Positions 1-64,000 of a stretch of 64,000 nucleotides of DNA are shown piece after piece (position 1 is the first letter of the stretch; every line of letters begins with the position of its first letter). A program made the position numbers and the translations under genes. This stretch comes from Calditrichales bacterium. Lineage in GTDB: Bacteria > Calditrichota > Calditrichia > Calditrichales > J004. The stretch is from contig WGCN01000216.1 of NCBI GenBank assembly GCA_015493745.1, positions 1 through 64,000 of the forward strand, in the 5' to 3' direction. A model generated the notes under the pieces. The model saw only the letters and a program-made list of their open reading frames with translations, was not told where the DNA came from and searched no databases.

Positions 1-98
1 ATATTGTTTTCATCAATATAAATTACATTTTTGATTTTACACTGTTGAAATGTAAAAGAAACTATTATAGTAAAAAGAAAAAACATTTTCTTATTCAT
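1..98 (-). CDS. Putative lipoprotein, N-terminal part only
   Basis: A minus-strand reading frame starts with ATG at 98 and runs off the left edge. Its 32 visible codons make a lipoprotein signal peptide: MNKK, a hydrophobic stretch (MFFLFTIIVSFTF), then QQC as the lipobox cysteine, followed by KIKNVIYIDENN. The mature protein is not in the window, so no function can be given. The DNA is more AT-rich than the genes to the right. There is no clear ribosome binding site of its own, but a 14-codon frame ends 3 bases upstream, so coupled translation is possible. Confidence 0.55.
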   Translation of the reverse strand, partial: MNKKMFFLFTIIVSFTFQQCKIKNVIYIDENN

Positions 99-101
99 CT
101 T

Positions 102-146
102 TTAGTCAAGTCCTAAATCTTGTGTAAATTCCTTTTTTTCATTCAT
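102..146 (-). CDS. Possible 14-residue upstream peptide
   Basis: An ATG at 146 preceded by AAAGG (spacing about 6) opens a 14-codon frame, MNEKKEFTQDLGLD, ending TAA at 102-104. Only three bases separate its stop from the lipoprotein ATG. It could be a leader peptide, or the visible start could be an accident of AT-rich DNA. No family is recognised. Confidence 0.25.
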   Translation of the reverse strand: MNEKKEFTQDLGLD

Positions 147-436
147 GGTTTACCTTTCAAATCTTAAGAGCCTAACCTGATCTTAAACAGTATGCCGCAA
201 GTCTTGTAAAGTATAGGCAAAAGGCGACGGTATTACAAGAATAATTCTTGGTTACAGACGGAAAGACCTGTATAATCCTGCCGATTCTAAAATTATCCGT
301 TGATTTTTATTTCCTTGAGTGCGTTAACAGCCGCTCTTGTTTCCGCAATGGCCGCTATTCGATTTTTCCCCTTTTAATATGTTTTTTCTATAAATTTCCA
401 TTCCTCCGAAAAACCAAATAAAAGGAAAGGTATTTT
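147..436. other. Intergenic region, no gene seen
   Basis: Neither strand has a convincing reading frame. The stretch is divergent: the lipoprotein unit leaves to the left and the 437 gene to the right, so it should hold two promoters. No clear -35/-10 pair was found. The only clear signal is the AAAGGAAAGG ribosome binding site just before 437. Confidence 0.4.
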
Positions 437-796
437 ATGGACCCGCATTTCTATAAAGTGCTGCATCTCAGCGGCATATTCTTATTGTTTCTGTCCCTGG
501 GCGCCTTTATCATGAAGGAAATGGCCGCCCCGGATGACAAGCGTTTTCAGCGCTTTATCTTTATGAATCACGGCATTGCCCTGGTCATCATTCTTGTGGC
601 CGGCTTCGGCAACCTGGCGGCGGATATGAGCCGCATGGCCAGCGGCTGGGTATTGGTTAAGATGCTGGTTTGGCTGGTTATGGCCGCCATCGTTATGCTG
701 ATACATAAGCTGCCCCGCCTGCGCCAGGCTATGTTTTATGTGGTTTGGGCCTTCGGCGTTCTGGCGGCCTATATGGCTGTTTTCAAACCATTTTAA
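437..796 (+). CDS. Small integral membrane protein, SirB2-like
   Basis: A 119-residue protein made almost entirely of four hydrophobic helices (about residues 8-26, 45-63, 70-88 and 96-115), so an inner membrane protein. The N-terminal YKVLHLSGI and overall size resemble the loosely defined SirB-type membrane family, but the match is by eye and no function follows from it. The start has a strong AAAGGAAAGG ribosome binding site. It lies 15 bases before the amidohydrolase gene and is probably co-transcribed with it. Confidence 0.6.
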   Translation: MDPHFYKVLHLSGIFLLFLSLGAFIMKEMAAPDDKRFQRFIFMNHGIALVIILVAGFGNLAADMSRMASGWVLVKMLVWLVMAAIVMLIHKLPRLRQAMFYVVWAFGVLAAYMAVFKPF

Positions 797-811
797 TTAA
801 GGAAGGAAGCC

Positions 812-2518
812 ATGTCTGTTTTTGTAAAGCACGGTTTTTGGGTCTTGTTGCTCACCCTGATATCCTGCTCTCCGCAACCGGAGGCGGATCTGATCATTTA
901 CAACGCCGGGGTAATCACCCTTGATGATGCCCGGCCGACAGCCCGGGCGGTGGCCGTAAGCGGAGACCGCATCGCGGCCGTGGGCAGCGACAGCCTGATC
1001 CTGACCTATCGCACCGCAAAAACAGAGCTTATCGATGCCGGGGGGCAGACGCTGATCCCCGGCTTTATTGAAGGACACGCCCACTTTATGGGGCTGGGTC
1101 AGGCTCTTTTAACCATCGATCTGCGCGCCGCCCAAAGCTGGCCGGAGATTGTGGCCCTGGTCGACAGCGCCGTTCAAAAAAGCGACCCCGGCACATGGAT
1201 TTTCGGCCGCGGCTGGCACCAGGAAAAATGGCTGCGTCCGCCCGTGCCCCATGTTCAGGGCTATCCCCTGCACACATCCCTGAGCGCCGTTTCACCGGAT
1301 AACCCGGTGGTGCTTAGCCATGCCAGCGGTCACGGCATTATGGCAAACCAAAAGGCCATGGCGCTTGCCGGTGTAAACCGGGAGACGGCCACGCCCGACG
1401 GCGGCGTGATCCTGCGTGACGCCTCGGGGCAGCCCACCGGTATTTTTCTGGAAAATGCCGAAGCATTGATTTTACAAGCCTATCGCCGCCGGCAAGGGGA
1501 ACTGCCCGCCGATGCCCGCCGGGCCATGCGCCTGAAAATGTTGCGGGCGGCCACCGCTCACAGTCTGAAAAACGGCATCACCGGTTTTCACGATGCCGGG
1601 GCGTCCTTTGATGATATAGATTTTTTCCGGCAGGCCGCCCGTTCCGGCGAGCTGAAGACACGTCTGTGGGTGATGATCGCGCCCAATGAAAGGCTGACGC
1701 CGGACAAGCTGAAACGCTACCGCATGGTCGGCGCCGAAAACAACATGCTCACCGTCCGGGCCATCAAGCAATATGCCGACGGCGCCCTGGGCTCCCGCGG
1801 GGCCTGGATGCTGCAGCCCTACAGCGACCGGCCCGGAACCAGCGGACAAAACACCACGCCCATGGATTCCATCCTTAAGGTGGCCCGCCTGGCTTATGAG
1901 GCGGACTATCAGGTGTGCACCCACGCCATCGGTGATCGCGGCAACCGCGAGGTGCTGGATATTTATGAGCAGGTTCTGCGCGGCGATATTTCCCGTCGCT
2001 GGCGCATAGAGCACGCCCAGCATTTGGCCGTCGCGGACATTCCCCGCTTTGCCGACCTGGGGGTGATCGCTTCCGTGCAAACGGTACATTGCACCTCGGA
2101 CGGTTTGTGGGTGCCGGCGCGTATCGGTGAAGAACGGGCCCGGGAAGGGGCCTATGTCTGGCAAAAGCTGCTAAAAAGCGGCGCCCGGCTGGCCAACGGC
2201 ACCGATGCCCCGGTGGAGCGTCTTTCTCCCCTGAAAAACTATTATGCCGCCGTCACGCGCCGCCTTTCCGACGGCTCGGTCTTTTTTGGCGATCAAAAAC
2301 TGACGCGGGAAGAGGCTCTGAAGTCACTGACCCTGTGGAACGCCTATGCCGCCTTTGAGGAAAAGGAAAAGGGCAGCATCACGGCGGGCAAGCTGGCCGA
2401 TTTCACCCTGCTGTCCGCAAATCCGCTTACGGTTCCGGAAGAGAAAATTCCCGCCATCCGTGTGCTGATGACGGTGTTGGGCGGCTCGGTTGAATACAAA
2501 GCCCCCGGGCAAAACTAA
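812..2518 (+). CDS. Amidohydrolase family 3 (YtcJ-like) lipoprotein
   Basis: 568 residues. The N-terminus is a lipoprotein signal peptide (lipobox LISC at about residue 19), so the enzyme should be membrane-anchored outside the cytoplasm. The rest follows the YtcJ/amidohydrolase-3 plan: an N-terminal beta domain with the invariant metal motif GHAH near residue 90, the THAIGDRGN motif, IEHAQH, then NGTDAPVE and a C-terminal beta segment with GKLADF. These enzymes hydrolyse C-N bonds of amides or cyclic imides; the substrate here is unknown. The ribosome binding site AAGGAAGGA is clear. Its 3' end overlaps the convergent gene at 2515 by a few bases. Confidence 0.88.
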   Translation: MSVFVKHGFWVLLLTLISCSPQPEADLIIYNAGVITLDDARPTARAVAVSGDRIAAVGSDSLILTYRTAKTELIDAGGQTLIPGFIEGHAHFMGLGQALLTIDLRAAQSWPEIVALVDSAVQKSDPGTWIFGRGWHQEKWLRPPVPHVQGYPLHTSLSAVSPDNPVVLSHASGHGIMANQKAMALAGVNRETATPDGGVILRDASGQPTGIFLENAEALILQAYRRRQGELPADARRAMRLKMLRAATAHSLKNGITGFHDAGASFDDIDFFRQAARSGELKTRLWVMIAPNERLTPDKLKRYRMVGAENNMLTVRAIKQYADGALGSRGAWMLQPYSDRPGTSGQNTTPMDSILKVARLAYEADYQVCTHAIGDRGNREVLDIYEQVLRGDISRRWRIEHAQHLAVADIPRFADLGVIASVQTVHCTSDGLWVPARIGEERAREGAYVWQKLLKSGARLANGTDAPVERLSPLKNYYAAVTRRLSDGSVFFGDQKLTREEALKSLTLWNAYAAFEEKEKGSITAGKLADFTLLSANPLTVPEEKIPAIRVLMTVLGGSVEYKAPGQN

Positions 2519-5232
2519 ACGATAAAGCGCGTTTCGCTGACGGGCGTGCGGCAGTCCATGTCCTGCCCCCGGCTGCGATGATCGGCGATTTCGGCGGCCA
2601 CGCCCACCGTGCGTCCAAGAAGAAAAACCAGAAAACCGATATCCTGCATATCCTGTTCCTTCATACGCCCCTCGCGCCAGGGCCGCCACATCAGCTTTAG
2701 GGAGATGACGGCAATAACGGCGTCAATATTCACGCAATAGACATTGTTGCTGGCGCCCGCTTCGTACAGGGCCTTGACCAGCTCGTGGTAAAAATCCCAA
2801 AAGACATTTTCCACCCCCGCCGCGCGTAAATGGCGGCGGATATACTCTTCGCGGGGATCGATGTTGACGCGCTTGCCCTTAAACACCGGGTGGTTGATGC
2901 AGGGAATACGGCGATAGTTCATGACCCCCCGCAGCTTGGCTTCGTCCTTGTAGCGCTTGTAGGCTGCGGCCTGTTCTTTGGCCAGCTTTTGTATGCCTCC
3001 GGCGTCCGAAACATCGGCCGGATCATTCACCGGATTTTCCTTAAAGGCCTCCAGTAAAAACTGTATGGCCTCGTAGCCGCTTCCGCCGTGGGAAAGCCCG
3101 GTGTTGCTGAGGTAACCCATGAAGGCGGTGGAAATATGGTTGCGGGCGCTGACGCTTTCCTTGGCCCCCTTGGCGCTGATGGTACCCGGGCCGTTGGTCA
3201 GGGTCAGGGCCAGCAGGGCCTGAAATTCCCGCAACTGTTCGGGGGTGGGCGCAAGGTTGAACAGCGCCTGATAGGCCACTTCGGTAAAGGAACGGGTCAT
3301 GCCCGCCTCTTCCTTGCGCAGTTGCCGGAACAGGGTGTTTTCCCCGGGACGGGCGGCGGTAAGCCAGACCGTTTGGGCAATGACCATCAGGTAGGCAACG
3401 ACATCTTCCGCCGTCTGCCGGGCCATCTGTTTCAGCGCCAGGGCGGGATAGATAAAGTGTATGGCCAGCAGGGTAATCAAAAAAAGCGCTTCCTCTTCCA
3501 CCACCCCGCGCGCACAAATAGCCGCGGCTATTTGAAAAAGAACGCTCCGTCTGGGGCTGGCGGCCATTTCCTCCAGCAAGGCCTGGGCAAAGGGACCGCG
3601 GGCTTCCGCGCAAAAGGTCAGCTTTCCGGCCAGTGTTTCCGTCAGGGCTTCCGCCCGGCGCATATCGTAAAGATCGCGCACGGCGGCGGCCCCCAGGGTA
3701 TCCAGTAGTAAAACGGCATGGTTGCGTGCGGTTTTCATGGCCGGGTTGTCGCCCAGCACCGCCAGGGCGCCGGCCAGGGCCTGGTTGGGGGTGGCGCCGT
3801 TGGCCCGCGCCCGCTCGCTGACCTCCAGGGCAAAATCCGGCGGCAGGGAAAGATGGTTGAGGCAGCGGTTCAACAGACTAAGCTGGCTTACCTCGGGATG
3901 GCGGCCGCATAGGGCAAAGATGATATTTTCCTCATAGCTGAAATCGATCAACTCCACAATGGGCCGGCCGTGCAATTCCGCCACCCGGGTTTCCGGATCG
4001 ATGCGTGAGGCGGAGGAGGCGTTGCGCATGTTCCGGCGCATGGGCATGGCGCCCAGTTGCCGGTTGACCTGTTCGATCTGCCCGCGGTAGGGTTCCGGGG
4101 CCGTCTGTTTTTCCTGCTTCAGATGAACCGGCAGATGCAGGTGAAAATTGTTGACAAACCAGGGCTTCAGTCCCAGCGAGCCGGACGGTTCAAAATCGGC
4201 GGACATGTTGTTTTTGGCAAACACCGCCTCCATGGCCAGGGGAATGTGCTGGATGGAGGCCACGCGCACCCCCCGGGCCGAAACCTTTTGCGGATGGTCG
4301 GGGTCGAACACCTCGCAACCGAAATAGGAATCAAACCAGCCCTCCTTGGTCATGGCGTCATCGCCCGATCCGGCCAGGGCGCCGGCGTGGCCGCAGGCCC
4401 TGCTCAGGTTGGACTTCCAGCGGCCGGTAACGCAGACCACGATGGGTTTGTTAAAAGACAATGCGCCCGAGGCGATCAGATCCAGCGCCTGCTTTTCGTA
4501 ATAGCCGCCCGGCTCCACATAAAGGGCCACCGCCTTTGTGCGCGGATCGTTTTGAGCGGCAAATAAAAATTCCGTCAGGGCAAACTGGATGATCACATCC
4601 TTGCCCGAGCTGATGATGGTGGTGGTACCGAAGCCCCGGGTTTTAAGGTATTCGGCCATGGTGGTGCTGAAATTGCCCGAGTTGCTGTGGATGGCCACGC
4701 TGCCCTTGACCAGGGTTTCCTCCGGACTGTCGCCCCCCAGGGCCCCGCCCACGCGCACATGGTGCCAGGAATCGGCCACGCCCAGACAGTTGGCCCCAAA
4801 CAGATCGATGCGGTTGGCCTGACAGATGGCGCGGATCAGCCGCTGATCCTTTACCGAAACCTTTTCGGTGATGATGATAATTTTTTTCAGCTCTTTGTTA
4901 TAGTGGCACAGCTCGGTTACGCCGTTGTACACCGCCTCGGGCGGCAGATAGATCACGCCCGTATCGAAGCTGTGCTTTTCCATCACATCGGCCAGACGGC
5001 TGTAAACGGGAATATCCCCGACCGGGGACTTGAGCAGGCCCGAACGGCCGTATTGCACCCCGGCCACGATATTGCCGCCGCTGTAGGCGTGGGAAACCGG
5101 AGAGACCTTGCGGCTTTCGTTGCCCAGAATGTTCATAATGCAGACCCGGGTTTCCCGGGTGACGATCTCTTCCAGGGAGCGGACGCCCACATAGCAGCAG
5201 TCCAGAGGATGGATATCGGTTTTGTTTTTCAT
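2515..5232 (-). CDS. ATP-citrate-lyase alpha-like protein (succinyl-CoA-synthetase-like plus citrate-synthase-like domains)
   Basis: 905 residues. Residues 1-330 match the CoA-binding and ligase domains of succinyl-CoA synthetase/ATP-citrate lyase, with the phosphohistidine motif CGHAGA (H282). Residues about 430-905 are a citrate-synthase-like lyase domain: TNGPGT (680-684), CINHP (H781), NIDAVIAV (D838) and LGRTVG (872-877). Family knowledge places lyase-site residues in DHGP, GAHN, GIGH and the NVDG aspartate. Here DHGP reads TNGP and no histidine is found at the GAHN position, while the later His and Asp remain. Bacterial AclA is usually about 610 residues; the extra roughly 300 lie mostly between residues 400 and 660 and are helical. 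The gene follows the beta-like partner by 9 bases. Ordinary citrate cleavage is doubtful; another hydroxy-acid substrate is possible. Confidence 0.8.
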   Translation of the reverse strand: MKNKTDIHPLDCCYVGVRSLEEIVTRETRVCIMNILGNESRKVSPVSHAYSGGNIVAGVQYGRSGLLKSPVGDIPVYSRLADVMEKHSFDTGVIYLPPEAVYNGVTELCHYNKELKKIIIITEKVSVKDQRLIRAICQANRIDLFGANCLGVADSWHHVRVGGALGGDSPEETLVKGSVAIHSNSGNFSTTMAEYLKTRGFGTTTIISSGKDVIIQFALTEFLFAAQNDPRTKAVALYVEPGGYYEKQALDLIASGALSFNKPIVVCVTGRWKSNLSRACGHAGALAGSGDDAMTKEGWFDSYFGCEVFDPDHPQKVSARGVRVASIQHIPLAMEAVFAKNNMSADFEPSGSLGLKPWFVNNFHLHLPVHLKQEKQTAPEPYRGQIEQVNRQLGAMPMRRNMRNASSASRIDPETRVAELHGRPIVELIDFSYEENIIFALCGRHPEVSQLSLLNRCLNHLSLPPDFALEVSERARANGATPNQALAGALAVLGDNPAMKTARNHAVLLLDTLGAAAVRDLYDMRRAEALTETLAGKLTFCAEARGPFAQALLEEMAASPRRSVLFQIAAAICARGVVEEEALFLITLLAIHFIYPALALKQMARQTAEDVVAYLMVIAQTVWLTAARPGENTLFRQLRKEEAGMTRSFTEVAYQALFNLAPTPEQLREFQALLALTLTNGPGTISAKGAKESVSARNHISTAFMGYLSNTGLSHGGSGYEAIQFLLEAFKENPVNDPADVSDAGGIQKLAKEQAAAYKRYKDEAKLRGVMNYRRIPCINHPVFKGKRVNIDPREEYIRRHLRAAGVENVFWDFYHELVKALYEAGASNNVYCVNIDAVIAVISLKLMWRPWREGRMKEQDMQDIGFLVFLLGRTVGVAAEIADHRSRGQDMDCRTPVSETRFIV

Positions 5233-5241
5233 GAGGCCCCC

Positions 5242-6486
5242 TTAAACAGCGGATTTTTTTGTGGCCAGCCAGTTATCCATCTCCACGGCATATTGCACCA
5301 CATCGACGATGGAGGTGTCGTAGCCGAAGAAGGTGTAGGGCAGTTCCAGGCGGTCAAGGATGTCGCGGGCATAGGCCATGCCCTTGATCAGGTTGGGGCC
5401 GCCCCGTCCCACCACCACGTAAATATCCGGCCGGCCGCTTTGGGCGATGTGGTCGCGCAGGGCGTCGAACATACCCTTAAAGGTGACAAAGATGTCGGTG
5501 TTGTTGGCCTTGCCGCCGATGATCAGCAGCACATGGCTTTGGGCCAGCCAGTGATGAAAAACGATACGGGCGATTTTATACATTTTCTCATAGGGCGGAT
5601 TGCCGCCGAAATCGGTGGAGATGGTGGCCTTGTCGCCCAGGATTTCGGTGGAGGCGCTGTTGGCCCCGCCACCGAACATAAAGGAGGTTACCGTGCCCTG
5701 GGGGTTGATGATCACCACGTCGCTTTGTCCCTGGTAGGTGCGCAACTGGTTGATTTCCTCCTCAAAGGGAGACAGGTCGGTCTGAAAAACCTCGTCGGGC
5801 AGGTTAAGCCGTTTCCAGTGCGGATTGTCCTGATCAAACTGCGCCTTAAAGTCGCAGGCCACGGGGATGAGCCGGCCGTTGCGGTTTTCCATGCGGATGG
5901 GGTTGATCTCCAGCATGATAAAACCGTAATCGTTATACAGCTCCCACAGCTTGGGCAGAAAGCGGGCCAGGGGGCTGATGATCTCCCTCGGGGCTTTCAG
6001 GTTGGTCAGCGCGTCAATGATATGGTAGGCCTTCAGTCCGGTAATGGCGTCAAAGGAGGACTCAACGACCTTATCCGGCGGCAGTTCCTCGATATCCACC
6101 CCGCCGTGATGGGTCAGGGTAAAGTTGACCTTGCGCGTAAGAGTGGAGACGGACAGGTTGAAATAAATTTCATAGGAAGAGGGGATGAACTCCTCAAAGG
6201 TGACGCCGTTGGCGTGGATAACGCGCTCATGAAAGATATGGCTGGCAAAATAGAGTTTCTTTTTTGCCTCCACCGCCTCCAGCGCGCCGGAGACAATTTT
6301 AACCAGGCCGGCTTTGCCCTTTTTGCCCACGCCGCCGTAAAAAACGGGTTTGACTACACAACGGCCGCGCTTATGGATCAAGCGGTTAAGCTCGTCCAGG
6401 GTAGCGTCGGATGACAGAATTTCCGGTACGGGAAAATCGGCCAGCCGCAACAGCTCCGCTCCGAACTTCATGCCGGTAATCTGCAT
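5242..6486 (-). CDS. ATP-citrate-lyase beta-like protein (ATP-grasp)
   Basis: 414 residues, close to the usual size of bacterial AclB. Residues 1-230 form an ATP-grasp domain with the metal-binding MLEINP (E193, N195) and CDFKAQFD (D212). The C-terminal half carries FMFGGGAN, LIIGGKANNTD and GRGGPN. In human ATP-citrate lyase the equivalent loops (GGSIANFTN and RRGGPN) bind citrate; here the Asn, Thr and Arg appear kept but the Ser position is Lys and one residue is missing. That pattern suggests a related polyacid substrate. The ribosome binding site AGGAGG is strong. The gene is first in a two-gene unit with the alpha-like partner, the same beta-alpha order as aclBA. Confidence 0.82.
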   Translation of the reverse strand: MQITGMKFGAELLRLADFPVPEILSSDATLDELNRLIHKRGRCVVKPVFYGGVGKKGKAGLVKIVSGALEAVEAKKKLYFASHIFHERVIHANGVTFEEFIPSSYEIYFNLSVSTLTRKVNFTLTHHGGVDIEELPPDKVVESSFDAITGLKAYHIIDALTNLKAPREIISPLARFLPKLWELYNDYGFIMLEINPIRMENRNGRLIPVACDFKAQFDQDNPHWKRLNLPDEVFQTDLSPFEEEINQLRTYQGQSDVVIINPQGTVTSFMFGGGANSASTEILGDKATISTDFGGNPPYEKMYKIARIVFHHWLAQSHVLLIIGGKANNTDIFVTFKGMFDALRDHIAQSGRPDIYVVVGRGGPNLIKGMAYARDILDRLELPYTFFGYDTSIVDVVQYAVEMDNWLATKKSAV

Positions 6487-6673
6487 GATAGACCTCCTGA
6501 ATATAGGCTCTTCTGTTCATAATACAGGCAAGGATATTGCCTTTTACGCGGGGCTGACGAAAGCGGGAATAAACGACGATACGTCAATTAAGGGTTTTTG
6601 GGGGAAATATGCAAGCCCGGAATCCTTTAAAGGAAGTTTTTCCCGGCCGCCAATGTCCGGCGGCGGAAGGCCC

Positions 6674-7561
6674 TCAGCCTTCCGGGGTGACCTTGTTTTT
6701 TTCCGGGCTTTTAAAGGGAATCAGCAACAGGCTGCCCAGCCGGCTATGCTCCTTTTCCCGCATGTGGGTATCCAGGCCGTAAACCAGGCTTTGCGGCTCC
6801 GCCTCGGCATAGGTGCCGAACAGACGATCCCAGATGGAAAAAATATTGCCGTAGTTGGTGTCGGTCAGCGGCAGTTGATAGTGATGGTGAATCTTGTGCA
6901 TGTGCGGGGAGACCAGCACATAGCTGAGCAGTTTATCCAGCTGGCGGGGCACGCGCATATTGGCGTGGGTCAGTTGGGCGAACAGGGCGGAAAGGGTCTG
7001 GTACAGCATCACCACGCCCACGGGAACGCCGGCCACGAAGATGGCCAGGATGGTGAAGGCGGCGCGGAAAACACTCTCACCCGGATGATGACGCAGGGCG
7101 GTGGTCACATCCACTTTGGTATCCGTGTGGTGAATAATATGAAAGCGCCACATAAAGGGAACGCGGTGTTCCACCCAGTGTATCAGCCAGGCGCCAATAA
7201 AATCGAGCAGCAATACCCCTAATACCACATGCAGCCACAGGGGCAGGGGCAGCAGATAAAGCAGGCCGGACTGGTGCTGGCTGGTATAGTCGGCGGCGCT
7301 GATGATGACAAAGGCAAAGCCGAGGTTGACCAACAACGTGGTCAGCGTAAAAAAGATGTTCAGCAAGGCGTGCTGCCACTTGTTGTACTTAAACGCAAAC
7401 AGGGGCAGACTGTTTTCCAGAATCCAGAAAAAGGTAAAACCGGACACCAGAATAATGGTGCGCTGGGATGAGGGAATCTGTTCAAAAAAGTGAATGATAC
7501 TGTCCATGCGGCCTCCGGGAAAATGAAAAGCCAATGTAAAGGATGCCGGCCGGTTTTTCAA
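6674..7561 (-). CDS. Fatty acid hydroxylase/sterol desaturase family membrane protein
   Basis: 295 residues with hydrophobic segments near residues 38-58, 66-90, 100-130 and 165-195. The diiron histidine clusters of the family are present: HWVEH, HIIHH and the later HMHKIHHHY, with a further pair at LRHHPGE. Members insert oxygen into, or desaturate, lipid-like substrates at the membrane. The gene starts 9 bases after the TetR gene, so the two are probably one transcript. This places an oxidative lipid step next to the ATP-citrate-lyase-like and AtuA genes. The substrate is unknown. An inverted repeat (6665-6683) spans its stop codon. Confidence 0.87.
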   Translation of the reverse strand: MKNRPASFTLAFHFPGGRMDSIIHFFEQIPSSQRTIILVSGFTFFWILENSLPLFAFKYNKWQHALLNIFFTLTTLLVNLGFAFVIISAADYTSQHQSGLLYLLPLPLWLHVVLGVLLLDFIGAWLIHWVEHRVPFMWRFHIIHHTDTKVDVTTALRHHPGESVFRAAFTILAIFVAGVPVGVVMLYQTLSALFAQLTHANMRVPRQLDKLLSYVLVSPHMHKIHHHYQLPLTDTNYGNIFSIWDRLFGTYAEAEPQSLVYGLDTHMREKEHSRLGSLLLIPFKSPEKNKVTPEG

Positions 7562-7570
7562 GCGGGACTC

Positions 7571-8164
7571 TTACCAGTGCAGCACGCCGTGTTTTATCTG
7601 ATACTTGATGCTGTCACGCAGGGACTCCAGCGGAAACAGTCCGGGGCTGAGCGCCCATTCGTGCAAAACCGAACGCATGCCGCCATAGATGAAGAAGATA
7701 AAGGCCCGGGGGTCGATTTGGATATGAATATATTGCTGGTCGATACCTTTTTGAATGATTTCGGCGAAGGCCTTGAGAAAATAGACATAGTGGGCCTTCA
7801 GCGAATCGCTTTCGTCCTTCAGCGCCGGCTGGTAACTGCGCACAAACAGCAGGGCCCGCTCCGGCTCGTTGCTGAAAACGGCGATAAACAGATCGACCAC
7901 GGCATCGATTTTTTCCAGGGGATCGGTTTGCGGATTATCGCGGATTTCCATGGTGCCGTCGGCCAGGGCCTGCCAGATGCTTTCCAGCAGGCTGTCCAGC
8001 AACTGCCGTTTGCTGTGAAAGCGGTGATAAAGGGTTTTGGTACTGACGCCGGCCTTGCGGGCGATCTCACGCATGGAAGAGGCTTCAAAGCCCTTTTCGG
8101 CAATAACGGTAACGGCGCTTTTTAAAATATGGGCGTCTTTTCTATCAAGATGTGGGCTGGACAT
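7571..8164 (-). CDS. TetR/AcrR family transcriptional regulator
   Basis: 197 residues. An N-terminal helix-turn-helix of TetR type is clear: the recognition region includes SMREIARKAGVSTKTLYHRF at about residues 26-45. The C-terminal ligand domain is helical and variable, so the inducer cannot be read. The gene is divergent from the AtuA-like gene with 204 bases between, the usual arrangement for a local repressor. A short palindrome, CTAAATTAG (8311-8319), lies in that gap and could be part of an operator, but this is weak. It probably controls both the desaturase unit and the AtuA unit. Confidence 0.88.
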   Translation of the reverse strand: MSSPHLDRKDAHILKSAVTVIAEKGFEASSMREIARKAGVSTKTLYHRFHSKRQLLDSLLESIWQALADGTMEIRDNPQTDPLEKIDAVVDLFIAVFSNEPERALLFVRSYQPALKDESDSLKAHYVYFLKAFAEIIQKGIDQQYIHIQIDPRAFIFFIYGGMRSVLHEWALSPGLFPLESLRDSIKYQIKHGVLHW

Positions 8165-8368
8165 TCCGGGCTCCGGTGTTGATTTACTCCCGCTATCGAC
8201 CGGAATCGACAGCCTTTTAGCAAACGGAAGTTAAAACTAAACCTCCCGTGCCGCGGCTGACAACTTCCTTCCTTTTTTCCGATTCTCTTCCCATCTAATA
8301 AATATATTGCCTAAATTAGCCGAGAGTGGATTTCTTGTTGCAAAACGACCTAAAAGGAACGGATACTT

Positions 8369-9733
8369 ATGAAAAAGATGATACGCATAGCCAGCGGTCA
8401 GGGCTATTGGGGCGATCGCTGGGACGCGCCTATCGATCAGGTGCGCGAGGGCGAGGTGGACTATCTGGTGATGGACTATCTGGCCGAGGTGACCATGTCC
8501 ATTATGCAAAAGCAAAAATCGCGCGATCCCAACCTGGGCTACGCCAAGGATTTTGTTCCGCTAATGGAAAAGCTCTTGCCCCTGCTGGTGGAAAAGAATG
8601 TTACCCTGATCACCAATGCCGGCGGGGTGAACCCCGTGGGCTGCATGCTGGCCGTGCGGGCCATAGCCGAAAAGATGAACTTTACCGGTCTGAAGATCGC
8701 CGCTGTTTACGGTGATGACATTCTCGATCAACTGGATTCCCTGATCGCCTCCGGCAATCCCCTGAAAAACATGGAAACCGGGGAGGACCTTTCCACCGTA
8801 CGCTCCCGGGTGAGCAGCGCCAACGTCTATTTCGGCGCGCGTCCGGTGGTGGAAGCGCTGGAGCAGGGAGCGCAGGTCATTGTTACCGGGCGGGTCACCG
8901 ACACCGGTATCAGCCTGGCGCCCATGATCCACGAATTTGGCTGGGACTGGCGGGACTGGGACAAGCTGGCCACCGGTGTGGTGGGTGGCCATATCAACGA
9001 ATGCGGCGCCCAGGCTTCGGGGGGCAATTTTTTTGCCGGCTGGAAGGAGGTGCCCAATATGGAGCGCATCGGTTTTCCCATCGTGGAGGCCTATGCCGAC
9101 GGCCATCTGGTGGTCACCAAGCATGAATCCCTTGGCGGCGTGGTCAGTGTGCGTTCGGTAAAGGAGCAGTTGGTCTATGAACTGGGCAATCCCAAAGAGT
9201 ACATCACACCGGATTGCGTGGCCGACTTTTCCAGTATCCGCCTGGAGCAGGAAGGCCCCGACCGGGTACGGGTGTTTGATGTAAAAGGCACGCCCGATAC
9301 CCCCTTTTACAAGGTCTCTATATCCTATTTTGACGGCTATACCAGTATCGGTCAGTTGACCTACACCTGGCCGGACGCCCTGCAAAAAGCGCAAAAGGCC
9401 GATGAGATCATTCGCAAACGGCTGGAGTATCTCGGCGTTTCCTTCGATGATATCCATACCGAGTTTCTGGGGTACAACGCCTGTGGCGGTGATACCGCTC
9501 CGCCCATCGAAGACCCCAACGAGGTGGTGTTGCATATTGGCGTGCGCGGCCATAATTTTCGCGATATGACCACTTTTTCCAAGGAGGTGATACCGCTGGT
9601 GCTGACCGGACCACCCACGGTGACCGGCTTCGGCGGCGGTCGTCCCAAGGTACGCGAAGTGATCGCCTACTGGCCCGCCCTGTTGAAAAAGGAGACCGTG
9701 GAACCCAAGGTGCTGACCATTGAGGTCATCTGA
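8369..9733 (+). CDS. AtuA-like protein (DUF1446), main domain
   Basis: 454 residues matching the large domain of the acyclic terpene utilisation AtuA family, recognised from LITNAGGVNP, YGDDILD, VTGRVTDTGISLAP and GGHINECGAQ. AtuA is required for growth of Pseudomonas on acyclic terpenes, but its reaction has not been settled. In many members this domain is joined to a small C-terminal domain; here the small domain is encoded by the next gene. The ribosome binding site is AAAAGGA. Genes around it (TetR, desaturase-like, ATP-citrate-lyase-like) point to catabolism of a branched or hydroxylated acid through a CoA ester. That role is inference. Confidence 0.87.
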   Translation: MKKMIRIASGQGYWGDRWDAPIDQVREGEVDYLVMDYLAEVTMSIMQKQKSRDPNLGYAKDFVPLMEKLLPLLVEKNVTLITNAGGVNPVGCMLAVRAIAEKMNFTGLKIAAVYGDDILDQLDSLIASGNPLKNMETGEDLSTVRSRVSSANVYFGARPVVEALEQGAQVIVTGRVTDTGISLAPMIHEFGWDWRDWDKLATGVVGGHINECGAQASGGNFFAGWKEVPNMERIGFPIVEAYADGHLVVTKHESLGGVVSVRSVKEQLVYELGNPKEYITPDCVADFSSIRLEQEGPDRVRVFDVKGTPDTPFYKVSISYFDGYTSIGQLTYTWPDALQKAQKADEIIRKRLEYLGVSFDDIHTEFLGYNACGGDTAPPIEDPNEVVLHIGVRGHNFRDMTTFSKEVIPLVLTGPPTVTGFGGGRPKVREVIAYWPALLKKETVEPKVLTIEVI

Positions 9734-9755
9734 TCCGTAAAAAAAAGGCAAAACC

Positions 9756-10094
9756 ATGAAAAAAGTACAATTGGTAAAACTGGCCCATGCCCGTTCCGGC
9801 GATAAGGGAGACACGGCCAATGTGGGCGTCATCGCCCTGAAGCCGGAATATTATCCCATCCTGGTAAAGGAGCTGACCGAGGAGCGGGTGAAGGCGCATT
9901 TCGGCCGCAATGTCAAAGGCAAGGTGGAACGTTTCGAAATGCCTAACATAGGCGCCCTGAATTTTTTGCTGCACAACGCCCTGGGCGGCGGCGGCACGCT
10001 TACACTAAAACATGACGCGCAGGGCAAGGTGGTCAGCGCCAATATCCTGCGCATGTATATTGACGTACCCGATGAACTGGAGGTGGAATCATAG
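9756..10094 (+). CDS. AtuA-like C-terminal domain as a separate protein
   Basis: 112 residues. It opens with LVKLAHARSGDKGDTANVGV, the signature of the small domain that usually ends AtuA/DUF1446 proteins, and continues with an LGGGGTLTL stretch. It lies 22 bases after the large-domain gene, so the two products probably form a complex that rebuilds the full-length protein. The stop codon TAG (10092-10094) lies inside the presumed start region of the next gene, which suggests translational coupling. Confidence 0.87.
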   Translation: MKKVQLVKLAHARSGDKGDTANVGVIALKPEYYPILVKELTEERVKAHFGRNVKGKVERFEMPNIGALNFLLHNALGGGGTLTLKHDAQGKVVSANILRMYIDVPDELEVES

Positions 10095-10465
10095 AATTTT
10101 TTCAAACAGCACAGGTAAAAAGCAGCGAGGAAGAGCTGCAAAAAAAGTTGACCGTGGCCAATCTGGATAAATGGTGCGCGACCATTGAAGAGGTCTACGA
10201 AGTACATGATGACAACAGCGGCCGCGCCTATACCATTTGGGGCGATTTTCTAATTAAACGCCAGCTTATCGTGGGGGGCGTGCGCTTTTCCCTGCCGGAG
10301 TGCCCCAATATGATGGCCTGGACCTTGACCACCGGTTATGATCCGGCTCCGGAGGATATTGTGATTCATTGTACCATTGCCCGCAAGGATCAGGATGAGG
10401 ATTTTGTGGAGTCGCTGTACGATTTTGTGGACGACTGGAAAGCGGGTCTGGAAAAGGATTTTTAA
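10091..10465 (+). CDS. Unknown small protein linked to the AtuA genes, probably with a rare start codon
   Basis: The frame is open from 10076 to 10465 but has no ATG or GTG. The first ordinary start is TTG at 10148, with no ribosome binding site. Just upstream is a strong GGAGGTGG (10079-10086), followed after five bases by ATA at 10091 (ATC at 10088), overlapping the previous stop. This favours a rare ATA or ATC start and a 124-residue product. The sequence is acidic, with tryptophans and a VRFSLPECPNM segment; it is soluble and has no signal peptide. No family was recognised. It is likely translated together with the two AtuA-like proteins and may act with them. Confidence 0.6.
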   Translation: MEFFQTAQVKSSEEELQKKLTVANLDKWCATIEEVYEVHDDNSGRAYTIWGDFLIKRQLIVGGVRFSLPECPNMMAWTLTTGYDPAPEDIVIHCTIARKDQDEDFVESLYDFVDDWKAGLEKDF

Positions 10466-10506
10466 TCGTTTTCAGTGTGAGCGGCGATTACAGGGTCGGG
10501 CCGGTT

Positions 10507-10562
10507 GCGCTGAAGCGCGGGAAGTTGGCGGGCTTATTAGCCCCACGGCTTGAAAGCCGTGG
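10507..10562. repeat. Cluster of three small hairpins (REP-like)
   Basis: Three perfect hairpins follow one another: GCGC-TGAA-GCGC (10507-10518), GGCT-TATT-AGCC (10531-10542) and CCACGGCT-TGAA-AGCCGTGG (10543-10562). No T-run follows, so this is not a normal terminator. The last one resembles the extragenic palindromes seen in many copies in some genomes. Only one copy of the cluster was seen in this window, so its repeat nature is a guess. Confidence 0.45.
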
Positions 10563-10705
10563 CTATGAAAGGGTTGGTACAAAAGAAACCGGGCTTTTAG
10601 CGGTGTGGTACTTGTAAAGGTTTATGAATTCTTTGTCTTCTGATGAAGCGCGGATTTCTCCGCCAGGGCTTGAACCATCCCGGTAGCTGAGTCTATCGAG
10701 CGCTT

Positions 10706-11455
10706 CTAATTGTAAAAAACCGGCCGTGTCTCCTTAAGAATTCCGCGAAAGCCGAAAGAAAGAGTTATACGGACACCGTTTTGCAGCAGAACGGGCGCGC
10801 CGCTGATACTTTCCGACCCCGGATCGGCGGTAAGCAGGGCCGCTTTTGTCAGGCTAAAGACATTATAGTGATATGAGAGCTCAAGGCTAAGGGGGATGCT
10901 GATGCGCGCCTCCTCGGACTCCCGGCGTAAAATATAATATTCCAGACGAAGACCGGCGGAAAGGGTTATGGCCGAGGCATAGCCGGAAAAGGCGGTTTTT
11001 TCATTATCGGCCAAATCACTCCAGCTTATTTCACTCAGTCCGTTTTCCTTAATATCCAAAATCACCTGACGCACCCCCAGGTTGATCCTTGGGATAAGCG
11101 AAAAACGTTCACGCCCGATAAGGGGATAACCCAGGCCAAGGGAGAAGTTAAGCATGCGCATGCGCGTGGACAGCTCTTTGCCCTCCCTGTAGTCATTGAT
11201 CAAATATTGCATGTCAAAATCATAATACTGCACCGCCTTTCCCATGGACTGTACCAGTCCCAGCCCCCAACTGTACTGCTGTTGGTTAACCCGGCCGGCG
11301 TCGACCGCGCTTAAGGGGCCGTTCAACTCCTGAATATTTTGATAGTCATAACGGCTGAAGGAAAAATCCAGACCGGCAAAACGGGCATTCTGGTTTGTGC
11401 TTTGTCCGGCACAGATGGCGGCCAGCAGAAACAGCAAAAGGGCAGGCTTATTCAT
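10706..11455 (-). CDS. Putative outer membrane beta-barrel protein
   Basis: About 249 residues. The start chosen is ATG at 11455 (MNKPALLLF), preceded by GGAAAA; the upstream ATG at 11467 has no ribosome binding site. A signal peptide (LLLFLLAAICAG) is followed by alternating polar and aromatic strands, for example YDFDMQYLI, MLNFSLGLGY and LRLEYYIL. The protein ends in VFYN, with an aromatic residue near the C-terminus as in barrels. No specific family was recognised. It stands alone on this strand between the AtuA unit and a YXWGXW-type gene. Confidence 0.6.
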   Translation of the reverse strand: MNKPALLLFLLAAICAGQSTNQNARFAGLDFSFSRYDYQNIQELNGPLSAVDAGRVNQQQYSWGLGLVQSMGKAVQYYDFDMQYLINDYREGKELSTRMRMLNFSLGLGYPLIGRERFSLIPRINLGVRQVILDIKENGLSEISWSDLADNEKTAFSGYASAITLSAGLRLEYYILRRESEEARISIPLSLELSYHYNVFSLTKAALLTADPGSESISGAPVLLQNGVRITLSFGFRGILKETRPVFYN

Positions 11456-11677
11456 ACGGTTTTCCATAGTAAAGTAAATCTTGTGCCAATATATTAAATC
11501 ATATCCATATTCGTGTCATTGTTGTGAAAGATTATACCAGACGGTACACTTTTGTGCACATTCGTTCATGCTGCGTCCGCGGGGTTTTTTCTTTAAGATA
11601 CTGTTATTCAAGCGCTTAGGGCTTTTGGCATTCTTTTTGATTGTTTTAAGATTCGGACTATCGAAAAGGAGAACATC

Positions 11678-11980
11678 ATGAAGAAGCTCTCGTTTTATAT
11701 TGTGGCGCTGATTTTTTTAAGCGCGGCCTTTATGCCGGCCCGGGCGCAGGTTGTGGTAAAAACAAAACCGCTGCGGCCCAGGGTGGTTGTGGTTAAGCCG
11801 GCGCAGCCCGGTAGCAACTATGTATGGATTGCCGGACACTGGGTGGTAAAAAATCACCGTTATGTTTGGAAAAAAGGGCGCTGGGTTAAGGCCCGCCCGC
11901 ATCAAAAGTGGCTCAACGGTCATTGGAAAAAAAACCGCCGCGGCTGGGTTTGGGTACCCGGACGCTGGATGAAAATCTGA
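11678..11980 (+). CDS. YXWGXW-repeat-type secreted protein
   Basis: 100 residues. A signal peptide (LSFYIVALIFLSAAF, cleavage near ARA-QV) leads to a basic, tryptophan-rich mature part with repeated units: YVWIAGHWV, YVWKKGRWV, KWLNGHWK, WVWVPGRWM. This is the YXWGXW repeat pattern of small exported proteins. Their role is not established. The start has the ribosome binding site AAAGGAGAA. A strong terminator follows 45 bases after the stop, so it is a single-gene unit. Confidence 0.8.
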   Translation: MKKLSFYIVALIFLSAAFMPARAQVVVKTKPLRPRVVVVKPAQPGSNYVWIAGHWVVKNHRYVWKKGRWVKARPHQKWLNGHWKKNRRGWVWVPGRWMKI

Positions 11981-12026
11981 AAATCCTCAAAGGCGGGACC
12001 CTTCCCGGCCTCCTCCTCAAAAAAAA

Positions 12027-12055
12027 AGGCTGTCTCTCACGGGACAGCCTTTTTT
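12027..12055 (+). terminator. Bidirectional intrinsic terminator
   Basis: AGGCTGTC (12027-12034), an 8-base loop, and GACAGCCT (12043-12050) form a perfect 8-bp stem. T5 follows on the plus strand, and a run of A precedes it (T on the minus strand). It can end both the YXWGXW-type gene and the convergent M13 peptidase gene. Confidence 0.85.
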
Positions 12056-12092
12056 GTATTAAGAGAGTTTTCCGCGGTCGCGGCCCTTATCC

Positions 12093-14108
12093 TTACCAGA
12101 TACGCACCCGTTGATCCTCGGGCGTGAACAGCTTGTCCCCTTCCTTCACGTCATAGGTTTTATAAAACTCCGGCATGTTGGTAACAATGCCGTTGCAACG
12201 GTACTGCGAAGGCGAATGGGGGTCGGTTTTTAAACGACGGCGCAGTTCATCCGGACGATATTTACGCGCCCACACCTGGGCCCAGCCCAGGAAAAACCGC
12301 TGATCGCCGGTAAAACCGTCCAGCACCGGGGCTTCCTTGCCCTTCAAACTGTTTTGATAGGCGTGGTAGGCGATGGTCAGTCCGCCGAGATCGGCGATAT
12401 TTTCACCCAGGGTCATTTTTCCGTTCACATGCATGCCCTCGATGGGTGAAAACTTGTTGTACTCTTCCACCATCATTTCCGCTCTTTTTTCAAACTCTTT
12501 GGCATCCTCTTCGCTCCACCAATCGGTCAGGTTACCGTCGCCGTCGGACTTTCTGCCCTGGTCGTCAAAACCGTGGGTCAGCTCATGACCGATCACCGCG
12601 CCGATACCACCGTAGTTGACGGCATCATCGGCATCCATGTTAAAAAAGGGCGGTTGCAGGATGGCGGCCGGAAATACGATTTCGTTCATACTGGGGTTAT
12701 AGTAGGCGTTAACTGTTTGCGGATACATATGCCATTCATCCCTGTCCACCGGCTTGCCCAGCTTGGCCACCTCTCTTCTGTGTTCAACCATGTTGGAGCG
12801 GCGGATGTTGCCGATCAGGTCATCGGCCTTGATCTCCAGGGCGGAATAGTCCTTCCACTTATCGGGATAACCGATCTTTGTACCGAACTTGGCCAGCTTT
12901 TCCTTGGCTTTTTCCTTGGTGGCCGGGCTCATCCAGTCCAGCTCTTCCAGCCGTTGACGGAAAGATTCCTTCAGGTTTTCCACCAGCTCCTTCATACGCT
13001 GTTTGGCTTCGGGTTTAAAATACCGGCTGACATAGATCTTGCCGATCACCTCGCCCAGGGCGCCCTCGGTCAGGCTAACGCCGCGTTTCCAGCGGGGACG
13101 GTTTTCCTTGATGCCCCGGAGAGTGGCGCTGTAAAAGGCAAAGCTTTCATCCACAAATTTTTTGCTCAGATAGGGCGCGGCGGAACGGATCAGCTTATAG
13201 GTATAATAGGTTTTCCAGTCATCCACACTGTGACCGTTGTAGATTTTATCAAAGGCCTGCATATAGTCCGGCTGGCCGATGATAAGTTCTTCGAGGTTTT
13301 GAATTTCGCTGGTGGCCAGATAACGATCCCAGTCAAAATGGGATACCAGCTTGAGCAGTTGGTTTTTGCCGTATTTGTTATAGGTTTTCTCGCGGTCGCG
13401 GTTTTGCGTACGGGTCCAGTGCTTTTCGGCGATCTCTTTTTCGATGTTGTAAACGGTTTGCGCTTTTTGGGCGGCATCGTCGATACCGGCCAGGGTAAAC
13501 ATTGTTTCCAGGTGTTTCACGTAAGCTTCGCGGATGGCTTTAAAGCGATCGCCTTCGTTAAAGTAGTAATCCTTATCCGGCAGGCTGAGACCCGATTGCC
13601 AGAGATAGGCAATGTATTGCGTGGAATTTTTTTGATCCTGGCCGATCCAAATACCGAAGGGCTGCTGTACGCCGACCATGGAGAGGTAACCCATCAGCTC
13701 CGCCAGTTCCTTGCGGTTTTTTACGGCGGCAATGCGTTCCAGCTCCGGCTTTATGGGCTCCATGCCCAACTCCTCAATCCTTGTGGAATCCATGAAGCTG
13801 AGATAAAGATCACCGACCTTTTGCCGTTCCGTACCCGGCTGCTTGTCGCGGGCATTTGCCGCCTCCTCGATTATGGCCCGCAGATTCTTTTGCGCTTCAT
13901 CGGCCAGTTTGGAAAAGGAGCCGTAATTGGATTTGTCGGCGGGGATTTCAAACTCCTTCAGCCAGGTGCCGTTCATAAAACGGTACAGGTCGTCCTGTGG
14001 CCGCACCTTTTTATCCATGTGGGAAAGATCGATCCCGGAACTTTTTGGCGCTTGTTGGCAGGCGGAAAAAAGTATCAGGGCCGAAAGTATAAAAATGACG
14101 GGTTTCAT
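12093..14108 (-). CDS. M13 (neprilysin-type) metallopeptidase, lipoprotein
   Basis: 671 residues. The signal peptide ends in a lipobox, FSAC (Cys at residue 17), so the enzyme is a lipid-anchored periplasmic or surface peptidase. The M13 features are complete: the N-terminal domain starting with QDDLYRFMNGTW, substrate-binding NAYYNP (about 467-472), zinc motif HELTH (H508, H512) and GENIADLGG with the third ligand E569. Near the end, QYRCNGIVTNMPEFYKTY and the C-terminal RVRIW fit, although the usual Cys near the terminus is absent. M13 enzymes cleave oligopeptides. It appears to be a single-gene unit. Confidence 0.95.
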   Translation of the reverse strand: MKPVIFILSALILFSACQQAPKSSGIDLSHMDKKVRPQDDLYRFMNGTWLKEFEIPADKSNYGSFSKLADEAQKNLRAIIEEAANARDKQPGTERQKVGDLYLSFMDSTRIEELGMEPIKPELERIAAVKNRKELAELMGYLSMVGVQQPFGIWIGQDQKNSTQYIAYLWQSGLSLPDKDYYFNEGDRFKAIREAYVKHLETMFTLAGIDDAAQKAQTVYNIEKEIAEKHWTRTQNRDREKTYNKYGKNQLLKLVSHFDWDRYLATSEIQNLEELIIGQPDYMQAFDKIYNGHSVDDWKTYYTYKLIRSAAPYLSKKFVDESFAFYSATLRGIKENRPRWKRGVSLTEGALGEVIGKIYVSRYFKPEAKQRMKELVENLKESFRQRLEELDWMSPATKEKAKEKLAKFGTKIGYPDKWKDYSALEIKADDLIGNIRRSNMVEHRREVAKLGKPVDRDEWHMYPQTVNAYYNPSMNEIVFPAAILQPPFFNMDADDAVNYGGIGAVIGHELTHGFDDQGRKSDGDGNLTDWWSEEDAKEFEKRAEMMVEEYNKFSPIEGMHVNGKMTLGENIADLGGLTIAYHAYQNSLKGKEAPVLDGFTGDQRFFLGWAQVWARKYRPDELRRRLKTDPHSPSQYRCNGIVTNMPEFYKTYDVKEGDKLFTPEDQRVRIW

Positions 14109-14286
14109 TGTACCTCCAAAAATGTGATAAGTATGGCCATTTGTATGCGTAAAAAGAAAGAGCGGGTTTCATCTTATGCAGAAAATAATATAATACATCC
14201 GGCGTATCGCCACAAAAAAATGACGGGCCGGGCATATGGAGGAAAAAGATCAGGACGGATAAGCCTGTCGCGCGCGCCAAAAAAAA

Positions 14287-14314
14287 GGCCGCTTTCCCTC
14301 AAAGGAAAACAGCC
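14287..14314 (-). terminator. Intrinsic terminator of the thioredoxin operon
   Basis: Read on the minus strand, GGCTGTTTTCC and GGAAAGCGGCC pair over 11 positions (two G-U pairs) around a 6-base loop, followed by a run of eight T. It lies 28 bases after the stop of the last thioredoxin-like gene. Confidence 0.8.
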
Positions 14315-14341
14315 CCTGTTTCATTTTAGGAAACCTGAAAA

Positions 14342-15115
14342 CTATTTCAGCAACAAGATGCGCCGCATTCGTTGAGTATGCTCCCCTTCCAGGCGCACAA
14401 AATAGACGCCGCTGCCCATCGCCTTTCCGCGGTCGTCCTTTCCGTACCAGCTCAGGCTGTAATTTCCGGGCGCAAAACGGGCGGCAACCAGAGTACGGAT
14501 CAGGCGGCCGTTTATATCGTAGATGCGCAGGTGGATGTTCTGCTCGCGGTCATTGCTAAAGGGTATCTCGGTTTTGGGGTTAAAGGGATTGGGGTAATTG
14601 GCCTTCAGTTCAAAAGAGCTTACCGCCGCTCCGTTTTCTTCCAGGCCGGTTGTGGAGAGCAAACCGTCGATGGTGCTGTTGATGGCCGAAATTTTATTGG
14701 TGCGGTCATAAAACTGAATCACACCCTGCTGATCGATGACGGTGCTTTTCTGATACTGCACGCCATAGTCGGAGGCCGTGGAGCCGCCATTGAGCAGACA
14801 ATCGTACTTGATGCCGGTTTGATTGATAAAATTCTGCACGCTGTTGGCCGAACCGTCCCAGACGTCGATACCCAGGGCCACAAAGTTTTGATCCTTGTAG
14901 CGGTCGGCAATTTTTGTTTGCGTATCGTTGCCTTCCTGCAGGCAGGTGGGGCAGGTGTTGCCAAACCAGTTGATATAGATGACCTTGCCCGAATGATCGG
15001 ACAGGGATACGGATTTACCGGCCACCGTATACAGCGTAAACGGCTTGGCCGTGCTGCCCACCACCTGGGCGGCGGAAAAGGTAAAAAGAGAAAGAAGTAA
15101 AATAAGGGTTCTCAT
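14342..15115 (-). CDS. Thioredoxin-fold protein with a T9SS type A sorting domain
   Basis: 257 residues. A signal peptide (LILLLSLFTFSAAQ) precedes a TlpA/AhpC-like thioredoxin domain (about 20-150) with the active site NTCPTC (CPTC). Residues about 172-257 are a T9SS C-terminal sorting domain: YPNPFNPKTEIPF, then LRIYDINGRLIRTL, then GSGVYFVRLE and a basic end. Proteins with this tail cross the outer membrane through the type IX system and are released or anchored at the surface. So this thioredoxin should act outside the cell. It is the last gene of a four-gene operon, 9 bases after the barrel gene. Confidence 0.9.
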   Translation of the reverse strand: MRTLILLLSLFTFSAAQVVGSTAKPFTLYTVAGKSVSLSDHSGKVIYINWFGNTCPTCLQEGNDTQTKIADRYKDQNFVALGIDVWDGSANSVQNFINQTGIKYDCLLNGGSTASDYGVQYQKSTVIDQQGVIQFYDRTNKISAINSTIDGLLSTTGLEENGAAVSSFELKANYPNPFNPKTEIPFSNDREQNIHLRIYDINGRLIRTLVAARFAPGNYSLSWYGKDDRGKAMGSGVYFVRLEGEHTQRMRRILLLK

Positions 15116-15124
15116 GGTTTCCTC

Positions 15125-16582
15125 CTAAATACGGGTTGTGATCTGAAGTTCCAGACCGTTAAAGGGCAAAACACGGTAACAGATACCGCCGGTGCAGGCG
15201 TTGCCGCCCCGGCGCCTTCCGTAAAAAAGATTGAAAGAGGTGTGACTGTCCATCTGATAGTTCACAATCAGCGCCGGCCAGTAGATGATGGTATCGTCAT
15301 TGTATATTTCGATGGGGTCGTTGGAGCGTTCCATCAAAAAGGCCACGGAAAAATCGGGCGCGCGGCTTAGGGAAAGGGAAAAGAGCTGATTGGCCACCAC
15401 ATCCACCGGTGTAAAACGGCGCTTTAACTGTTGCAGTTGTATCTCCAGGGCCAGTCCCCATAGGGCCGTTATACTCCCCTCCACCTGAAAACCGGCCGTA
15501 TAGCGTTCCGTTTCTCCCAGCAGCTCATCCTGACTGTAATCGACAAAGGCCTTGCCCTGCCAGGTTTCATAAAAAAAGTATTGCAGATCGGCATAGTACT
15601 CATAAAAAACCGCTTCAAAGCCGGCGATCTGGTTGACGGCCCGGCTGGCATTCAGCGTTACCGTGTTGAAGCCCCCCACATTAAATAAAGCCTCGAGCTG
15701 AAAGCCGGTTTCACTGTTGGGTTCCGGGGAGTGGGTGGAGCGGTTCAGCAGGGTAAAGCTGTGCTCCTTAACCGTGGGCGGCGGCTCGTTAAAGCCCAGG
15801 GTAAACTTTTTATAATCCTTATATTCCAGACTCAGGGCCACGGCGTCCAGATAAAAATTAAAGGCGCCGTACAGGGCATAAGGCGTGCCTTCCCGCAGAG
15901 GATCAAAACCCTGTTGCTGGTTGTACTCCAGATAATAATCAAACATCTCCGCCCTGCCTTCGGAAAGCGCCCCCCAATAGCTTGTGGACTGCTTGTTGGC
16001 ATCGCTGCGTAAATAGACCAGACCGGGCCGCCACAGGGGGGAAACGTTATAAAGAGCCTGCACTCCCTGTACCAGGCGCGAACGTCGCTGCTCCCGGCCA
16101 TAGGCCGGAGGGATGATCAGGTCCAGCGGCCGGCCGTAAACCGCGCTGACATCCCAGCCGTTTTTTTCATAGCGCAGGTTCAGCCCCTCGATATCGCGGT
16201 AAAAGCCGTAACGCTGACGGGTGCCGGTATCCTCGTAGACCGTGCCGGGGATTTCGTACATGCGCAACAGGGAGCCGCGGCCGAACATTTCATAAAAATT
16301 TCCGATCTGCACGGTAAAACCGTTGTAGCTGTAACGCAGCAGCTTTTGAGATATTTTGTTATACTTGCGCCGGTCGTCAACGGCATAGCTTTCGGCGCGC
16401 AGCACCAGTTGGATATCCTGCCAGTTGGCCTGCAGGTTTAGCTGGTTATAAAGGTTGGATCGGTCGGACGGCTGTTGTTCGGGTAAATTGCCGATTTGAA
16501 AAACAGCCTGATTGGAGCCGGTCACCTGCGCGCGGATAAAAAGCGGCAGCAGGACAAACAGAATGAGGAGAGCTTTATTCAC
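15125..16582 (-). CDS. Outer membrane beta-barrel protein of the thioredoxin operon (DUF6029-like)
   Basis: About 485 residues from a GTG start at 16582. This start has GGAGG at the right distance and overlaps the upstream stop by 8 bases, and it gives a clean signal peptide (ALLILFVLLPLFIRAQ). The longer upstream frame would put 29 extra residues before the signal. The mature protein is rich in alternating aromatic strands (QLVLRAESYAV, ADLQYFFYETW and similar), typical of a large barrel; the resemblance to DUF6029 is by eye. Near the C-terminus it has a CTGGIC pair of cysteines. Its place between thioredoxin-like genes suggests a redox partner or an export channel. Confidence 0.7.
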   Translation of the reverse strand: MNKALLILFVLLPLFIRAQVTGSNQAVFQIGNLPEQQPSDRSNLYNQLNLQANWQDIQLVLRAESYAVDDRRKYNKISQKLLRYSYNGFTVQIGNFYEMFGRGSLLRMYEIPGTVYEDTGTRQRYGFYRDIEGLNLRYEKNGWDVSAVYGRPLDLIIPPAYGREQRRSRLVQGVQALYNVSPLWRPGLVYLRSDANKQSTSYWGALSEGRAEMFDYYLEYNQQQGFDPLREGTPYALYGAFNFYLDAVALSLEYKDYKKFTLGFNEPPPTVKEHSFTLLNRSTHSPEPNSETGFQLEALFNVGGFNTVTLNASRAVNQIAGFEAVFYEYYADLQYFFYETWQGKAFVDYSQDELLGETERYTAGFQVEGSITALWGLALEIQLQQLKRRFTPVDVVANQLFSLSLSRAPDFSVAFLMERSNDPIEIYNDDTIIYWPALIVNYQMDSHTSFNLFYGRRRGGNACTGGICYRVLPFNGLELQITTRI

Positions 16583-17072
16583 CGCCGTCCTCCAGAAAAG
16601 CGTCCAGTTTTTTTCGCAGTTGTTCGCCGTCGCCGGGGCGGAAACCGATATGCGTATAGAGGATTTCATTCTTCTCGTTGATGATAAACAGGGTGGGATA
16701 GGCGTTGACGTTCAGCCGGGCGGTAACGATGCCGTTGGGGTCCAGCAGAATGGTGTAATTTATGCGGTACATGCGGGCGAAAGGTTTTACCTTGCTGCTG
16801 TTGCGGGGACTGTCCGTGTTGATGCTCACCACCTTTACCCCCCTGCTTTCATAATCGCGGGAAATGGCCGCCAGCTTGGGAATGGCTTTCAGGCAGGGTT
16901 TGCACCAGGTGGCCCAAAAATCGACCAGGGTCAGCTTTTCTCCCCGTACCATGGAAAATTTTTTGGTCTGGCCGTTGATATCCTTCAGCTCAAAATCGGC
17001 GATCTCTCCCGCCCGGGCGGAGAAGCCCAAAAGCATTACCAAAAAAGTCAATCTTAAAAAAAGGATTTTCAT
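16575..17072 (-). CDS. TlpA-like periplasmic thioredoxin
   Basis: 165 residues. A signal peptide (LFLRLTFLVMLLGFSARA) leads to a full TlpA/ResA thioredoxin fold with the active site WATWCKPC (CKPC), the AIPKL helix and the cis-proline region NAYPTLFII. There is no lipobox, so it should be soluble in the periplasm. The gene is second in the operon, 4 bases after the lipoprotein thioredoxin, and its stop overlaps the GTG of the barrel gene. Family members reduce or exchange disulfides of client proteins. Confidence 0.92.
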   Translation of the reverse strand: MKILFLRLTFLVMLLGFSARAGEIADFELKDINGQTKKFSMVRGEKLTLVDFWATWCKPCLKAIPKLAAISRDYESRGVKVVSINTDSPRNSSKVKPFARMYRINYTILLDPNGIVTARLNVNAYPTLFIINEKNEILYTHIGFRPGDGEQLRKKLDAFLEDGGE

Positions 17073-17076
17073 GGGT

Positions 17077-17580
17077 CTATTCCTTTAACAGTTCATCTAT
17101 TTTTTGTTTGATGGCGGCCACGTCGGCGCCGGCTTTTTCATAAACTTTCCGTCCCTTTTGATCAATAAGAACGGAATAGTCGTTGGGAGCGCCATACAAT
17201 CCTCCCACCCCGCTGCCGGTCAGACCCAGGGGAAAAGTGGCGCCGGTTTGTATTTTAAAGTTGGATAACTGACCGATGGTGCCGTCCCATACATCAATGC
17301 CGATGACCACCACGTCATCGTCACTGTACCCTTTTTGTATCTGCTTTTCCACATTGGGGGAACTGGCGATGCAGGGGGGGCAACTATATCCAATAAAAAA
17401 GAGATAAACCACCTTTCCTGCCTGCCCGGAAAGCTTAAAGGTGCCGTGATCGAGTGTTTCGATGGTAAAATCCGGGGCGGCGGCGGCTTTAATTTCACCA
17501 CGGGTCGCCGTATTGGAAGCCGGATTACTGCATGCCTGGAAGGAAAAAAAGGCCAATATGAGAAAAATTAATGTTTTCAT
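17077..17580 (-). CDS. Thioredoxin-fold lipoprotein
   Basis: About 167 residues from ATG at 17580, which has AGGGG at a workable distance; the ATG at 17589 directly abuts that site. The signal peptide ends in a lipobox, FQAC. The thioredoxin domain has the active site GYSCPPC (CPPC) and ends with IDQKGRKVYEKAGAD. It is the first gene of the four-gene operon. As a lipoprotein it would sit at a membrane face and could pass electrons to the soluble TlpA-like protein encoded next. The domain is AhpC/TSA-Redoxin-like rather than classical thioredoxin. Confidence 0.88.
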   Translation of the reverse strand: MKTLIFLILAFFSFQACSNPASNTATRGEIKAAAAPDFTIETLDHGTFKLSGQAGKVVYLFFIGYSCPPCIASSPNVEKQIQKGYSDDDVVVIGIDVWDGTIGQLSNFKIQTGATFPLGLTGSGVGGLYGAPNDYSVLIDQKGRKVYEKAGADVAAIKQKIDELLKE

Positions 17581-17858
17581 GCGGATCATCCCCTGTTTTG
17601 GTTTAAAACAGACTAAAGCTCAACATTCACAAAACATTCACGTTTTATCGAAAAAAGGCCGGGAAAAAGATTCAAGTCCGCCCTCTTTGCTACGATTTCA
17701 CTAATCCACACGGTGGTATCCGTGCGATAAAACCGTCGCGGAATAATTATCACAACCGGTTTGCAACTTTTTTGTTATTTTTCACCCTCACGGCAAAAGG
17801 GCAGACAAACCGCCGTGTTTATCAATGACAAACGCATTAAAATTGTATGGGAGGTCTT

Positions 17859-19208
17859 GTGTCTCGACTCATGGTTTCGGTTTCCGGTATTCGCGGCGAG
17901 GTGGGCAGTACGCTCACGCCGCAGGTAATTTCAAAATATACGTTGGCCTTCGGCTCCTGGCTTGAGGGCGGCACGGTGATCGTCGGCCGCGATTCCCGCG
18001 TTTCCGGCCCCTTTGTGGCCGATATCGTCAAGGGCTGTCTGCTGGCCTGTGGCTGCACGGTGATCGATATCGGCATTGTGCCCACGCCCACGGTGCAGAT
18101 GGCCATAGAACATCACCACGCGGACGGCGGCATCGCCATAACCGCCAGCCACAACCCCATTCAGTGGAACGGCTTAAAGTTCATGGATGGCAACGGCCGT
18201 TTTCTGAGTCCCGATAACGCGGCGAAGGTCTATGCCCTGGGCGACGCCGGGAAATGGAGCCTAAAGAACTGGGACGGGCTGGGTTCCGAAAGCGTGGACG
18301 GGCAGGCCAACGCCCGTCATGTCCGGGCCGTGCTGGATTTGGATTATATCGATGTGCCGCTGATCCGCTCCAAAAAGTTTAAGGTAGCGCTGGATACGGT
18401 TAACGGCGCGGGCGGGTTGATCATACCCCAACTGCTGGAAGAGCTGGGTTGCGCATATACGCTCATTAACGGCGAGCCCAACGGCCGCTTTGCCCATACC
18501 CCCGAACCTCTTCCGGAAAACATCACCGGGCTGTGTGAAACCGTTATCCGTGAAAAGGCCGACGTCGGTTTTGCCGTGGACCCGGATGTGGATCGTTGCG
18601 CCATTGTGGATAACACCGGCAGCCCCCTGGGCGAGGAGTACACCCTGGCTTTGGCCACCAAACTGATCCTTTCGCAAAAGATGGGCCGGGTGGTGGTGAA
18701 CATGTCCACCTCGCGCGCCTCGGAGGATATCGCCAATTATTACAACTGCATGTTCAGCCGCAGCAAGGTGGGTGAAATAAACGTGGCCGAAAAGATGCTG
18801 GAAATGGAAGCCATTATCGGCGGCGAAGGCAACGGGGGGGTGATCCTGCCCGAATTGCATCTGGGAAGGGACGCGCCGCTGGCCGTGGCCCTGACCCTGC
18901 AGCACATGGCTGTTTTTGACGGCACTCTGCATGAGCTCTTTTTATCCCTGCCACAGTATAAGATGGTTAAGGCCAAGGTCTCCATCGAGGGCATGGACCC
19001 CGATCAGGTACTGCAACGGATAGCGGAAAAATATAAGGATGAAAAGATCAACCTGCTGGACGGGGTGAAGATCGATTTTGAGGATTCCTGGGTGCATATG
19101 CGCAAGTCCAACACCGAGCCGATCGTGCGCGTGATGACCGAAGCGCCCACCCGGGAAGAGGCCGAAGCCCTGGCCGCGCGCTTTATGAAGGAGGTCACCT
19201 CCGTCTGA
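17859..19208 (+). CDS. glmM: Phosphoglucosamine mutase-type alpha-phosphohexomutase
   Basis: About 449 residues. GTG at 17859 is preferred because GGGAGG lies just upstream; an in-frame ATG at 17847 overlaps that site. All four domains of the phosphohexomutase family are visible: VSGIRG at the start, the phosphoserine loop ITASHNPIQWNGLKF, the metal loop DPDVDR, the sugar loop EGNGG and the phosphate loop RKSNTEPIVRV. The ASHNPxQWN form is typical of GlmM-like enzymes of the FCB group, which make glucosamine-1-phosphate for the cell wall. A phosphomannomutase activity cannot be excluded. It is divergent from the thioredoxin operon. Confidence 0.88.
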   Translation: MSRLMVSVSGIRGEVGSTLTPQVISKYTLAFGSWLEGGTVIVGRDSRVSGPFVADIVKGCLLACGCTVIDIGIVPTPTVQMAIEHHHADGGIAITASHNPIQWNGLKFMDGNGRFLSPDNAAKVYALGDAGKWSLKNWDGLGSESVDGQANARHVRAVLDLDYIDVPLIRSKKFKVALDTVNGAGGLIIPQLLEELGCAYTLINGEPNGRFAHTPEPLPENITGLCETVIREKADVGFAVDPDVDRCAIVDNTGSPLGEEYTLALATKLILSQKMGRVVVNMSTSRASEDIANYYNCMFSRSKVGEINVAEKMLEMEAIIGGEGNGGVILPELHLGRDAPLAVALTLQHMAVFDGTLHELFLSLPQYKMVKAKVSIEGMDPDQVLQRIAEKYKDEKINLLDGVKIDFEDSWVHMRKSNTEPIVRVMTEAPTREEAEALAARFMKEVTSV

Positions 19209-19241
19209 CCTGCCCCTTTCCGCAAGGCGTTTTATCAACAG

Positions 19242-19275
19242 GAACCCCGTTACCACGCCGCGGGGTTCTTTTTTT
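19242..19275 (+). terminator. Intrinsic terminator after glmM
   Basis: GAACCCCG (19242-19249) pairs with CGGGGTTC (19261-19268) around an 11-base loop, followed by seven T. It separates glmM from rlmB. Confidence 0.85.
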
Positions 19276-19369
19276 ACCTTTTTTATTTTCCGCTGTTTTT
19301 TTTACTTATGGCGCTTCCTTCGTAACTTAATCCGACTGCTGTAAAGAATGATATAACGAAAGGATCGCC

Positions 19370-20095
19370 GTGATTATCCATGGGAGACAACCCGTTTGGG
19401 AAGCCCTGCAAGCCGGACACACCATCAACACCCTCTACCGGGTTCCGGGCGCCGGGGCGCGTATCATCAATGCTATACTGGAAAAGGCCGAAAAGGCATC
19501 GATCCCCGTTAAAACCGTCAATCGCGACGCCCTGCAAAAGCTGACCGGGCCGGTGGTCAACCAAGGGCTCGCCGCCGACATTGCCCCCCTGTCCATCGGT
19601 GATATGTATAAGCTGGATCAGGCCGTGACCTCAGGCGGACAACCGTTTATCGTCATCCTGGATCAGATTCAGGATCCGCATAATGTGGGTGCGATAATCC
19701 GTACGGCCGAGGTGGCCGGGGCCACCGCCCTGGTGCTGGGCGCCAAGGGCAGCCCGGAAATAAACGCCACCATCGTCAAAACATCCGTGGGCGCCGTTTT
19801 TCACCTGCCCCTGTTCCGTGTGGAGCGCATGGATACATTAATTGAACATTTCAACAAAGAGAACATTTATACGTTATCACTTAAGGAGGGCGGCAGCTCT
19901 CCGATGTACGAACTGAACCTGCGACAGCCCGTGGCCCTGGTCATTGGCAACGAAGGAGCGGGGGTGCGCAAGAACATCAGCCGTTTGTGCCGCGGGGTGC
20001 TGACCATCCCCCAATTCGGGCGCATCGGCTCGCTGAACGCTTCCGTGGCCGCGGCCATCGCCCTGTTTGAGGTTGTCCGACAAAGGCAGGAGTAG
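19370..20095 (+). CDS. rlmB: 23S rRNA 2'-O-methyltransferase, RlmB/TrmH-type SpoU family
   Basis: 241 residues from GTG at 19370. The N-terminal substrate-binding part begins IIHGRQPVWEALQ and contains VVNQGLAA. The SPOUT knot motifs are all present: DQIQDPHNVGAIIRTAE, LVIGNEGAGVR and SLNASVAAAIALFE. RlmB methylates the ribose of G2251 in 23S rRNA using S-adenosylmethionine. The product could be a close SpoU relative, but this architecture is the usual RlmB one. The next gene follows four bases after the stop. Confidence 0.92.
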   Translation: MIIHGRQPVWEALQAGHTINTLYRVPGAGARIINAILEKAEKASIPVKTVNRDALQKLTGPVVNQGLAADIAPLSIGDMYKLDQAVTSGGQPFIVILDQIQDPHNVGAIIRTAEVAGATALVLGAKGSPEINATIVKTSVGAVFHLPLFRVERMDTLIEHFNKENIYTLSLKEGGSSPMYELNLRQPVALVIGNEGAGVRKNISRLCRGVLTIPQFGRIGSLNASVAAAIALFEVVRQRQE

Positions 20096-20099
20096 AACC

Positions 20100-20594
20100 A
20101 TGAATAGATATCTTCTTGTTTTTATCAGCCTTATCCTTTTTGCCGGATGGGCCCCGGCCCAACAGTATTGGGATATCGCTACCTATGACGGATCGCCCTA
20201 TGCCAATGTGTCCGTCAGGGATTTGCGGGGCGACACGCTTGTCGTCAGCGCCATGGGCCGGGAACATGAGCTTTCCATTTTTCGCATAGCTTCCATGAAA
20301 ATGGAAACGCCTTCTCACACGGGTAGCGGCCTGTTACTGGGCGCCTTGGCCGGGGGCGCTGTCAGCGCCACCCTGCTGACGACCTCTTCCACCAATGCGC
20401 CGGTGGATGCGGGTATATCCGACCTGGGAAACGGTCTGATTATTGTGGGCGGCGTTGTTGCCGGAGGCCTTTTGGGCGGATTTATAGGCAGCTCCCACGA
20501 AAAAACCCTTTCCTTTCCCCGGGAGATGAGTCCCGAAAAACGTCGCCGGCGTTTTGAACGTTTTCTTAAAAATATCCAGCAAACCAAACCGTAA
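20100..20594 (+). CDS. Exported glycine-zipper protein of unknown function
   Basis: 164 residues from ATG at 20100, with AGGAG upstream. A signal peptide (LVFISLILFAGWAPAQ) is followed by a small beta region, then a glycine-rich membrane-spanning or oligomerising segment (GSGLLLGALAGGAVSA and IIVGGVVAGGLLGGFIGS) and a basic tail (KRRRRFERFLKN). The glycine pattern suggests membrane packing. No specific family was recognised. It lies between rlmB and the porX-like gene and may be co-transcribed with both. Confidence 0.75.
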   Translation: MNRYLLVFISLILFAGWAPAQQYWDIATYDGSPYANVSVRDLRGDTLVVSAMGREHELSIFRIASMKMETPSHTGSGLLLGALAGGAVSATLLTTSSTNAPVDAGISDLGNGLIIVGGVVAGGLLGGFIGSSHEKTLSFPREMSPEKRRRRFERFLKNIQQTKP

Positions 20595-20614
20595 GACCGC
20601 CGTGAGGAGAACTG

Positions 20615-22156
20615 ATGTACCATATTTTGTGGGCCGATGACGAAATAGAACTGTTGCAGGCGCATGTGCGCTTTTTACAATCCCGGGACTACCGGGTCAC
20701 CACCGTTACCAACGGGGATGACGCCCTGGCCCGTATTCAGCAAACTTCCTTCGATCTGGTTTTGCTGGATGAAACCATGCCCGGCAAGGACGGTCTGACC
20801 ACCCTGAATGAGATCAAGGATTATAACCCGCAAATCCCGGTGATCATGATAACCAAAAACGAGGAAGAGAGCCTGATGGAAGAGGCCATCGGCAAGCGTA
20901 TTGACGACTATCTGACCAAGCCGGTCAATCCCAGCCAGATATTGATGGCCTGCAAAAAAATCCTGCAAAAGAAAAACATCATCATCGAAAAGCGCAGCCA
21001 AAGCTATGCCTCGGAGATCAGCAAGCTTTCCATGAATTTGATGACCATAGAAAGTCCCGACGACTGGATCAACCACGCCCTGAAAATCTCCCGCATGGAT
21101 ATGGAGCTGGACGCGGCCACCGATTCCGACTTCCGGCAGATTCTCTACGATCAGCGCAAGGAGAGCAACCGCGAGTTTGGCCGTTATGTGGAAAAAAACT
21201 ACCATCACTGGATATACGGAAAAAAGGAGGGGCCGCGCCTTTCGGTGGATGTGGTGCCCGACCATGTGATTCCGCGCCTGAAGAAAAAAAAGAAAACCGT
21301 GCTGGTGATTATCGACTGCATGCGCATGGATCAGTGGTTTATGCTGGAGCCCTTTTTTTACGAGCATTTTAATGTGAACACGGAGTACTTCTTCTCCATC
21401 CTGCCCACGGCCACGCCTTTTTCGCGCAACGCCATCTTCAGCGGCCTTTTTCCGGTGGAAATCGAAAAGGCCTACCCCGAACTGTGGTCGCTGAACGAGG
21501 ATGACGAGAGCCTGAACCGTTATGAAAAGGAGCTGCTGGAACTGCAACTGAAACGGCAGCGGGTAACGGCCCAATCCAAATATGTTAAAATCATGAACAA
21601 TGATGACGCCCGTAATTTTGAAAAGAATCTGGACAGTTACATGGACAGCGACCTGTTGGCGGTGGTCATAAATTTTGTGGACATCCTGGCCCACAGCCGT
21701 TCCGATCTGCCCATCCTCAAGGAGATTGCCCCCAACGAGGCGGCCTACCGCTCGCTGACCCGCTCCTGGTTTGAGCATTCGCCCTTTGTCTCCATTTTCA
21801 ACAAAATGGCCGGATACGACGCCGATATCATTGTCACCTCCGATCATGGCAGCGTACGCGGTTTGCGCGCCTCAAAAGTGATCGGCGACCGCGAAACCTC
21901 CACCAGTCTGCGCTATAAATACGGCCGCAGCCTTAAGGTGGATAAAAAGCAGGCGGTCTACCTGAAAAACCCGGAAGAGTGGAAACTGCCCAAACGCGGC
22001 CTGAACACCACCTATATTATTGCCAAGGAAGATTATTATTTCGTCTATCCCACAAACTATCATAAATATCTGAACCAGTATAAGGACAGTTTTCAGCACG
22101 GCGGCATTTCCCTGGAAGAGGTGATCCTGCCGCTGATAACGCTGAAGGCCAAATAG
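20615..22156 (+). CDS. porX: PorX-type response regulator with PglZ domain
   Basis: 513 residues. Residues 1-120 are a receiver domain with the acidic pair ADDE, phosphoacceptor D52, T80 and K102 (LTKPVNP). The C-terminal part (about 200-510) is a PglZ/alkaline-phosphatase-like domain: VLVIIDCMRMDQW, TATPFSRNAIFSGLFP and VTSDHGS. This architecture and length match PorX, which with PorY controls type IX secretion in Porphyromonas and related bacteria. The window also has a T9SS sorting domain and a PorV-like gene just downstream, which supports the call. The ribosome binding site is GAGGAG. Confidence 0.9.
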   Translation: MYHILWADDEIELLQAHVRFLQSRDYRVTTVTNGDDALARIQQTSFDLVLLDETMPGKDGLTTLNEIKDYNPQIPVIMITKNEEESLMEEAIGKRIDDYLTKPVNPSQILMACKKILQKKNIIIEKRSQSYASEISKLSMNLMTIESPDDWINHALKISRMDMELDAATDSDFRQILYDQRKESNREFGRYVEKNYHHWIYGKKEGPRLSVDVVPDHVIPRLKKKKKTVLVIIDCMRMDQWFMLEPFFYEHFNVNTEYFFSILPTATPFSRNAIFSGLFPVEIEKAYPELWSLNEDDESLNRYEKELLELQLKRQRVTAQSKYVKIMNNDDARNFEKNLDSYMDSDLLAVVINFVDILAHSRSDLPILKEIAPNEAAYRSLTRSWFEHSPFVSIFNKMAGYDADIIVTSDHGSVRGLRASKVIGDRETSTSLRYKYGRSLKVDKKQAVYLKNPEEWKLPKRGLNTTYIIAKEDYYFVYPTNYHKYLNQYKDSFQHGGISLEEVILPLITLKAK

Positions 22157-22276
22157 ACGACGGTTAAATTTATTCGGTTTGAACCGTTCCGCTTAAAGCG
22201 ATATATTAACGGTATAAGAATAAAACAGCATTATGTTATGCGTCTCTAAAACAGTTCCCCAAAAACGGAGGCCGGC

Positions 22277-23479
22277 ATGTTTAGATCACTGAGAATCCTT
22301 GCGCTCACCCTGCTGCTCGCCCTTTCCGGCGCTTATGCCCAGGGTACATCGATATTCACCTTTTTGCTGGTGCCTCCCGCCTCCGGACTGAACGGGCAGG
22401 CCGGGGCCTATACCGCCCTGCCCACAACGGATTTCCTGGGCGCCTTTTTCAATCCGGCTCAACTGGGCAACTTTGGCCGGGAAAAAAATATCGCCTTTCA
22501 GTCCTATACCCGGAAAACCGACTGGCTGGCCGGGCTTTCCCTCTCCGATGTGACTTTTGACAGCCGCGGCCTGGCCCTGGGCTACAATTTGGAAAGTATC
22601 TTTCCCGATATGCCCCTGAGCCTGGGGTTTGCCTATTACAGCGGCACACTGGACCTGGGCACAAATATCATAACCGATAATAACGGCACGGTCATCGACC
22701 GTTTGGACGCGCGCGAATATTACAGCGCCTGGGCCTTTGGCGTCGGCATCGATTATGTTCTGCGCTTTAACCTGGGCTATACCCTTAAAAAGGCCACGTC
22801 GGACGTGTTCCCGGAAAAAAGGAATGCGGATGTTTACGATATCGGCGCGCAGGCCATCCTGCCGGTGATGGCCATGTGGGACGAACCGTATACGGTTTTT
22901 AACGGTCAGAAGGTTTCTTTCGATGTGGCCCTGGGTCTGGCCCTTGTCAATAACGGTGACGCCGTTAATACCTCCGGCAGCGTTGTTCCCGAAAGACTGG
23001 CCCGGGAAGCGCGCATCGGCTATGCGTTTACATGGGGACTGGACAAACAGTTTGAGGGTTTTTCCATACAAACTATAAAAATCAGCTGGTCCTCGGAAGC
23101 CCGCGATGAACTGGTACAGGCGGGACAATACACGGCCTTTCCGGGTAATATCGATATTTGGGACAATATGATTCTGGGTAAAAGCAGTGCCGATATAACC
23201 GTGCACAGCGGTTGGAGCGTGACGGTTCTTGAAATGATTCGTTACCAGCGGGGGCACTATAAGGGGGGCGGCTTTCCGGAATTTGTAAAAACCGGCGGCC
23301 TTTCCCTGAGCTCCAGGGGGCTGGTCAACGGCCTCAGCCTGTTGCTGGAACTGCCCGCCCTGCGCACGGCCAACGACCATTTTGAAGTGAACTATTTTTA
23401 CAGCTGGTATACGGGCGGCAATGAAGCGCTGAACGGCACCGCTTTTTCGGGGATAAACCTTTCCATTCACGGTTTTTAG
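22277..23479 (+). CDS. PorV/PorQ-like outer membrane protein
   Basis: 400 residues. A signal peptide (LALTLLLALSGAYAQG) is followed by a FadL-like barrel pattern beginning FLLVPPASGLNGQAGAY and FFNPAQLGN. This N-terminal signature (small residues, then an NPA motif) is shared with the PorV/PorQ family of T9SS outer membrane proteins. The rest is made of alternating strands. PorV carries cargo from the type IX translocon to the surface attachment complex; PorQ is a relative. Which one this is cannot be told by eye. The gene starts 120 bases after the porX-like gene. Confidence 0.7.
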   Translation: MFRSLRILALTLLLALSGAYAQGTSIFTFLLVPPASGLNGQAGAYTALPTTDFLGAFFNPAQLGNFGREKNIAFQSYTRKTDWLAGLSLSDVTFDSRGLALGYNLESIFPDMPLSLGFAYYSGTLDLGTNIITDNNGTVIDRLDAREYYSAWAFGVGIDYVLRFNLGYTLKKATSDVFPEKRNADVYDIGAQAILPVMAMWDEPYTVFNGQKVSFDVALGLALVNNGDAVNTSGSVVPERLAREARIGYAFTWGLDKQFEGFSIQTIKISWSSEARDELVQAGQYTAFPGNIDIWDNMILGKSSADITVHSGWSVTVLEMIRYQRGHYKGGGFPEFVKTGGLSLSSRGLVNGLSLLLELPALRTANDHFEVNYFYSWYTGGNEALNGTAFSGINLSIHGF

Positions 23480-23560
23480 CGATATCGAAATATCTACAAA
23501 ACGATTCTTTGGTTTTGATGTCTTAGTGTGAGAATAAAATCGGTTTGTTATGTGGGTATG

Positions 23561-25417
23561 TCAGGCCTTCATTGCCGTGCGGCGCAGGGCGTTGATGTGT
23601 AACTGCGTGGTATGGCTGATGCGCGGCAGGCTGATGCGGAAGGTGGTGCCGGCGCCTTCCCTGCTTTCAAACTCAATCTCCCCGTCATGGGCCTCGATGA
23701 TATTGCGGCAGATGGCCATGCCGATACCGCCGCCGTCATGTTTGGTGGTAAAATAGAGCTCAAACAGCCTTTCCTGCACTTCCGGGGTCATGCCGCAGCC
23801 GTCGTCCTTTATCCGCACCTCCAGATGGGCGCCGTTCATTTGCGTGCCCATGGTGACCGTGCCGCCGTTATGGATGGCCTGAAAGGCGTTGAGCACGATA
23901 TTGAGAAAAACCTGCTTCAACTGGTCGGGGTCGCCGTAAATCTTTTCAATCCCGTCGGAAAAGTCCGTATCGATCTTTATGTTGCGCTCGATAGCCTGCT
24001 GGCTGACCAGGGTGATCACATCCTCCAGCACGGCGTTGATATTGATGGCGTTCAGATCGGTCTTTTTGATACGCGCCAGATTAAAGAACTGGTTGATGAT
24101 GCGGTTGAGCCGCTTGACCTCGTTTTGCAGCACATCCAGTGATTTGTTCAGGGCTTCCTTGTTTTCAATTTCCACATCCTCCAGACGCATATTGAGGATC
24201 TCGGCATGGATGGCCATGGAGGAGAGCGGGTTTTTTATCTCATGGCTGATGGAGCTGGCCAGGCTGGCGATAACGCCGAACTTCATCGACCGCTGCAGAT
24301 TGTTTTGCAGCTCATTGAGCAGCTTCTGATCCTTGATGGTCAGCAGCATGCCGCTGACGGCGTTCTCCTCGCGCAGGAGAAAGGTGGTCACCCGGGCCAG
24401 CACATTACGGCCGTCCGGCAGCCACAGGTTCAGCTCATGGCCGAAGGCGTTCTGCTCATTCTTAAAGCTGCGCTCCACCAGGGCCTGCAGCTCCGTGTTC
24501 ATCTGCTTGATCTGATGGAAGTGGCTTTCAAACAGCATCTCCACGGGACACTGAAACAGCTCCACCGCCACCTCGTTATAACCGACCACATCGCCGCCGG
24601 CGTCCAGCAGAATAATGCTTTCATCCACGGCCTGCATCAGGGCGTGAATGCGTTTCTCGGTCTTCTTATAGCTTTCCTTCATCACGTTCACCTGTTCCAG
24701 CGACTTATCGATGCGCGAGAAGGTATCGGTGAATTCATCCTTGCGTTCGTAATTGATGCGGTAGCTGTAATCCCCCTGGGCGATGTTTTCGGCCATGGCC
24801 TCGATCGATTCCAGCGGCTTGGTATAGGCGCGGGAGATAAAGTAGATGGAAAAGCCGATCAACAGCAGCATCACCAGGCCAATGGGTACGAATATGTAAA
24901 ACATATCGCCGAAGACATTCTGAATCTCCTTTTGCGAAAGCACCAGGCGCAGGTAGCCATGAACGGCGTTTTTCTCGCGCATCAGCGGCAGGATCACATC
25001 CACCACGCGGATGGAATCATCCCATGTTTTGGTGATTACCTTGGGTTGGTTGCCCTGCAGGTTTTTCAGCTCCTCGGGCGAGGTGTATTCGCGTCCCTCC
25101 ACGGCGCGGTCGCTGCTCAGCAAAATGCGCATCTTGTCGCTGATCAGCAGAATGTGGATGATATTACCCTCTTCCGAGGTGAGCGAGCGCATCAGGCGGC
25201 GCAGACGCCGTTTTTCACCGGGGGTCAGCGATTCCAGATCCTTGTCGGCGGCATTGGCCAGTATATCGCTCACCGAATCGCCGATCAGCAGGGCCGTGCG
25301 CCGGATCAGATCCTTACCCAGATCCTGATAGGTATTGTAGATTAAAACCCCGGCAAAGGTTAGAATCATTATAAAAAGGATCAGGGTCAGTATAATGCGT
25401 TTATAAACGGTTTTCAT
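23561..25417 (-). CDS. Membrane sensor histidine kinase (HAMP, PAS, HisKA, HATPase)
   Basis: 618 residues. Two membrane helices (about 8-28 and 175-195) flank a sensor region of about 145 residues outside the membrane. Then come a HAMP linker (196-250), a PAS domain (260-365), the dimerisation box with H392 (ISHEIKNPLSS), and an ATP-binding domain with the N-box (VFLNIVLNAFQAI), G1 (DDGCGMT), GGGIGMAI and GAGTTF. No partner response regulator lies directly beside it; the porX-like gene is two genes away and convergent, so a functional link is possible but not shown. It probably shares a transcript with the PLP enzyme gene upstream. Confidence 0.93.
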   Translation of the reverse strand: MKTVYKRIILTLILFIMILTFAGVLIYNTYQDLGKDLIRRTALLIGDSVSDILANAADKDLESLTPGEKRRLRRLMRSLTSEEGNIIHILLISDKMRILLSSDRAVEGREYTSPEELKNLQGNQPKVITKTWDDSIRVVDVILPLMREKNAVHGYLRLVLSQKEIQNVFGDMFYIFVPIGLVMLLLIGFSIYFISRAYTKPLESIEAMAENIAQGDYSYRINYERKDEFTDTFSRIDKSLEQVNVMKESYKKTEKRIHALMQAVDESIILLDAGGDVVGYNEVAVELFQCPVEMLFESHFHQIKQMNTELQALVERSFKNEQNAFGHELNLWLPDGRNVLARVTTFLLREENAVSGMLLTIKDQKLLNELQNNLQRSMKFGVIASLASSISHEIKNPLSSMAIHAEILNMRLEDVEIENKEALNKSLDVLQNEVKRLNRIINQFFNLARIKKTDLNAININAVLEDVITLVSQQAIERNIKIDTDFSDGIEKIYGDPDQLKQVFLNIVLNAFQAIHNGGTVTMGTQMNGAHLEVRIKDDGCGMTPEVQERLFELYFTTKHDGGGIGMAICRNIIEAHDGEIEFESREGAGTTFRISLPRISHTTQLHINALRRTAMKA

Positions 25418-25422
25418 GCAAG

Positions 25423-26583
25423 CTACCTGCTTTTTCCCCGGGCTGAAATGGGCACGATCTGCACAGATTCACCATCGGCGAGATGATAGAAATCATAAAG
25501 ATTAGCCACCACACAGGCATGGTTGGGAGCGATCAGCAGCGGCGAACCGATGGCGATCTCCTCCGGTCGTTCCAGTCCGATAATGCCGTGTTCCTCCGAA
25601 AGCCGTGTCAGCGTACCCTTTACGTTCATGGGTTGTCCATAACCTTTCACCAGATGCATGCCGTGGGCGCCCGTTTCCGTGTTTAAGGCCTTGCTGCCCG
25701 CGTCGCAGACGATTTGTGCCGGGCCGGGCTGCGCTATCACGGTGGCCAAAACATACAAAGCAAGCTGCTCCGCCCGGCAGGAGCCCAGGGCATGTTGAAT
25801 CCGGTCGTAAAAAATATAGTTTCCGGGCCGCACCTCCGTAACGCCTTTATGGCGAATCACCTCTTTGGCCGTTGGTGTTGAACCCACGCTGATTGTAGCA
25901 ATTTCAATGCCGATCTTTTTTAAACGTGCGGCCGCGGCGGTTACCGAGGCCGCTTCGCGGGCGGCAATGTCCTTTATTTCCCTCGGGGATCGCGCGCCGT
26001 AAGCCTGACCGGCATGGGTAAAAACCCCTTCCAAAGTCAGGGCGGGACTTTGGCGGATCAGGCGGGCCACATCCACAAGCAGGTCGCTCTCCGGCTCAAT
26101 GCCACAACGGTGGAAACCGCTGTCTATCTCGATACGCACCTCCAGCGGCGGCCCCGGCGATGAAAGCATCTCTTCCAGCAGGGTAACCTGCCGGGGATGG
26201 TCGATACCGAGGATCAGGCGGGCCCTTTGCCGGACTTTATTCAGCATGGGCGCCTTGGCCTTTTGCGTAAGCTGATTGGCCATGAAAATATCATCAAAAC
26301 CTTCGCCGGCAAACAGCTCCGCCTCGCTCAGCTTGGCCACGGTAAGGCCCCGGGCGCCCAGTTCCCTTTGCCGCCGGGCGAGAACGGGGGCCTTATGGGT
26401 TTTTATATGCGGCCGCAGGGCCACGTGACGGGCATCGGCCGCGGCCTGCATCCCGCGCAGGTTTTTATCCATCCGCGCGGCGTCAATCAGCAGCGCCGGG
26501 GTGGAGATGCTTTCATGCAGCCGGCTAAGAGAGGGGAACGGCATGGTTAAAAAATACCGAGTTTTCTCTTTATCCGCTTCCAT
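25423..26583 (-). CDS. D-threonine aldolase/D-serine dehydratase-like PLP enzyme
   Basis: Up to 386 residues. The alanine-racemase-type barrel starts STPALLIDAARMDKN, with the PLP lysine in RPHIKTHK. The C-terminal domain has the family's metal site (EHGIIGLE and APNHACVVANLYD). Enzymes of this fold act on D-amino acids with a hydroxyl side chain, cleaving D-threonine or deaminating D-serine; the exact activity is not readable. The ATG at 26583 overlaps the upstream gene by 37 bases. A start at 26544 (MPFPSLSRL) would remove the overlap but has a poorer ribosome binding site. Confidence 0.85.
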   Translation of the reverse strand: MEADKEKTRYFLTMPFPSLSRLHESISTPALLIDAARMDKNLRGMQAAADARHVALRPHIKTHKAPVLARRQRELGARGLTVAKLSEAELFAGEGFDDIFMANQLTQKAKAPMLNKVRQRARLILGIDHPRQVTLLEEMLSSPGPPLEVRIEIDSGFHRCGIEPESDLLVDVARLIRQSPALTLEGVFTHAGQAYGARSPREIKDIAAREAASVTAAAARLKKIGIEIATISVGSTPTAKEVIRHKGVTEVRPGNYIFYDRIQHALGSCRAEQLALYVLATVIAQPGPAQIVCDAGSKALNTETGAHGMHLVKGYGQPMNVKGTLTRLSEEHGIIGLERPEEIAIGSPLLIAPNHACVVANLYDFYHLADGESVQIVPISARGKSR

Positions 26584-26999
26584 AAGCCTTCACCCAGAAA
26601 CTGGTTGGCCAGGGTCAGTGTGTTTTGTATGGAAGCCAGCACATCACTGGAACCGGCCCAGTGTTCATAGAGCAGGTCGCTGTCATTGTTGTTGATGAAG
26701 TCGTTGAGAATATAGGCGGCCAGGGCCACATCGTCCAGATAACCGACCGGGCCGAGTATCACCTCCGGTAACAGATCGATGGGGGAAATGAAGTAGGAGA
26801 TGGCCAGAAAAAGCTTGGCCTTTTTATTGTTATCCACCCGCTTATCCAGGGAAAGCCGCACCAGCAGATGAAAAAAGTCGGGAGCCAGCAAAAGAATATC
26901 GCCGTATTGAATATGGTTTCTTTCCAGGTAGTTGGCGATCTTTATCCGTAGCTGCTGATAAAAGTCCGCCTGTTGCTTATTCATCTCTTCATTTTCCAT
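26547..26999 (-). CDS. YkvA family protein (DUF1232)
   Basis: 150 residues. The core FLAISYFISPIDLLPEVILG followed by YLDDVALAAYIL is the DUF1232/YkvA signature, a short hydrophobic hairpin-like segment. The flanking sequence is helical and charged. The function of the family is not known. It lies 9 bases after the DjlA-like gene and overlaps the PLP enzyme frame, so the genes are probably one transcript. Confidence 0.85.
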   Translation of the reverse strand: MENEEMNKQQADFYQQLRIKIANYLERNHIQYGDILLLAPDFFHLLVRLSLDKRVDNNKKAKLFLAISYFISPIDLLPEVILGPVGYLDDVALAAYILNDFINNNDSDLLYEHWAGSSDVLASIQNTLTLANQFLGEGLWKRIKRKLGIF

Positions 27000-27008
27000 G
27001 ATACACCT

Positions 27009-27773
27009 CTAAAAGTTACGTTCACGTTTTATTTGGTCGTAGGCGCTGTTTATTTCAGCCATCTTCTCATTGGCAATTTTTATAAAATCCTCGGGCACGC
27101 CCTTGGCCTGCAGGCGATCCGGGTGATACTCGCGTACCAGTTTGTGGTAGGCCTGTTTAATTTCTTCCGGCGAGGCCCCCCGGTCAACACCTAAAATTTT
27201 ATAGGGGCGGTCATCCTCTTTTACATACAGGGCACGGATATTTTGATACTGCATGTGGTTAAAGCCAAACACGGTGGCCACCTGTTGTAAAAAATTTTCC
27301 TCATTGGGGTGCAGCTCGCCGTCGGCCAGGGCGATTTTAAACAACAATTCCAGCATCATGTCCAGCACCTCGTGCTGGTAGCCGATGAGCTGCTTAAACT
27401 GCAGGGCAATAGCCGTGGCCTCTTCCGGGCTGTTTTTGGCCTCGTTAAAGATACGGGCGATATTGCGCCGCTCATCCGCCTCCAGTCCCAGATCAAAGCT
27501 CAAAAAGCGGTCAAAGGCTTCGATCTCATCCCGTGTAACGCGGCCGTCGGCCTTGGCCATTTTTGCCGCCAGAGAAGCCAGTCCCGTATAAAACAGCACC
27601 TGTCGGTCAAAGGTGTCTTCCACTTCCGGCCAGTCCTCGCCGCTGGGCATATATTGCCGTCGTTTATTATCCGTATCCCAGGCGTGTCCCAAAACCCCGC
27701 CCAATATGGCCCCGATGGGACCTCCCAGTGCAAATCCCAATCCCGCGCCGAGCGCTTTTCCCAAAAATGCCAT
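27009..27773 (-). CDS. DjlA-like co-chaperone (TerB-like plus J domain)
   Basis: 254 residues. The N-terminus is a glycine-rich hydrophobic segment ([19 protein letters not shown]) that may insert in the membrane. Residues about 55-165 form a TerB-like helical domain with acidic metal-type motifs ([17 protein letters not shown] and [10 protein letters not shown]). Residues about 188-254 are a J domain with the catalytic HPD (YHPDRL). This is the DjlA order of domains. J domains stimulate the ATPase of DnaK-type chaperones, here probably at the inner membrane. Confidence 0.93.
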
Positions 27774-27861
27774 TCCCTGATCCTTATTTTTCTTTTGATT
27801 GAATGTTAATAAATTTTAGTTTAAAAACGAATCGCAATATTAATTCTATACTCGCGGGGCC

Positions 27862-28731
27862 ATGAAAGGTTACATCTATTTAACGCTGCTATTCGTCACG
27901 GGCATGTGGGCCGCAAGTCCCCGCCCCACGGATATCTGGGTTGTCCGGGACGCCAGGGCCCTGCAGCTATACGACAAATACCGTCAGCCCGTTCCCCAAA
28001 GCCGCCTGGCTCTTTATCCGCCTTACAGCCCCTGGATGATTGTGGAACGGGATGTTGTGCTGGCCGACGGTTTCTCGCGGGTTAGCCGGGTAACCGATTT
28101 TGATGAAACCTTTTCCATTGCCCTGAACGACTCCGGCAATCCACGACTCCGTTACGGAACATCTTTATTTTTTTTCAGGAATTGTTTTCCGGAAAAGGAC
28201 ACCCTGCGAACGCGCGCCTCCGGCCCGGTGCGCGCCGGGAATATTTCCGCCAACCCCCGGCAGGCCCTGACCGGCGGAGAGTACCTCCCCCCCGGTGAGG
28301 TGATCCGTCTACTGTTTCGATACAAGGGCTATCTTTATGCCTGGCAGTTCAGCCGGCAACGGTATATCTGGATTGCCGGCGCCTCCCGCCGCTATCTTGA
28401 AAAAACAACCCTTGAGTCCCGGCCGCGAAAACGACCCACGCTTTTTATACGTGACCTGAAAAAGCGCGTCCGGGAGTATAATACAAAATACCGCCTTCTG
28501 GCGGAACATCTGCAAAACAAAGGGGCCGCCCCGCGTCCCGTGCCCCGCTGGATACTGATCCGGGAAGAAAAGCTGTGGCGCCTGACCCTGGAAAGACCGG
28601 AACTGGCCGCTCCTTTCCGGCAAACCGTTCGTCTTTTCTTAAAAGAGATGGCCTCCTGGGTGGAAAGCTACGGCTATACCGTAAACAGACAGCCGGCGCA
28701 ACTTATTATCATGGAGCGGCACAGTGGTTAA
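27862..28731 (+). CDS. Exported protein of unknown function
   Basis: 289 residues. A signal peptide (YIYLTLLFVTGMWAAS) leads to a basic, arginine-rich mature protein. A possible small beta barrel or SH3-like stretch lies around residues 150-172 (VIRLLFRYKGYLYAWQF). The C-terminal part is helical (RDLKKRVREYNTKYRLLAEH). No family was recognised. Its end overlaps the GTG start of the next gene by 8 bases, so the two are translated together and may work as a pair at the inner membrane. Confidence 0.65.
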   Translation: MKGYIYLTLLFVTGMWAASPRPTDIWVVRDARALQLYDKYRQPVPQSRLALYPPYSPWMIVERDVVLADGFSRVSRVTDFDETFSIALNDSGNPRLRYGTSLFFFRNCFPEKDTLRTRASGPVRAGNISANPRQALTGGEYLPPGEVIRLLFRYKGYLYAWQFSRQRYIWIAGASRRYLEKTTLESRPRKRPTLFIRDLKKRVREYNTKYRLLAEHLQNKGAAPRPVPRWILIREEKLWRLTLERPELAAPFRQTVRLFLKEMASWVESYGYTVNRQPAQLIIMERHSG

Positions 28732-29839
28732 AATAGCAGCCCGGCACCTGGTTTCCCTGCTGGTGGTCACCCTGATTCTGGGGGCCTTGATCGTCAACCT
28801 GAACCGCCCGCAAGCCGATCCGCGCCAAAAGGCGCTGAATGAGTGGCTGCAACTTTCTTTTCTGCATGCGGACGATCCGGCCGACCGGGTGCTTTTAAAG
28901 GAAATGCTGGACTATTTTGAGCCGGGAAAGGAGGCTGCTCACCGTCAACTGGTGGAGGATCTGGCAGCGGAAAGCAAGCGGCGGCGTCTGGAGATGGCGC
29001 GGGGGGGTACGGAAAAAAAAGTTCTGGATGCTCAAACCGCGGGTCATATCTTATACATGTTTCTCATGTTCACGCTGATTTTTATCTGCGCCCTGCTGAT
29101 CAGCTATTACGGGGCGCTTACCCTGGGCACGCTGCGGTTTATCTATCAACGGCAACAAAAACCCTCCGCTTTCCGGCGTTGGCTTACCGCCCTGCGTGCG
29201 CGTCCCGATCACTGGCAAGCGGAAACGGCCTGGGTTTATGCCCGTTCTTTGTTAAAACCGGGCGTCATCATTGTGGGCCGCTTTTTCGCCTATGCGGTTT
29301 TGTTTTCTCCGGCTTATGTGCTGGCCTATTCCTTTAAAAGCCGCTTTGACTCGGACATGTTTCTTTTTGTTATCCTGCTGGGGGTGATTTCCAACGGCAT
29401 GCTTATCACGTATACCCATAAGTTTTATACCTTTCTTGACAGTGAAAGCCGCAAAGGCTTTGTCGATCTGGCGCGTGTTAAGCAGATGCACGACAGCTAT
29501 GCTTTTAATAAAAAAAACGGAATCTCCCGGAAACAGCTTTTGCACTGGAACAAGCGTTTTCCCGGACATGTCCTGGGTGTTATTTATGAAAATGCCCATT
29601 ATCAGTATACGCAAACCCTGAAGGAACAGGCCGCTTATCTGATCAGCAGCCTGATCATTACCGAAATGGCCCTGAATGTACAGGGGCATCTCAGTTACAG
29701 CATGCTGCAATATCTCTACTACGGGGATTATGCGCCCGTGGCCCTGATTGTATTGTGTCTGTTCTGGCTGGTAAAGTTAACGGAGCTGGTTGTGGATCTG
29801 GTTGCCTTTCGCCGGGATAAAAAGCTGGGCTATAATTAA
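28724..29839 (+). CDS. Inner membrane protein of unknown function
   Basis: 371 residues from GTG at 28724. Hydrophobic helices are seen at about 10-26, 108-132, 185-205, 208-230 and 335-360, with a soluble helical region between the first two and another around 235-310 (QMHDSYAFNKKNGISRKQLL). There is no recognised catalytic motif. The coupled gene upstream encodes an exported protein. The pair is bounded by the divergent DjlA-like unit and a convergent dUTPase gene. Confidence 0.65.
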   Translation: MVKIAARHLVSLLVVTLILGALIVNLNRPQADPRQKALNEWLQLSFLHADDPADRVLLKEMLDYFEPGKEAAHRQLVEDLAAESKRRRLEMARGGTEKKVLDAQTAGHILYMFLMFTLIFICALLISYYGALTLGTLRFIYQRQQKPSAFRRWLTALRARPDHWQAETAWVYARSLLKPGVIIVGRFFAYAVLFSPAYVLAYSFKSRFDSDMFLFVILLGVISNGMLITYTHKFYTFLDSESRKGFVDLARVKQMHDSYAFNKKNGISRKQLLHWNKRFPGHVLGVIYENAHYQYTQTLKEQAAYLISSLIITEMALNVQGHLSYSMLQYLYYGDYAPVALIVLCLFWLVKLTELVVDLVAFRRDKKLGYN

Positions 29840-29935
29840 GGCGGGAAAAGCAGACCTCACAGCGGGAACAGGACTAAAAAGCCCCCGGATAAGATGACAC
29901 CCCTGTTCCGGGTATTGAGGCAAAACTACCCGGGA

Positions 29936-30409
29936 TCAGCCTTTACCTCGCCCGCGCTCCTGTGTCAGCACCTCATCAATCCGGTCGTTATCCTCAACAC
30001 CGTGTTCGTCGGTTTTGTCATATTTACTGCCGTAACCTTTGTTTTGCCGGATTTGATTCAGCTCGTTTTTCTTGGCATACAGTTCGCTCAGTTTTTGCGG
30101 ATCAAGCCCCACCAACTGACACTTGCTGACCCAAAAGTGCAGCTCATCGATCAGCTCGATACGCACATGATCCCAGTTGATGCTGTCCTTGTCTTTCCAC
30201 CATTTCCAGGGCAGCTCCTGTTCCAGTTCAATCGATTCGTGAATTTGGGCCCGGTTATAGTTTAGCAGCCAGGCCACGCGGTTTTTTATGGTCTCCTTGT
30301 CATTACGGCTCTGATCGCACAACTTATCGTAATCCTGACCGTGGCGTTCGCGCAGAATACGTTTGTTCAACTCATATTGTTTTTTAAAAATATCATCCAA
30401 CAGACTCAT
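29936..30409 (-). CDS. dut: All-alpha (dimeric-type) dUTPase
   Basis: 157 residues from ATG at 30409, with GGAGG upstream; the longer frame extends into pncB. The metal-binding acidic motifs of the dimeric dUTPase superfamily are visible: HESIELEQELPWKWWK, then RIELIDELHFWVS, and the C-terminal NKGYGSKYDK followed by EDNDRIDEVL. These enzymes hydrolyse dUTP (and dUDP) to dUMP, keeping uracil out of DNA. The family is common in phages and some bacteria and is unrelated to the trimeric enzyme. It begins 1 base after pncB, so they form one transcript. Confidence 0.85.
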   Translation of the reverse strand: MSLLDDIFKKQYELNKRILRERHGQDYDKLCDQSRNDKETIKNRVAWLLNYNRAQIHESIELEQELPWKWWKDKDSINWDHVRIELIDELHFWVSKCQLVGLDPQKLSELYAKKNELNQIRQNKGYGSKYDKTDEHGVEDNDRIDEVLTQERGRGKG

Positions 30410-30410
30410 G

Positions 30411-31892
30411 TCAGCCTCCGTTTTTTGTATCGTTAAAACCACGGGCCTTAAGTACCAGCCGCGTTTTAAGCTTATGTAAATCTTCTTCCAGCCCCACGGG
30501 ATACTGGTGGGGGTTGACAAAGCGTTTTATCCCTTTGTGAAAATGTTTTAACTGTTGCCGGGCATGCCGGCGAATGCTATGGATATCGGGAACCTGATAG
30601 ACACAACGACCCCGGCGAAAGATGGGTTTTAATAAATCCTCATGTTCAAAGGAAGCGTCAAACTTTTTACGGCGGGTGATATCAAAGGGATCGACGATGA
30701 CCGTTTGCTTGTTGATGCCGCTGATTTCGTCATAGATGGCATCTCCGGCATATTCCCCCTGTTTTTTGTAACGCCGCACCTGCAACATACCGGGATTGGA
30801 TATTTTAACATTCTGTTCGGAAAGCTTAATCTTGTATTCCCATTCTCCTTTTTCCGACTTCAGGGCATTTAATTTGTATACCCCTCCCAGGGCGGGCTGG
30901 TCATAAGCGGTGGCCAGTTTGGTGCCCACGCCCCACACGGTGATGCGCGCACCCTGCGCTTTAAGGGATTGAATGATGTTTTCATCCAGATCGTTACTGG
31001 CGTAAATGCGGCTGTCCCTGAAGCCGGCTTCATCCAGCATGTGCCGGGCCTGAATGCTCAGATAGGCCAGGTCGCCGGAATCGAGGCGGATGCCCATCAG
31101 CTTAAAGCCCTTTTTCTTTAACCGCTTGCCGGTTTCGATGGCTTTTTTTACTCCTTCGAGGGTGTTGTAGGTATCCACCAGGAAAACGCTGTTATCGGGT
31201 AAAACATCGCCATACACATCAAAGGCTTCCTGTTCGCTTTCAAAGGTCATAATCCAGCTATGGGCATGGGTGCCGCGCACGGGAATATCAAACAGGCGTC
31301 CCGCCAGCACATTGGATGTGGCCGAACAACCGCCGATATAAGCCGCGCGACTGACGGCCAGTCCGCCGTCTATGCCATGTGCCCGTCGCAAGCCGAACTC
31401 CAAAACCGGTTCTTCCCCGGCGGCCTGTACCACACGGGAGGATTTGGTGGCAATCAGCGATTGAAAATTAATCAGGTTGAGCAGGGGTGTTTCTATAAGC
31501 TGGCACTGGATGATCGGTCCGCGGACACGCACCAGCGGTTCATAGGGAAAAACAATCGTTCCTTCGGGTATGGCTTCCACATCGCACTCAAAGCGGATGC
31601 CGGCCAGGTATTGCAAAAAGGCATCTTCGAAAAAAGGCCGGCTCTCATCATCCTTCAAACCGGCCAGATACTCCAGGTCGTCGGCATGGAAGGTGAAATC
31701 CTGCAAATATTCTATCACATACTGTAAACCGGCGGCGATGGTATAGCCACCGTTAAAAGGATTGCTGCGGAAATTGAGACTGAAGACACTTTCCAGGTCT
31801 TTCTTTCCGGACTTCCAGAAGCCATAGGCCATGCTCAATTCGTAGAAATCGGTCAGGAGGGAGAGCGACGTTTTGTAGATATCTTTAAGCAT
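30411..31892 (-). CDS. pncB: Nicotinate phosphoribosyltransferase
   Basis: 493 residues, within the normal range for the longer bacterial form. The N-terminus SLLTDFYELSMAYGFWKSG and the motifs FGLRRAHGIDGG, GTHAHSWIM, LVDTYNTLEGV and GIRLDSGDL are those of the family. The enzyme joins nicotinate to PRPP to make nicotinate mononucleotide in NAD salvage. It needs PRPP, which the prs gene at the other end of the window would supply, although the two are not linked. The start ATG at 31892 has GAGGAAAG upstream. Confidence 0.95.
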   Translation of the reverse strand: MLKDIYKTSLSLLTDFYELSMAYGFWKSGKKDLESVFSLNFRSNPFNGGYTIAAGLQYVIEYLQDFTFHADDLEYLAGLKDDESRPFFEDAFLQYLAGIRFECDVEAIPEGTIVFPYEPLVRVRGPIIQCQLIETPLLNLINFQSLIATKSSRVVQAAGEEPVLEFGLRRAHGIDGGLAVSRAAYIGGCSATSNVLAGRLFDIPVRGTHAHSWIMTFESEQEAFDVYGDVLPDNSVFLVDTYNTLEGVKKAIETGKRLKKKGFKLMGIRLDSGDLAYLSIQARHMLDEAGFRDSRIYASNDLDENIIQSLKAQGARITVWGVGTKLATAYDQPALGGVYKLNALKSEKGEWEYKIKLSEQNVKISNPGMLQVRRYKKQGEYAGDAIYDEISGINKQTVIVDPFDITRRKKFDASFEHEDLLKPIFRRGRCVYQVPDIHSIRRHARQQLKHFHKGIKRFVNPHQYPVGLEEDLHKLKTRLVLKARGFNDTKNGG

Positions 31893-31941
31893 ACTTTCCT
31901 CGTGTGGATCGACTGAAAATAACCAAAGGCTCTGTTAATGC

Positions 31942-32226
31942 CAAACAATTTGTTATGCTTTTGTGGTATTTTCGTCAGGCGGACCGCTTAATGTGGAGGC
32001 TCTTGGTAACAGGAGACAAAAGGCGCTTTTTTCTTGTTTGCTGCTTTTTACACAGGCCGGCCGCGGCACGCCGGTGTTCTGTTGGCTCCCGGATGAGGAG
32101 TACCCCGGCTACACCCGCCGTCCGCATAAAATGGCCCTCCCGGCGGAAAAAGGGCCTCACCGGCTGACATTGATTGACGACAGCGGCCATGAACGGCGCC
32201 TCGCCGTTGAGGTGATTAATGAATAA
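31942..32226 (+). pseudogene. Possible remnant of a pbpC (PBP1C) 3' end
   Basis: An open frame after the stop at 31936-31938 contains VFSSGGPLNVEALGNRRQKA, then TPVFCWLPDEEYPGY, HKMALPAEKGPHRLTL and IDDSGHERRLAVEV. This order resembles the small C-terminal domain of penicillin-binding protein 1C (vyW-D-G, then a GxHxLTLxDxxG strand pair). There is no upstream transglycosylase or transpeptidase region and no good start, so it is best read as a left-over gene end. The assignment is by eye and could be wrong. Confidence 0.4.
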
Positions 32227-32536
32227 GATGACGCGTTTTCATGCTTGGGCGCCCCTCCCTTCATTTCCCTTAAGCGGGATGCTTTGACGAAGCCCGTTTA
32301 AAACAGAATGCTGAGCATCAGGCTTTGGCAGGTCAACACATCGTTGTACTCCCGTTCTCCGGGGACTGTTTTGCCATACAGGAAGCAGTGTTGTTGAATA
32401 TCTTCCTCAGAGTACTTTTGATTTATTTAATGTTCGGGTTGGGCTAAATTTTATAAATTTTCGGTTTTCAAAAACCGGATAAAAAAAGGAAAAGGAAAAG
32501 CTGTCTGAAACTAAATCCATCTATTCCCGCAATTCA
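32227..32536. other. Gene-poor stretch with a startless open frame
   Basis: No complete gene is seen. On the minus strand, 32298-32426 is open for 43 codons between stops (containing KYSEEDIQQHCFLYGKTVPG and ending LMLSILF) but has no usable start. It looks like another gene fragment. The rest is AT-rich and leads into the purN promoter. Confidence 0.35.
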
Positions 32537-32565
32537 TTGCGAAAATTCAAGGGTTTTGCTATATT
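32537..32565 (+). promoter_or_regulatory. Sigma-70-type promoter for the purN-mre run
   Basis: TTGCGA (32537-32542) and TATATT (32560-32565) are separated by exactly 17 bases, 27 bases before the purN ATG. An inverted repeat, TTTGCG-CTT-TCGCAAA in effect (about 32564-32578), lies at the expected transcription start and could be an operator. Confidence 0.5.
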
Positions 32566-32591
32566 TGCGCTTTCGCAAAACCAAGGCTGTA

Positions 32592-33218
32592 ATGAAGAAT
32601 ATCGCCGTATTAGCTACCGGGCGTGGTACAAATTTTAAAAGCCTGTGCCGGGCCGGGCTACAGAAACAATTTCCCGGAAAAATAGCCTTGCTTGTCGCCG
32701 GAAGGGAAAATATCGGCGCATTGGATGTTGCGGAGGAGTTCAATATCCCGCGTTATGTGCTCGACCCCAAACACTTCCCCTCACAGGAACAGTACAATAC
32801 AGAGCTGGAAGCGCTTTTATCCCGGTTTGATATCCATTGGATCGCCCTGGCCGGCTGGCTGCGAAAAATAGCTGCGGAACTGATAGAAAAATACCCCAAC
32901 CGGATCGTGAATATTCACCCGGCCCTGTTGCCCTTTTTTGGCGGCAGGGGCATGTATGGCATGCATGTCCACCGCGCGGTGTGGGAAAGCGGCATGCTGG
33001 TCTCCGGCGCCACCGTGCATTTTGTTGATGAGCAGTACGATCATGGAGCCATTATCATGCAGCAATGCGTGGCCCTGAGCCCCGAAGATAAGGCGGATGA
33101 TATCGCCCGGAAAGTGTTACGCGCGGAGCATGAGCTTTTTCCCAAAGCGCTGAAACGTGTTTTAAGTACCCCGTACACGGTAAAGAATAATCGCGTCTAT
33201 TTTAAACCAGGAGCATAG
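32592..33218 (+). CDS. purN: Phosphoribosylglycinamide formyltransferase
   Basis: 208 residues. The start at 32592 gives MKNIAVLATGRGTNFKSL, the family's nucleotide-binding opening; an in-frame upstream ATG lies within the promoter. The catalytic signature is NIHPALLPFFGG (Asn and His), with GATVHFVDEQYDHG supplying the Asp. The enzyme transfers a formyl group from 10-formyl-tetrahydrofolate to GAR, the third step of purine synthesis. The usual HPSLLP appears as HPALLP, a mild change. purH starts directly after the stop codon, so the two are translated together. Confidence 0.95.
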   Translation: MKNIAVLATGRGTNFKSLCRAGLQKQFPGKIALLVAGRENIGALDVAEEFNIPRYVLDPKHFPSQEQYNTELEALLSRFDIHWIALAGWLRKIAAELIEKYPNRIVNIHPALLPFFGGRGMYGMHVHRAVWESGMLVSGATVHFVDEQYDHGAIIMQQCVALSPEDKADDIARKVLRAEHELFPKALKRVLSTPYTVKNNRVYFKPGA

Positions 33219-34754
33219 ATGTCCCGTAAACGCGCCTTAATCAGTTTAAGCGATAAGCAAAACATCGAAGAAGTTGCCCGGGCCCTGATACGGTTCGATT
33301 ATGAAATCATCTCTTCCGGCGGCACCTTTCGTTTCCTTCAGGACTGCGGTATTCCGGTTACCCCCGTTGACGAAGTGACCGGTTTTCCCGAAATACTGGA
33401 CGGACGGGTGAAAACCCTGCACCCGCATATTCACGGCGGCATTCTGGCCCGGCGGGAAGCGGCGCATATGCGGCAACTGGCCCAACATAAAATTGAACTC
33501 ATTTCAACGGTTATCGTTAACCTATATCCCTTTGAAAAAGCCACGGCCCGGGAAGATATAAGTCTGCCGGAAGCAGTGGAACAGATTGATATCGGCGGAC
33601 CAACCCTGTTGCGGGCGGCGGCAAAAAACTTTCATTGGGTAACCGTGTTGAGCGATCCGGATCAGTATCCGGCCTTTCTGGAACAGTTGCAGGCTAACGG
33701 GGGCGACACGGACGAGGCTTTCCGTAAACAATGCGCCGTACGGGTATTTCAAACCCTGGCCCGCTATAACGCCTCGATCGCGGATTATCTGAATGAGGAA
33801 AAAGAATTGCCGCAAACCTATGTGATGAGCGGAATAAAAGAACAGGCCCTGCGCTATGGGGAAAACCCCCACCAGCGGGCAGCCTGGTATAAGGTGGTAA
33901 ACAAATCCTCCCTGGGCGATATCAGACAGCTTCATGGCCGGGAACTCAGCTTTAACAATTTGCTGGATATTCAGGCGGCTTTGAACATCGTCGCCGAGTT
34001 TGAATCGGCGGCCTGCGTGATAATTAAGCACAACAATCCCTGCGGTATCGGCACGGCGGAAAATCTTTCGGAAGCACACAAACTGGCCCGCTCCACCGAC
34101 CCGGTGTCATCCTTCGGGAGCATCATCTCCTTTAACCGCGTTGTGGATGCGGCCCTGGCCGAAGAGCTGGCCTCCTTTTTCACCGAGTGCATTGTCGCGC
34201 CCGGTTTTGAAGAAGACGCTTTGCAGCGTTTGCGCAAAAAAAAGAATCTGCGGCTGTTAACCTTTAATCCGGATCGCTTTTCCATGCCGGAGTGGGATGT
34301 TAAGGTCTTAAGCGGCGGATTTCTGGTGCAGGAGACGGACAGGCGCGGGGACGATGTGCGCCGGGCGCGGGTGGTTACCAAGAGGACGCCGACGGAAGAA
34401 GAATGGCAGGCGCTGGATTTCGCCTGGAAAACGGTACGGCACGTAAAGTCCAACGCCATAGTCTTTACCAACGCCCGGCAAACCCTGGGTATCGGCGCGG
34501 GGCAGATGTCGCGGGTGGATTCCACGGAGATAGCCATAAAAAAAGCACAAAACGCCGCTTTAAGCTTAAAGAATTCCGCCGTCGCATCCGATGCTTTCTT
34601 TCCTTTTAAGGATGGCGTGGAGGCCCTGATTGCGGCGGGAGCCACGGCGGTAATACAGCCCGGCGGTTCCATCCGGGATGAAGAGGTGATCGAAGCGGCG
34701 GATAAGGCGGGAATCACCATGGTTTTTAGCGGATCACGACATTTTAAACATTAA
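33219..34754 (+). CDS. purH: Bifunctional AICAR formyltransferase/IMP cyclohydrolase
   Basis: 511 residues, normal for PurH. The N-terminal cyclohydrolase (about 1-200) shows ALISLSDKQNIEEVA, SSGGTFRFL, EILDGRVKTLHPHIHGGIL and DIGGPTLLRAAAKN. The C-terminal transformylase shows LRYGENPHQRAAWY, the catalytic KHNNPCGIG, and IQPGGSIRDEEVI near the end. It completes purine synthesis to IMP. The gene abuts purN and lies only 18 bases before mreB, so purine and cell-shape genes probably share a transcript. Confidence 0.96.
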   Translation: MSRKRALISLSDKQNIEEVARALIRFDYEIISSGGTFRFLQDCGIPVTPVDEVTGFPEILDGRVKTLHPHIHGGILARREAAHMRQLAQHKIELISTVIVNLYPFEKATAREDISLPEAVEQIDIGGPTLLRAAAKNFHWVTVLSDPDQYPAFLEQLQANGGDTDEAFRKQCAVRVFQTLARYNASIADYLNEEKELPQTYVMSGIKEQALRYGENPHQRAAWYKVVNKSSLGDIRQLHGRELSFNNLLDIQAALNIVAEFESAACVIIKHNNPCGIGTAENLSEAHKLARSTDPVSSFGSIISFNRVVDAALAEELASFFTECIVAPGFEEDALQRLRKKKNLRLLTFNPDRFSMPEWDVKVLSGGFLVQETDRRGDDVRRARVVTKRTPTEEEWQALDFAWKTVRHVKSNAIVFTNARQTLGIGAGQMSRVDSTEIAIKKAQNAALSLKNSAVASDAFFPFKDGVEALIAAGATAVIQPGGSIRDEEVIEAADKAGITMVFSGSRHFKH

Positions 34755-35807
<1,053 letters not shown>

Positions 35808-35825
35808 TAAGATGATGTTGGTTTA

Positions 35826-36617
35826 ATGAATCCATTTCTACAGTTTGTATCACATTTCAGGCAGGCCCTGTTGTTGTGGCTTTACATCGTGCTCTCATTT
35901 TTACTGATCCTGTCCAGTGAAAGCAGAGTGGCCGAGGGACTGCGTTCCACCAGCCTGCATTTGATCGGTACATTGGATGAAATGGCTTCTTCGGTTGGCA
36001 ATTATTTCTATTTAAGCGAGGAAAACCGGCAACTGCGTAAAGAGAATACACGCCTGGCCTATGAGAATTTTCAATTGCAGGACGCCCTGCTGGAAAACAT
36101 CCGCCTACGTAAAATCCTGCGGTTTTCCTACAGTGTGGATTATGATCTTTTACCGGCCAAGGTAGTGGGCTTCAGTCCGCAAAGCCAGATAACGGGCCTG
36201 CTGCTTTCATCGGACAATATGCAATCGATAAAAAAAAACAGCGCCGTGATGACCGCCGACGGCCTGGTAGGTAAAATTGTAAAACTCAGCGGCCGGTTTG
36301 CCATTGCCCAAATCCTTTTTGATGCCAATATCCGTGTAAGCGCCCGCGTGCAGCGTAACCGTGAACTGGGTCTCATCAAATGGGATGGTGCCAGGGGCCT
36401 GTTGTTGGATCAGGTGGCCAATACGGTGCGGATCGAGGTGGGTGATGTGGTTTATACCTCGGGGATGAGTCAAATATATCCCCCCAATATAAAGATCGGT
36501 GTGGTCAGTGAGGTACAGGAACAGGAAAATGTACTTTTTCAGCGTATCCGGGTTATCCCCAGTGTAAACTTTGACGCTTTGGACGAAGTGCTTATCTACA
36601 GGGAGATGCCCCGGTGA
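35826..36617 (+). CDS. mreC: Rod-shape protein MreC
   Basis: 263 residues. One membrane helix (about 14-30) is followed by a coiled coil (about 60-90, EENRQLRKENTRLAYENFQL) and a beta-rich periplasmic part with VVGFSPQSQITGLLL, MTADGLVGKIVKLSG and DVVYTSGMSQIYPP, all typical. MreC links MreB inside the cell to the penicillin-binding protein outside. Its stop overlaps the GTG start of mreD by four bases. Confidence 0.94.
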   Translation: MNPFLQFVSHFRQALLLWLYIVLSFLLILSSESRVAEGLRSTSLHLIGTLDEMASSVGNYFYLSEENRQLRKENTRLAYENFQLQDALLENIRLRKILRFSYSVDYDLLPAKVVGFSPQSQITGLLLSSDNMQSIKKNSAVMTADGLVGKIVKLSGRFAIAQILFDANIRVSARVQRNRELGLIKWDGARGLLLDQVANTVRIEVGDVVYTSGMSQIYPPNIKIGVVSEVQEQENVLFQRIRVIPSVNFDALDEVLIYREMPR

Positions 36618-37105
36618 ATCAGGAAATCCGCTATGCGTTAATAATCGGTACGCTGTACGGTCTGGGCGCCATACTTCTGCAAAGCCTGTTGGTTCCCTTT
36701 ATTGAAATTTCGGTAAGCCGGCCCGACCTGGTTTTGGTGATGGTTTTACTTTTGGCGCGCCGTTTCGGCAGCACTTCCGGAAGTACCATCGGTTTTGTTT
36801 TGGGAATCATACAAGACGCGGTAACGGCCATGCCCATAGGTCTGTCTGCCCTGCCCAAGGCGATAGCCGGTTACAGCGCCGGTAAAATGAGCCTGTTTAA
36901 ATTTGAAGGCCCGTTTGCCTATTTGTGGTATATCCTTTTTATTTTCATCCATGAATTTATTTATTACTGGCTGATGCATTACAAGATGGATGCTTCATTT
37001 TCATTTTTAATATACTCCCGTGTTTTTCCTAACACGATATACACTTCCGCCATGCTCTGGGTTGTCAATCTGTTTACCGCCAAGTCCCTGGCCAGAGAGA
37101 TATGA
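36614..37105 (+). CDS. mreD: Rod-shape protein MreD
   Basis: 163 residues with five hydrophobic helices, matching MreD in size and position. Useful markers are RPDLVLVMVLLLARRFG and GFVLGIIQDAV. It starts with GTG at 36614, overlapping mreC, and ends overlapping the mrdA ATG. The family is poorly conserved in sequence, so the call leans partly on context. Confidence 0.92.
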   Translation: MNQEIRYALIIGTLYGLGAILLQSLLVPFIEISVSRPDLVLVMVLLLARRFGSTSGSTIGFVLGIIQDAVTAMPIGLSALPKAIAGYSAGKMSLFKFEGPFAYLWYILFIFIHEFIYYWLMHYKMDASFSFLIYSRVFPNTIYTSAMLWVVNLFTAKSLAREI

Positions 37106-38973
37106 GTTCTTATTTTTCCGGCGATCGCATGATTAAAAAAAATATATTAACCGTATTAATCATTTTTTTCTTTGCTGTGTTGTGGCTGGGCTTTTTTAAC
37201 CTGCAGGTCGTTAAGCAGGATACCTATCTGCAAAAGTCGCTCAGCAACAGCGTGCGTAAGGATGTGCGTTTGCCGGTGCGCGGGCTTATCCGGGATCGAA
37301 CGGGACGCATACTTGTGGACAACACGGCCGCCTATGCCGTGGCGGTCATCCCCAAGGTTGTTAAACCCCCGGTTCTGGACACGGTGATCACCTTTTTAAA
37401 TTTGAACAAGAAGAAGGTTCTTAAAAAGATCAGACGCCGCGCCGGTTTTCGTCCGGTAACCATTGCCCGGGATGTTGACCGGAAGAAGTTAATCTATCTT
37501 GAAGAAAACCGGCTGCATTTTCCCGGTGTTATTACCCAACTGGAGCCCAAACGGTTTTACCGTGACTCGGTGAACTCTCCGCATCTGTTTGGCGCCATCG
37601 GTGAGGTGAGCGTGGAAGACCAGAAACGCAATCCCTTTTATGAAAATGGCGAGCTTATAGGAAAATCCGCCCTGGAAAAAGAGTATGATGCCGAATTGCG
37701 CGGCGTGGCCGGTGTTGAATACAAGATGGTGGATGCTTCCGGACAGGAGCTGGGATATTTAAACAGTGAGTTCAACGTGGAGCCGCAACATGGCAGCGAT
37801 ATCTACCTGACGATGGATTACAACATGCAGGCCTTTGCCGAATCCCTGATGACGGGGATGCGGGGTTCCCTGGTGGCTCTGGATGTCCGTAACGGCGGTA
37901 TACTGGCCATGGTCAGCAAACCCGATTATGATCCGCGCCTGCTGGCCGGGAAAATAGATACCAAAACATGGAACCGGCTGCTCAACGATGATGGCCATCC
38001 GCTCTATAGCCGCGCCATACAAAGCGTTTATCCTCCGGGTTCCACTTACAAAATCGTTACCGCCCTGGCGGCCCTGCAGGAGAAGATAATCACACCGCAA
38101 TGGAAGGTCTTTTGTCCGGGATACTTTAAACTGGGCCGGCGCACCATACGCTGCTGGAATGCCGGAGGGCATGGTGAAGTGGATTTGTATGGCGCCATAC
38201 GCGGCTCCTGCAATGTCTATTTTTATAAACTGGGTCTGAAGATCGGTCTTGATGTTTGGGAGAAATACAGTAAGCTGTTTGCTTTTGGCAAAAAAACCGG
38301 TATCGACCTGCCGAATGAGTCCAGCGGACTGGTACCCAGTACCGCCTATTTTAATCATCGCTACGGAAAAAACGGCTGGACAAGAGGCAACCTGGCCAAT
38401 CTGGCCATCGGACAGGGAGAATTGCTGGTAACACCACTGCAAATGGCCCAGTTTGCCATGATTCTGGCCAACCGGGGAAGTTATTACCGTCCTCATCTCC
38501 TGGATCATACCTATAATTTTGCCGATAAGTCGGTTTCGTACTATCCGGTGGAACCCCATTATGTTCAGGGGATTTCCAATGAGAACTATGATGTGGTGCT
38601 GGAGGGTATGCGCCGGGTGATGGATGGCGGCACGGGATGGCGCGGCAAGGTCCCCGGGATTGAAATGGCCGGAAAAACAGGTACGGCACAGAACCCGCAT
38701 GGCGAGCCCCATGCCTGGTTTATCACCTTTGCTCCGTATAAAATCCCGGAAGTGGCCCTGGCGGTTATTATTGAAAACGGCGGCGGCGGCGGAGCCAATG
38801 CGGCGCCGGTGGCCCGTATGTTTCTGGAAAAGTATTTCTTCAACCGTCTTATTCCACGGCCGGCGCCCAAAAAGAAAGTTGAAGAAGAACTGGCCCCCAT
38901 AGACAGCCTTATATTGCCGGTGGAGATACCGACTCCCATTTTGATGGTACCAAGCATGGAGGATAGTTTATAG
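37102..38973 (+). CDS. mrdA: Penicillin-binding protein 2 (elongation transpeptidase)
   Basis: 623 residues. One N-terminal membrane helix (about 14-32) is followed by the PBP dimerisation region (RGLIRDRTGRILVDNTAAYA) and the transpeptidase domain with nucleophile S314 (GSTYK), the second motif SCN (GSCNVYFY) and KTG (AGKTGTAQNP). The enzyme cross-links peptidoglycan during side-wall growth together with RodA, encoded next. The C-terminal tail after the catalytic domain is proline-rich and charged. Confidence 0.96.
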   Translation: MSSYFSGDRMIKKNILTVLIIFFFAVLWLGFFNLQVVKQDTYLQKSLSNSVRKDVRLPVRGLIRDRTGRILVDNTAAYAVAVIPKVVKPPVLDTVITFLNLNKKKVLKKIRRRAGFRPVTIARDVDRKKLIYLEENRLHFPGVITQLEPKRFYRDSVNSPHLFGAIGEVSVEDQKRNPFYENGELIGKSALEKEYDAELRGVAGVEYKMVDASGQELGYLNSEFNVEPQHGSDIYLTMDYNMQAFAESLMTGMRGSLVALDVRNGGILAMVSKPDYDPRLLAGKIDTKTWNRLLNDDGHPLYSRAIQSVYPPGSTYKIVTALAALQEKIITPQWKVFCPGYFKLGRRTIRCWNAGGHGEVDLYGAIRGSCNVYFYKLGLKIGLDVWEKYSKLFAFGKKTGIDLPNESSGLVPSTAYFNHRYGKNGWTRGNLANLAIGQGELLVTPLQMAQFAMILANRGSYYRPHLLDHTYNFADKSVSYYPVEPHYVQGISNENYDVVLEGMRRVMDGGTGWRGKVPGIEMAGKTGTAQNPHGEPHAWFITFAPYKIPEVALAVIIENGGGGGANAAPVARMFLEKYFFNRLIPRPAPKKKVEEELAPIDSLILPVEIPTPILMVPSMEDSL

Positions 38974-38977
38974 CCTT

Positions 38978-40183
38978 ATGCGTTTAAAGATCGATTATAA
39001 TATTGCCATATTGGTGGCCTTGTTGCTTACAATCGGCCTGATCGCGGTATACAGTGCCACAAGTTCCGGTTCGGGTGAAAGTCTCTATTTTCAGCGGCAG
39101 GTAATGTATGCGGTTACCGGCTTTTTAATAATGTTGATAATGCCTTATGTTTCTTTCCGTTTTATCGAGCGGGCTTCGTATCTGTTTTATGCCCTTGCCA
39201 TATTGATGCTGGTACTGGTTTCCGTGATCGGGGTAAAGGGTTTCGGCGCGGAACGCTGGCTGGCAGTGGGACCGGTAAAAATCCAGCCCTCGGAGTTTGC
39301 AAAAATGGCCACGGTCATGGCCGTGGCCCGGTATCTTTCCGATCGCGGTGTGAATGTAAACCGGCTGAAGGCTTTTTTTACGGTTACGGTCATCATTATG
39401 GTTCCCTTTCTGCTGATCATTAAACAACCCGATCTGGGGACGTCTCTGGTTTTTCTGGCGCTTTATCTGCCCTTGCTGTTCTGGGCCGGACTAAACGGGT
39501 TTGCGCTTTTTTTAATTATTTCCCCGGTCATAACCGTGCTCACATCTTTTAATAACTGGGTTTTGTTAGTTTGGCTCATCTTAATCTCAGGATTTTTATA
39601 TTTCAGCCGAAAAAAATGGTTGATTCTCATAACGATTGTCAGTGTGCATGTGGGGATTGGTTTTGCCACGCCCTATATGTGGGATCAGTTGCATGATTAT
39701 CAGAAAAACCGAATAGAAACATTTCTAAACCCGGAACACGATCCGCGCGGCGCCGGATATCAGATTATCCAAAGTCAGGTGGCTATCGGATCGGGCGGCG
39801 TTTGGGGAAAAGGATTTTTGAACGGTACGCAGACCCATTTAAAGTTTCTGCCGGCCCAACATACCGATTTTATATTTTCGGTCATAGCCGAAGAATGGGG
39901 ACTGGTTGGCGTCACGGCCGTGCTTTTACTGTTTCTGATATTGCTCATCTATCTGATCGGCCTGGCGTCAACGGTTAAATCCCGTTTTGCCAGTATGACC
40001 CTGGTGGGAGTGACGGCGATATTGTTCTTTCATATTTTTGTTAACATTGGTATGACGGTCGGGGTGGCTCCCGTAACGGGCCTGCCCCTGCCCCTGATCA
40101 GCTACGGGGGGTCTTTTTTACTATCCACTATGCTGATGCTGGGAATTGTCCAAAATTTATCATACAACCGTTATCAGATGTAA
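38978..40183 (+). CDS. rodA: Peptidoglycan glycosyltransferase RodA
   Basis: 401 residues, a multi-helix SEDS protein. Family landmarks are GFGAERWLAVGPVKIQPSEF, KQPDLGTSLVFLAL, the extracellular HDPRGAGYQIIQSQVAIGSG with KFLPAQHTDFIFSVIAEEWG, and TGLPLPLISYGGS near the end. RodA polymerises lipid II glycan strands and pairs with PBP2. It starts 4 bases after mrdA and is the last of the core rod-shape genes. Confidence 0.96.
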   Translation: MRLKIDYNIAILVALLLTIGLIAVYSATSSGSGESLYFQRQVMYAVTGFLIMLIMPYVSFRFIERASYLFYALAILMLVLVSVIGVKGFGAERWLAVGPVKIQPSEFAKMATVMAVARYLSDRGVNVNRLKAFFTVTVIIMVPFLLIIKQPDLGTSLVFLALYLPLLFWAGLNGFALFLIISPVITVLTSFNNWVLLVWLILISGFLYFSRKKWLILITIVSVHVGIGFATPYMWDQLHDYQKNRIETFLNPEHDPRGAGYQIIQSQVAIGSGGVWGKGFLNGTQTHLKFLPAQHTDFIFSVIAEEWGLVGVTAVLLLFLILLIYLIGLASTVKSRFASMTLVGVTAILFFHIFVNIGMTVGVAPVTGLPLPLISYGGSFLLSTMLMLGIVQNLSYNRYQM

Positions 40184-40272
40184 CTGCTTAATAATATTTG
40201 AATTATTATATTGATTTATGTATTGTGTTTTATAATTTTCAATAGCACATGCTATAGGAGGCAAAAGTAAAA

Positions 40273-41124
40273 ATGAAACTATTTTCCAAGATATTAATGT
40301 TGTTTGTACTGGCATTTTTTTCAATACAATGCGCCGGTTCCGCCGACCAGATGGATGATGAAGGTGAATACACCGATGAGGAGCAGCAACAAAAGGAGCT
40401 CGATGATATCGAAGCTCTTCTGGGTATCTCACCGTCTGACCAGGACAGCAACGCCGATCAGCCGCAAACGGTAGAGGAGACGCCCCGTCAAAATACCCCC
40501 CCGGCGGATGATACGGAAAAGCTCGATCTGCTGGATACCAATGAATCCATACCCGCCGATCAGGGGGGGGCCGCCCTGAGCAGCATGGAAAAGAAAAAGC
40601 TGGAAAAAGAGATCAAAAAGCTGAAAAAGCAGCTAAAGCAAAAAGATAAAACCATTTCCAACCTAAGTGCCGAACTGACGGTTAAAGAGGAACAGCTCAG
40701 TAAAAAGAGCAGCTATTCTCCGATGACGATGGGGGCCGTGGGCGATGTTTCCATGGATGAGTATCAGCAACGCTATGATGAAGCACGCCAGGCTTTTGAA
40801 AGCCGGAATTATCAACAGGCGATACAGTTGTTTGAGTCCCTGCTGGCGGCGAGCAGCACACATCCCCTGGCCGACAATGCCCAATACTGGATCGGCGAAA
40901 GCCAGTTTATGCTGCGCCAGTATGATGCGGCCATAATCTCCTTTGAGAAAGTCTTTACCTTCAGTAATTCCAATAAAAACGCCGACGCCCAGTATAAACT
41001 GGGATTATGCTATATGCTTAAAGGGGATAAAACAAAGGCACGCGATGAGTTTAACCGCCTTATTGAAGAATACCCGAAAAGTAACTATGTCGGAGCCGCC
41101 AAACGCAAACTGGCCCGGCTGTAA
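40273..41124 (+). CDS. Lipoprotein with coiled coil and TPR domain (CpoB/YbgF-like)
   Basis: 283 residues. A signal peptide ends in a lipobox, SIQC (Cys at residue 19 or so). Next is an acidic, low-complexity linker (25-105), a lysine-rich coiled coil (about 108-140) and a C-terminal TPR domain (160-283: FESRNYQQAIQLFESLLA, YWIGESQFMLRQYDAAIISF, YKLGLCYMLKGDKTKARDEF). This layout matches CpoB/YbgF proteins that coordinate cell wall synthesis with outer membrane constriction; here it follows rodA. AGGAGG lies rather far (12 bases) before the ATG. Confidence 0.85.
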   Translation: MKLFSKILMLFVLAFFSIQCAGSADQMDDEGEYTDEEQQQKELDDIEALLGISPSDQDSNADQPQTVEETPRQNTPPADDTEKLDLLDTNESIPADQGGAALSSMEKKKLEKEIKKLKKQLKQKDKTISNLSAELTVKEEQLSKKSSYSPMTMGAVGDVSMDEYQQRYDEARQAFESRNYQQAIQLFESLLAASSTHPLADNAQYWIGESQFMLRQYDAAIISFEKVFTFSNSNKNADAQYKLGLCYMLKGDKTKARDEFNRLIEEYPKSNYVGAAKRKLARL

Positions 41125-41144
41125 AGCCAGGCGCTTTGCCGGGG

Positions 41145-41366
41145 CTAGTGGTTAAGCAGAGTTTCTATACGTTCCAGGGAATAGGATCTTTCATAAAGAT
41201 CGATTATCCTGTTTAAACGGCGAAAGGCATAGGGTGTAAGCTTTTGCCCTTTTCCGTCTTTAACCGGTACGATCCATCCCCGGTTAATGAACTTGGCGAC
41301 CAAATCCTGACTTACGGCCAGTTGATCCGCGGCTTCATTTAAGGTATACAGGTTCTGTGATTCCAT
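41145..41366 (-). CDS. Small MerR-type helix-turn-helix protein
   Basis: 73 residues from the second of two ATGs (41366), which has the better spacing to GGGAGG. The sequence LYTLNEAADQLAVSQDLVAKFINRG is an excisionase/MerR-like winged helix-turn-helix, followed by a short helix (RRLNRIIDLYERSYSLERIE). It lacks an effector domain. Such small proteins act as DNA-binding regulators or excisionases; no integrase is nearby. Its target is unknown. Confidence 0.7.
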   Translation of the reverse strand: MESQNLYTLNEAADQLAVSQDLVAKFINRGWIVPVKDGKGQKLTPYAFRRLNRIIDLYERSYSLERIETLLNH

Positions 41367-41471
41367 CATTTCCTCCCGTGATTTGATGGTTTATTATAAC
41401 TATCGGAGGGGCACCGTCCCCTTTTAATAAAAAGTTGCTGAATCTGAAAAAATCAACTTTACCGAAATATA

Positions 41472-41506
41472 AAAACCCCCGTGGAGACTATCTCCGCAGG
41501 GGTTTT
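41472..41506 (-). terminator. Intrinsic terminator after mrp
   Basis: AAAACCCCCGTGGAGA pairs with TCTCCGCAGGGGTTTT around CTA, with one mismatch near the middle. On the minus strand it is followed by TTTTTATATTT and lies about 30 bases after the mrp stop. Confidence 0.8.
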
Positions 41507-41537
41507 GTTTTTTGCGCGCCCGCTGATCAGTTTTCGA

Positions 41538-42578
41538 TCATTGACCGGTCAGGCTGGATTTAATTTTTTGGGCAATTTCCATAAAGGCCTGGCTTTGGGG
41601 GCTGGTGGCATCGGCGGCAACCACCGGTTCACCCTTGTCCCCGCCGATCCTTATTTCGGCATCAAGGGGAATTTCCCCCAAAAGATCGGTTCCGATACGC
41701 TTGCACTCCCTGTCCACGCCACCATGGGCAAAAATATCACTACGGCCGCCGCAGTGCGGGCAGACAAAATAACTCATGTTCTCGATAATGCCCATGATCG
41801 GTACGTTCACCTTGCGGAACATCTGTACTCCCTTTACGGCATCCAGCAGGGCCACATCCTGGGGGGTGGAAACGATAACGGCGCCATCCAGGGCCACGCT
41901 TTGGGAGAGCGTAAGTTGTGCGTCTCCGGTTCCGGGAGGCATATCGAACAGAATAACATCAAGACCATCCCAGTCCACATCGGTCATAAGCTGTTGCAGG
42001 GCCCGCGTAACCAGCGCGCCGCGCCAAATTACCGGATCATTGGAGTCCACCAAAAAACCCAGGGACATCAGCTTTACGCCGTATTTTTCTATGGGAATCA
42101 GGCGCTTGCCGTCAAAAGCGGGTTGCTCTTCCACGCCAAGCATCAACGGAATGCTGGGGCCGTAAATATCGGCGTCAAGCAGTCCGACCTTCATGCCCTG
42201 TTTGGCCAGGGCTACCGCCAGGTTGACGGCCACGGTGGATTTTCCCACGCCGCCCTTGCCGCTGGCCACGGCGATCTTATACTTAACATTGTTCAGATAA
42301 CTCATTTGTTGCGGGGCCTGCTGGGCCGGCTTTGCTTCCTGAATTGTAATTTTAGGATCGATGGTCACTCCCGGATAGGCGGTGCTCAATACTTCCTGAA
42401 CCTCCCGGGTCAAAGTGTCGACCACCTTGGAATCCTGGGTTTTTAATACCAGAACCACGGTGATCTTGGTATCGGTAACCACAATGTCGTTTACAATGCC
42501 GAAGGAAACGATATCCCGGCTGAACCCGGGGTAATTTATCTGTTTTAATTTTTCGGTAACTTCTTGCTGAGTAGGCAT
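41538..42578 (-). CDS. Mrp/ApbC-type iron-sulfur cluster carrier ATPase
   Basis: 346 residues. The N-terminal DUF59/MIP18-like domain (1-90) is followed by a P-loop domain with the deviant Walker A ASGKGGVGKST, LLDADIYGPSIPLML, DMPPGTGDAQLTL and the metal-binding pair FVCPHCGG (CPHC). The protein binds and transfers Fe-S clusters to apo-enzymes in the cytosol. It is the only Fe-S assembly gene in the window. Confidence 0.95.
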   Translation of the reverse strand: MPTQQEVTEKLKQINYPGFSRDIVSFGIVNDIVVTDTKITVVLVLKTQDSKVVDTLTREVQEVLSTAYPGVTIDPKITIQEAKPAQQAPQQMSYLNNVKYKIAVASGKGGVGKSTVAVNLAVALAKQGMKVGLLDADIYGPSIPLMLGVEEQPAFDGKRLIPIEKYGVKLMSLGFLVDSNDPVIWRGALVTRALQQLMTDVDWDGLDVILFDMPPGTGDAQLTLSQSVALDGAVIVSTPQDVALLDAVKGVQMFRKVNVPIMGIIENMSYFVCPHCGGRSDIFAHGGVDRECKRIGTDLLGEIPLDAEIRIGGDKGEPVVAADATSPQSQAFMEIAQKIKSSLTGQ

Positions 42579-42605
42579 AACAGAGACTCCTTTATGATAA
42601 AAAAA

Positions 42606-42635
42606 AATGCCTGACAGGTATTCCCGTCAAGCATT
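42606..42635 (-). terminator. Intrinsic terminator after the 42660 gene
   Basis: On the minus strand AATGCTTGACGGG and CCTGTCAGGCATT form an imperfect stem around a short loop, followed by a long T-run (42598-42607 as A). It separates the unknown gene from mrp. Confidence 0.65.
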
Positions 42636-42659
42636 GAATGTTTTTTAGACGAAGATGGA

Positions 42660-43322
42660 TCAGATGACCACTTCCAGATCGAGGATGTTGTCCCGGTCCA
42701 GGTTCAATTCAATTTCCTTGGGAATATCCAGTTCGATATCATTGATCAAATTTAGATGCACTTTAAAGGTTTTGGTTTCCAGGTTTTTTTCGATCAGCTT
42801 GCCCGAGCCATTAATAACACCACCCTTATTACGGTCATAATAACTGATAAGGATGGACTCGTTTAAATCCAGGGCGTCAAGTATTTCCAGAAGCTCTCCC
42901 TGATCCTTGGGTTCGAGGATCATTTCATCCACATCTTCCTCAACGCTCTTGATATCACCGTCGGTAAAGTAAAAGTCAATAGTGCCGCCGCCCCCTTTAA
43001 CAAAAACAAGTTTGTCATCGAGGTCTTCCTTGATATTGCGCTCCAGATTTACCACACGTCCCGTAAAGTATTCATCACGGATATCGACAATTTGAACGGT
43101 AATCGGTTTGTTTTCCGGTGTGCCGTCATATTCCACGCGGGTAATGTTAACCTTTTTTCCTTGTCCTATTTCCTTGATGACTTCCTTTAGCTTTTCCGGT
43201 GTCATGGCTCCGGGGCGAATATTGACTTTCTTCTTGGATTTAAAAAGATTAAAAAAGCTTTTCGCGGAGATGCGTTCTCCTAAAAAAGAAATCCGGGTCT
43301 GATTTTTATAGTATGCCTGCAT
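42660..43322 (-). CDS. Cytoplasmic protein of unknown function
   Basis: 220 residues, acidic overall, without signal peptide or membrane helix. Residues 1-35 are basic and could bind nucleic acid or membrane. The rest alternates short beta strands and charged turns, with a KGGGGTIDFYF segment near residue 110 and a second region of similar character (residues 140-220). The two halves could be repeats of one small beta domain, but I could not confirm this. No family was recognised. Confidence 0.6.
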   Translation of the reverse strand: MQAYYKNQTRISFLGERISAKSFFNLFKSKKKVNIRPGAMTPEKLKEVIKEIGQGKKVNITRVEYDGTPENKPITVQIVDIRDEYFTGRVVNLERNIKEDLDDKLVFVKGGGGTIDFYFTDGDIKSVEEDVDEMILEPKDQGELLEILDALDLNESILISYYDRNKGGVINGSGKLIEKNLETKTFKVHLNLINDIELDIPKEIELNLDRDNILDLEVVI

Positions 43323-43502
43323 TAAGCCCTCCGATATTCACAGTGCAAATGTAAAAATAGACATACGCGGCTTTAAAATCAATAAACTTCTTTCAACGGA
43401 AGTTTTGTTTTTTGTATATATGGAATGTTTCTATTACTTTAACATAAGATTTGGAAATCCGCCGATCGCGCTTTGCTATTAAACTTTCAAAGAGGAGGGA
43501 TT

Positions 43503-44084
43503 GTGGCTTTTACCTTACAGCCGGGATCGACAGCGCCCGCGTTTTCCTTGCCGGCAACAGATGGTAAAATTTACCGTCTGTCTGATTTTTCCGCCAACCC
43601 GCTGCTGGTTGTTTTTTTTACCTGTAATCACTGCCCCTATGTTATCAACTCCGATGAGATTACCCGCCGCACAGCAGAGGACTTTGCCCCCCGGGGGGTG
43701 CGTTTCGTCGGCATCAACTCCAACAGTAAAAACACCAATGCCGATGATGATTTTGAACATATGGTGGCGCGCATGGAAAAATACCGCTTTCCCTGGCTTT
43801 ACCTTTACGATGAATCCCAGCAGGTGGCCCGGGCCTACGGCGCCCTGAGAACGCCGCACTTTTATGTTTTTAACGAACAGCGAAAACTCATCTACACCGG
43901 CCGGGCCGTGGATAATCCCCGTGAACCCTCTAAAATAAAACAGCATGACCTGCAGCGGGCCCTGGATGAATATCTTTCGACGGGACAGGTTTCGGTTCCG
44001 GTAACCAACCCCGTCGGTTGTAATGTAAAATGGGAAGGGCAGGACAAAAACTGGATGCCCCCGGAGGCGTGCGACCTGCTGTAA
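43503..44084 (+). CDS. Thioredoxin-like redoxin (AhpC/TSA fold)
   Basis: 193 residues from GTG at 43503, chosen because GAGGAGG lies directly upstream; the longer frame puts that site inside the gene. The fold begins [19 protein letters not shown] and has the active site FTCNHCPYV (CNHC). Later landmarks are [11 protein letters not shown] and [12 protein letters not shown]. This is the cytoplasmic redoxin type common in many bacteria, often close to 190 residues, with a final Cys-containing segment (NPVGCNVKW). There is no signal peptide, so it is separate from the envelope thioredoxins at 14-17.6 kb. The substrate is unknown. Confidence 0.88.
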
Positions 44085-44283
44085 CCGCTGAAAAAACAGC
44101 GCCCCGGCCCATTGTTAACATAATCTGTGAGCGGGTATTCTTTTAAGTGATAACTTTCCGCATAACCGTTTTATTTTTAACGGCGCTATAATTATATTTG
44201 CAACATCTTTCCGGCTCCAGCGTACCTCGGAAAGTTTCATTGTTTATTATCATCAACCCAACCCCTATTTATGGAGGAGAACC

Positions 44284-47200
44284 ATGCGCCTCATTTTTCT
44301 ATTGCTAACGCTGGTTTCATTTCTTTTTGCTCAGGATGAAATGCGACTGTTGCGCTTTCCGGCCATTCACGGCCAACAAATCGTTTTTACTTTTGCCGGA
44401 GACTTGTATACGGTACACGCCGATGGCGGTACCGCGCGTAAGCTCACCAACCATGACGGCTTTGAAATGTTTGCCCGCTTTTCACCCGATGGTAAAACAC
44501 TGGCTTTTACGGGACAGTATGACGGCAATACCGAAGTGTATATCATGCCCGCCGAAGGCGGCGCGCCGACCCGCCTGACCTATACGGCCACACTGGGCCG
44601 CGATGACGTGGCGGATCGCATGGGCCCCAATAATATTGTTATGGACTGGAAAAACGACGGTTCGCAGATTGCTTTCCGTTCACGCATGCGTTCGTTTAAT
44701 TCCTTTAACGGTTCCCTGTATCTGGTCGATCTCAAGGGCGACCTGCCGGAGCAAATCCCGGTTATCCGCGGTGGTTTTCTCTCCTTTTCTCCGGATGACT
44801 CTAAGATGGCCTATAACCGGGTCTTTCGCGAATTCCGTACCTGGAAACGGTACCGCGGCGGCATGGCCGACGATATCTGGATTTTTGATTTTAATAGCCA
44901 TCAACTGACCAATGTAACCAATAATCCCGCTCAGGATATCATACCGATGTGGATCGGCGACAATATCTACTTCTTGTCCGACCGTGATAAACGCATGAAT
45001 CTTTATGTCTATAATTTAAAGAGTAAGGAAACCCGTCAACTGACCCATTATAAGGAGTTTGACATAAAGTTTCCCTCCAATGACAGCCGTTTTATCGTTT
45101 ATGAAAACGGTGGATATATTTATAAATTCGATACACAGAGCGAAAAGGCGGAAAAGGTCACCATCCGTATCGCCGAGGATTTTCTCAGCGCCCGCCCGGA
45201 GCTGAAAAGTGTCAGTAAAACCATTGCCAACTATGAAATCAGTCCCGATGGCAAGCGCGCTTTGTTCGGGGCCCGCGGTGATGTTTTTACCGTTCCGGCC
45301 AAGGAAGGCATAACCCGTAACCTGACCCAATCACCGGCGGTACATGAGCGCGCGGCCAAGTGGTCGCCCGATGGCAAGTGGATCGCCTATATTTCCGATA
45401 AAAGCGGCGAGGATGAAATCTATATCCAGGCACAGGATGGCCTGTCCCCGCCGGTAAGGATTACAACGGACGGGAATACTTATAAATATACCCTGTACTG
45501 GTCACCGGACAGCAAAAAGCTGCTCTGGGGTGACCGCCGCCAGCGGTTGCGCTATGTGGATATCCGGGACAAAAAGATTGTCGATGTGGTGCAATCCAAA
45601 GTATGGGAAATCCGTGAATACGACTGGTCGCCCGACAGCCGGTATATCACCTATACCCTGCCCGAAGCGGAAGTAATGAACCGTATTTATATCTACTCCC
45701 TGAAAAGTAAAAAAAGCCTTCCGGTAACCGACGGTTGGTACAGTTCCGGCAACCCGCATTTCAGCGCCGACGGCAAGTACCTTTATTTTACCTCCAACAG
45801 GGATTTTAATCCCGTTTACAGCCGTACCGAATGGAATCATGCCTATACCGATATGGCCCGGGTCTATCTGATCACCTTGTCGGGCAAAACCGCCTCACCT
45901 TTTGCTCCGCAAAATGACGAAGTGAGCATAAAAAAATCCAAAAAGGAAAAAGAGAAAGAGGATGCTTCCTCAAAAGTATCCATAGATTTTAAGGATATCA
46001 GCGGACGTATTATCGGTTTGCCCGTAAAGGCATCGAATTACTTCAGTCTGGGTTCGGTGGCAGGCAAGGTCTTTTACCAGCGCCACGGCCGGGGGGATGA
46101 AAAAACCCACCTGTTGGTGTATAGCCTTAAGGATAAAAAGGAGACCGATCTGGGGGCCGTGGACGGGTATGAAATTTCCGCCGATGGCAAAAAGATGCTG
46201 GTCAATGCCTCCGGGGCTTACGCTATCATGGATATACCTTCCGGACCGGTAAAGATGGATAAAAAACTGAACCTGGCGGATATGCAGGTTTGGGTAAATA
46301 AAAAACTGGAATGGACGCAGATTTTTAACGAAGCCTGGCGCCAGATGCGCGAGTTCTTTTACGCTCCCAATATGCATGGGGTAGACTGGAAAGCGGTTCA
46401 TGACAAGTATGCCCAATTGTTACCCTATGTAAAACATCGCAACGATCTTACCTATATCCTGGGTGAGATGGTCGGTGAACTGAATGTGGGGCATGCCTAT
46501 GTGGGTGGCGGTGACCGCCCCAAGCCCAAACGCATAAAAATGGGGCTGCTGGGAGCGCAGGTGGTGAAGGATAAAAGCGGCTATTTTAAAATCACCCGTA
46601 TTCTTAAAGGACAAAACTGGAAAGAGGCCACCCGCTCTCCCTTAACCGAAGTGGGTGTAAATGCCCGTGAAGGGGATTTTATTTTAGCGGTTAATGGTGT
46701 TTCCACCAAAGGGCTGAACAACCTGTTTACCGTTTTGCAAAACACCGCCGGCAAGGAGGTGATTATTAAGCTGAACAGCACTCCCGCCCTTAAAGGGGCC
46801 CGGGATGTTATTATAAAACCCCTTGCCGATGAAGCGCCTCTTTACTATTACAACTGGGTTCAGGAAAATATCGAAAAGGTCAATAAGGCCACCGGCGGAA
46901 AAGTGGGTTATGTCCATATTCCCGATATGGGGGTAAACGGTTTAAATGAGTTCGCCAAGCATTTTTATCCGCAATTGCGCAAAAAGGCATTGATCGTTGA
47001 TGTGCGCGGAAACGGCGGTGGTAATGTTTCCCCCATGATCATTGAGCGCTTAAGGCGTGAAGCGGTCATGATAGACATTGCCCGCAACTCCATCCCGGAA
47101 ACCGATCCGGGACAGATGATCTATGGTCCGATGATTGCCCTGGCCGATGAATTCTCCGCTTCGGACGGTGATATTTTTACCTATCGCTTTAAGGCGCATA

Positions 47201-47502
47201 AGCTGGGCAAAGTGGTGGGTAAGCGTACCTGGGGCGGTGTGGTCGGCATCCGCGGCAGCCTGCCCTTTGTTGATGGCGGCAGTCTTCATAAACCGGAGTT
47301 TTCACGCTATGACCTGCAGGGAAAACAATGGATAATGGAAGGCGTGGGCGTGGAGCCGGATATTTTTGTCGATAATGATCCCTATAAAGAATATATGGGC
47401 GAAGACCAGCAGCTTAACCGGGCCATAGAGGAAATATTGAAAGAACTGAAAACCAAAGAGAAAACAATTCCTCCGGTACCGCCTTTCCCCGATAAACATT
47501 AA
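44284..47502 (+). CDS. Tricorn protease homologue (S41 family), exported
   Basis: 1072 residues. A signal peptide (LIFLLLTLVSFLFAQ) means it acts outside the cytoplasm. Residues about 20-330 and 330-600 form beta-propeller blades with repeated FSPDGKTLAFT and WSPDGKWIAYIS units. A C1-like helical region, a PDZ domain (about 755-850, VNAREGDFILAVNGVSTKGL) and the S41 core follow (GGKVGYVHIPDMG, VDVRGNGGG, DEFSASDGD). By alignment to tricorn the nucleophile should be S960 (SDG). These enzymes degrade peptides processively. A proline-rich tail ends the protein. The ribosome binding site is GGAGGAG. Confidence 0.95.
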   Translation: MRLIFLLLTLVSFLFAQDEMRLLRFPAIHGQQIVFTFAGDLYTVHADGGTARKLTNHDGFEMFARFSPDGKTLAFTGQYDGNTEVYIMPAEGGAPTRLTYTATLGRDDVADRMGPNNIVMDWKNDGSQIAFRSRMRSFNSFNGSLYLVDLKGDLPEQIPVIRGGFLSFSPDDSKMAYNRVFREFRTWKRYRGGMADDIWIFDFNSHQLTNVTNNPAQDIIPMWIGDNIYFLSDRDKRMNLYVYNLKSKETRQLTHYKEFDIKFPSNDSRFIVYENGGYIYKFDTQSEKAEKVTIRIAEDFLSARPELKSVSKTIANYEISPDGKRALFGARGDVFTVPAKEGITRNLTQSPAVHERAAKWSPDGKWIAYISDKSGEDEIYIQAQDGLSPPVRITTDGNTYKYTLYWSPDSKKLLWGDRRQRLRYVDIRDKKIVDVVQSKVWEIREYDWSPDSRYITYTLPEAEVMNRIYIYSLKSKKSLPVTDGWYSSGNPHFSADGKYLYFTSNRDFNPVYSRTEWNHAYTDMARVYLITLSGKTASPFAPQNDEVSIKKSKKEKEKEDASSKVSIDFKDISGRIIGLPVKASNYFSLGSVAGKVFYQRHGRGDEKTHLLVYSLKDKKETDLGAVDGYEISADGKKMLVNASGAYAIMDIPSGPVKMDKKLNLADMQVWVNKKLEWTQIFNEAWRQMREFFYAPNMHGVDWKAVHDKYAQLLPYVKHRNDLTYILGEMVGELNVGHAYVGGGDRPKPKRIKMGLLGAQVVKDKSGYFKITRILKGQNWKEATRSPLTEVGVNAREGDFILAVNGVSTKGLNNLFTVLQNTAGKEVIIKLNSTPALKGARDVIIKPLADEAPLYYYNWVQENIEKVNKATGGKVGYVHIPDMGVNGLNEFAKHFYPQLRKKALIVDVRGNGGGNVSPMIIERLRREAVMIDIARNSIPETDPGQMIYGPMIALADEFSASDGDIFTYRFKAHKLGKVVGKRTWGGVVGIRGSLPFVDGGSLHKPEFSRYDLQGKQWIMEGVGVEPDIFVDNDPYKEYMGEDQQLNRAIEEILKELKTKEKTIPPVPPFPDKH

Positions 47503-47521
47503 AAACGTTTATTCCTTATAT

Positions 47522-47554
47522 AAAAGCCATCGTAAAACGACGATGGCTTTTTTT
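47522..47554 (+). terminator. Intrinsic terminator after the tricorn gene
   Basis: AAAAGCCATCGT (47522-47533) and ACGATGGCTTTT (47540-47551) form a perfect 12-bp stem with a 6-base loop and a T-run, 20 bases after the stop codon. Confidence 0.9.
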
Positions 47555-47666
47555 GTAGGTTAAAAAATAAAACCGATTTACAAAAAAATCAGGAACCGAA
47601 TAAAAAAAACAATGTTTTGCTTTGCGGGCTACTTCCTGTATGAAAATATTTTGTAGATTGTTTGCC

Positions 47667-48833
47667 ATGCGTTACCTGATACTATTATTGCTTCCCCTGA
47701 TTCTTCTGGCCCGGCCGGGAAAAGATCCCTGGCATCCTCCGGAAACGGAAAAACTGCTTTGGATGCTCGATGATATCTATAACCTCGACTTTGACGGCTA
47801 TAAGCAAAAACAGCGGCTTTACCTGGCGGCTCACCCCGACAGACCCGAAGGGGTGTTTATAGAGGCCATCGCCCTGTGGATGCGGATTTTAACCGATATT
47901 TACAACCCGGAATATGACGGTATTTTTGTCAGCGCGCTGGATAGCCTGACCGATAAACTGGAAGAGTTTAAAGAAGATGAACATCTGGCGGAGGTGGCGG
48001 AGTTTTACATAAATGCCGCCGTCGGCTTTAAGGCCATTATGCATGTAACACGCCAGCAGTGGTTTTCCGCCGCCCTGGAAGGGCGTAGGGCCATAAGTGG
48101 CATCGAAAAGGCCATAGACGGCCGCTGGACGAATGCCGACGCCTACTTTGGCAGCGGGCTTTACCTTTATTATGCCGATATCATTCCTACCCGTTATCCC
48201 TTGCTGAAACCGCTTTTGCTTATCTATCCCGACGGTGACAAGGAGCGGGGCCTGAAAGACCTGGCCTATACGGCGGAAAACGGTCTGTTTGCCCGGGTGG
48301 TGGCGGCCTATATGTATAGTCTGATTCTGTATACCCGCGAAAAACGAACCTCCGATGCCTATAAGATCATGAGCGGCCTCTCCATGCGCTATCCGCAAAA
48401 TCCCATCTTTATGATGTGGCAGGCCAGCATGGCCATAAAGCTGGGCAATACCGACGAGGCCCTGCGTATTATGAAGGTTTATGAAAAGCGCATACGGGAG
48501 AAGCAGCCCTTTTATCCCGCGCATAAACAACGCATTGTGCAATTTCGCTATGGGCAAATTTATAGCCGCCGACAGGAATATGAAAAAGCCATCGCCCATT
48601 ATAAAAAGGCCCTGAAACCCATACCCGGCCTGCTGGGTGAGCGCCTGGAACGCTATGAAGTCTACAGCCGCCTGCAGATGGGCTACGTTTACGAACGGAT
48701 GAAAAGGGACGACCTGGCCCGGGAACAGTTTGAGCGGGTACTGCAAATGGGGGATTATCAGCAAAGCAGACGCTGGGCGCGGCAACATCTTAAAAAGATT
48801 GAGCAACGGCGGAAAACAGGCGGGAGCAGATAA
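47667..48833 (+). CDS. Exported TPR protein of unknown function
   Basis: About 388 residues from ATG at 47667, which gives a compact signal peptide (YLILLLLPLILLARPG). A start at 47640 would add nine residues; neither has a good ribosome binding site. The mature protein is helical with TPR-like pairs: AYKIMSGLSMRYPQNPIF, RIVQFRYGQIYSRRQEYEKA and SRLQMGYVYERMKRDDLARE. TPR domains bind partner proteins; the partner is not apparent. A strong terminator isolates it from the tricorn gene. Confidence 0.72.
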   Translation: MRYLILLLLPLILLARPGKDPWHPPETEKLLWMLDDIYNLDFDGYKQKQRLYLAAHPDRPEGVFIEAIALWMRILTDIYNPEYDGIFVSALDSLTDKLEEFKEDEHLAEVAEFYINAAVGFKAIMHVTRQQWFSAALEGRRAISGIEKAIDGRWTNADAYFGSGLYLYYADIIPTRYPLLKPLLLIYPDGDKERGLKDLAYTAENGLFARVVAAYMYSLILYTREKRTSDAYKIMSGLSMRYPQNPIFMMWQASMAIKLGNTDEALRIMKVYEKRIREKQPFYPAHKQRIVQFRYGQIYSRRQEYEKAIAHYKKALKPIPGLLGERLERYEVYSRLQMGYVYERMKRDDLAREQFERVLQMGDYQQSRRWARQHLKKIEQRRKTGGSR

Positions 48834-49031
48834 CCACAAGCGGTTGTATTTATTGGTAAAAATTCGATCGCATGTAACAACTGAACCAGGGTTTACGTAT
48901 GGTTTCTGATACCGCTAAGGCTGTTATTCTTTCCGTCTTTCCCTGCCGGGATATAGTGACCGGTGGTATGGATAGCAGTAAAGTATAAACCGCACCGTAC
49001 CTGTCCGGTGTGCCATTGGAGGATCATCCCG

Positions 49032-50135
49032 GTGAAGAAAAGTTTGGATGGAATCATAACAGGATCGGTTTTTGTCATTTTTTTGCTTTTATTAAATGCC
49101 TGCGCACCGGATGACGAATACCGGCAGCAATCACACCGTGATTTTTTAAAAGAACATCGTTTCAATATTGGCCAGCAAACCTTGCTATTCCGGGATACCC
49201 TGCGGCAACGGCCCCTGAAAACCGAAATATGGTACCCGGCCCGGGATACCAGTGGCGGTAACGCAAGCGCGGAATACCCTTTTAAACTTCCCCCGGTTTC
49301 CTTTAATGCCCGTCCGGTGGAAGGACGTTTTCCCCTTATTATTCTTTCACATGGCACGGGGGGAAACCGTTTCAGCCAAATGTGGCTGGCGGCGGAACTG
49401 GCCGGGGAGGGTTTTGTGGTTGCCACCGTTGATCACTGGGGTAACACACATGACAATAAAATCCCGGAATCTTTTATAAAAATTTGGGAACGTCCCGCTG
49501 ATGTAAGCTATCTTCTAAACCGTCTTCCGGGAGAGAGCCTGCTGGGAAGATATATTGACACCTCAGCTATCGGCGTAGCCGGCTTCTCCCTGGGGGGATA
49601 TACCGCCCTGGCTCTGGCGGGTGCGGAAATAGATTACGGACAGCTCCGTCTTTTTTCCAAAACGGATGAGGGACAGATCGAGTTTAATGTCCCTGAACTG
49701 GGAGACATCAGCTCCCTGTTAAATGAAGATTTTATAAGAAAGGCCGGCCGGGAGGGTCTCCATTTAAAAGATAACCGCATAAAAGCTTTTTTTGTAATGG
49801 CACCGGCATTGGGTCAAGGCTTTACGGAAATGCGGCAAATGGCGGCGGTGGACAGGCCTGTTTTTATTATTGGTGCCGTGGCGGATGAAAGAACCCCGGT
49901 GCAAACAAACGCCTATTATTATCATCAACTTATCACGGGATCCCGGTATGCCGAAATCGACGCTCCGGCGGGCCACTATGTTTTTATGAATGAAGCCCGG
50001 GCATTTTTAAAACGGCAGGCGCCCCGCGTTTTTAAAGATGCTCCCGGTGTAAACAGAATGGAAATACATAAAAAGGTTGCCAGGCAGGCTCTTGGCTTTT
50101 TTAACAAATATCTAAAACAGGTCGGGGAAAGGTAG
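49032..50135 (+). CDS. Alpha/beta-hydrolase lipoprotein (PAF-acetylhydrolase/dienelactone-hydrolase-like)
   Basis: 367 residues from GTG at 49032, which has GGAGG upstream and gives a lipoprotein signal with lipobox LNAC. The hydrolase fold shows TEIWYPA, LIILSHGTGGNRF (oxyanion region), VATVDHWGNTHDN, the nucleophile elbow VAGFSLGGY, and a late His in APAGHYVFMNE. Its shape resembles secreted lipases of the platelet-activating-factor acetylhydrolase type. The substrate, an ester or lipid, is not readable. Being lipid-anchored it would act in the periplasm or on the surface. Confidence 0.82.
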   Translation: MKKSLDGIITGSVFVIFLLLLNACAPDDEYRQQSHRDFLKEHRFNIGQQTLLFRDTLRQRPLKTEIWYPARDTSGGNASAEYPFKLPPVSFNARPVEGRFPLIILSHGTGGNRFSQMWLAAELAGEGFVVATVDHWGNTHDNKIPESFIKIWERPADVSYLLNRLPGESLLGRYIDTSAIGVAGFSLGGYTALALAGAEIDYGQLRLFSKTDEGQIEFNVPELGDISSLLNEDFIRKAGREGLHLKDNRIKAFFVMAPALGQGFTEMRQMAAVDRPVFIIGAVADERTPVQTNAYYYHQLITGSRYAEIDAPAGHYVFMNEARAFLKRQAPRVFKDAPGVNRMEIHKKVARQALGFFNKYLKQVGER

Positions 50136-50225
50136 AAAATGGGTATGACCTGTCTTTTCCGGCTTTTTAGGAGTATCTCCGTTTAAAAGGAATGTGATAT
50201 ATAAATGCTGTTTTGGGGAGGAAAA

Positions 50226-50822
50226 ATGAAAAATCTTTTTGATAAAAGCATACTGCTGGTACTTACCGGCATCACCTTTATCGGCGGTTATGCTTTTTTA
50301 AGATACGCCTATAAGGTAACGGACAGCACCCCGTTTACACAGGAGATTGTCCTGATCATCCTCGGCACGGTGGCCACCATACTCATTACAGCGCTGCTGT
50401 TGCGCAAACAATCGGCCGTGGAAATTGAAAAAGAACAGAGCATCAAGTTTATTGACCTTAAGACACGTACCTACGAAGATCTTATCGCTAAAATCGAAGA
50501 GATGACCCTGGGGCGTGATATCACGGACAGCGATGTGGTACGTTTACAGTTTATTACCCACCGTCTGGCCATATTTTCTTCTCCCCAGGTATTGGAAGAG
50601 TTTCAGCGCTTTTTGGAAGTGCTGATTCAAAAGACCCGCGATGGAAAAATCAGCCGGGATGATTCGGTTTCCCTGGCGGAAAGCCTGGCTAACCTTACCG
50701 TGAAAATCCGCGCCGATCTGATCGGAGAAATGGATTCAAGGGAGAATTACAGCAAGGACAAAATCCGCAAGCAAATCCTGATGAACTCCAGCGAGTCCAT
50801 GGAGCTGCTTATTAAGGGGTAG
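50226..50822 (+). CDS. Small inner membrane protein of unknown function
   Basis: 198 residues from ATG at 50226 with GGGGAGG upstream. Two membrane helices lie near residues 9-26 and 38-58. A cytoplasmic helical domain follows (KFIDLKTRTYEDLIAKIEEM and so on), rich in charged residues, that may form a coiled coil. No family was recognised. Its last bases overlap the convergent symporter gene by 11 bases. Confidence 0.62.
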   Translation: MKNLFDKSILLVLTGITFIGGYAFLRYAYKVTDSTPFTQEIVLIILGTVATILITALLLRKQSAVEIEKEQSIKFIDLKTRTYEDLIAKIEEMTLGRDITDSDVVRLQFITHRLAIFSSPQVLEEFQRFLEVLIQKTRDGKISRDDSVSLAESLANLTVKIRADLIGEMDSRENYSKDKIRKQILMNSSESMELLIKG

Positions 50823-52203
50823 CCTCCGGCTTCGTCTTTTGAACAAGAGTCCTGTGCCGGGCGATAAAGACCAGCAGGGCACTAAACAGCAATCCGGGAA
50901 TAAATGCGCGAAATCCCAAAAAATATCCCCCGTTGTATTCCGCCAGCAAATGCCAGCCTATGGTAAAAACGGATGACAGCAGCATGAGGGGAAAGATAAA
51001 CTTGCGGTCTATTGGCAGGGCGGGGAAGAGAGCCAGCAGAATCGGCCATATCAACGGCGGTATAAAAAGCGTTCCCAGCACAAACCACAGTTGTACCACC
51101 GAGGGAATCCAGACGATAAGCATCAAAGCCAGGGCCACACTGATGATCAGTCCCATTTTTGTGTAAAAACGTACTTCCAGATCACTCTCTTTACGGTTGA
51201 GCTGTGCCAGAATATCCCGGCCGATCGTTTGGGCCGATAAAAAGCTATAGCTGTCCACGGTAGACATGGTTACGGCCAGCAGAGCGGTAAAAAACAGCCC
51301 TTGCAGCAGCGGAGGCAAAACGGTTTCGGCCAGCAGCGGATAGATCATTAAGGGTTCGGAACCGGGGAAATAGACGGCGGCGTAAAGCGCGGTGGACAGG
51401 GTCAGCATATCGAACACAAACCAGAAGCCTATGGAGACTAACACCCCGTTCCGGGCGGTTTTTATATCCCGCGAGGCGGCTACCCGTTGATGAAAAGAAG
51501 GGTCGATGAATGTCCAGCTGGCGATAAAAAACCAGACCAGCATTTCCTGGAGAGAAAGCCCGCCGGTGACCGATTTTAAACGCGGGGAGAGCTGGCCCCA
51601 CATCTGTTGCGGAGAACCGTAAAAGTACCAGAGATAGGCCAGCAGGATGATAAAACCGCCATACATAAGCGCAAATTGCAACTTATCGGTTTTTACCACG
51701 GAGCGAAAGCCACCCCGGTAAATATAAGCCATGGAAAAGAGGGTTCCCGCCAGGGTGGAAACCAGCATGGACCAGCCCAGCAAGCGGCTGATAATGACGG
51801 CTGTACTAAGAATGTAGGGTGCCGGTGAGGTTAAAAAAAGGATGAGCAGGCTGCCCAGGGCCCCGGCTTTTTTACCGAAGTGGCGATAGAGCAGATCGGG
51901 AATGGACAGGTACGAGGCCCGCCGTAAGCGGGGAACCAGGAAAAAAGCAAACAGGGCCGCAAAAAAGTAATAGGGCAGGCCAAACACAAACCAGGTGGAA
52001 ATACCGTTTTCGGAGGCAAATTCTCCGATACCCAAAATACCGCCATACCAGGTGGTGACCAGCGTGGCCACCATCGCCGGCAGGGTCAGGGTGCGGTTGC
52101 TGAGCAGATATTCTTCCTGGGAATCGTCTCTGTTTTTGGCCTTCCAGCCCAGATAGGTCAGCAACAACAGATAGGCGCCAACGACCATAAGATCGGGTCT
52201 CAC
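50812..52203 (-). CDS. Sodium:solute symporter (SSS family), candidate thiamine transporter
   Basis: 463 residues with about 12-13 membrane helices. Family signs are the N-terminal GAYLLLLTYLGWKAKNRDDS with a following LSNRTLTLPAMVATL, TTWYGGILGIGEF and the central SWTFIDPSFHQRVAASRD. It lies 3 bases after the thiamine pyrophosphokinase gene, in a unit headed by a TPP riboswitch. Comparative genomics (family knowledge) has proposed SSS proteins under thiamine control as thiamine or precursor transporters, usually called ThiV. So the likely substrate is thiamine or its pyrimidine. That substrate is an inference from context. Confidence 0.85.
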   Translation of the reverse strand: MRPDLMVVGAYLLLLTYLGWKAKNRDDSQEEYLLSNRTLTLPAMVATLVTTWYGGILGIGEFASENGISTWFVFGLPYYFFAALFAFFLVPRLRRASYLSIPDLLYRHFGKKAGALGSLLILFLTSPAPYILSTAVIISRLLGWSMLVSTLAGTLFSMAYIYRGGFRSVVKTDKLQFALMYGGFIILLAYLWYFYGSPQQMWGQLSPRLKSVTGGLSLQEMLVWFFIASWTFIDPSFHQRVAASRDIKTARNGVLVSIGFWFVFDMLTLSTALYAAVYFPGSEPLMIYPLLAETVLPPLLQGLFFTALLAVTMSTVDSYSFLSAQTIGRDILAQLNRKESDLEVRFYTKMGLIISVALALMLIVWIPSVVQLWFVLGTLFIPPLIWPILLALFPALPIDRKFIFPLMLLSSVFTIGWHLLAEYNGGYFLGFRAFIPGLLFSALLVFIARHRTLVQKTKPEATP

Positions 52204-52206
52204 GTA

Positions 52207-52842
52207 TCAGTCCCATTGCCTGTAGAGCAAAATTTTACCGGAACCGATACTGATATGGGCCGGTTTTTCGCGGATAACATTGCTGACGCCAATAAAGGAG
52301 GCGTCAAGGGATTCCGTCCGTACGGGGTATTTAAATCCCTGGGTATGCACCCCCGCGGCACCGCTTAGGGTAAACAGGGAAACGGTGGTTCCCGGCGGAT
52401 CCTCCAGCGTATGCCGCCCCTCGCCCAGAAGTGTGAAACATCCCCGGTTGTCATAAATCCACAGGGGCCACTCTTCTTCATGATTATTGACAATGATCAG
52501 GTTAGCCAGGCTATGATCGGCGCGTCCCCCCAGCGCACCGATGATCATAACCCCGGCCGGATCGAGATCCTGCACATAGGCCAGGGCCTTCTGCAGGTCG
52601 GTTTGATTTTGATCCGGCACACGAATAATATTTTCCGTCTTCAAGACACGGGCATGCTCAGGATTGTATGAATCCAGATCACCGATAAGACGGTCAGGAG
52701 AGATGTTGTAATGATGGCAGTGGGCCAGTCCGCCATCAACGGCAATGATAAAATCGGCCTTGCGCCGCACCCGCTCTACCAGGGCCTTGCCCGGCCGTTC
52801 ACCATTGGCGATCAGAAGAATATTCTTTTTATTCAAAGGCAT
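52207..52842 (-). CDS. thiN: Thiamine pyrophosphokinase
   Basis: 211 residues from ATG at 52842; the start overlaps the end of the receptor gene by 14 bases, so translation is coupled. The catalytic region is clear: IIAVDGGLAHC, DRLIGDLDSYNP, DQNQTDLQKALAY and GALGGRADHSLANL. The C-terminal thiamine-binding beta domain has SLFTLSGAAGVHTQGFKYP and SNVIREKPAHISI. The enzyme transfers pyrophosphate from ATP to thiamine to make TPP, the ligand of the riboswitch upstream. This indicates uptake and activation of ready-made thiamine. Confidence 0.93.
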   Translation of the reverse strand: MPLNKKNILLIANGERPGKALVERVRRKADFIIAVDGGLAHCHHYNISPDRLIGDLDSYNPEHARVLKTENIIRVPDQNQTDLQKALAYVQDLDPAGVMIIGALGGRADHSLANLIIVNNHEEEWPLWIYDNRGCFTLLGEGRHTLEDPPGTTVSLFTLSGAAGVHTQGFKYPVRTESLDASFIGVSNVIREKPAHISIGSGKILLYRQWD

Positions 52843-55285
52843 AGCGCAGGCCCCCGAAGAAGTTCCGTACGGCCCCCGGAAAAAAGGCGTTTCCTTCGCC
52901 ATAGGACCAGTAACGGTTATCCAGCATATTGTTAACCTGGAAGTACAAGGTTATCGATCCGGAAGGGAGCAGATTGCGGAAAGTGTAGCTGCCGTTGAAG
53001 TTGAGCAGGGTATAAGCCTCTACACGGTTTTGCTCATTTTTAAAATTATCCGTGTATTGCGCGCCCACATATTTGGCCAACAAACTCAGATAGACCCCCC
53101 GCTCCCGGTAGGTCAAACGGCCGTTGGCCACCAGATCGGGAAACCCGGCGATGGGATTTTCGCTAAGATCGGTCTTCTGCCCGCTGCTGTTAAACACCGC
53201 ATAGGTAACCAGCTTGTTGCGGCTGTAGGAGACATTCCCGCTAAAAGCCAGTTGCGGCATGATGTTCCAGCGTCCGGACAGTTCAAGGCCGTAATGAAGG
53301 GTGCGTTCGGCGTTGCCCGTGCGTGGCTGACCAAAACGATCCAGTCCGCCTTTTTTTACGATCTCATTGAGAAAATCCATATAGTATACGTTAACATTGA
53401 TGTTGCCCCACTCCTGCAGCAACCGGTAACCGATATCGATACCGCTGAGCGTTTCCGGCTTTACCAGCGGACGGCTAAAGTCGTAGGTACCGTCATCCTT
53501 AAGCTCGAATTCGGGGAGTACCGCGCCCCAGGAGGCGGGCGTGCTGGCTTCTCCGGCGTCATACAGGTTTTTTAACCGCGGTTCACGCGAGGTGCTGTAC
53601 AGGCTGAAATAGGCCCGGCTGTTTTTGTTTATGACCATATTCAGCCCCATGCGCGGATTGATGAACAGATAGGGTACGTTGAAAGAGTTTCCGACAAAGG
53701 CCTCGTCAAAAATGCGGTAGTTTTTATAGGTCAGCTGCATATCGGCCTGAATGTTAATCCTGTCCGACCAGCGGTAATTCTGATGATAATAAAGAGAGGC
53801 AATTTCCTTGCCGCCGCGATAGGAATAGTAACGTCGGGCGTCATCACCTGTCACGGAAGCCGGCAACCCGCTTCCCTTTTGCAAGCGGCCCCAGTGCAGG
53901 GAACGATGATAGCGCAGCTCGGCGCCGATCAGTATTTCGCCCTGGCGGTTGTTCAGTTTTACCTGTGGCAGCCAGCCGATCTGACTGTTTTCCACCCAGG
54001 CACGGATCAGGGCATCCCCGGGGATGGTCAGGGTACTGTCATACCCGTAAGCCGGTGTCAGGCGGAAATATTCCGGCGTACCCCAACTGCCGTCATAATC
54101 AAAATATCCGGCCCCATTAATGTAAAAGAGGGTATTGTTAAGCTGCCATTCTTTATTAATCTGCCATTCGTGCAAAAGCTCCACATGGGGCTGGCTGAAG
54201 GATTCGGTTTCGTCGGAGCGGCGCTCGCCAAAATAAGCCACCTTTTTTCCGGTGGAGTCCACGCCGAAATAGCTCCAGTTGGCCCGGCGCAGCTTATCAT
54301 CATTGTTGACAAACCGGGGCAGACCGTTGTAAACCAGCCCGTCGCGAATCGGACCGCCGTAAAAATGGAGGCGCAGGCTGCTGTTTTTATCATAACGGGC
54401 GGCGCCGATAAAAAAGCTTTTAAAATCCACCCAGGCCCGGTCCCGGTAACCGTCGCTGGTAATCTGCGAAGCCCGGCCGTAGATCAGGTAATGATCCGCC
54501 ATCAGCCCGCTGTTAAAATAGAAAGACTTCTTCTCCGTATTGAAGGAGCCGCGGCCAAAATCGGCCTTCAGCTTAAGGGTGGGGGAGAAATGGTCGGTTT
54601 TAATGTTAATGGAACCGCCGATGGCGGCCGGACCGTAAAAGGCATTGCCCGCGCCGCGCTGGCTTTGTATGGATTGAATGTTGGCACCCAGATCGGGAAA
54701 GTTGACCCAGTAAACATTGTGATCCTCGGGATCGTTTTGCGGCACGCCGTTGATCATTACCGCGATGCGGCGCTGATCGAAGCCGCGTATGGAAAGATAG
54801 TTGTAGCCGATGCCGTTGCCCCCTTCGGAATAAAAGGTGGTGGAGGGCAGCTCGGCCAAAAGTTCGGGAATATCCTGGGTGGTGTAACGCCGGCTCAGCT
54901 CTTCCTTGCGGATTTCGCTGTAGGTGGTACTGCTGGCCGGATCGTTTACCTGGGTAGCGACGGCGGTAACAATGGGTCCGTCCAGAATACGCCGGCTGAG
55001 CATGATGGTTAGGGAGGTGTCACGCCGGGTCTGGATTTCAACCTCCTTTTCTGCGTAGCCCACATAACTGGCGATCAGATAGTGCTTTTTCCCGGCAGGC
55101 AGTTGTAAACGGAAGGCGCCCCGCAGATTGCTGGACGTCCCCACGGCGGCGTTTTTAAGATAAAGGTTTACCCCCTCCAGCGGCTCATGGTTTTCCGCCG
55201 AAAGAACCTTGCCACTGACCACCACTGTTTGGCTCCAGCCGAACGAAATCGTAAGCAGGCATAAAAAAATTATCGATTTACTCAA
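52829..55285 (-). CDS. TonB-dependent outer membrane receptor, likely for thiamine
   Basis: About 818 residues. A TTG at 55285 is proposed as start: it has AAAGGA upstream and gives the signal SKSIIFLCLLTISFGWS. The first in-frame ATG (55333) lies inside the riboswitch terminator hairpin and is unlikely to be used. After the signal come a carboxypeptidase-regulatory-like beta sandwich (about 20-95), a plug domain (IPELLAELPSTTFY, SIRGFDQRRIAVMINGVPQN) and a 22-strand-type barrel ending in an aromatic residue (RYAFE). The TPP riboswitch makes thiamine or a derivative the likely ligand. Energy comes from TonB, whose gene is not in this window. Confidence 0.9.
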   Translation of the reverse strand: MSKSIIFLCLLTISFGWSQTVVVSGKVLSAENHEPLEGVNLYLKNAAVGTSSNLRGAFRLQLPAGKKHYLIASYVGYAEKEVEIQTRRDTSLTIMLSRRILDGPIVTAVATQVNDPASSTTYSEIRKEELSRRYTTQDIPELLAELPSTTFYSEGGNGIGYNYLSIRGFDQRRIAVMINGVPQNDPEDHNVYWVNFPDLGANIQSIQSQRGAGNAFYGPAAIGGSINIKTDHFSPTLKLKADFGRGSFNTEKKSFYFNSGLMADHYLIYGRASQITSDGYRDRAWVDFKSFFIGAARYDKNSSLRLHFYGGPIRDGLVYNGLPRFVNNDDKLRRANWSYFGVDSTGKKVAYFGERRSDETESFSQPHVELLHEWQINKEWQLNNTLFYINGAGYFDYDGSWGTPEYFRLTPAYGYDSTLTIPGDALIRAWVENSQIGWLPQVKLNNRQGEILIGAELRYHRSLHWGRLQKGSGLPASVTGDDARRYYSYRGGKEIASLYYHQNYRWSDRINIQADMQLTYKNYRIFDEAFVGNSFNVPYLFINPRMGLNMVINKNSRAYFSLYSTSREPRLKNLYDAGEASTPASWGAVLPEFELKDDGTYDFSRPLVKPETLSGIDIGYRLLQEWGNINVNVYYMDFLNEIVKKGGLDRFGQPRTGNAERTLHYGLELSGRWNIMPQLAFSGNVSYSRNKLVTYAVFNSSGQKTDLSENPIAGFPDLVANGRLTYRERGVYLSLLAKYVGAQYTDNFKNEQNRVEAYTLLNFNGSYTFRNLLPSGSITLYFQVNNMLDNRYWSYGEGNAFFPGAVRNFFGGLRYAFE

Positions 55286-55321
55286 GCGTTTCCATCCTTT
55301 GGCATCCCTGCCGGTTGATAT

Positions 55322-55352
55322 AAAAAAAGCCATCCCGAATCGGAATGGCTTT
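55322..55352 (-). terminator. Terminator of the TPP riboswitch
   Basis: On the minus strand AAAGCCATTCC and GGGATGGCTTT pair (one mismatch) around GATTC and run into seven T. It lies directly between the aptamer and the receptor gene, the usual place for a TPP-controlled transcription terminator. Confidence 0.85.
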
Positions 55353-55366
55353 TAAAGAGTTTTTAA

Positions 55367-55440
55367 CGCTCCCTCCGCCGGTATTATCCGGATCAGGTTG
55401 TAAGGGTATGTTCTCAGTCCGCCAGACGGACACCCCTGCA
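55367..55440 (-). ncRNA. TPP riboswitch (THI element)
   Basis: Read on the minus strand the conserved THI-box blocks occur in order: GGGGTG, CTGAGA, ACCCTT, ACCTGATC, GGATAATACCGGCG and AGGGA. This is the thiamine-pyrophosphate aptamer. When bound it should favour the terminator just downstream and lower expression of the receptor, kinase and symporter genes. Confidence 0.96.
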
Positions 55441-55494
55441 TGGATTTTTATTTGTGCAAATTTACAAAGAATATTTCAGAATGCAAGCATACAG

Positions 55495-55935
55495 CTATTT
55501 ATCAAGAGCCTCCTTTACCGCCTTTAACTCACTCAGGCGTTTTTCAATCTGCTCCTCCAGGCGCTCGATTTGCCGGCGGATACTTTCCTCTGCTTCTATC
55601 CTGGGCTTACGCCGTTCGCGGGCGGCAATATCATTTATGGCCAATTGAATCAATTCGATCTGATTGTTGTAGTTTTTGATTTCATCAATCAGCATGGGCA
55701 GGGTTTCATGCGTCCGCAGCCGCTCCGGATTGTTTTCCTGCAGAAAGGGGTAGACGGTGGTGCCCAGCAGCATAAACTTCTTGTCGCGCGCGCTTTCCAA
55801 CTGATGTTTTTCAAAGCGCAGCTTGGCAATTTTACCGTAATCTTCGGCAATGTCCTTAAGGGTAATGGCATTGCTCTTTACGGAAATATAGTTCTCCCCA
55901 AAACTTTTCTTCAATTTTTCCAGAATTTCTTTCAT
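55495..55935 (-). CDS. Helical coiled-coil protein of unknown function
   Basis: 146 residues, highly charged, with no signal peptide. Two coiled-coil segments are likely: about 45-60 and 80-146 (RRQIERLEEQIEKRLSEL). Its start has GGAAG upstream and it ends shortly before the riboswitch unit. It is transcribed in the same direction as the thiamine operon but lies upstream of its riboswitch. No family was recognised. Confidence 0.6.
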   Translation of the reverse strand: MKEILEKLKKSFGENYISVKSNAITLKDIAEDYGKIAKLRFEKHQLESARDKKFMLLGTTVYPFLQENNPERLRTHETLPMLIDEIKNYNNQIELIQLAINDIAARERRKPRIEAEESIRRQIERLEEQIEKRLSELKAVKEALDK

Positions 55936-56086
55936 TTATCAGGCTTCCTTTTCGATTTTATTAAAGCGCTCTTTTGTACGCTTCGTCTTGTTTGATTATA
56001 TTTTACAAAATATATGGGATAAAATGTATTTTTGTTAGCCGGGTTCCGTTTCCCGTCAATTTTTATGTTTACTATCCGGGGAAGAT

Positions 56087-57832
56087 ATGAAGTCAAAAAA
56101 AACCATTCTGGTTGTGGAAGATGAAGAACCGATCCTGCTGGCCCTGCAACGTATTCTTGAACTCAGCGGGCAATATGAAGTGATAACCGCCGGGGATGGT
56201 GAACAGGGGCTGGATGCCCTGAAGCGCGTTGTGCCCGATATGATCATTTCCGATATCAGCATGCCCAATATGAACGGTCTCGATTTTTGTAAGCGCGTGC
56301 GTGACAATCCCATAACGGAGTCCACCCCCTTTATCTTTCTTACCGCCAAAAAAGAAAAAATGGTGGAGGGTATCTCCGCCGGTGGCGATGATTTTCTGCT
56401 CAAGCCGTTTAGCGTGGATGAGGTTCTGGTTAAGATCGAAGCTATTTTCCGCCGGGTAGCCAAATCTAAAATTCAGGCTCTGCAGCATAAGGGCCTGATC
56501 GAAGATATCCCCGTGGATAACATTCTTGAGCTGTGTCTGAAGGAAAGTATTTCCGGCGAACTGATTTTACAAAGCGAGGGTAAGGTGGGAATTGTTCGCC
56601 TGGCCAATGGCGATATCCTTGGTGTGGAGATTGAAGACGCCCGTGACGATGCCGCCCTCGATATCTTGCGTCTCTGGAAAAAGGGAACCTTTGTTATCCG
56701 TCCCTCGGAAATAAAGATCGGTAAGGATATACATACCCATCACGCGGAAGTGGACTTGAGCAAGGCCGTTGAAATCAGTGATAATATCTGGTGGGTCGGC
56801 GCGGCCCACACCGACAGCCGGGGACAAAAGAACAGTTATCTGGCCATATACAAAACAGACCGCCAACCCATACACCTTTTGGTGGATCCGGGATCGCCCA
56901 TTCATCTCAATGAAATCACGCATAAGACGGGACAGGTGATCGGTGACGCTTCGCGAATTAATCTTTATTTGCTGTCCGCCGGTAGTGCCGATGTGGCCCT
57001 GAACAGCATGTTTGTGCGTAAAATGAATCCCCGGGCCATCTGTATTACCAGCCGGGTCGCCTGGGAGCAGCAGATACGCCATTTCGAGATACCCGAGGAA
57101 AGTGTTAAAAAAATAAATCTTACCGGAATATATAAATTAAAACTGGCTTCGGGAAACCGGCTGATTATTTTACCGGCACCCTTTTCACCGCAGCCCGGTG
57201 CCTTTATGACCTATGACCAGAAGCGGCGTATTCTGTTCAGTGGAAACCTTTTTTCCTCATACACCGCGGGAAGTGACCGGACTGCCGCCTATCTTTATGC
57301 CGTGGAGGAGGACTGGAACGGCATGTTGCGTTTTCATCTGGAGCGGTTTCCCTCGGCAACGGTCATACATTCCCTTTTGGCGATGATCGCCACCCTGGAT
57401 CCCGCGCCCCGGGTTATCGCCCCACGATACGGACGGCTGATACGCGAAGAACAGATGGATTACTTTACCGACCGTCTGGCCGGCATGGACTGGGGCTATA
57501 ACAGCAAAAACGCCTATCAAAACAAGGAAGACCGGCTGGTCATTCAGGCGGCCAATAACGTATTGGAACAGGTTCAGGATGAAATGTCTCTCGATGAGGC
57601 CATTGCCAAACTGCAAAGCGATGATTATATGGCCGGTCATGTGCTGTTTAAGGGAACGCAAATCGAACGTTTATTATGCGAGGGGGCGGTCTTCTACCCG
57701 GCTTTTATCCGTATACTTTCGCAAGACCTCTCCGAGGCCGCCGCCAACAAGATAAAAACGACGGCGTTGAAGGCCGCTTACAATCTGGGCCTGCAACTGC
57801 CCGACCTGGCGGAAAAGGAGTCGCCGGTCTAA
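56087..57832 (+). CDS. Response regulator with DUF4388 and a metal-site-depleted ODP-like domain
   Basis: 581 residues. Residues 1-122 are a receiver with D56, T86 and K106. Residues about 130-210 resemble DUF4388/PATAN (GELILQSEGKVGIVRLANGD). Residues about 230-460 follow the flavodiiron/ODP metallo-beta-lactamase-like fold: NSYLAIY, HLLVDPGSP, LILPAPFSPQPGAFMTYD and RILFSGNLFSSY. Functional members have His and Asp ligands in SHQDPD, PFLHFPGNF, FSGDLF and APSHG. Here these read SAGSAD, PFSPQPGAF (P368), FSGNLF (N387) and APRYG (Y448), so the diiron site should be lost. The last 120 residues are helical. The role is probably signal binding or protein interaction. Confidence 0.8.
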   Translation: MKSKKTILVVEDEEPILLALQRILELSGQYEVITAGDGEQGLDALKRVVPDMIISDISMPNMNGLDFCKRVRDNPITESTPFIFLTAKKEKMVEGISAGGDDFLLKPFSVDEVLVKIEAIFRRVAKSKIQALQHKGLIEDIPVDNILELCLKESISGELILQSEGKVGIVRLANGDILGVEIEDARDDAALDILRLWKKGTFVIRPSEIKIGKDIHTHHAEVDLSKAVEISDNIWWVGAAHTDSRGQKNSYLAIYKTDRQPIHLLVDPGSPIHLNEITHKTGQVIGDASRINLYLLSAGSADVALNSMFVRKMNPRAICITSRVAWEQQIRHFEIPEESVKKINLTGIYKLKLASGNRLIILPAPFSPQPGAFMTYDQKRRILFSGNLFSSYTAGSDRTAAYLYAVEEDWNGMLRFHLERFPSATVIHSLLAMIATLDPAPRVIAPRYGRLIREEQMDYFTDRLAGMDWGYNSKNAYQNKEDRLVIQAANNVLEQVQDEMSLDEAIAKLQSDDYMAGHVLFKGTQIERLLCEGAVFYPAFIRILSQDLSEAAANKIKTTALKAAYNLGLQLPDLAEKESPV

Positions 57833-57854
57833 GCGGAAACGGGACAGGTTTTTT

Positions 57855-58481
57855 TTATCGGGACAAGGAAAATAAACGGTGGAATTCCTCTTTTCCCTTG
57901 TTCGTCAGATAGGGATAAAGCTCTCCCGCGATAAGCTGTGCGTAGGCGGCCACGGTGTCCCGGTCGATTGTTTTTTCAACCGCTTCCGCCGAAGCCATCC
58001 AAAAGTCCGCCAATATCTGAAAGCGTTTGTACAAGAGCCGATGTTCACCGGCAAAGGACGCGTCACGCATCAGGCCCCCGTGAACCAGGCCGGCGAAGAT
58101 AAGCTTAAACTGCTTCTCTCTTTTTTGGCTCAGTTTTCCGTAATGTTGGCGGATGGTGCCGTTTTCACGCATAATGTGCACAAAGTCGAGCAGGAAAAAG
58201 CGGTATTCATAAAAAGAATCCATTATCCGGTTCATAATTTCAAAAAGCTGTTCCAGAGGACTCTCTTCCCCGGCACTCTTTTCCATTTCCATGTCTATCC
58301 TTGCCACCAACTGAAAATAGAGGGCCTCGATGATTTCGTCCCGCTTTTTGTAATGATAATTTAAGTTACCCTGGCTGATACCCATCTCTTTGGCTATGGC
58401 GCGCAGGGTTACCCGCGGCAAGCCCTGCCGGTTAAACAGGGTCAGGGCGGTGTGCAGAATTTTTTCCCTGGTATCTTTCAT
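57855..58481 (-). CDS. TetR/AcrR family transcriptional regulator
   Basis: 208 residues. The helix-turn-helix region is clear: VTLRAIAKEMGISQGNLNYH at about residues 24-43. The C-terminal ligand domain is helical, of unknown inducer. It is divergent from the DUF2867-monooxygenase pair with 78 bases between, containing two 22-bp repeats that are likely its operators. It probably represses both itself and the oxidase pair. Confidence 0.9.
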   Translation of the reverse strand: MKDTREKILHTALTLFNRQGLPRVTLRAIAKEMGISQGNLNYHYKKRDEIIEALYFQLVARIDMEMEKSAGEESPLEQLFEIMNRIMDSFYEYRFFLLDFVHIMRENGTIRQHYGKLSQKREKQFKLIFAGLVHGGLMRDASFAGEHRLLYKRFQILADFWMASAEAVEKTIDRDTVAAYAQLIAGELYPYLTNKGKEEFHRLFSLSR

Positions 58482-58498
58482 GGCGGGAATATAATAAA

Positions 58499-58548
58499 TT
58501 TTAGTATTATTGACCTAATCATTTTATTTTAGTAGCTTTGACCTAAAA
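58499..58548. promoter_or_regulatory. Tandem 22-bp repeats, likely TetR operator
   Basis: Two related 22-bp units, 58499-58520 and 58527-58548, start 28 bases apart. Both read TTTTAGTA, four or so variable bases, then TTGACCTAA. The second is also flanked by TTTTAG and CTAAAA as an inverted repeat. They lie between the TetR and DUF2867 genes. Confidence 0.6.
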
Positions 58549-58559
58549 CAAGGAGAGTC

Positions 58560-59063
58560 ATGTTTAACGGAATACTAAAAGCCGAGATACCGGCCGCGAG
58601 TGTTTGTGCTGACTATCTTACCGGCGTTGATTACCGGGATGCCTTTTGCGCCCGCCTCGCCGACAGCGCCCGGCCCATCGGGGATATCTATGTCGCCCTG
58701 TTTGCCCACAGTCCGGGATGGATAAACGCCCTGATGGCCGTCAGAAATAAACTGGCCGGCTTTCTGGGGCTGGATGACTACAATAACGCGGCCTCCATCA
58801 CCCGGGAGGGACTTAAGGTCGGCGCCAGGTCCGGTCTTTTTTTGATATATGCCATCGGGGAAAATGAAATTATTGCCGGTGAGGATGACCGGCATCTTAA
58901 CTTCAGGGTGTCTGTTTATAAGCAAAACGACGAGGTGGTAATCAGTACAATGGTTAAATACAACAACCGCCTGGGACGCCTGTATATGAGGCTGATCCGG
59001 CCATTTCACAAAATGGTTGTAATGGCCATGCTGCACAAAGCCATAAAGGAAAAGAGAATATGA
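58560..59063 (+). CDS. DUF2867 family protein
   Basis: 167 residues, soluble, matching DUF2867 in length and in its motifs: [31 protein letters not shown], and the C-terminal [23 protein letters not shown]2867 proteins often lie with oxidoreductases, sometimes fused to a SDR-type domain; their own activity is unknown. The ribosome binding site AAGGAGAG is strong. Its stop overlaps the next gene's start by four bases. Confidence 0.88.
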
Positions 59064-60184
59064 AGATCATGATAATCGGCGCCGGTGTTGCCGGCCTGAC
59101 CAGTGCCCTGGCCCTGCGGCAACAGGGGTTTACGGTTGAAATTTATGAAGGCGCTCCCGCCTTTCGCGAGGGGTCGGGAATCAATCTGGCTCCCAACGCC
59201 ATGCAGGTGTACAGGCGTCTGGGTTTGTATGATGATATCTTACAACATTCCTGTGAAACCCGGATAATGAAGATAACCGATAAGAACTTTAAAACCATCT
59301 CCTCGGTTGGCTTTGACAGCACGGAGCAGCGTTATGGGGTAAAAAATGTGGCCATACACCGGGCCGTGTTGCATAAGCTGCTGATAAAAAAGCTGGCCGA
59401 CACCAGGCTGCATATGGGAAAAAAACTGCATGATTTAAGGGAGCATGGCGAGGGCGTTCAGTTAGATTTTACGGACGGAACATCCGATAGCTGTGATTTG
59501 CTGATAGGCGCCGACGGCATTCACTCGAGGGTGCGTAAAACTCTCTTCCCCGGCTCCCGGCTCAGGGATGCCGGTCAGTTGTGCTGGCGAGGGCTTTCCG
59601 CCGCCAAAACAGACGGTTGGTTTGAGCATGAACTCAATGAAATCTGGGATGGGAAGGGGCGTTTTGGTTTTGTACCCGTGGCCGCCGGTACGGTTTATTG
59701 GTACGCCCTTATCAATAAAAAAGGCCAAAAGGGCGACACACGTTTTCCGCACCGGCTTTTTTCCGCTTTCAATCCAACCGTCAGTGATTTTATTGCCCGG
59801 ACAGAACCGGAAGAAATTCTTTTTAATGAAATATGGGATCTGAAGCCTTTAAACCGCTGGTACCGGGGGCGGGTATGCCTTGTGGGGGATGCGGCGCACG
59901 CAACGACACCCAATATGGGGCAGGGGGCATGTCAGGCCATCGAAAGCGCCCTGGCCCTGAGTTTATGTTTAAAAAGGGAGATGTCTTTGGAACGGGCTCT
60001 GGCCTGCTATCAGGCCCTACGCATAAAAAAAGCCCACCTGGTTACCCAAACCAGCCGGCAGGTTGGCAGGCTGGCCCAAACGGATAATCCCTTGCTCTAC
60101 ACGCTGAGAAACCTAATGGTTCCGCTCATCCCGGATCGTTTGACGGAACGGCAGAACCGGAGAGTGTTTGATCTGAATTTTTAA
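59060..60184 (+). CDS. FAD-dependent monooxygenase (PHBH-like)
   Basis: 374 residues. FAD-binding motifs of the p-hydroxybenzoate hydroxylase family are complete: [15 protein letters not shown] at the start, [13 protein letters not shown] (the DG motif) and [18 protein letters not shown] (the GD motif). Family members hydroxylate aromatic or polyketide-type compounds with NAD(P)H and oxygen. The gene overlaps the DUF2867 gene and is controlled by the divergent TetR gene, which suggests a response to a xenobiotic or aromatic compound, for example a drug-modifying enzyme. The substrate is not known. Confidence 0.9.
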
Positions 60185-60319
60185 AGACCACCGGTGAAGG
60201 CCGTCCCGGTTCATAAAGGATGGCCGGGGATTTGGCGATCTGAATTTCTACCGTTATATTATCCCTTCGGATACTAAAACAGGATACGCCCGACCGGGCA
60301 ACATCGTAAGGTGGCAGAT

Positions 60320-61633
60320 ATGACGAAGATAAAAAAGCTCAGTTTAATTGAGGTCATTTCCATGGCCGTGGGCACCATGATCGGGGCCAGTATTTTTTCC
60401 ATTTTCGGTTTGGGCGCGGGTATTGCCGGACAGGATCTGCCCGAAGCCTTTTTACTTTCCGCCTTTTACGCCCTGGTTGTGGCTTACTCTTATGCCTATT
60501 TGGGCTCTAAAATCATCTCCAATGCCGGGCCCATTGCCTTTATCCTTAAAGGTTTTGGGGATAATATCATCACCGGTGCCCTGAGCATTTTGATGTGGCT
60601 GACCTATGTGGTTTCCATATCACTTTTTGTAAAGGGTTTTGCCGGTTATTTTCTTCCGTTGTTTCATTTTCAGGCCGGTGGCTGGCACGCCGGTGTGGTG
60701 GAAACGGTACTGATTCTCTTTTTTACCGCGCTGAATTTTGGCGGCAGCAAGGCCGTGGGTAAGGCGGAGTTTTATATCGTACTTACCAAAATTACCATTT
60801 TGCTCATTTTTATACTGGGCGGTTTTATGACCATAAAAGGATCGCTGGTTCAACCGCTTGTGGATCAGACCCATCTGGGCGGCCTGCTTAACGCCTCGGT
60901 GATTTTCTTTTTATCCTACATGGGCTTCGGGTTGATCACCAACGCTTCCGAAAGCATGGACAACCCGCAAAAGAATGTCCCCCGGGCCATCTTTATCAGC
61001 ATTCTTTTTGTTATGATCATCTATGTACTCATATCGCTGGTTACTATCGGCAACCTGCCATTGGAGGAGATTGTCAGGGCGCAGGAGAATGCCCTGGCCG
61101 AGGCGGCACGGCCCTTTTTAGGCTCCGCCGGGTTTTTACTTATCTCCGTCGGCGCTCTCTTTTCCATCTCTTCCGCTTTGAATGCCACCCTGTTCGGTGG
61201 TGCCAATATTGCCTATTCCCTGGCCAGGGATGGCGAACTGCCGGAGGTTTTTGAACGCAAGGTTTGGTTTGGCTCAACGGAGGGCCTGTTTATTACAGCG
61301 GGACTGGGCTTGATCTTTGCCCTCTTTTTTAACCTGAATGCCATTGCCTCCATCACCAGCACCGTGTTTACGGTTATTTATATCTTTGTTTTGATTTCCC
61401 ATTTCAGGATAAGCAAACAGGTAGGGGGCAACCGGGTATTGATCACTTTTAACCTAATCGTTCTGACGGGGGTTTTCCTGGCCTTGCTACGCTATCAGTG
61501 GCAGACGCAAATCGACACCTTTTATGCCACACTGGTTATTTTTGCCGCCGCGTTGTTGATTGAATATCTGTATCGCAGGATGAAAGGACGGATATTTCGG
61601 GAAGGGAATCCGGATGGCGCACCGGATATGTAG
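60320..61633 (+). CDS. Amino acid permease (APC superfamily)
   Basis: 437 residues from ATG at 60320; AAGGTGG at 60308-60314 is a good ribosome binding site and also covers the GTG start at 60311. The protein has about 12 membrane helices. APC signatures are SLIEVISMAVGTMIGASIFS in helix 1 and the SYMGFGLITNASESMDNPQ region after helix 6. The substrate, an amino acid or polyamine, cannot be told. It stands alone and converges on the Nudix operon. Confidence 0.9.
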   Translation: MTKIKKLSLIEVISMAVGTMIGASIFSIFGLGAGIAGQDLPEAFLLSAFYALVVAYSYAYLGSKIISNAGPIAFILKGFGDNIITGALSILMWLTYVVSISLFVKGFAGYFLPLFHFQAGGWHAGVVETVLILFFTALNFGGSKAVGKAEFYIVLTKITILLIFILGGFMTIKGSLVQPLVDQTHLGGLLNASVIFFLSYMGFGLITNASESMDNPQKNVPRAIFISILFVMIIYVLISLVTIGNLPLEEIVRAQENALAEAARPFLGSAGFLLISVGALFSISSALNATLFGGANIAYSLARDGELPEVFERKVWFGSTEGLFITAGLGLIFALFFNLNAIASITSTVFTVIYIFVLISHFRISKQVGGNRVLITFNLIVLTGVFLALLRYQWQTQIDTFYATLVIFAAALLIEYLYRRMKGRIFREGNPDGAPDM

Positions 61634-61653
61634 GAAAAGACCGCCCGTGACGG

Positions 61654-62064
61654 CTATCCTCTTTTTCCGTTTACCAGCCGCTCAATCAAGGCCTTGTCGG
61701 CCTCGGGGAAGTTAAAACCTTTCAGCTCGTGCAACTCCACCCAGCGATAGTCGTCAATCTCATCGGGGATAACGGTTTGCGGCTCGCGACTCAGGTTGCA
61801 GGTGTAAAAATTCAGGCGTACCGTCTTTTCGGGGAATTCGGCGATCTCCTGCCAGAAGAGTTTTCCCACCCGTACATCCAGGCCGGTCTCCTCGCGTATT
61901 TCACGTACCAGGGCCTGTTGATCATTCTCTCCCTCATCCACCTTCCCGCCGGGGAACTCCCACATACCGCCCAGATGCACATGGGCCGGTCGCTTGGTGA
62001 TAAGAAGCTGATCCTTGCTGTTGCGGATAATGGCCGCCACCACGGCCAGCGGAGGACGGGTCAT
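61654..62064 (-). CDS. Nudix hydrolase (MutT-like)
   Basis: 136 residues. The Nudix box is complete: GGKVDEGENDQQALVREIRE, then ETGL (pattern GX5EX7REUXEEXGU). The N-terminus VVAAIIRNSKDQLLITKR and the FNFPEADKAL end match MutT/NUDT-type enzymes, which remove oxidised nucleotides such as 8-oxo-dGTP. Its start overlaps the stop of the TPR gene by one base, so translation is coupled. Confidence 0.92.
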   Translation of the reverse strand: MTRPPLAVVAAIIRNSKDQLLITKRPAHVHLGGMWEFPGGKVDEGENDQQALVREIREETGLDVRVGKLFWQEIAEFPEKTVRLNFYTCNLSREPQTVIPDEIDDYRWVELHELKGFNFPEADKALIERLVNGKRG

Positions 62065-62552
62065 CAGTTATAGCGTGCCTGTAATTGTAGAATGGCCTGT
62101 TGGGCCGGTTGATAGCGTTCGTTCTCCCCCAGGGCCAGGCGGTATTCCCGCATCGCTTTGTCCCATTGCCCCTTAAACTCGTAAACACGGCCAAGATTTA
62201 CATGGGGGTAGCAATAATTTTTATAACTTTTGCATCCCAAAGCCTTTTTTAACCAGGGGACGGCTTCTTCATAGCGCCGCAACTGAATCAGATAGGCGCC
62301 GATATCATTATAGGGGTTGCCGTAGTCTTCGTCCAGTTCTATGGCCAGCTTGCAAAAGGTAATGGCTTCCTCAAAAAGGTTTTTAAGGCTGTAGACCCAA
62401 CCCAAAAAGGTATAGGCCTGGGCGGTAGGATGAAATTCGATGGAGCGGCGATAAAAGTGAGCGGCACGATCCAGATGGCCTCCCTGCTGCAGCAGAAAGC
62501 CCTTTTCAAAATAGTCGCGGGCCAGCTCGGTTTTATCGCGGGTTTTGCTCAT
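62064..62552 (-). CDS. TPR protein
   Basis: 162 residues made of four to five tetratricopeptide repeats (DYFEKGFLLQQGGHLDRAAH, AYTFLGWVYSLKNLFEEAIT and HVNLGRVYEFKGQWDKAMRE). No signal peptide, so cytoplasmic. Its start overlaps the prs stop by one base. TPR domains serve as scaffolds; the partner is not apparent. Confidence 0.88.
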   Translation of the reverse strand: MSKTRDKTELARDYFEKGFLLQQGGHLDRAAHFYRRSIEFHPTAQAYTFLGWVYSLKNLFEEAITFCKLAIELDEDYGNPYNDIGAYLIQLRRYEEAVPWLKKALGCKSYKNYCYPHVNLGRVYEFKGQWDKAMREYRLALGENERYQPAQQAILQLQARYN

Positions 62553-63598
62553 TATCTCAAAAGCTCCGATACGGATCGTTTTTGGTTGATATGGTAAATT
62601 ACCTTGGCAAACAGCGGGGCGATGGAGACTTCGTCATACCAGGGATTCGCCTTTACGAATTCCGGGCCGTGGAAAACGGCATCCGTCCCGATGATGCGCT
62701 CAATTACATGTTCCTCGTACGCTTTTGAAAAAAGTTCAGCGGCGTAACCGTTAAAAAAGGGCAGGGAGCAGGTTATGTATATTTTATCCGCCCCTTTGTC
62801 CTTCAAAAGTTTGGCCGCATTAACAATGGTGCCGCCGGTACTGATCATGTCGTCGGGCAGCAGCACGTTTTTACCCTGTACGTCGCCCACCAGGCGCATG
62901 CTTTCCACCACGCTGGCCTTGCTGTAATCGCGTGCCTTGTCCACAATCGCCAGATCACACTGCATGGTTTTGGAGTAAAAGCGGGCCTTTTCGGCGCCCC
63001 CCACATCGGGGGCGGTGATCATCAGGTTTTCCACATTGTAGTTATCCTGAAAATGTTTGATCAGAGTGTGTGAAGCGTGCAGGTCTTCCATGGTGGCATG
63101 GGTAAAAAAGCCCATAACCGCTTCGGCATGTACATCGAGGGTGATAACGCGGTTGGCCCCGGAGGCCTCCAAAAACTGGGCGATCTGTTTGGCGGTGATC
63201 CCTTCGCGGGTTTTCTTACGTTCCTGGCGGCTGTAGGCATATTGCGGGATAACGGCGGTGATGGAGTCGGCATCCGACTGATAGGCGGCGTTTATGGCCG
63301 TCATCAGGGCCATCAGGTTGTCGTTGATCGATTTTTCGGATTTGGGATCGTCAAAGCACTGTACGATATAATGGTCGTCGCCGCGAATATTTTCGGTAAT
63401 CACCGTCTTGATCTCGCCGTTGGCAAAGGTGATCTCACTGGAGTGGGTCAGGCGTATATGATGTTTGGCTTCATCATCGAAAGAGCTTGAGTTAAGCATG
63501 TTTATAATGCGTTCGGCGAAGGCTTTGCCGGAGTCGCAGGCCATGATACTGAGAGCGCCGCGCTCTCCTTTTCGTTTATACAGGCCGTTATCTTCCAC
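62552..63598 (-). CDS. prs: Ribose-phosphate pyrophosphokinase
   Basis: 348 residues from GTG at 63598, which has AAGGAG at 7 bases. An alternative start at 63544 would give 330 residues, closer to the usual 310-320. Signs of PRPP synthetase: FANGEIKTVITENIRGDD, the ATP region YAYSRQERKKTREGI, catalytic VITLDVHAEAVMGFF, and the PRPP loop DDMISTGGTIVNAA. The enzyme makes PRPP from ribose-5-phosphate and ATP, for nucleotide, NAD and histidine synthesis. It lies in one unit with an inositol-monophosphatase-like gene upstream and TPR and Nudix genes downstream. Confidence 0.94.
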   Translation of the reverse strand: MEDNGLYKRKGERGALSIMACDSGKAFAERIINMLNSSSFDDEAKHHIRLTHSSEITFANGEIKTVITENIRGDDHYIVQCFDDPKSEKSINDNLMALMTAINAAYQSDADSITAVIPQYAYSRQERKKTREGITAKQIAQFLEASGANRVITLDVHAEAVMGFFTHATMEDLHASHTLIKHFQDNYNVENLMITAPDVGGAEKARFYSKTMQCDLAIVDKARDYSKASVVESMRLVGDVQGKNVLLPDDMISTGGTIVNAAKLLKDKGADKIYITCSLPFFNGYAAELFSKAYEEHVIERIIGTDAVFHGPEFVKANPWYDEVSIAPLFAKVIYHINQKRSVSELLR

Positions 63599-63609
63599 GG
63601 GGTGGCTCC

Positions 63610-64000
63610 TTACACAATGGGTTGATATGTGGGAAAGGTTTTTTGAATGACATCAAGCATCACGGGTTGTATATGATCGTTTCCGGCGGCAATATACGAA
63701 TTATTGAGATATTTGTCATCTCCCCAAAAATCCGTCACCCGGCCGCCCGCTTCCTGTACCAGTAGCGCCCCGGCCGCCACATCCCAGGGCTTAAGACCGA
63801 TCTCCCAGAAACCATCGAAAATACCGTCGGCCACCAGGGCCAGATCCAGGGCTGCCGCGCCTAAACGGCGCACGCCCACGCAGCGGCTGAACATCTCCTG
63901 AAAAAGCGACATATACTTTTCCAGCAAACCCCGTGTTTTAAAGGGAAAGCCGGTGGCCAGAAAGGCCTCTTCCAGGTGGCGGGTTGAGGAGACGTGGATG
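63610..64000 (-). CDS. Inositol monophosphatase family protein, C-terminal part
   Basis: The frame continues past the right edge, so only about 129 C-terminal residues are seen. The visible part has GAAALDLALVADGIFDGFWE, then LKPWDVAAGALLVQEAGG, the WDxAAG and EAGG motifs of the Mg-dependent inositol monophosphatase/CysQ/SuhB family. The N-terminal metal motifs are outside the window. The stop is 11 bases before prs. Confidence 0.9.
   Translation of the reverse strand, partial: IHVSSTRHLEEAFLATGFPFKTRGLLEKYMSLFQEMFSRCVGVRRLGAAALDLALVADGIFDGFWEIGLKPWDVAAGALLVQEAGGRVTDFWGDDKYLNNSYIAAGNDHIQPVMLDVIQKTFPTYQPIV

Follow-up and report, generated by a model that had tools for sequence, protein, structure and literature searches.

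The four adjacent genes found at positions 14342-17589 on the minus strand of the window (the whole 64,000-nucleotide stretch of a Calditrichales bacterium genome that was analysed) probably, on balance, form a thiol-disulfide relay across the outer membrane, most likely a reductive one. The fuller proposal, whose chances we regard as about even, is that the operon and its relatives encode a machine dedicated to supplying thioredoxins and selenoproteins at the cell surface with thiol reducing power passed through the outer membrane; a 24-strand barrel would be its redox-active conduit, and its donor thioredoxin is sometimes fused to the barrel. Such a machine would be the first equivalent of DsbD/CcdA in the outer membrane and would provide the electrons for a class of extracellular bacterial selenoproteins.

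In operon order, the genes encode a CPPC lipoprotein, a CKPC protein of the TlpA/ResA-like type, a DUF6029 barrel, and a CPTC redoxin that ends in a sorting tail of the type IX secretion system (T9SS) (Table 1). A preliminary description, made from the letters alone, had already proposed here a four-gene operon with three thioredoxin-fold proteins, and all four genes were confirmed by Pfam/NCBIfam matches. The tight packing it reported is borne out as well: the genes are separated by a 4-nt gap, an 8-nt overlap, and a 9-nt gap.

Table 1. Features of the operon, in positions of the window.
Feature	Position	Strand	Basis
Gene 1, lipoprotein-type redoxin, CPPC	17077..17580	-	AhpC-TSA 2.8e-10; same-slot orthologues L046, L048, L049, L050
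Gene 1, lipid-anchor Cys codon	17530-17532	-	Lipobox-like FQA followed by C
Gene 1, CPPC Cys codons	17380-17382 and 17371-17373	-	
Gene 2, periplasmic TlpA/ResA-like thioredoxin, CKPC	16575..17072	-	AhpC-TSA 8e-23, ResA model 9e-23; signal peptide
Gene 2, CKPC Cys codons	16902-16904 and 16893-16895	-	
DUF6029 24-strand outer-membrane barrel	15125..16582	-	PF19494 2.2e-21; AlphaFold model; GTG start
Cys pair CTGGIC (C463, C468), hairpin between strands 23 and 24	15179..15196	-	80/80 complete homologues; extracellular by topology
Gene 4, T9SS-tailed redoxin, CPTC, predicted surface component	14342..15115	-	AhpC-TSA 7e-14, Por_Secre_tail 1.4e-8, TIGR04183 6e-10
Gene 4, CPTC Cys codons	14951-14953 and 14942-14944	-	
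Gene 4, T9SS type A sorting tail, ~residues 172-257	14345..14602	-	Por_Secre_tail / TIGR04183

The first protein matches the AhpC-TSA/Redoxin families of Pfam; its start at 17580 is preferred, with ATG 17589 as an alternative. The second combines an AhpC-TSA/Redoxin fold with a WCxxC motif and a signal peptide and has ResA-like structures as its closest relatives, which makes it a TlpA/ResA-type protein, whereas its scores against specific NCBIfam equivalogs lie under the curated cut-offs, so that no subfamily name was assigned. The lipoprotein assignment and the signal peptides rest on visual inspection of the sequences rather than on a predictor. The genome contains 18 AhpC-TSA matches in 3.7 Mb, of which three are inside the 3.2-kb operon; chance adjacency of a thioredoxin and the barrel was rejected since, with so few matches, it is expected for well below 1% of such genes. 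A further AhpC-TSA redoxin lies in the window outside the operon (43524-43895, plus strand).

The barrel protein belongs to PF19494 (DUF6029), scoring 76.6 bits against a gathering score of 27 and spanning model positions 46-537 of 538. GTG 16582 is preferred as its start over the mechanical ATG 16669 because the latter falls well within gene 2. The AlphaFold2 model, built with 37 aligned homologues (the Prevotella sequence described below was left out), has 24 strands (pLDDT 88.5, pTM 0.83). Each even-to-odd turn in it consists of 2-5 residues, and such short turns would place the N- and C-termini in the periplasm and the last hairpin, between strands 23 and 24, outside the cell. It is this hairpin that carries the C-terminal Cys pair pointed out in the preliminary description: C-x4-C is present in the last hairpin of all 80 complete barrels, and no other Cys is conserved in the family. 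Moreover, the 40 positions with at least 90% identity, the Cys hairpin included, are skewed to the outer half of the barrel (p = 0.0002 against random positions), and many of them fall in three loops, FGRG, P-x4-EH-x3-L-x-NR, and CxGGxC. A model of a natural fusion (L075) shows an N-terminal thioredoxin domain followed by the same 24 strands (pLDDT 88.1, pTM 0.72), a topology that would put the fused thioredoxin on the periplasmic side.

A sequence search of the PDB with the barrel gave no match at E up to 10. By fold, the barrel comes closest to the usher pores FimD/PapC (Z 19.5, rmsd 4.5, 360 aligned residues), to the OprD-type porins, and to AlgE, with MtrB (6r2q_B) also among the fold matches; these indicate a wide barrel and say nothing of its function. 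An outer-membrane position, on which the preliminary description had made its proposal depend, is supported by the predicted 24-strand barrel and by the matches to usher, OprD, and AlgE.

Conservation of the gene order among relatives was the other point on which the preliminary description had staked the proposal, and the order holds. Of 40 genomes from the same phylum, 24 have DUF6029, usually as a single copy. Within the window's own family, the full four-gene order is found at three loci (L046, L049, L050), and a fourth (L048) is the same up to the contig end. A second architecture has other proteins in these slots and comprises a PEGA-Omp28 lipoprotein, a T9SS-tailed Omp28 protein, a small T9SS-tailed protein, TlpA, and DUF6029. 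A scan of named genomes revealed relatives in Calditrichota, KSB1, Zixibacteria, Gemmatimonadota, Eisenbacteria, Latescibacterota, Neomarinimicrobiota, and a MAG labelled Fibrobacter; the gene set is kept in at least eight bacterial phyla. Bacteroidota are represented by a single Prevotella replicon from a plasmid collection; it is unannotated, and its consecutive open reading frames read as TlpA and DUF6029 followed by two Omp28 proteins, the first a lipoprotein, with a small protein between them. Viral contigs gave 41 pattern matches and no relative among them.

After collapsing at 95% identity, 87 distinct DUF6029 genes remained, and 81 of them are paired with a CxPC thioredoxin, which is encoded directly upstream in 56 and fused with the barrel in one polypeptide in 25. 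The remaining six lie at contig starts (L079, L083), are split-frame second halves (L059, L086), follow a masked region (L064), or have their TlpA gene elsewhere in the cluster (L076). The regularity with which the CKPC protein adjoins or is fused to DUF6029 marks it, as far as gene neighbourhood can tell, as the barrel's dedicated partner. Each of the 38 loci inspected with extended flanks encodes at least one more redoxin or Omp28-type protein on the same strand, no more than 8 kb away, and the slots around the barrel are occupied by unrelated thioredoxin-fold families. Two Zixibacteria loci (L066, L069) have the lipoprotein redoxin and no T9SS-tailed protein within the stretch covered, a point against the proposed relay. 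At L070 (923-5391), four tandem Omp28-type genes, each with UxxC, precede the DUF6029 operon; a Pfam search with one of them placed a dockerin domain at its C-terminus instead of a T9SS tail. A comparison with L048 from sister genome G017 (window 17050-17620) shows that the operon DNA is ~96-100% identical except in the lipoprotein gene, where identity falls sharply, with clean edges, to 71-79%; this looks like allelic replacement of a single gene, which would suit a component that is exposed or changes fast.

The fourth protein scores 38.9 bits against the TIGR04183 cut-off of 23 and is thus a T9SS type A cargo candidate in a genome that has both PorU (803 bits) and SprA, together with ~50 sorting-tail matches, which make its tail meaningful. 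Co-occurrence with T9SS was set aside as a test of the system: SprA is present in 40/40 genomes of the window's phylum and in 80/80 of a second phylum and does not discriminate. Conversely, the system is not required for T9SS, because DUF6029 is absent from 16 of the 40 genomes of the phylum, a set in which SprA is nearly universal; this too counts against the relay reading.

In many relatives, an in-frame TGA takes the exact place of the first active-site Cys in the surface-slot gene (GYN-U-PTC, GYN-U-PSC, GHS-U-GSC, and others). Systematic scanning identified more than 20 genes with UxxC, covering both forms of the slot, among them redoxins (L051, L053, L131, L136, L137, L138, L140, L141, L142, L143, L148, L082) and Omp28 proteins (L043, L044, L064, L068, L070, L108, L120, L121), and the same scan found no UGA at the active site of the TlpA-slot genes. 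A hairpin whose loop starts 15-28 nt downstream of the UGA is present in 20 of the 20 genes tested, with a loop beginning with G in 16 of them, and the positioned hairpin exceeds in strength that of 28 Cys homologues (p = 3e-6). The minimum free energy of the 48 nt after the UGA differs weakly from that of shuffles (mean z -0.76), and the comparison with Cys homologues is the more telling of the two. SelA is over the cut-off in 17 of 19 genomes with UxxC, the other two having no SelA match. With UGA codon, SECIS-like hairpin, and selenocysteine machinery all found, the surface-slot proteins of these relatives appear to be extracellular selenoproteins.

The window's own gene 4 is not a selenoprotein: its CPTC is encoded by Cys codons, and SelA over the cut-off is absent from its genome, as it is from the five genomes of its family (0/5), which carry Cys forms. 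Nine other Cys-bearing genomes do have SelA, hence SelA does not dictate the use of selenocysteine. The Cys-form gene of the window retains a 5-bp hairpin after the active-site codon (~14908-14953), and the Cys-form surface redoxin of L049 (genome G020; the same gene in L080) retains one of 8 bp with a GGTG loop. In a family devoid of SelA, such hairpins are possibly SECIS relics.

From this anatomy (the gene set and its order, the fusions, the invariant Cys, the barrel model and its topology, the T9SS machinery, and the UGA codons), we infer where each protein resides, that electrons pass through the barrel, in which direction, and to what client. Inner-membrane proteins of the CcdA/DsbD type would deliver reducing equivalents to the periplasmic CKPC protein, which would exchange thiols with the invariant CxGGxC hairpin of the barrel. 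This hairpin, at the outer mouth of the wide 24-strand barrel, would in turn reduce thioredoxin-fold proteins at the surface, namely, the T9SS-tailed redoxin in the window and Omp28-type or UxxC selenoproteins in relatives. Finally, the surface proteins may reduce an extracellular client such as a peroxide, methionine sulfoxide, or a disulfide. The core idea of the preliminary description, that a relay leads from the periplasm to the surface by way of the barrel, is strengthened by the fusions, the invariant Cys, the surface thioredoxin-fold proteins, and selenocysteine; nothing was found in favour of the client it suggested, the disulfides of T9SS cargo. The weakest step is geometrical: a periplasmic thioredoxin would have to act on an outer-side hairpin, either because the hairpin folds inwards or because the thioredoxin enters the lumen, and the predicted topology, with the Cys hairpin and the fused thioredoxin on opposite sides, counts against the relay.

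The main rival avoids this difficulty. According to it, the TlpA-like protein, free or fused, serves the barrel's own disulfide only, forming, isomerising, or resetting a structural bond in the last hairpin, much as LptD is served by the Dsb system; the barrel would have some other transport substrate, and the thioredoxin-fold proteins nearby would act independently at the surface. An invariant pair of closely spaced Cys is what a structural disulfide would show, and TlpA could access the hairpin before the barrel is inserted. However, a transient helper need not stay fused one-to-one to its substrate for life, as it does in the 25 fusions; moreover, neither the recurrence of redoxin and Omp28 proteins in the operon, often bearing selenocysteine, nor the clustering of the other invariant residues on the outer half is explained. 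We therefore consider this possibility serious yet unlikely.

The direction of the relay had been left by the preliminary description as either reducing or oxidising, and the same parts could indeed move oxidising equivalents or disulfides outwards to aid the folding of secreted cargo, since thioredoxin-fold proteins work both ways and the gene set alone does not fix the direction. However, an attacking selenocysteine is characteristic of reductive chemistry, so UxxC at a surface active site favours reduction there. The TlpA/ResA family is typically reductive as well. The window's genome encodes two DsbD_TM/CcdA-type proteins, while DsbB and VKOR were not detected in it, an absence that is suggestive only in a MAG 94% complete. 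Because of selenocysteine at the surface, the presence of CcdA, and the failure to find DsbB or VKOR, the predicted direction leans to the reductive one, and an oxidative relay seems improbable.

Equally doubtful is the view that DUF6029 is a porin or an exporter, for instance of polysaccharide, which the thioredoxins merely gate or maintain. The sole mention of DUF6029 found in the literature searched is as a possible polysaccharide porin by similarity, on the basis of the HHpred similarity of Wzi-barrel homologues to this family (PMC9603273), and its closest folds are those of AlgE, OprD, and the ushers, a likeness uninformative on function. Polysaccharide genes do not recur beside DUF6029 in the loci inspected, whereas thioredoxins do, and polysaccharide export was set aside on this ground. 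A chaperone-usher pore was rejected too: the fold is alike, yet no usher family was matched and the operon has no chaperone or pilin gene.

We know of no characterised system that passes reducing power, in the form of thiol electrons, through an outer membrane, nor, as far as we are aware, has any thiol electron carrier been characterised for the outer membrane of diderms. The barrel relay, if true, would show how diderm bacteria keep surface and secreted proteins reduced and make this testable by point mutants. It would also give the uncharacterised family DUF6029 a function, and it would mean that selenoproteins operate on the outside of bacterial cells with an electron route of their own. 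The novelty lies in the inferred function, the component families being already known; no account of the operon as a system was found in the literature searched, most subscription journals being outside the coverage.

Among known systems, DsbD/CcdA is an inner-membrane relay that carries thiol reducing power across the membrane to a TlpA-like acceptor. It is a helical inner-membrane protein, whereas DUF6029 is an unrelated beta-barrel, and none of the four operon proteins matches the DsbD_TM domain, so the likeness is one of functional analogy. The NCBIfam model NF045500 ("Omp28-related selenoprotein") matches the relatives' surface slot below its cut-off (three of four Omp28 examples tested, 56 bits against 200), while the window's slot holds a Cys redoxin; no selenoprotein model for a T9SS-tailed redoxin turned up, and our searches found no paper on Omp28-related selenoproteins or T9SS-tailed selenocysteine redoxins, nor one linking NF045500 to T9SS or DUF6029.

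The pneumococcal surface thioredoxins Etrx1 and Etrx2 are linked to CcdA and fed from the membrane. The CcdA/Etrx1-Etrx2/SpMsrAB2 system thus resembles the proposed relay, but Streptococcus pneumoniae is a monoderm with no outer membrane to cross, and its system has no barrel. There, the surface thioredoxin-fold lipoproteins Etrx1 and Etrx2 together with SpMsrAB2 provide resistance to extracellular oxidative stress (PMC3914529). HBP35 of Porphyromonas gingivalis, which is thioredoxin-like and reaches the cell surface through T9SS, resembles gene 4 of the window but has been studied for haem binding, and the portions of the reports available describe no barrel or TlpA partner for it (PMC2907840, PMC3120885). 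Finally, the MtrCAB conduit, whose MtrB is among the fold matches, offers an analogy at the outer membrane itself: it carries haem electrons where the proposed relay would carry thiols, and in both, a wide barrel would be flanked by redox partners at the two faces of the membrane.
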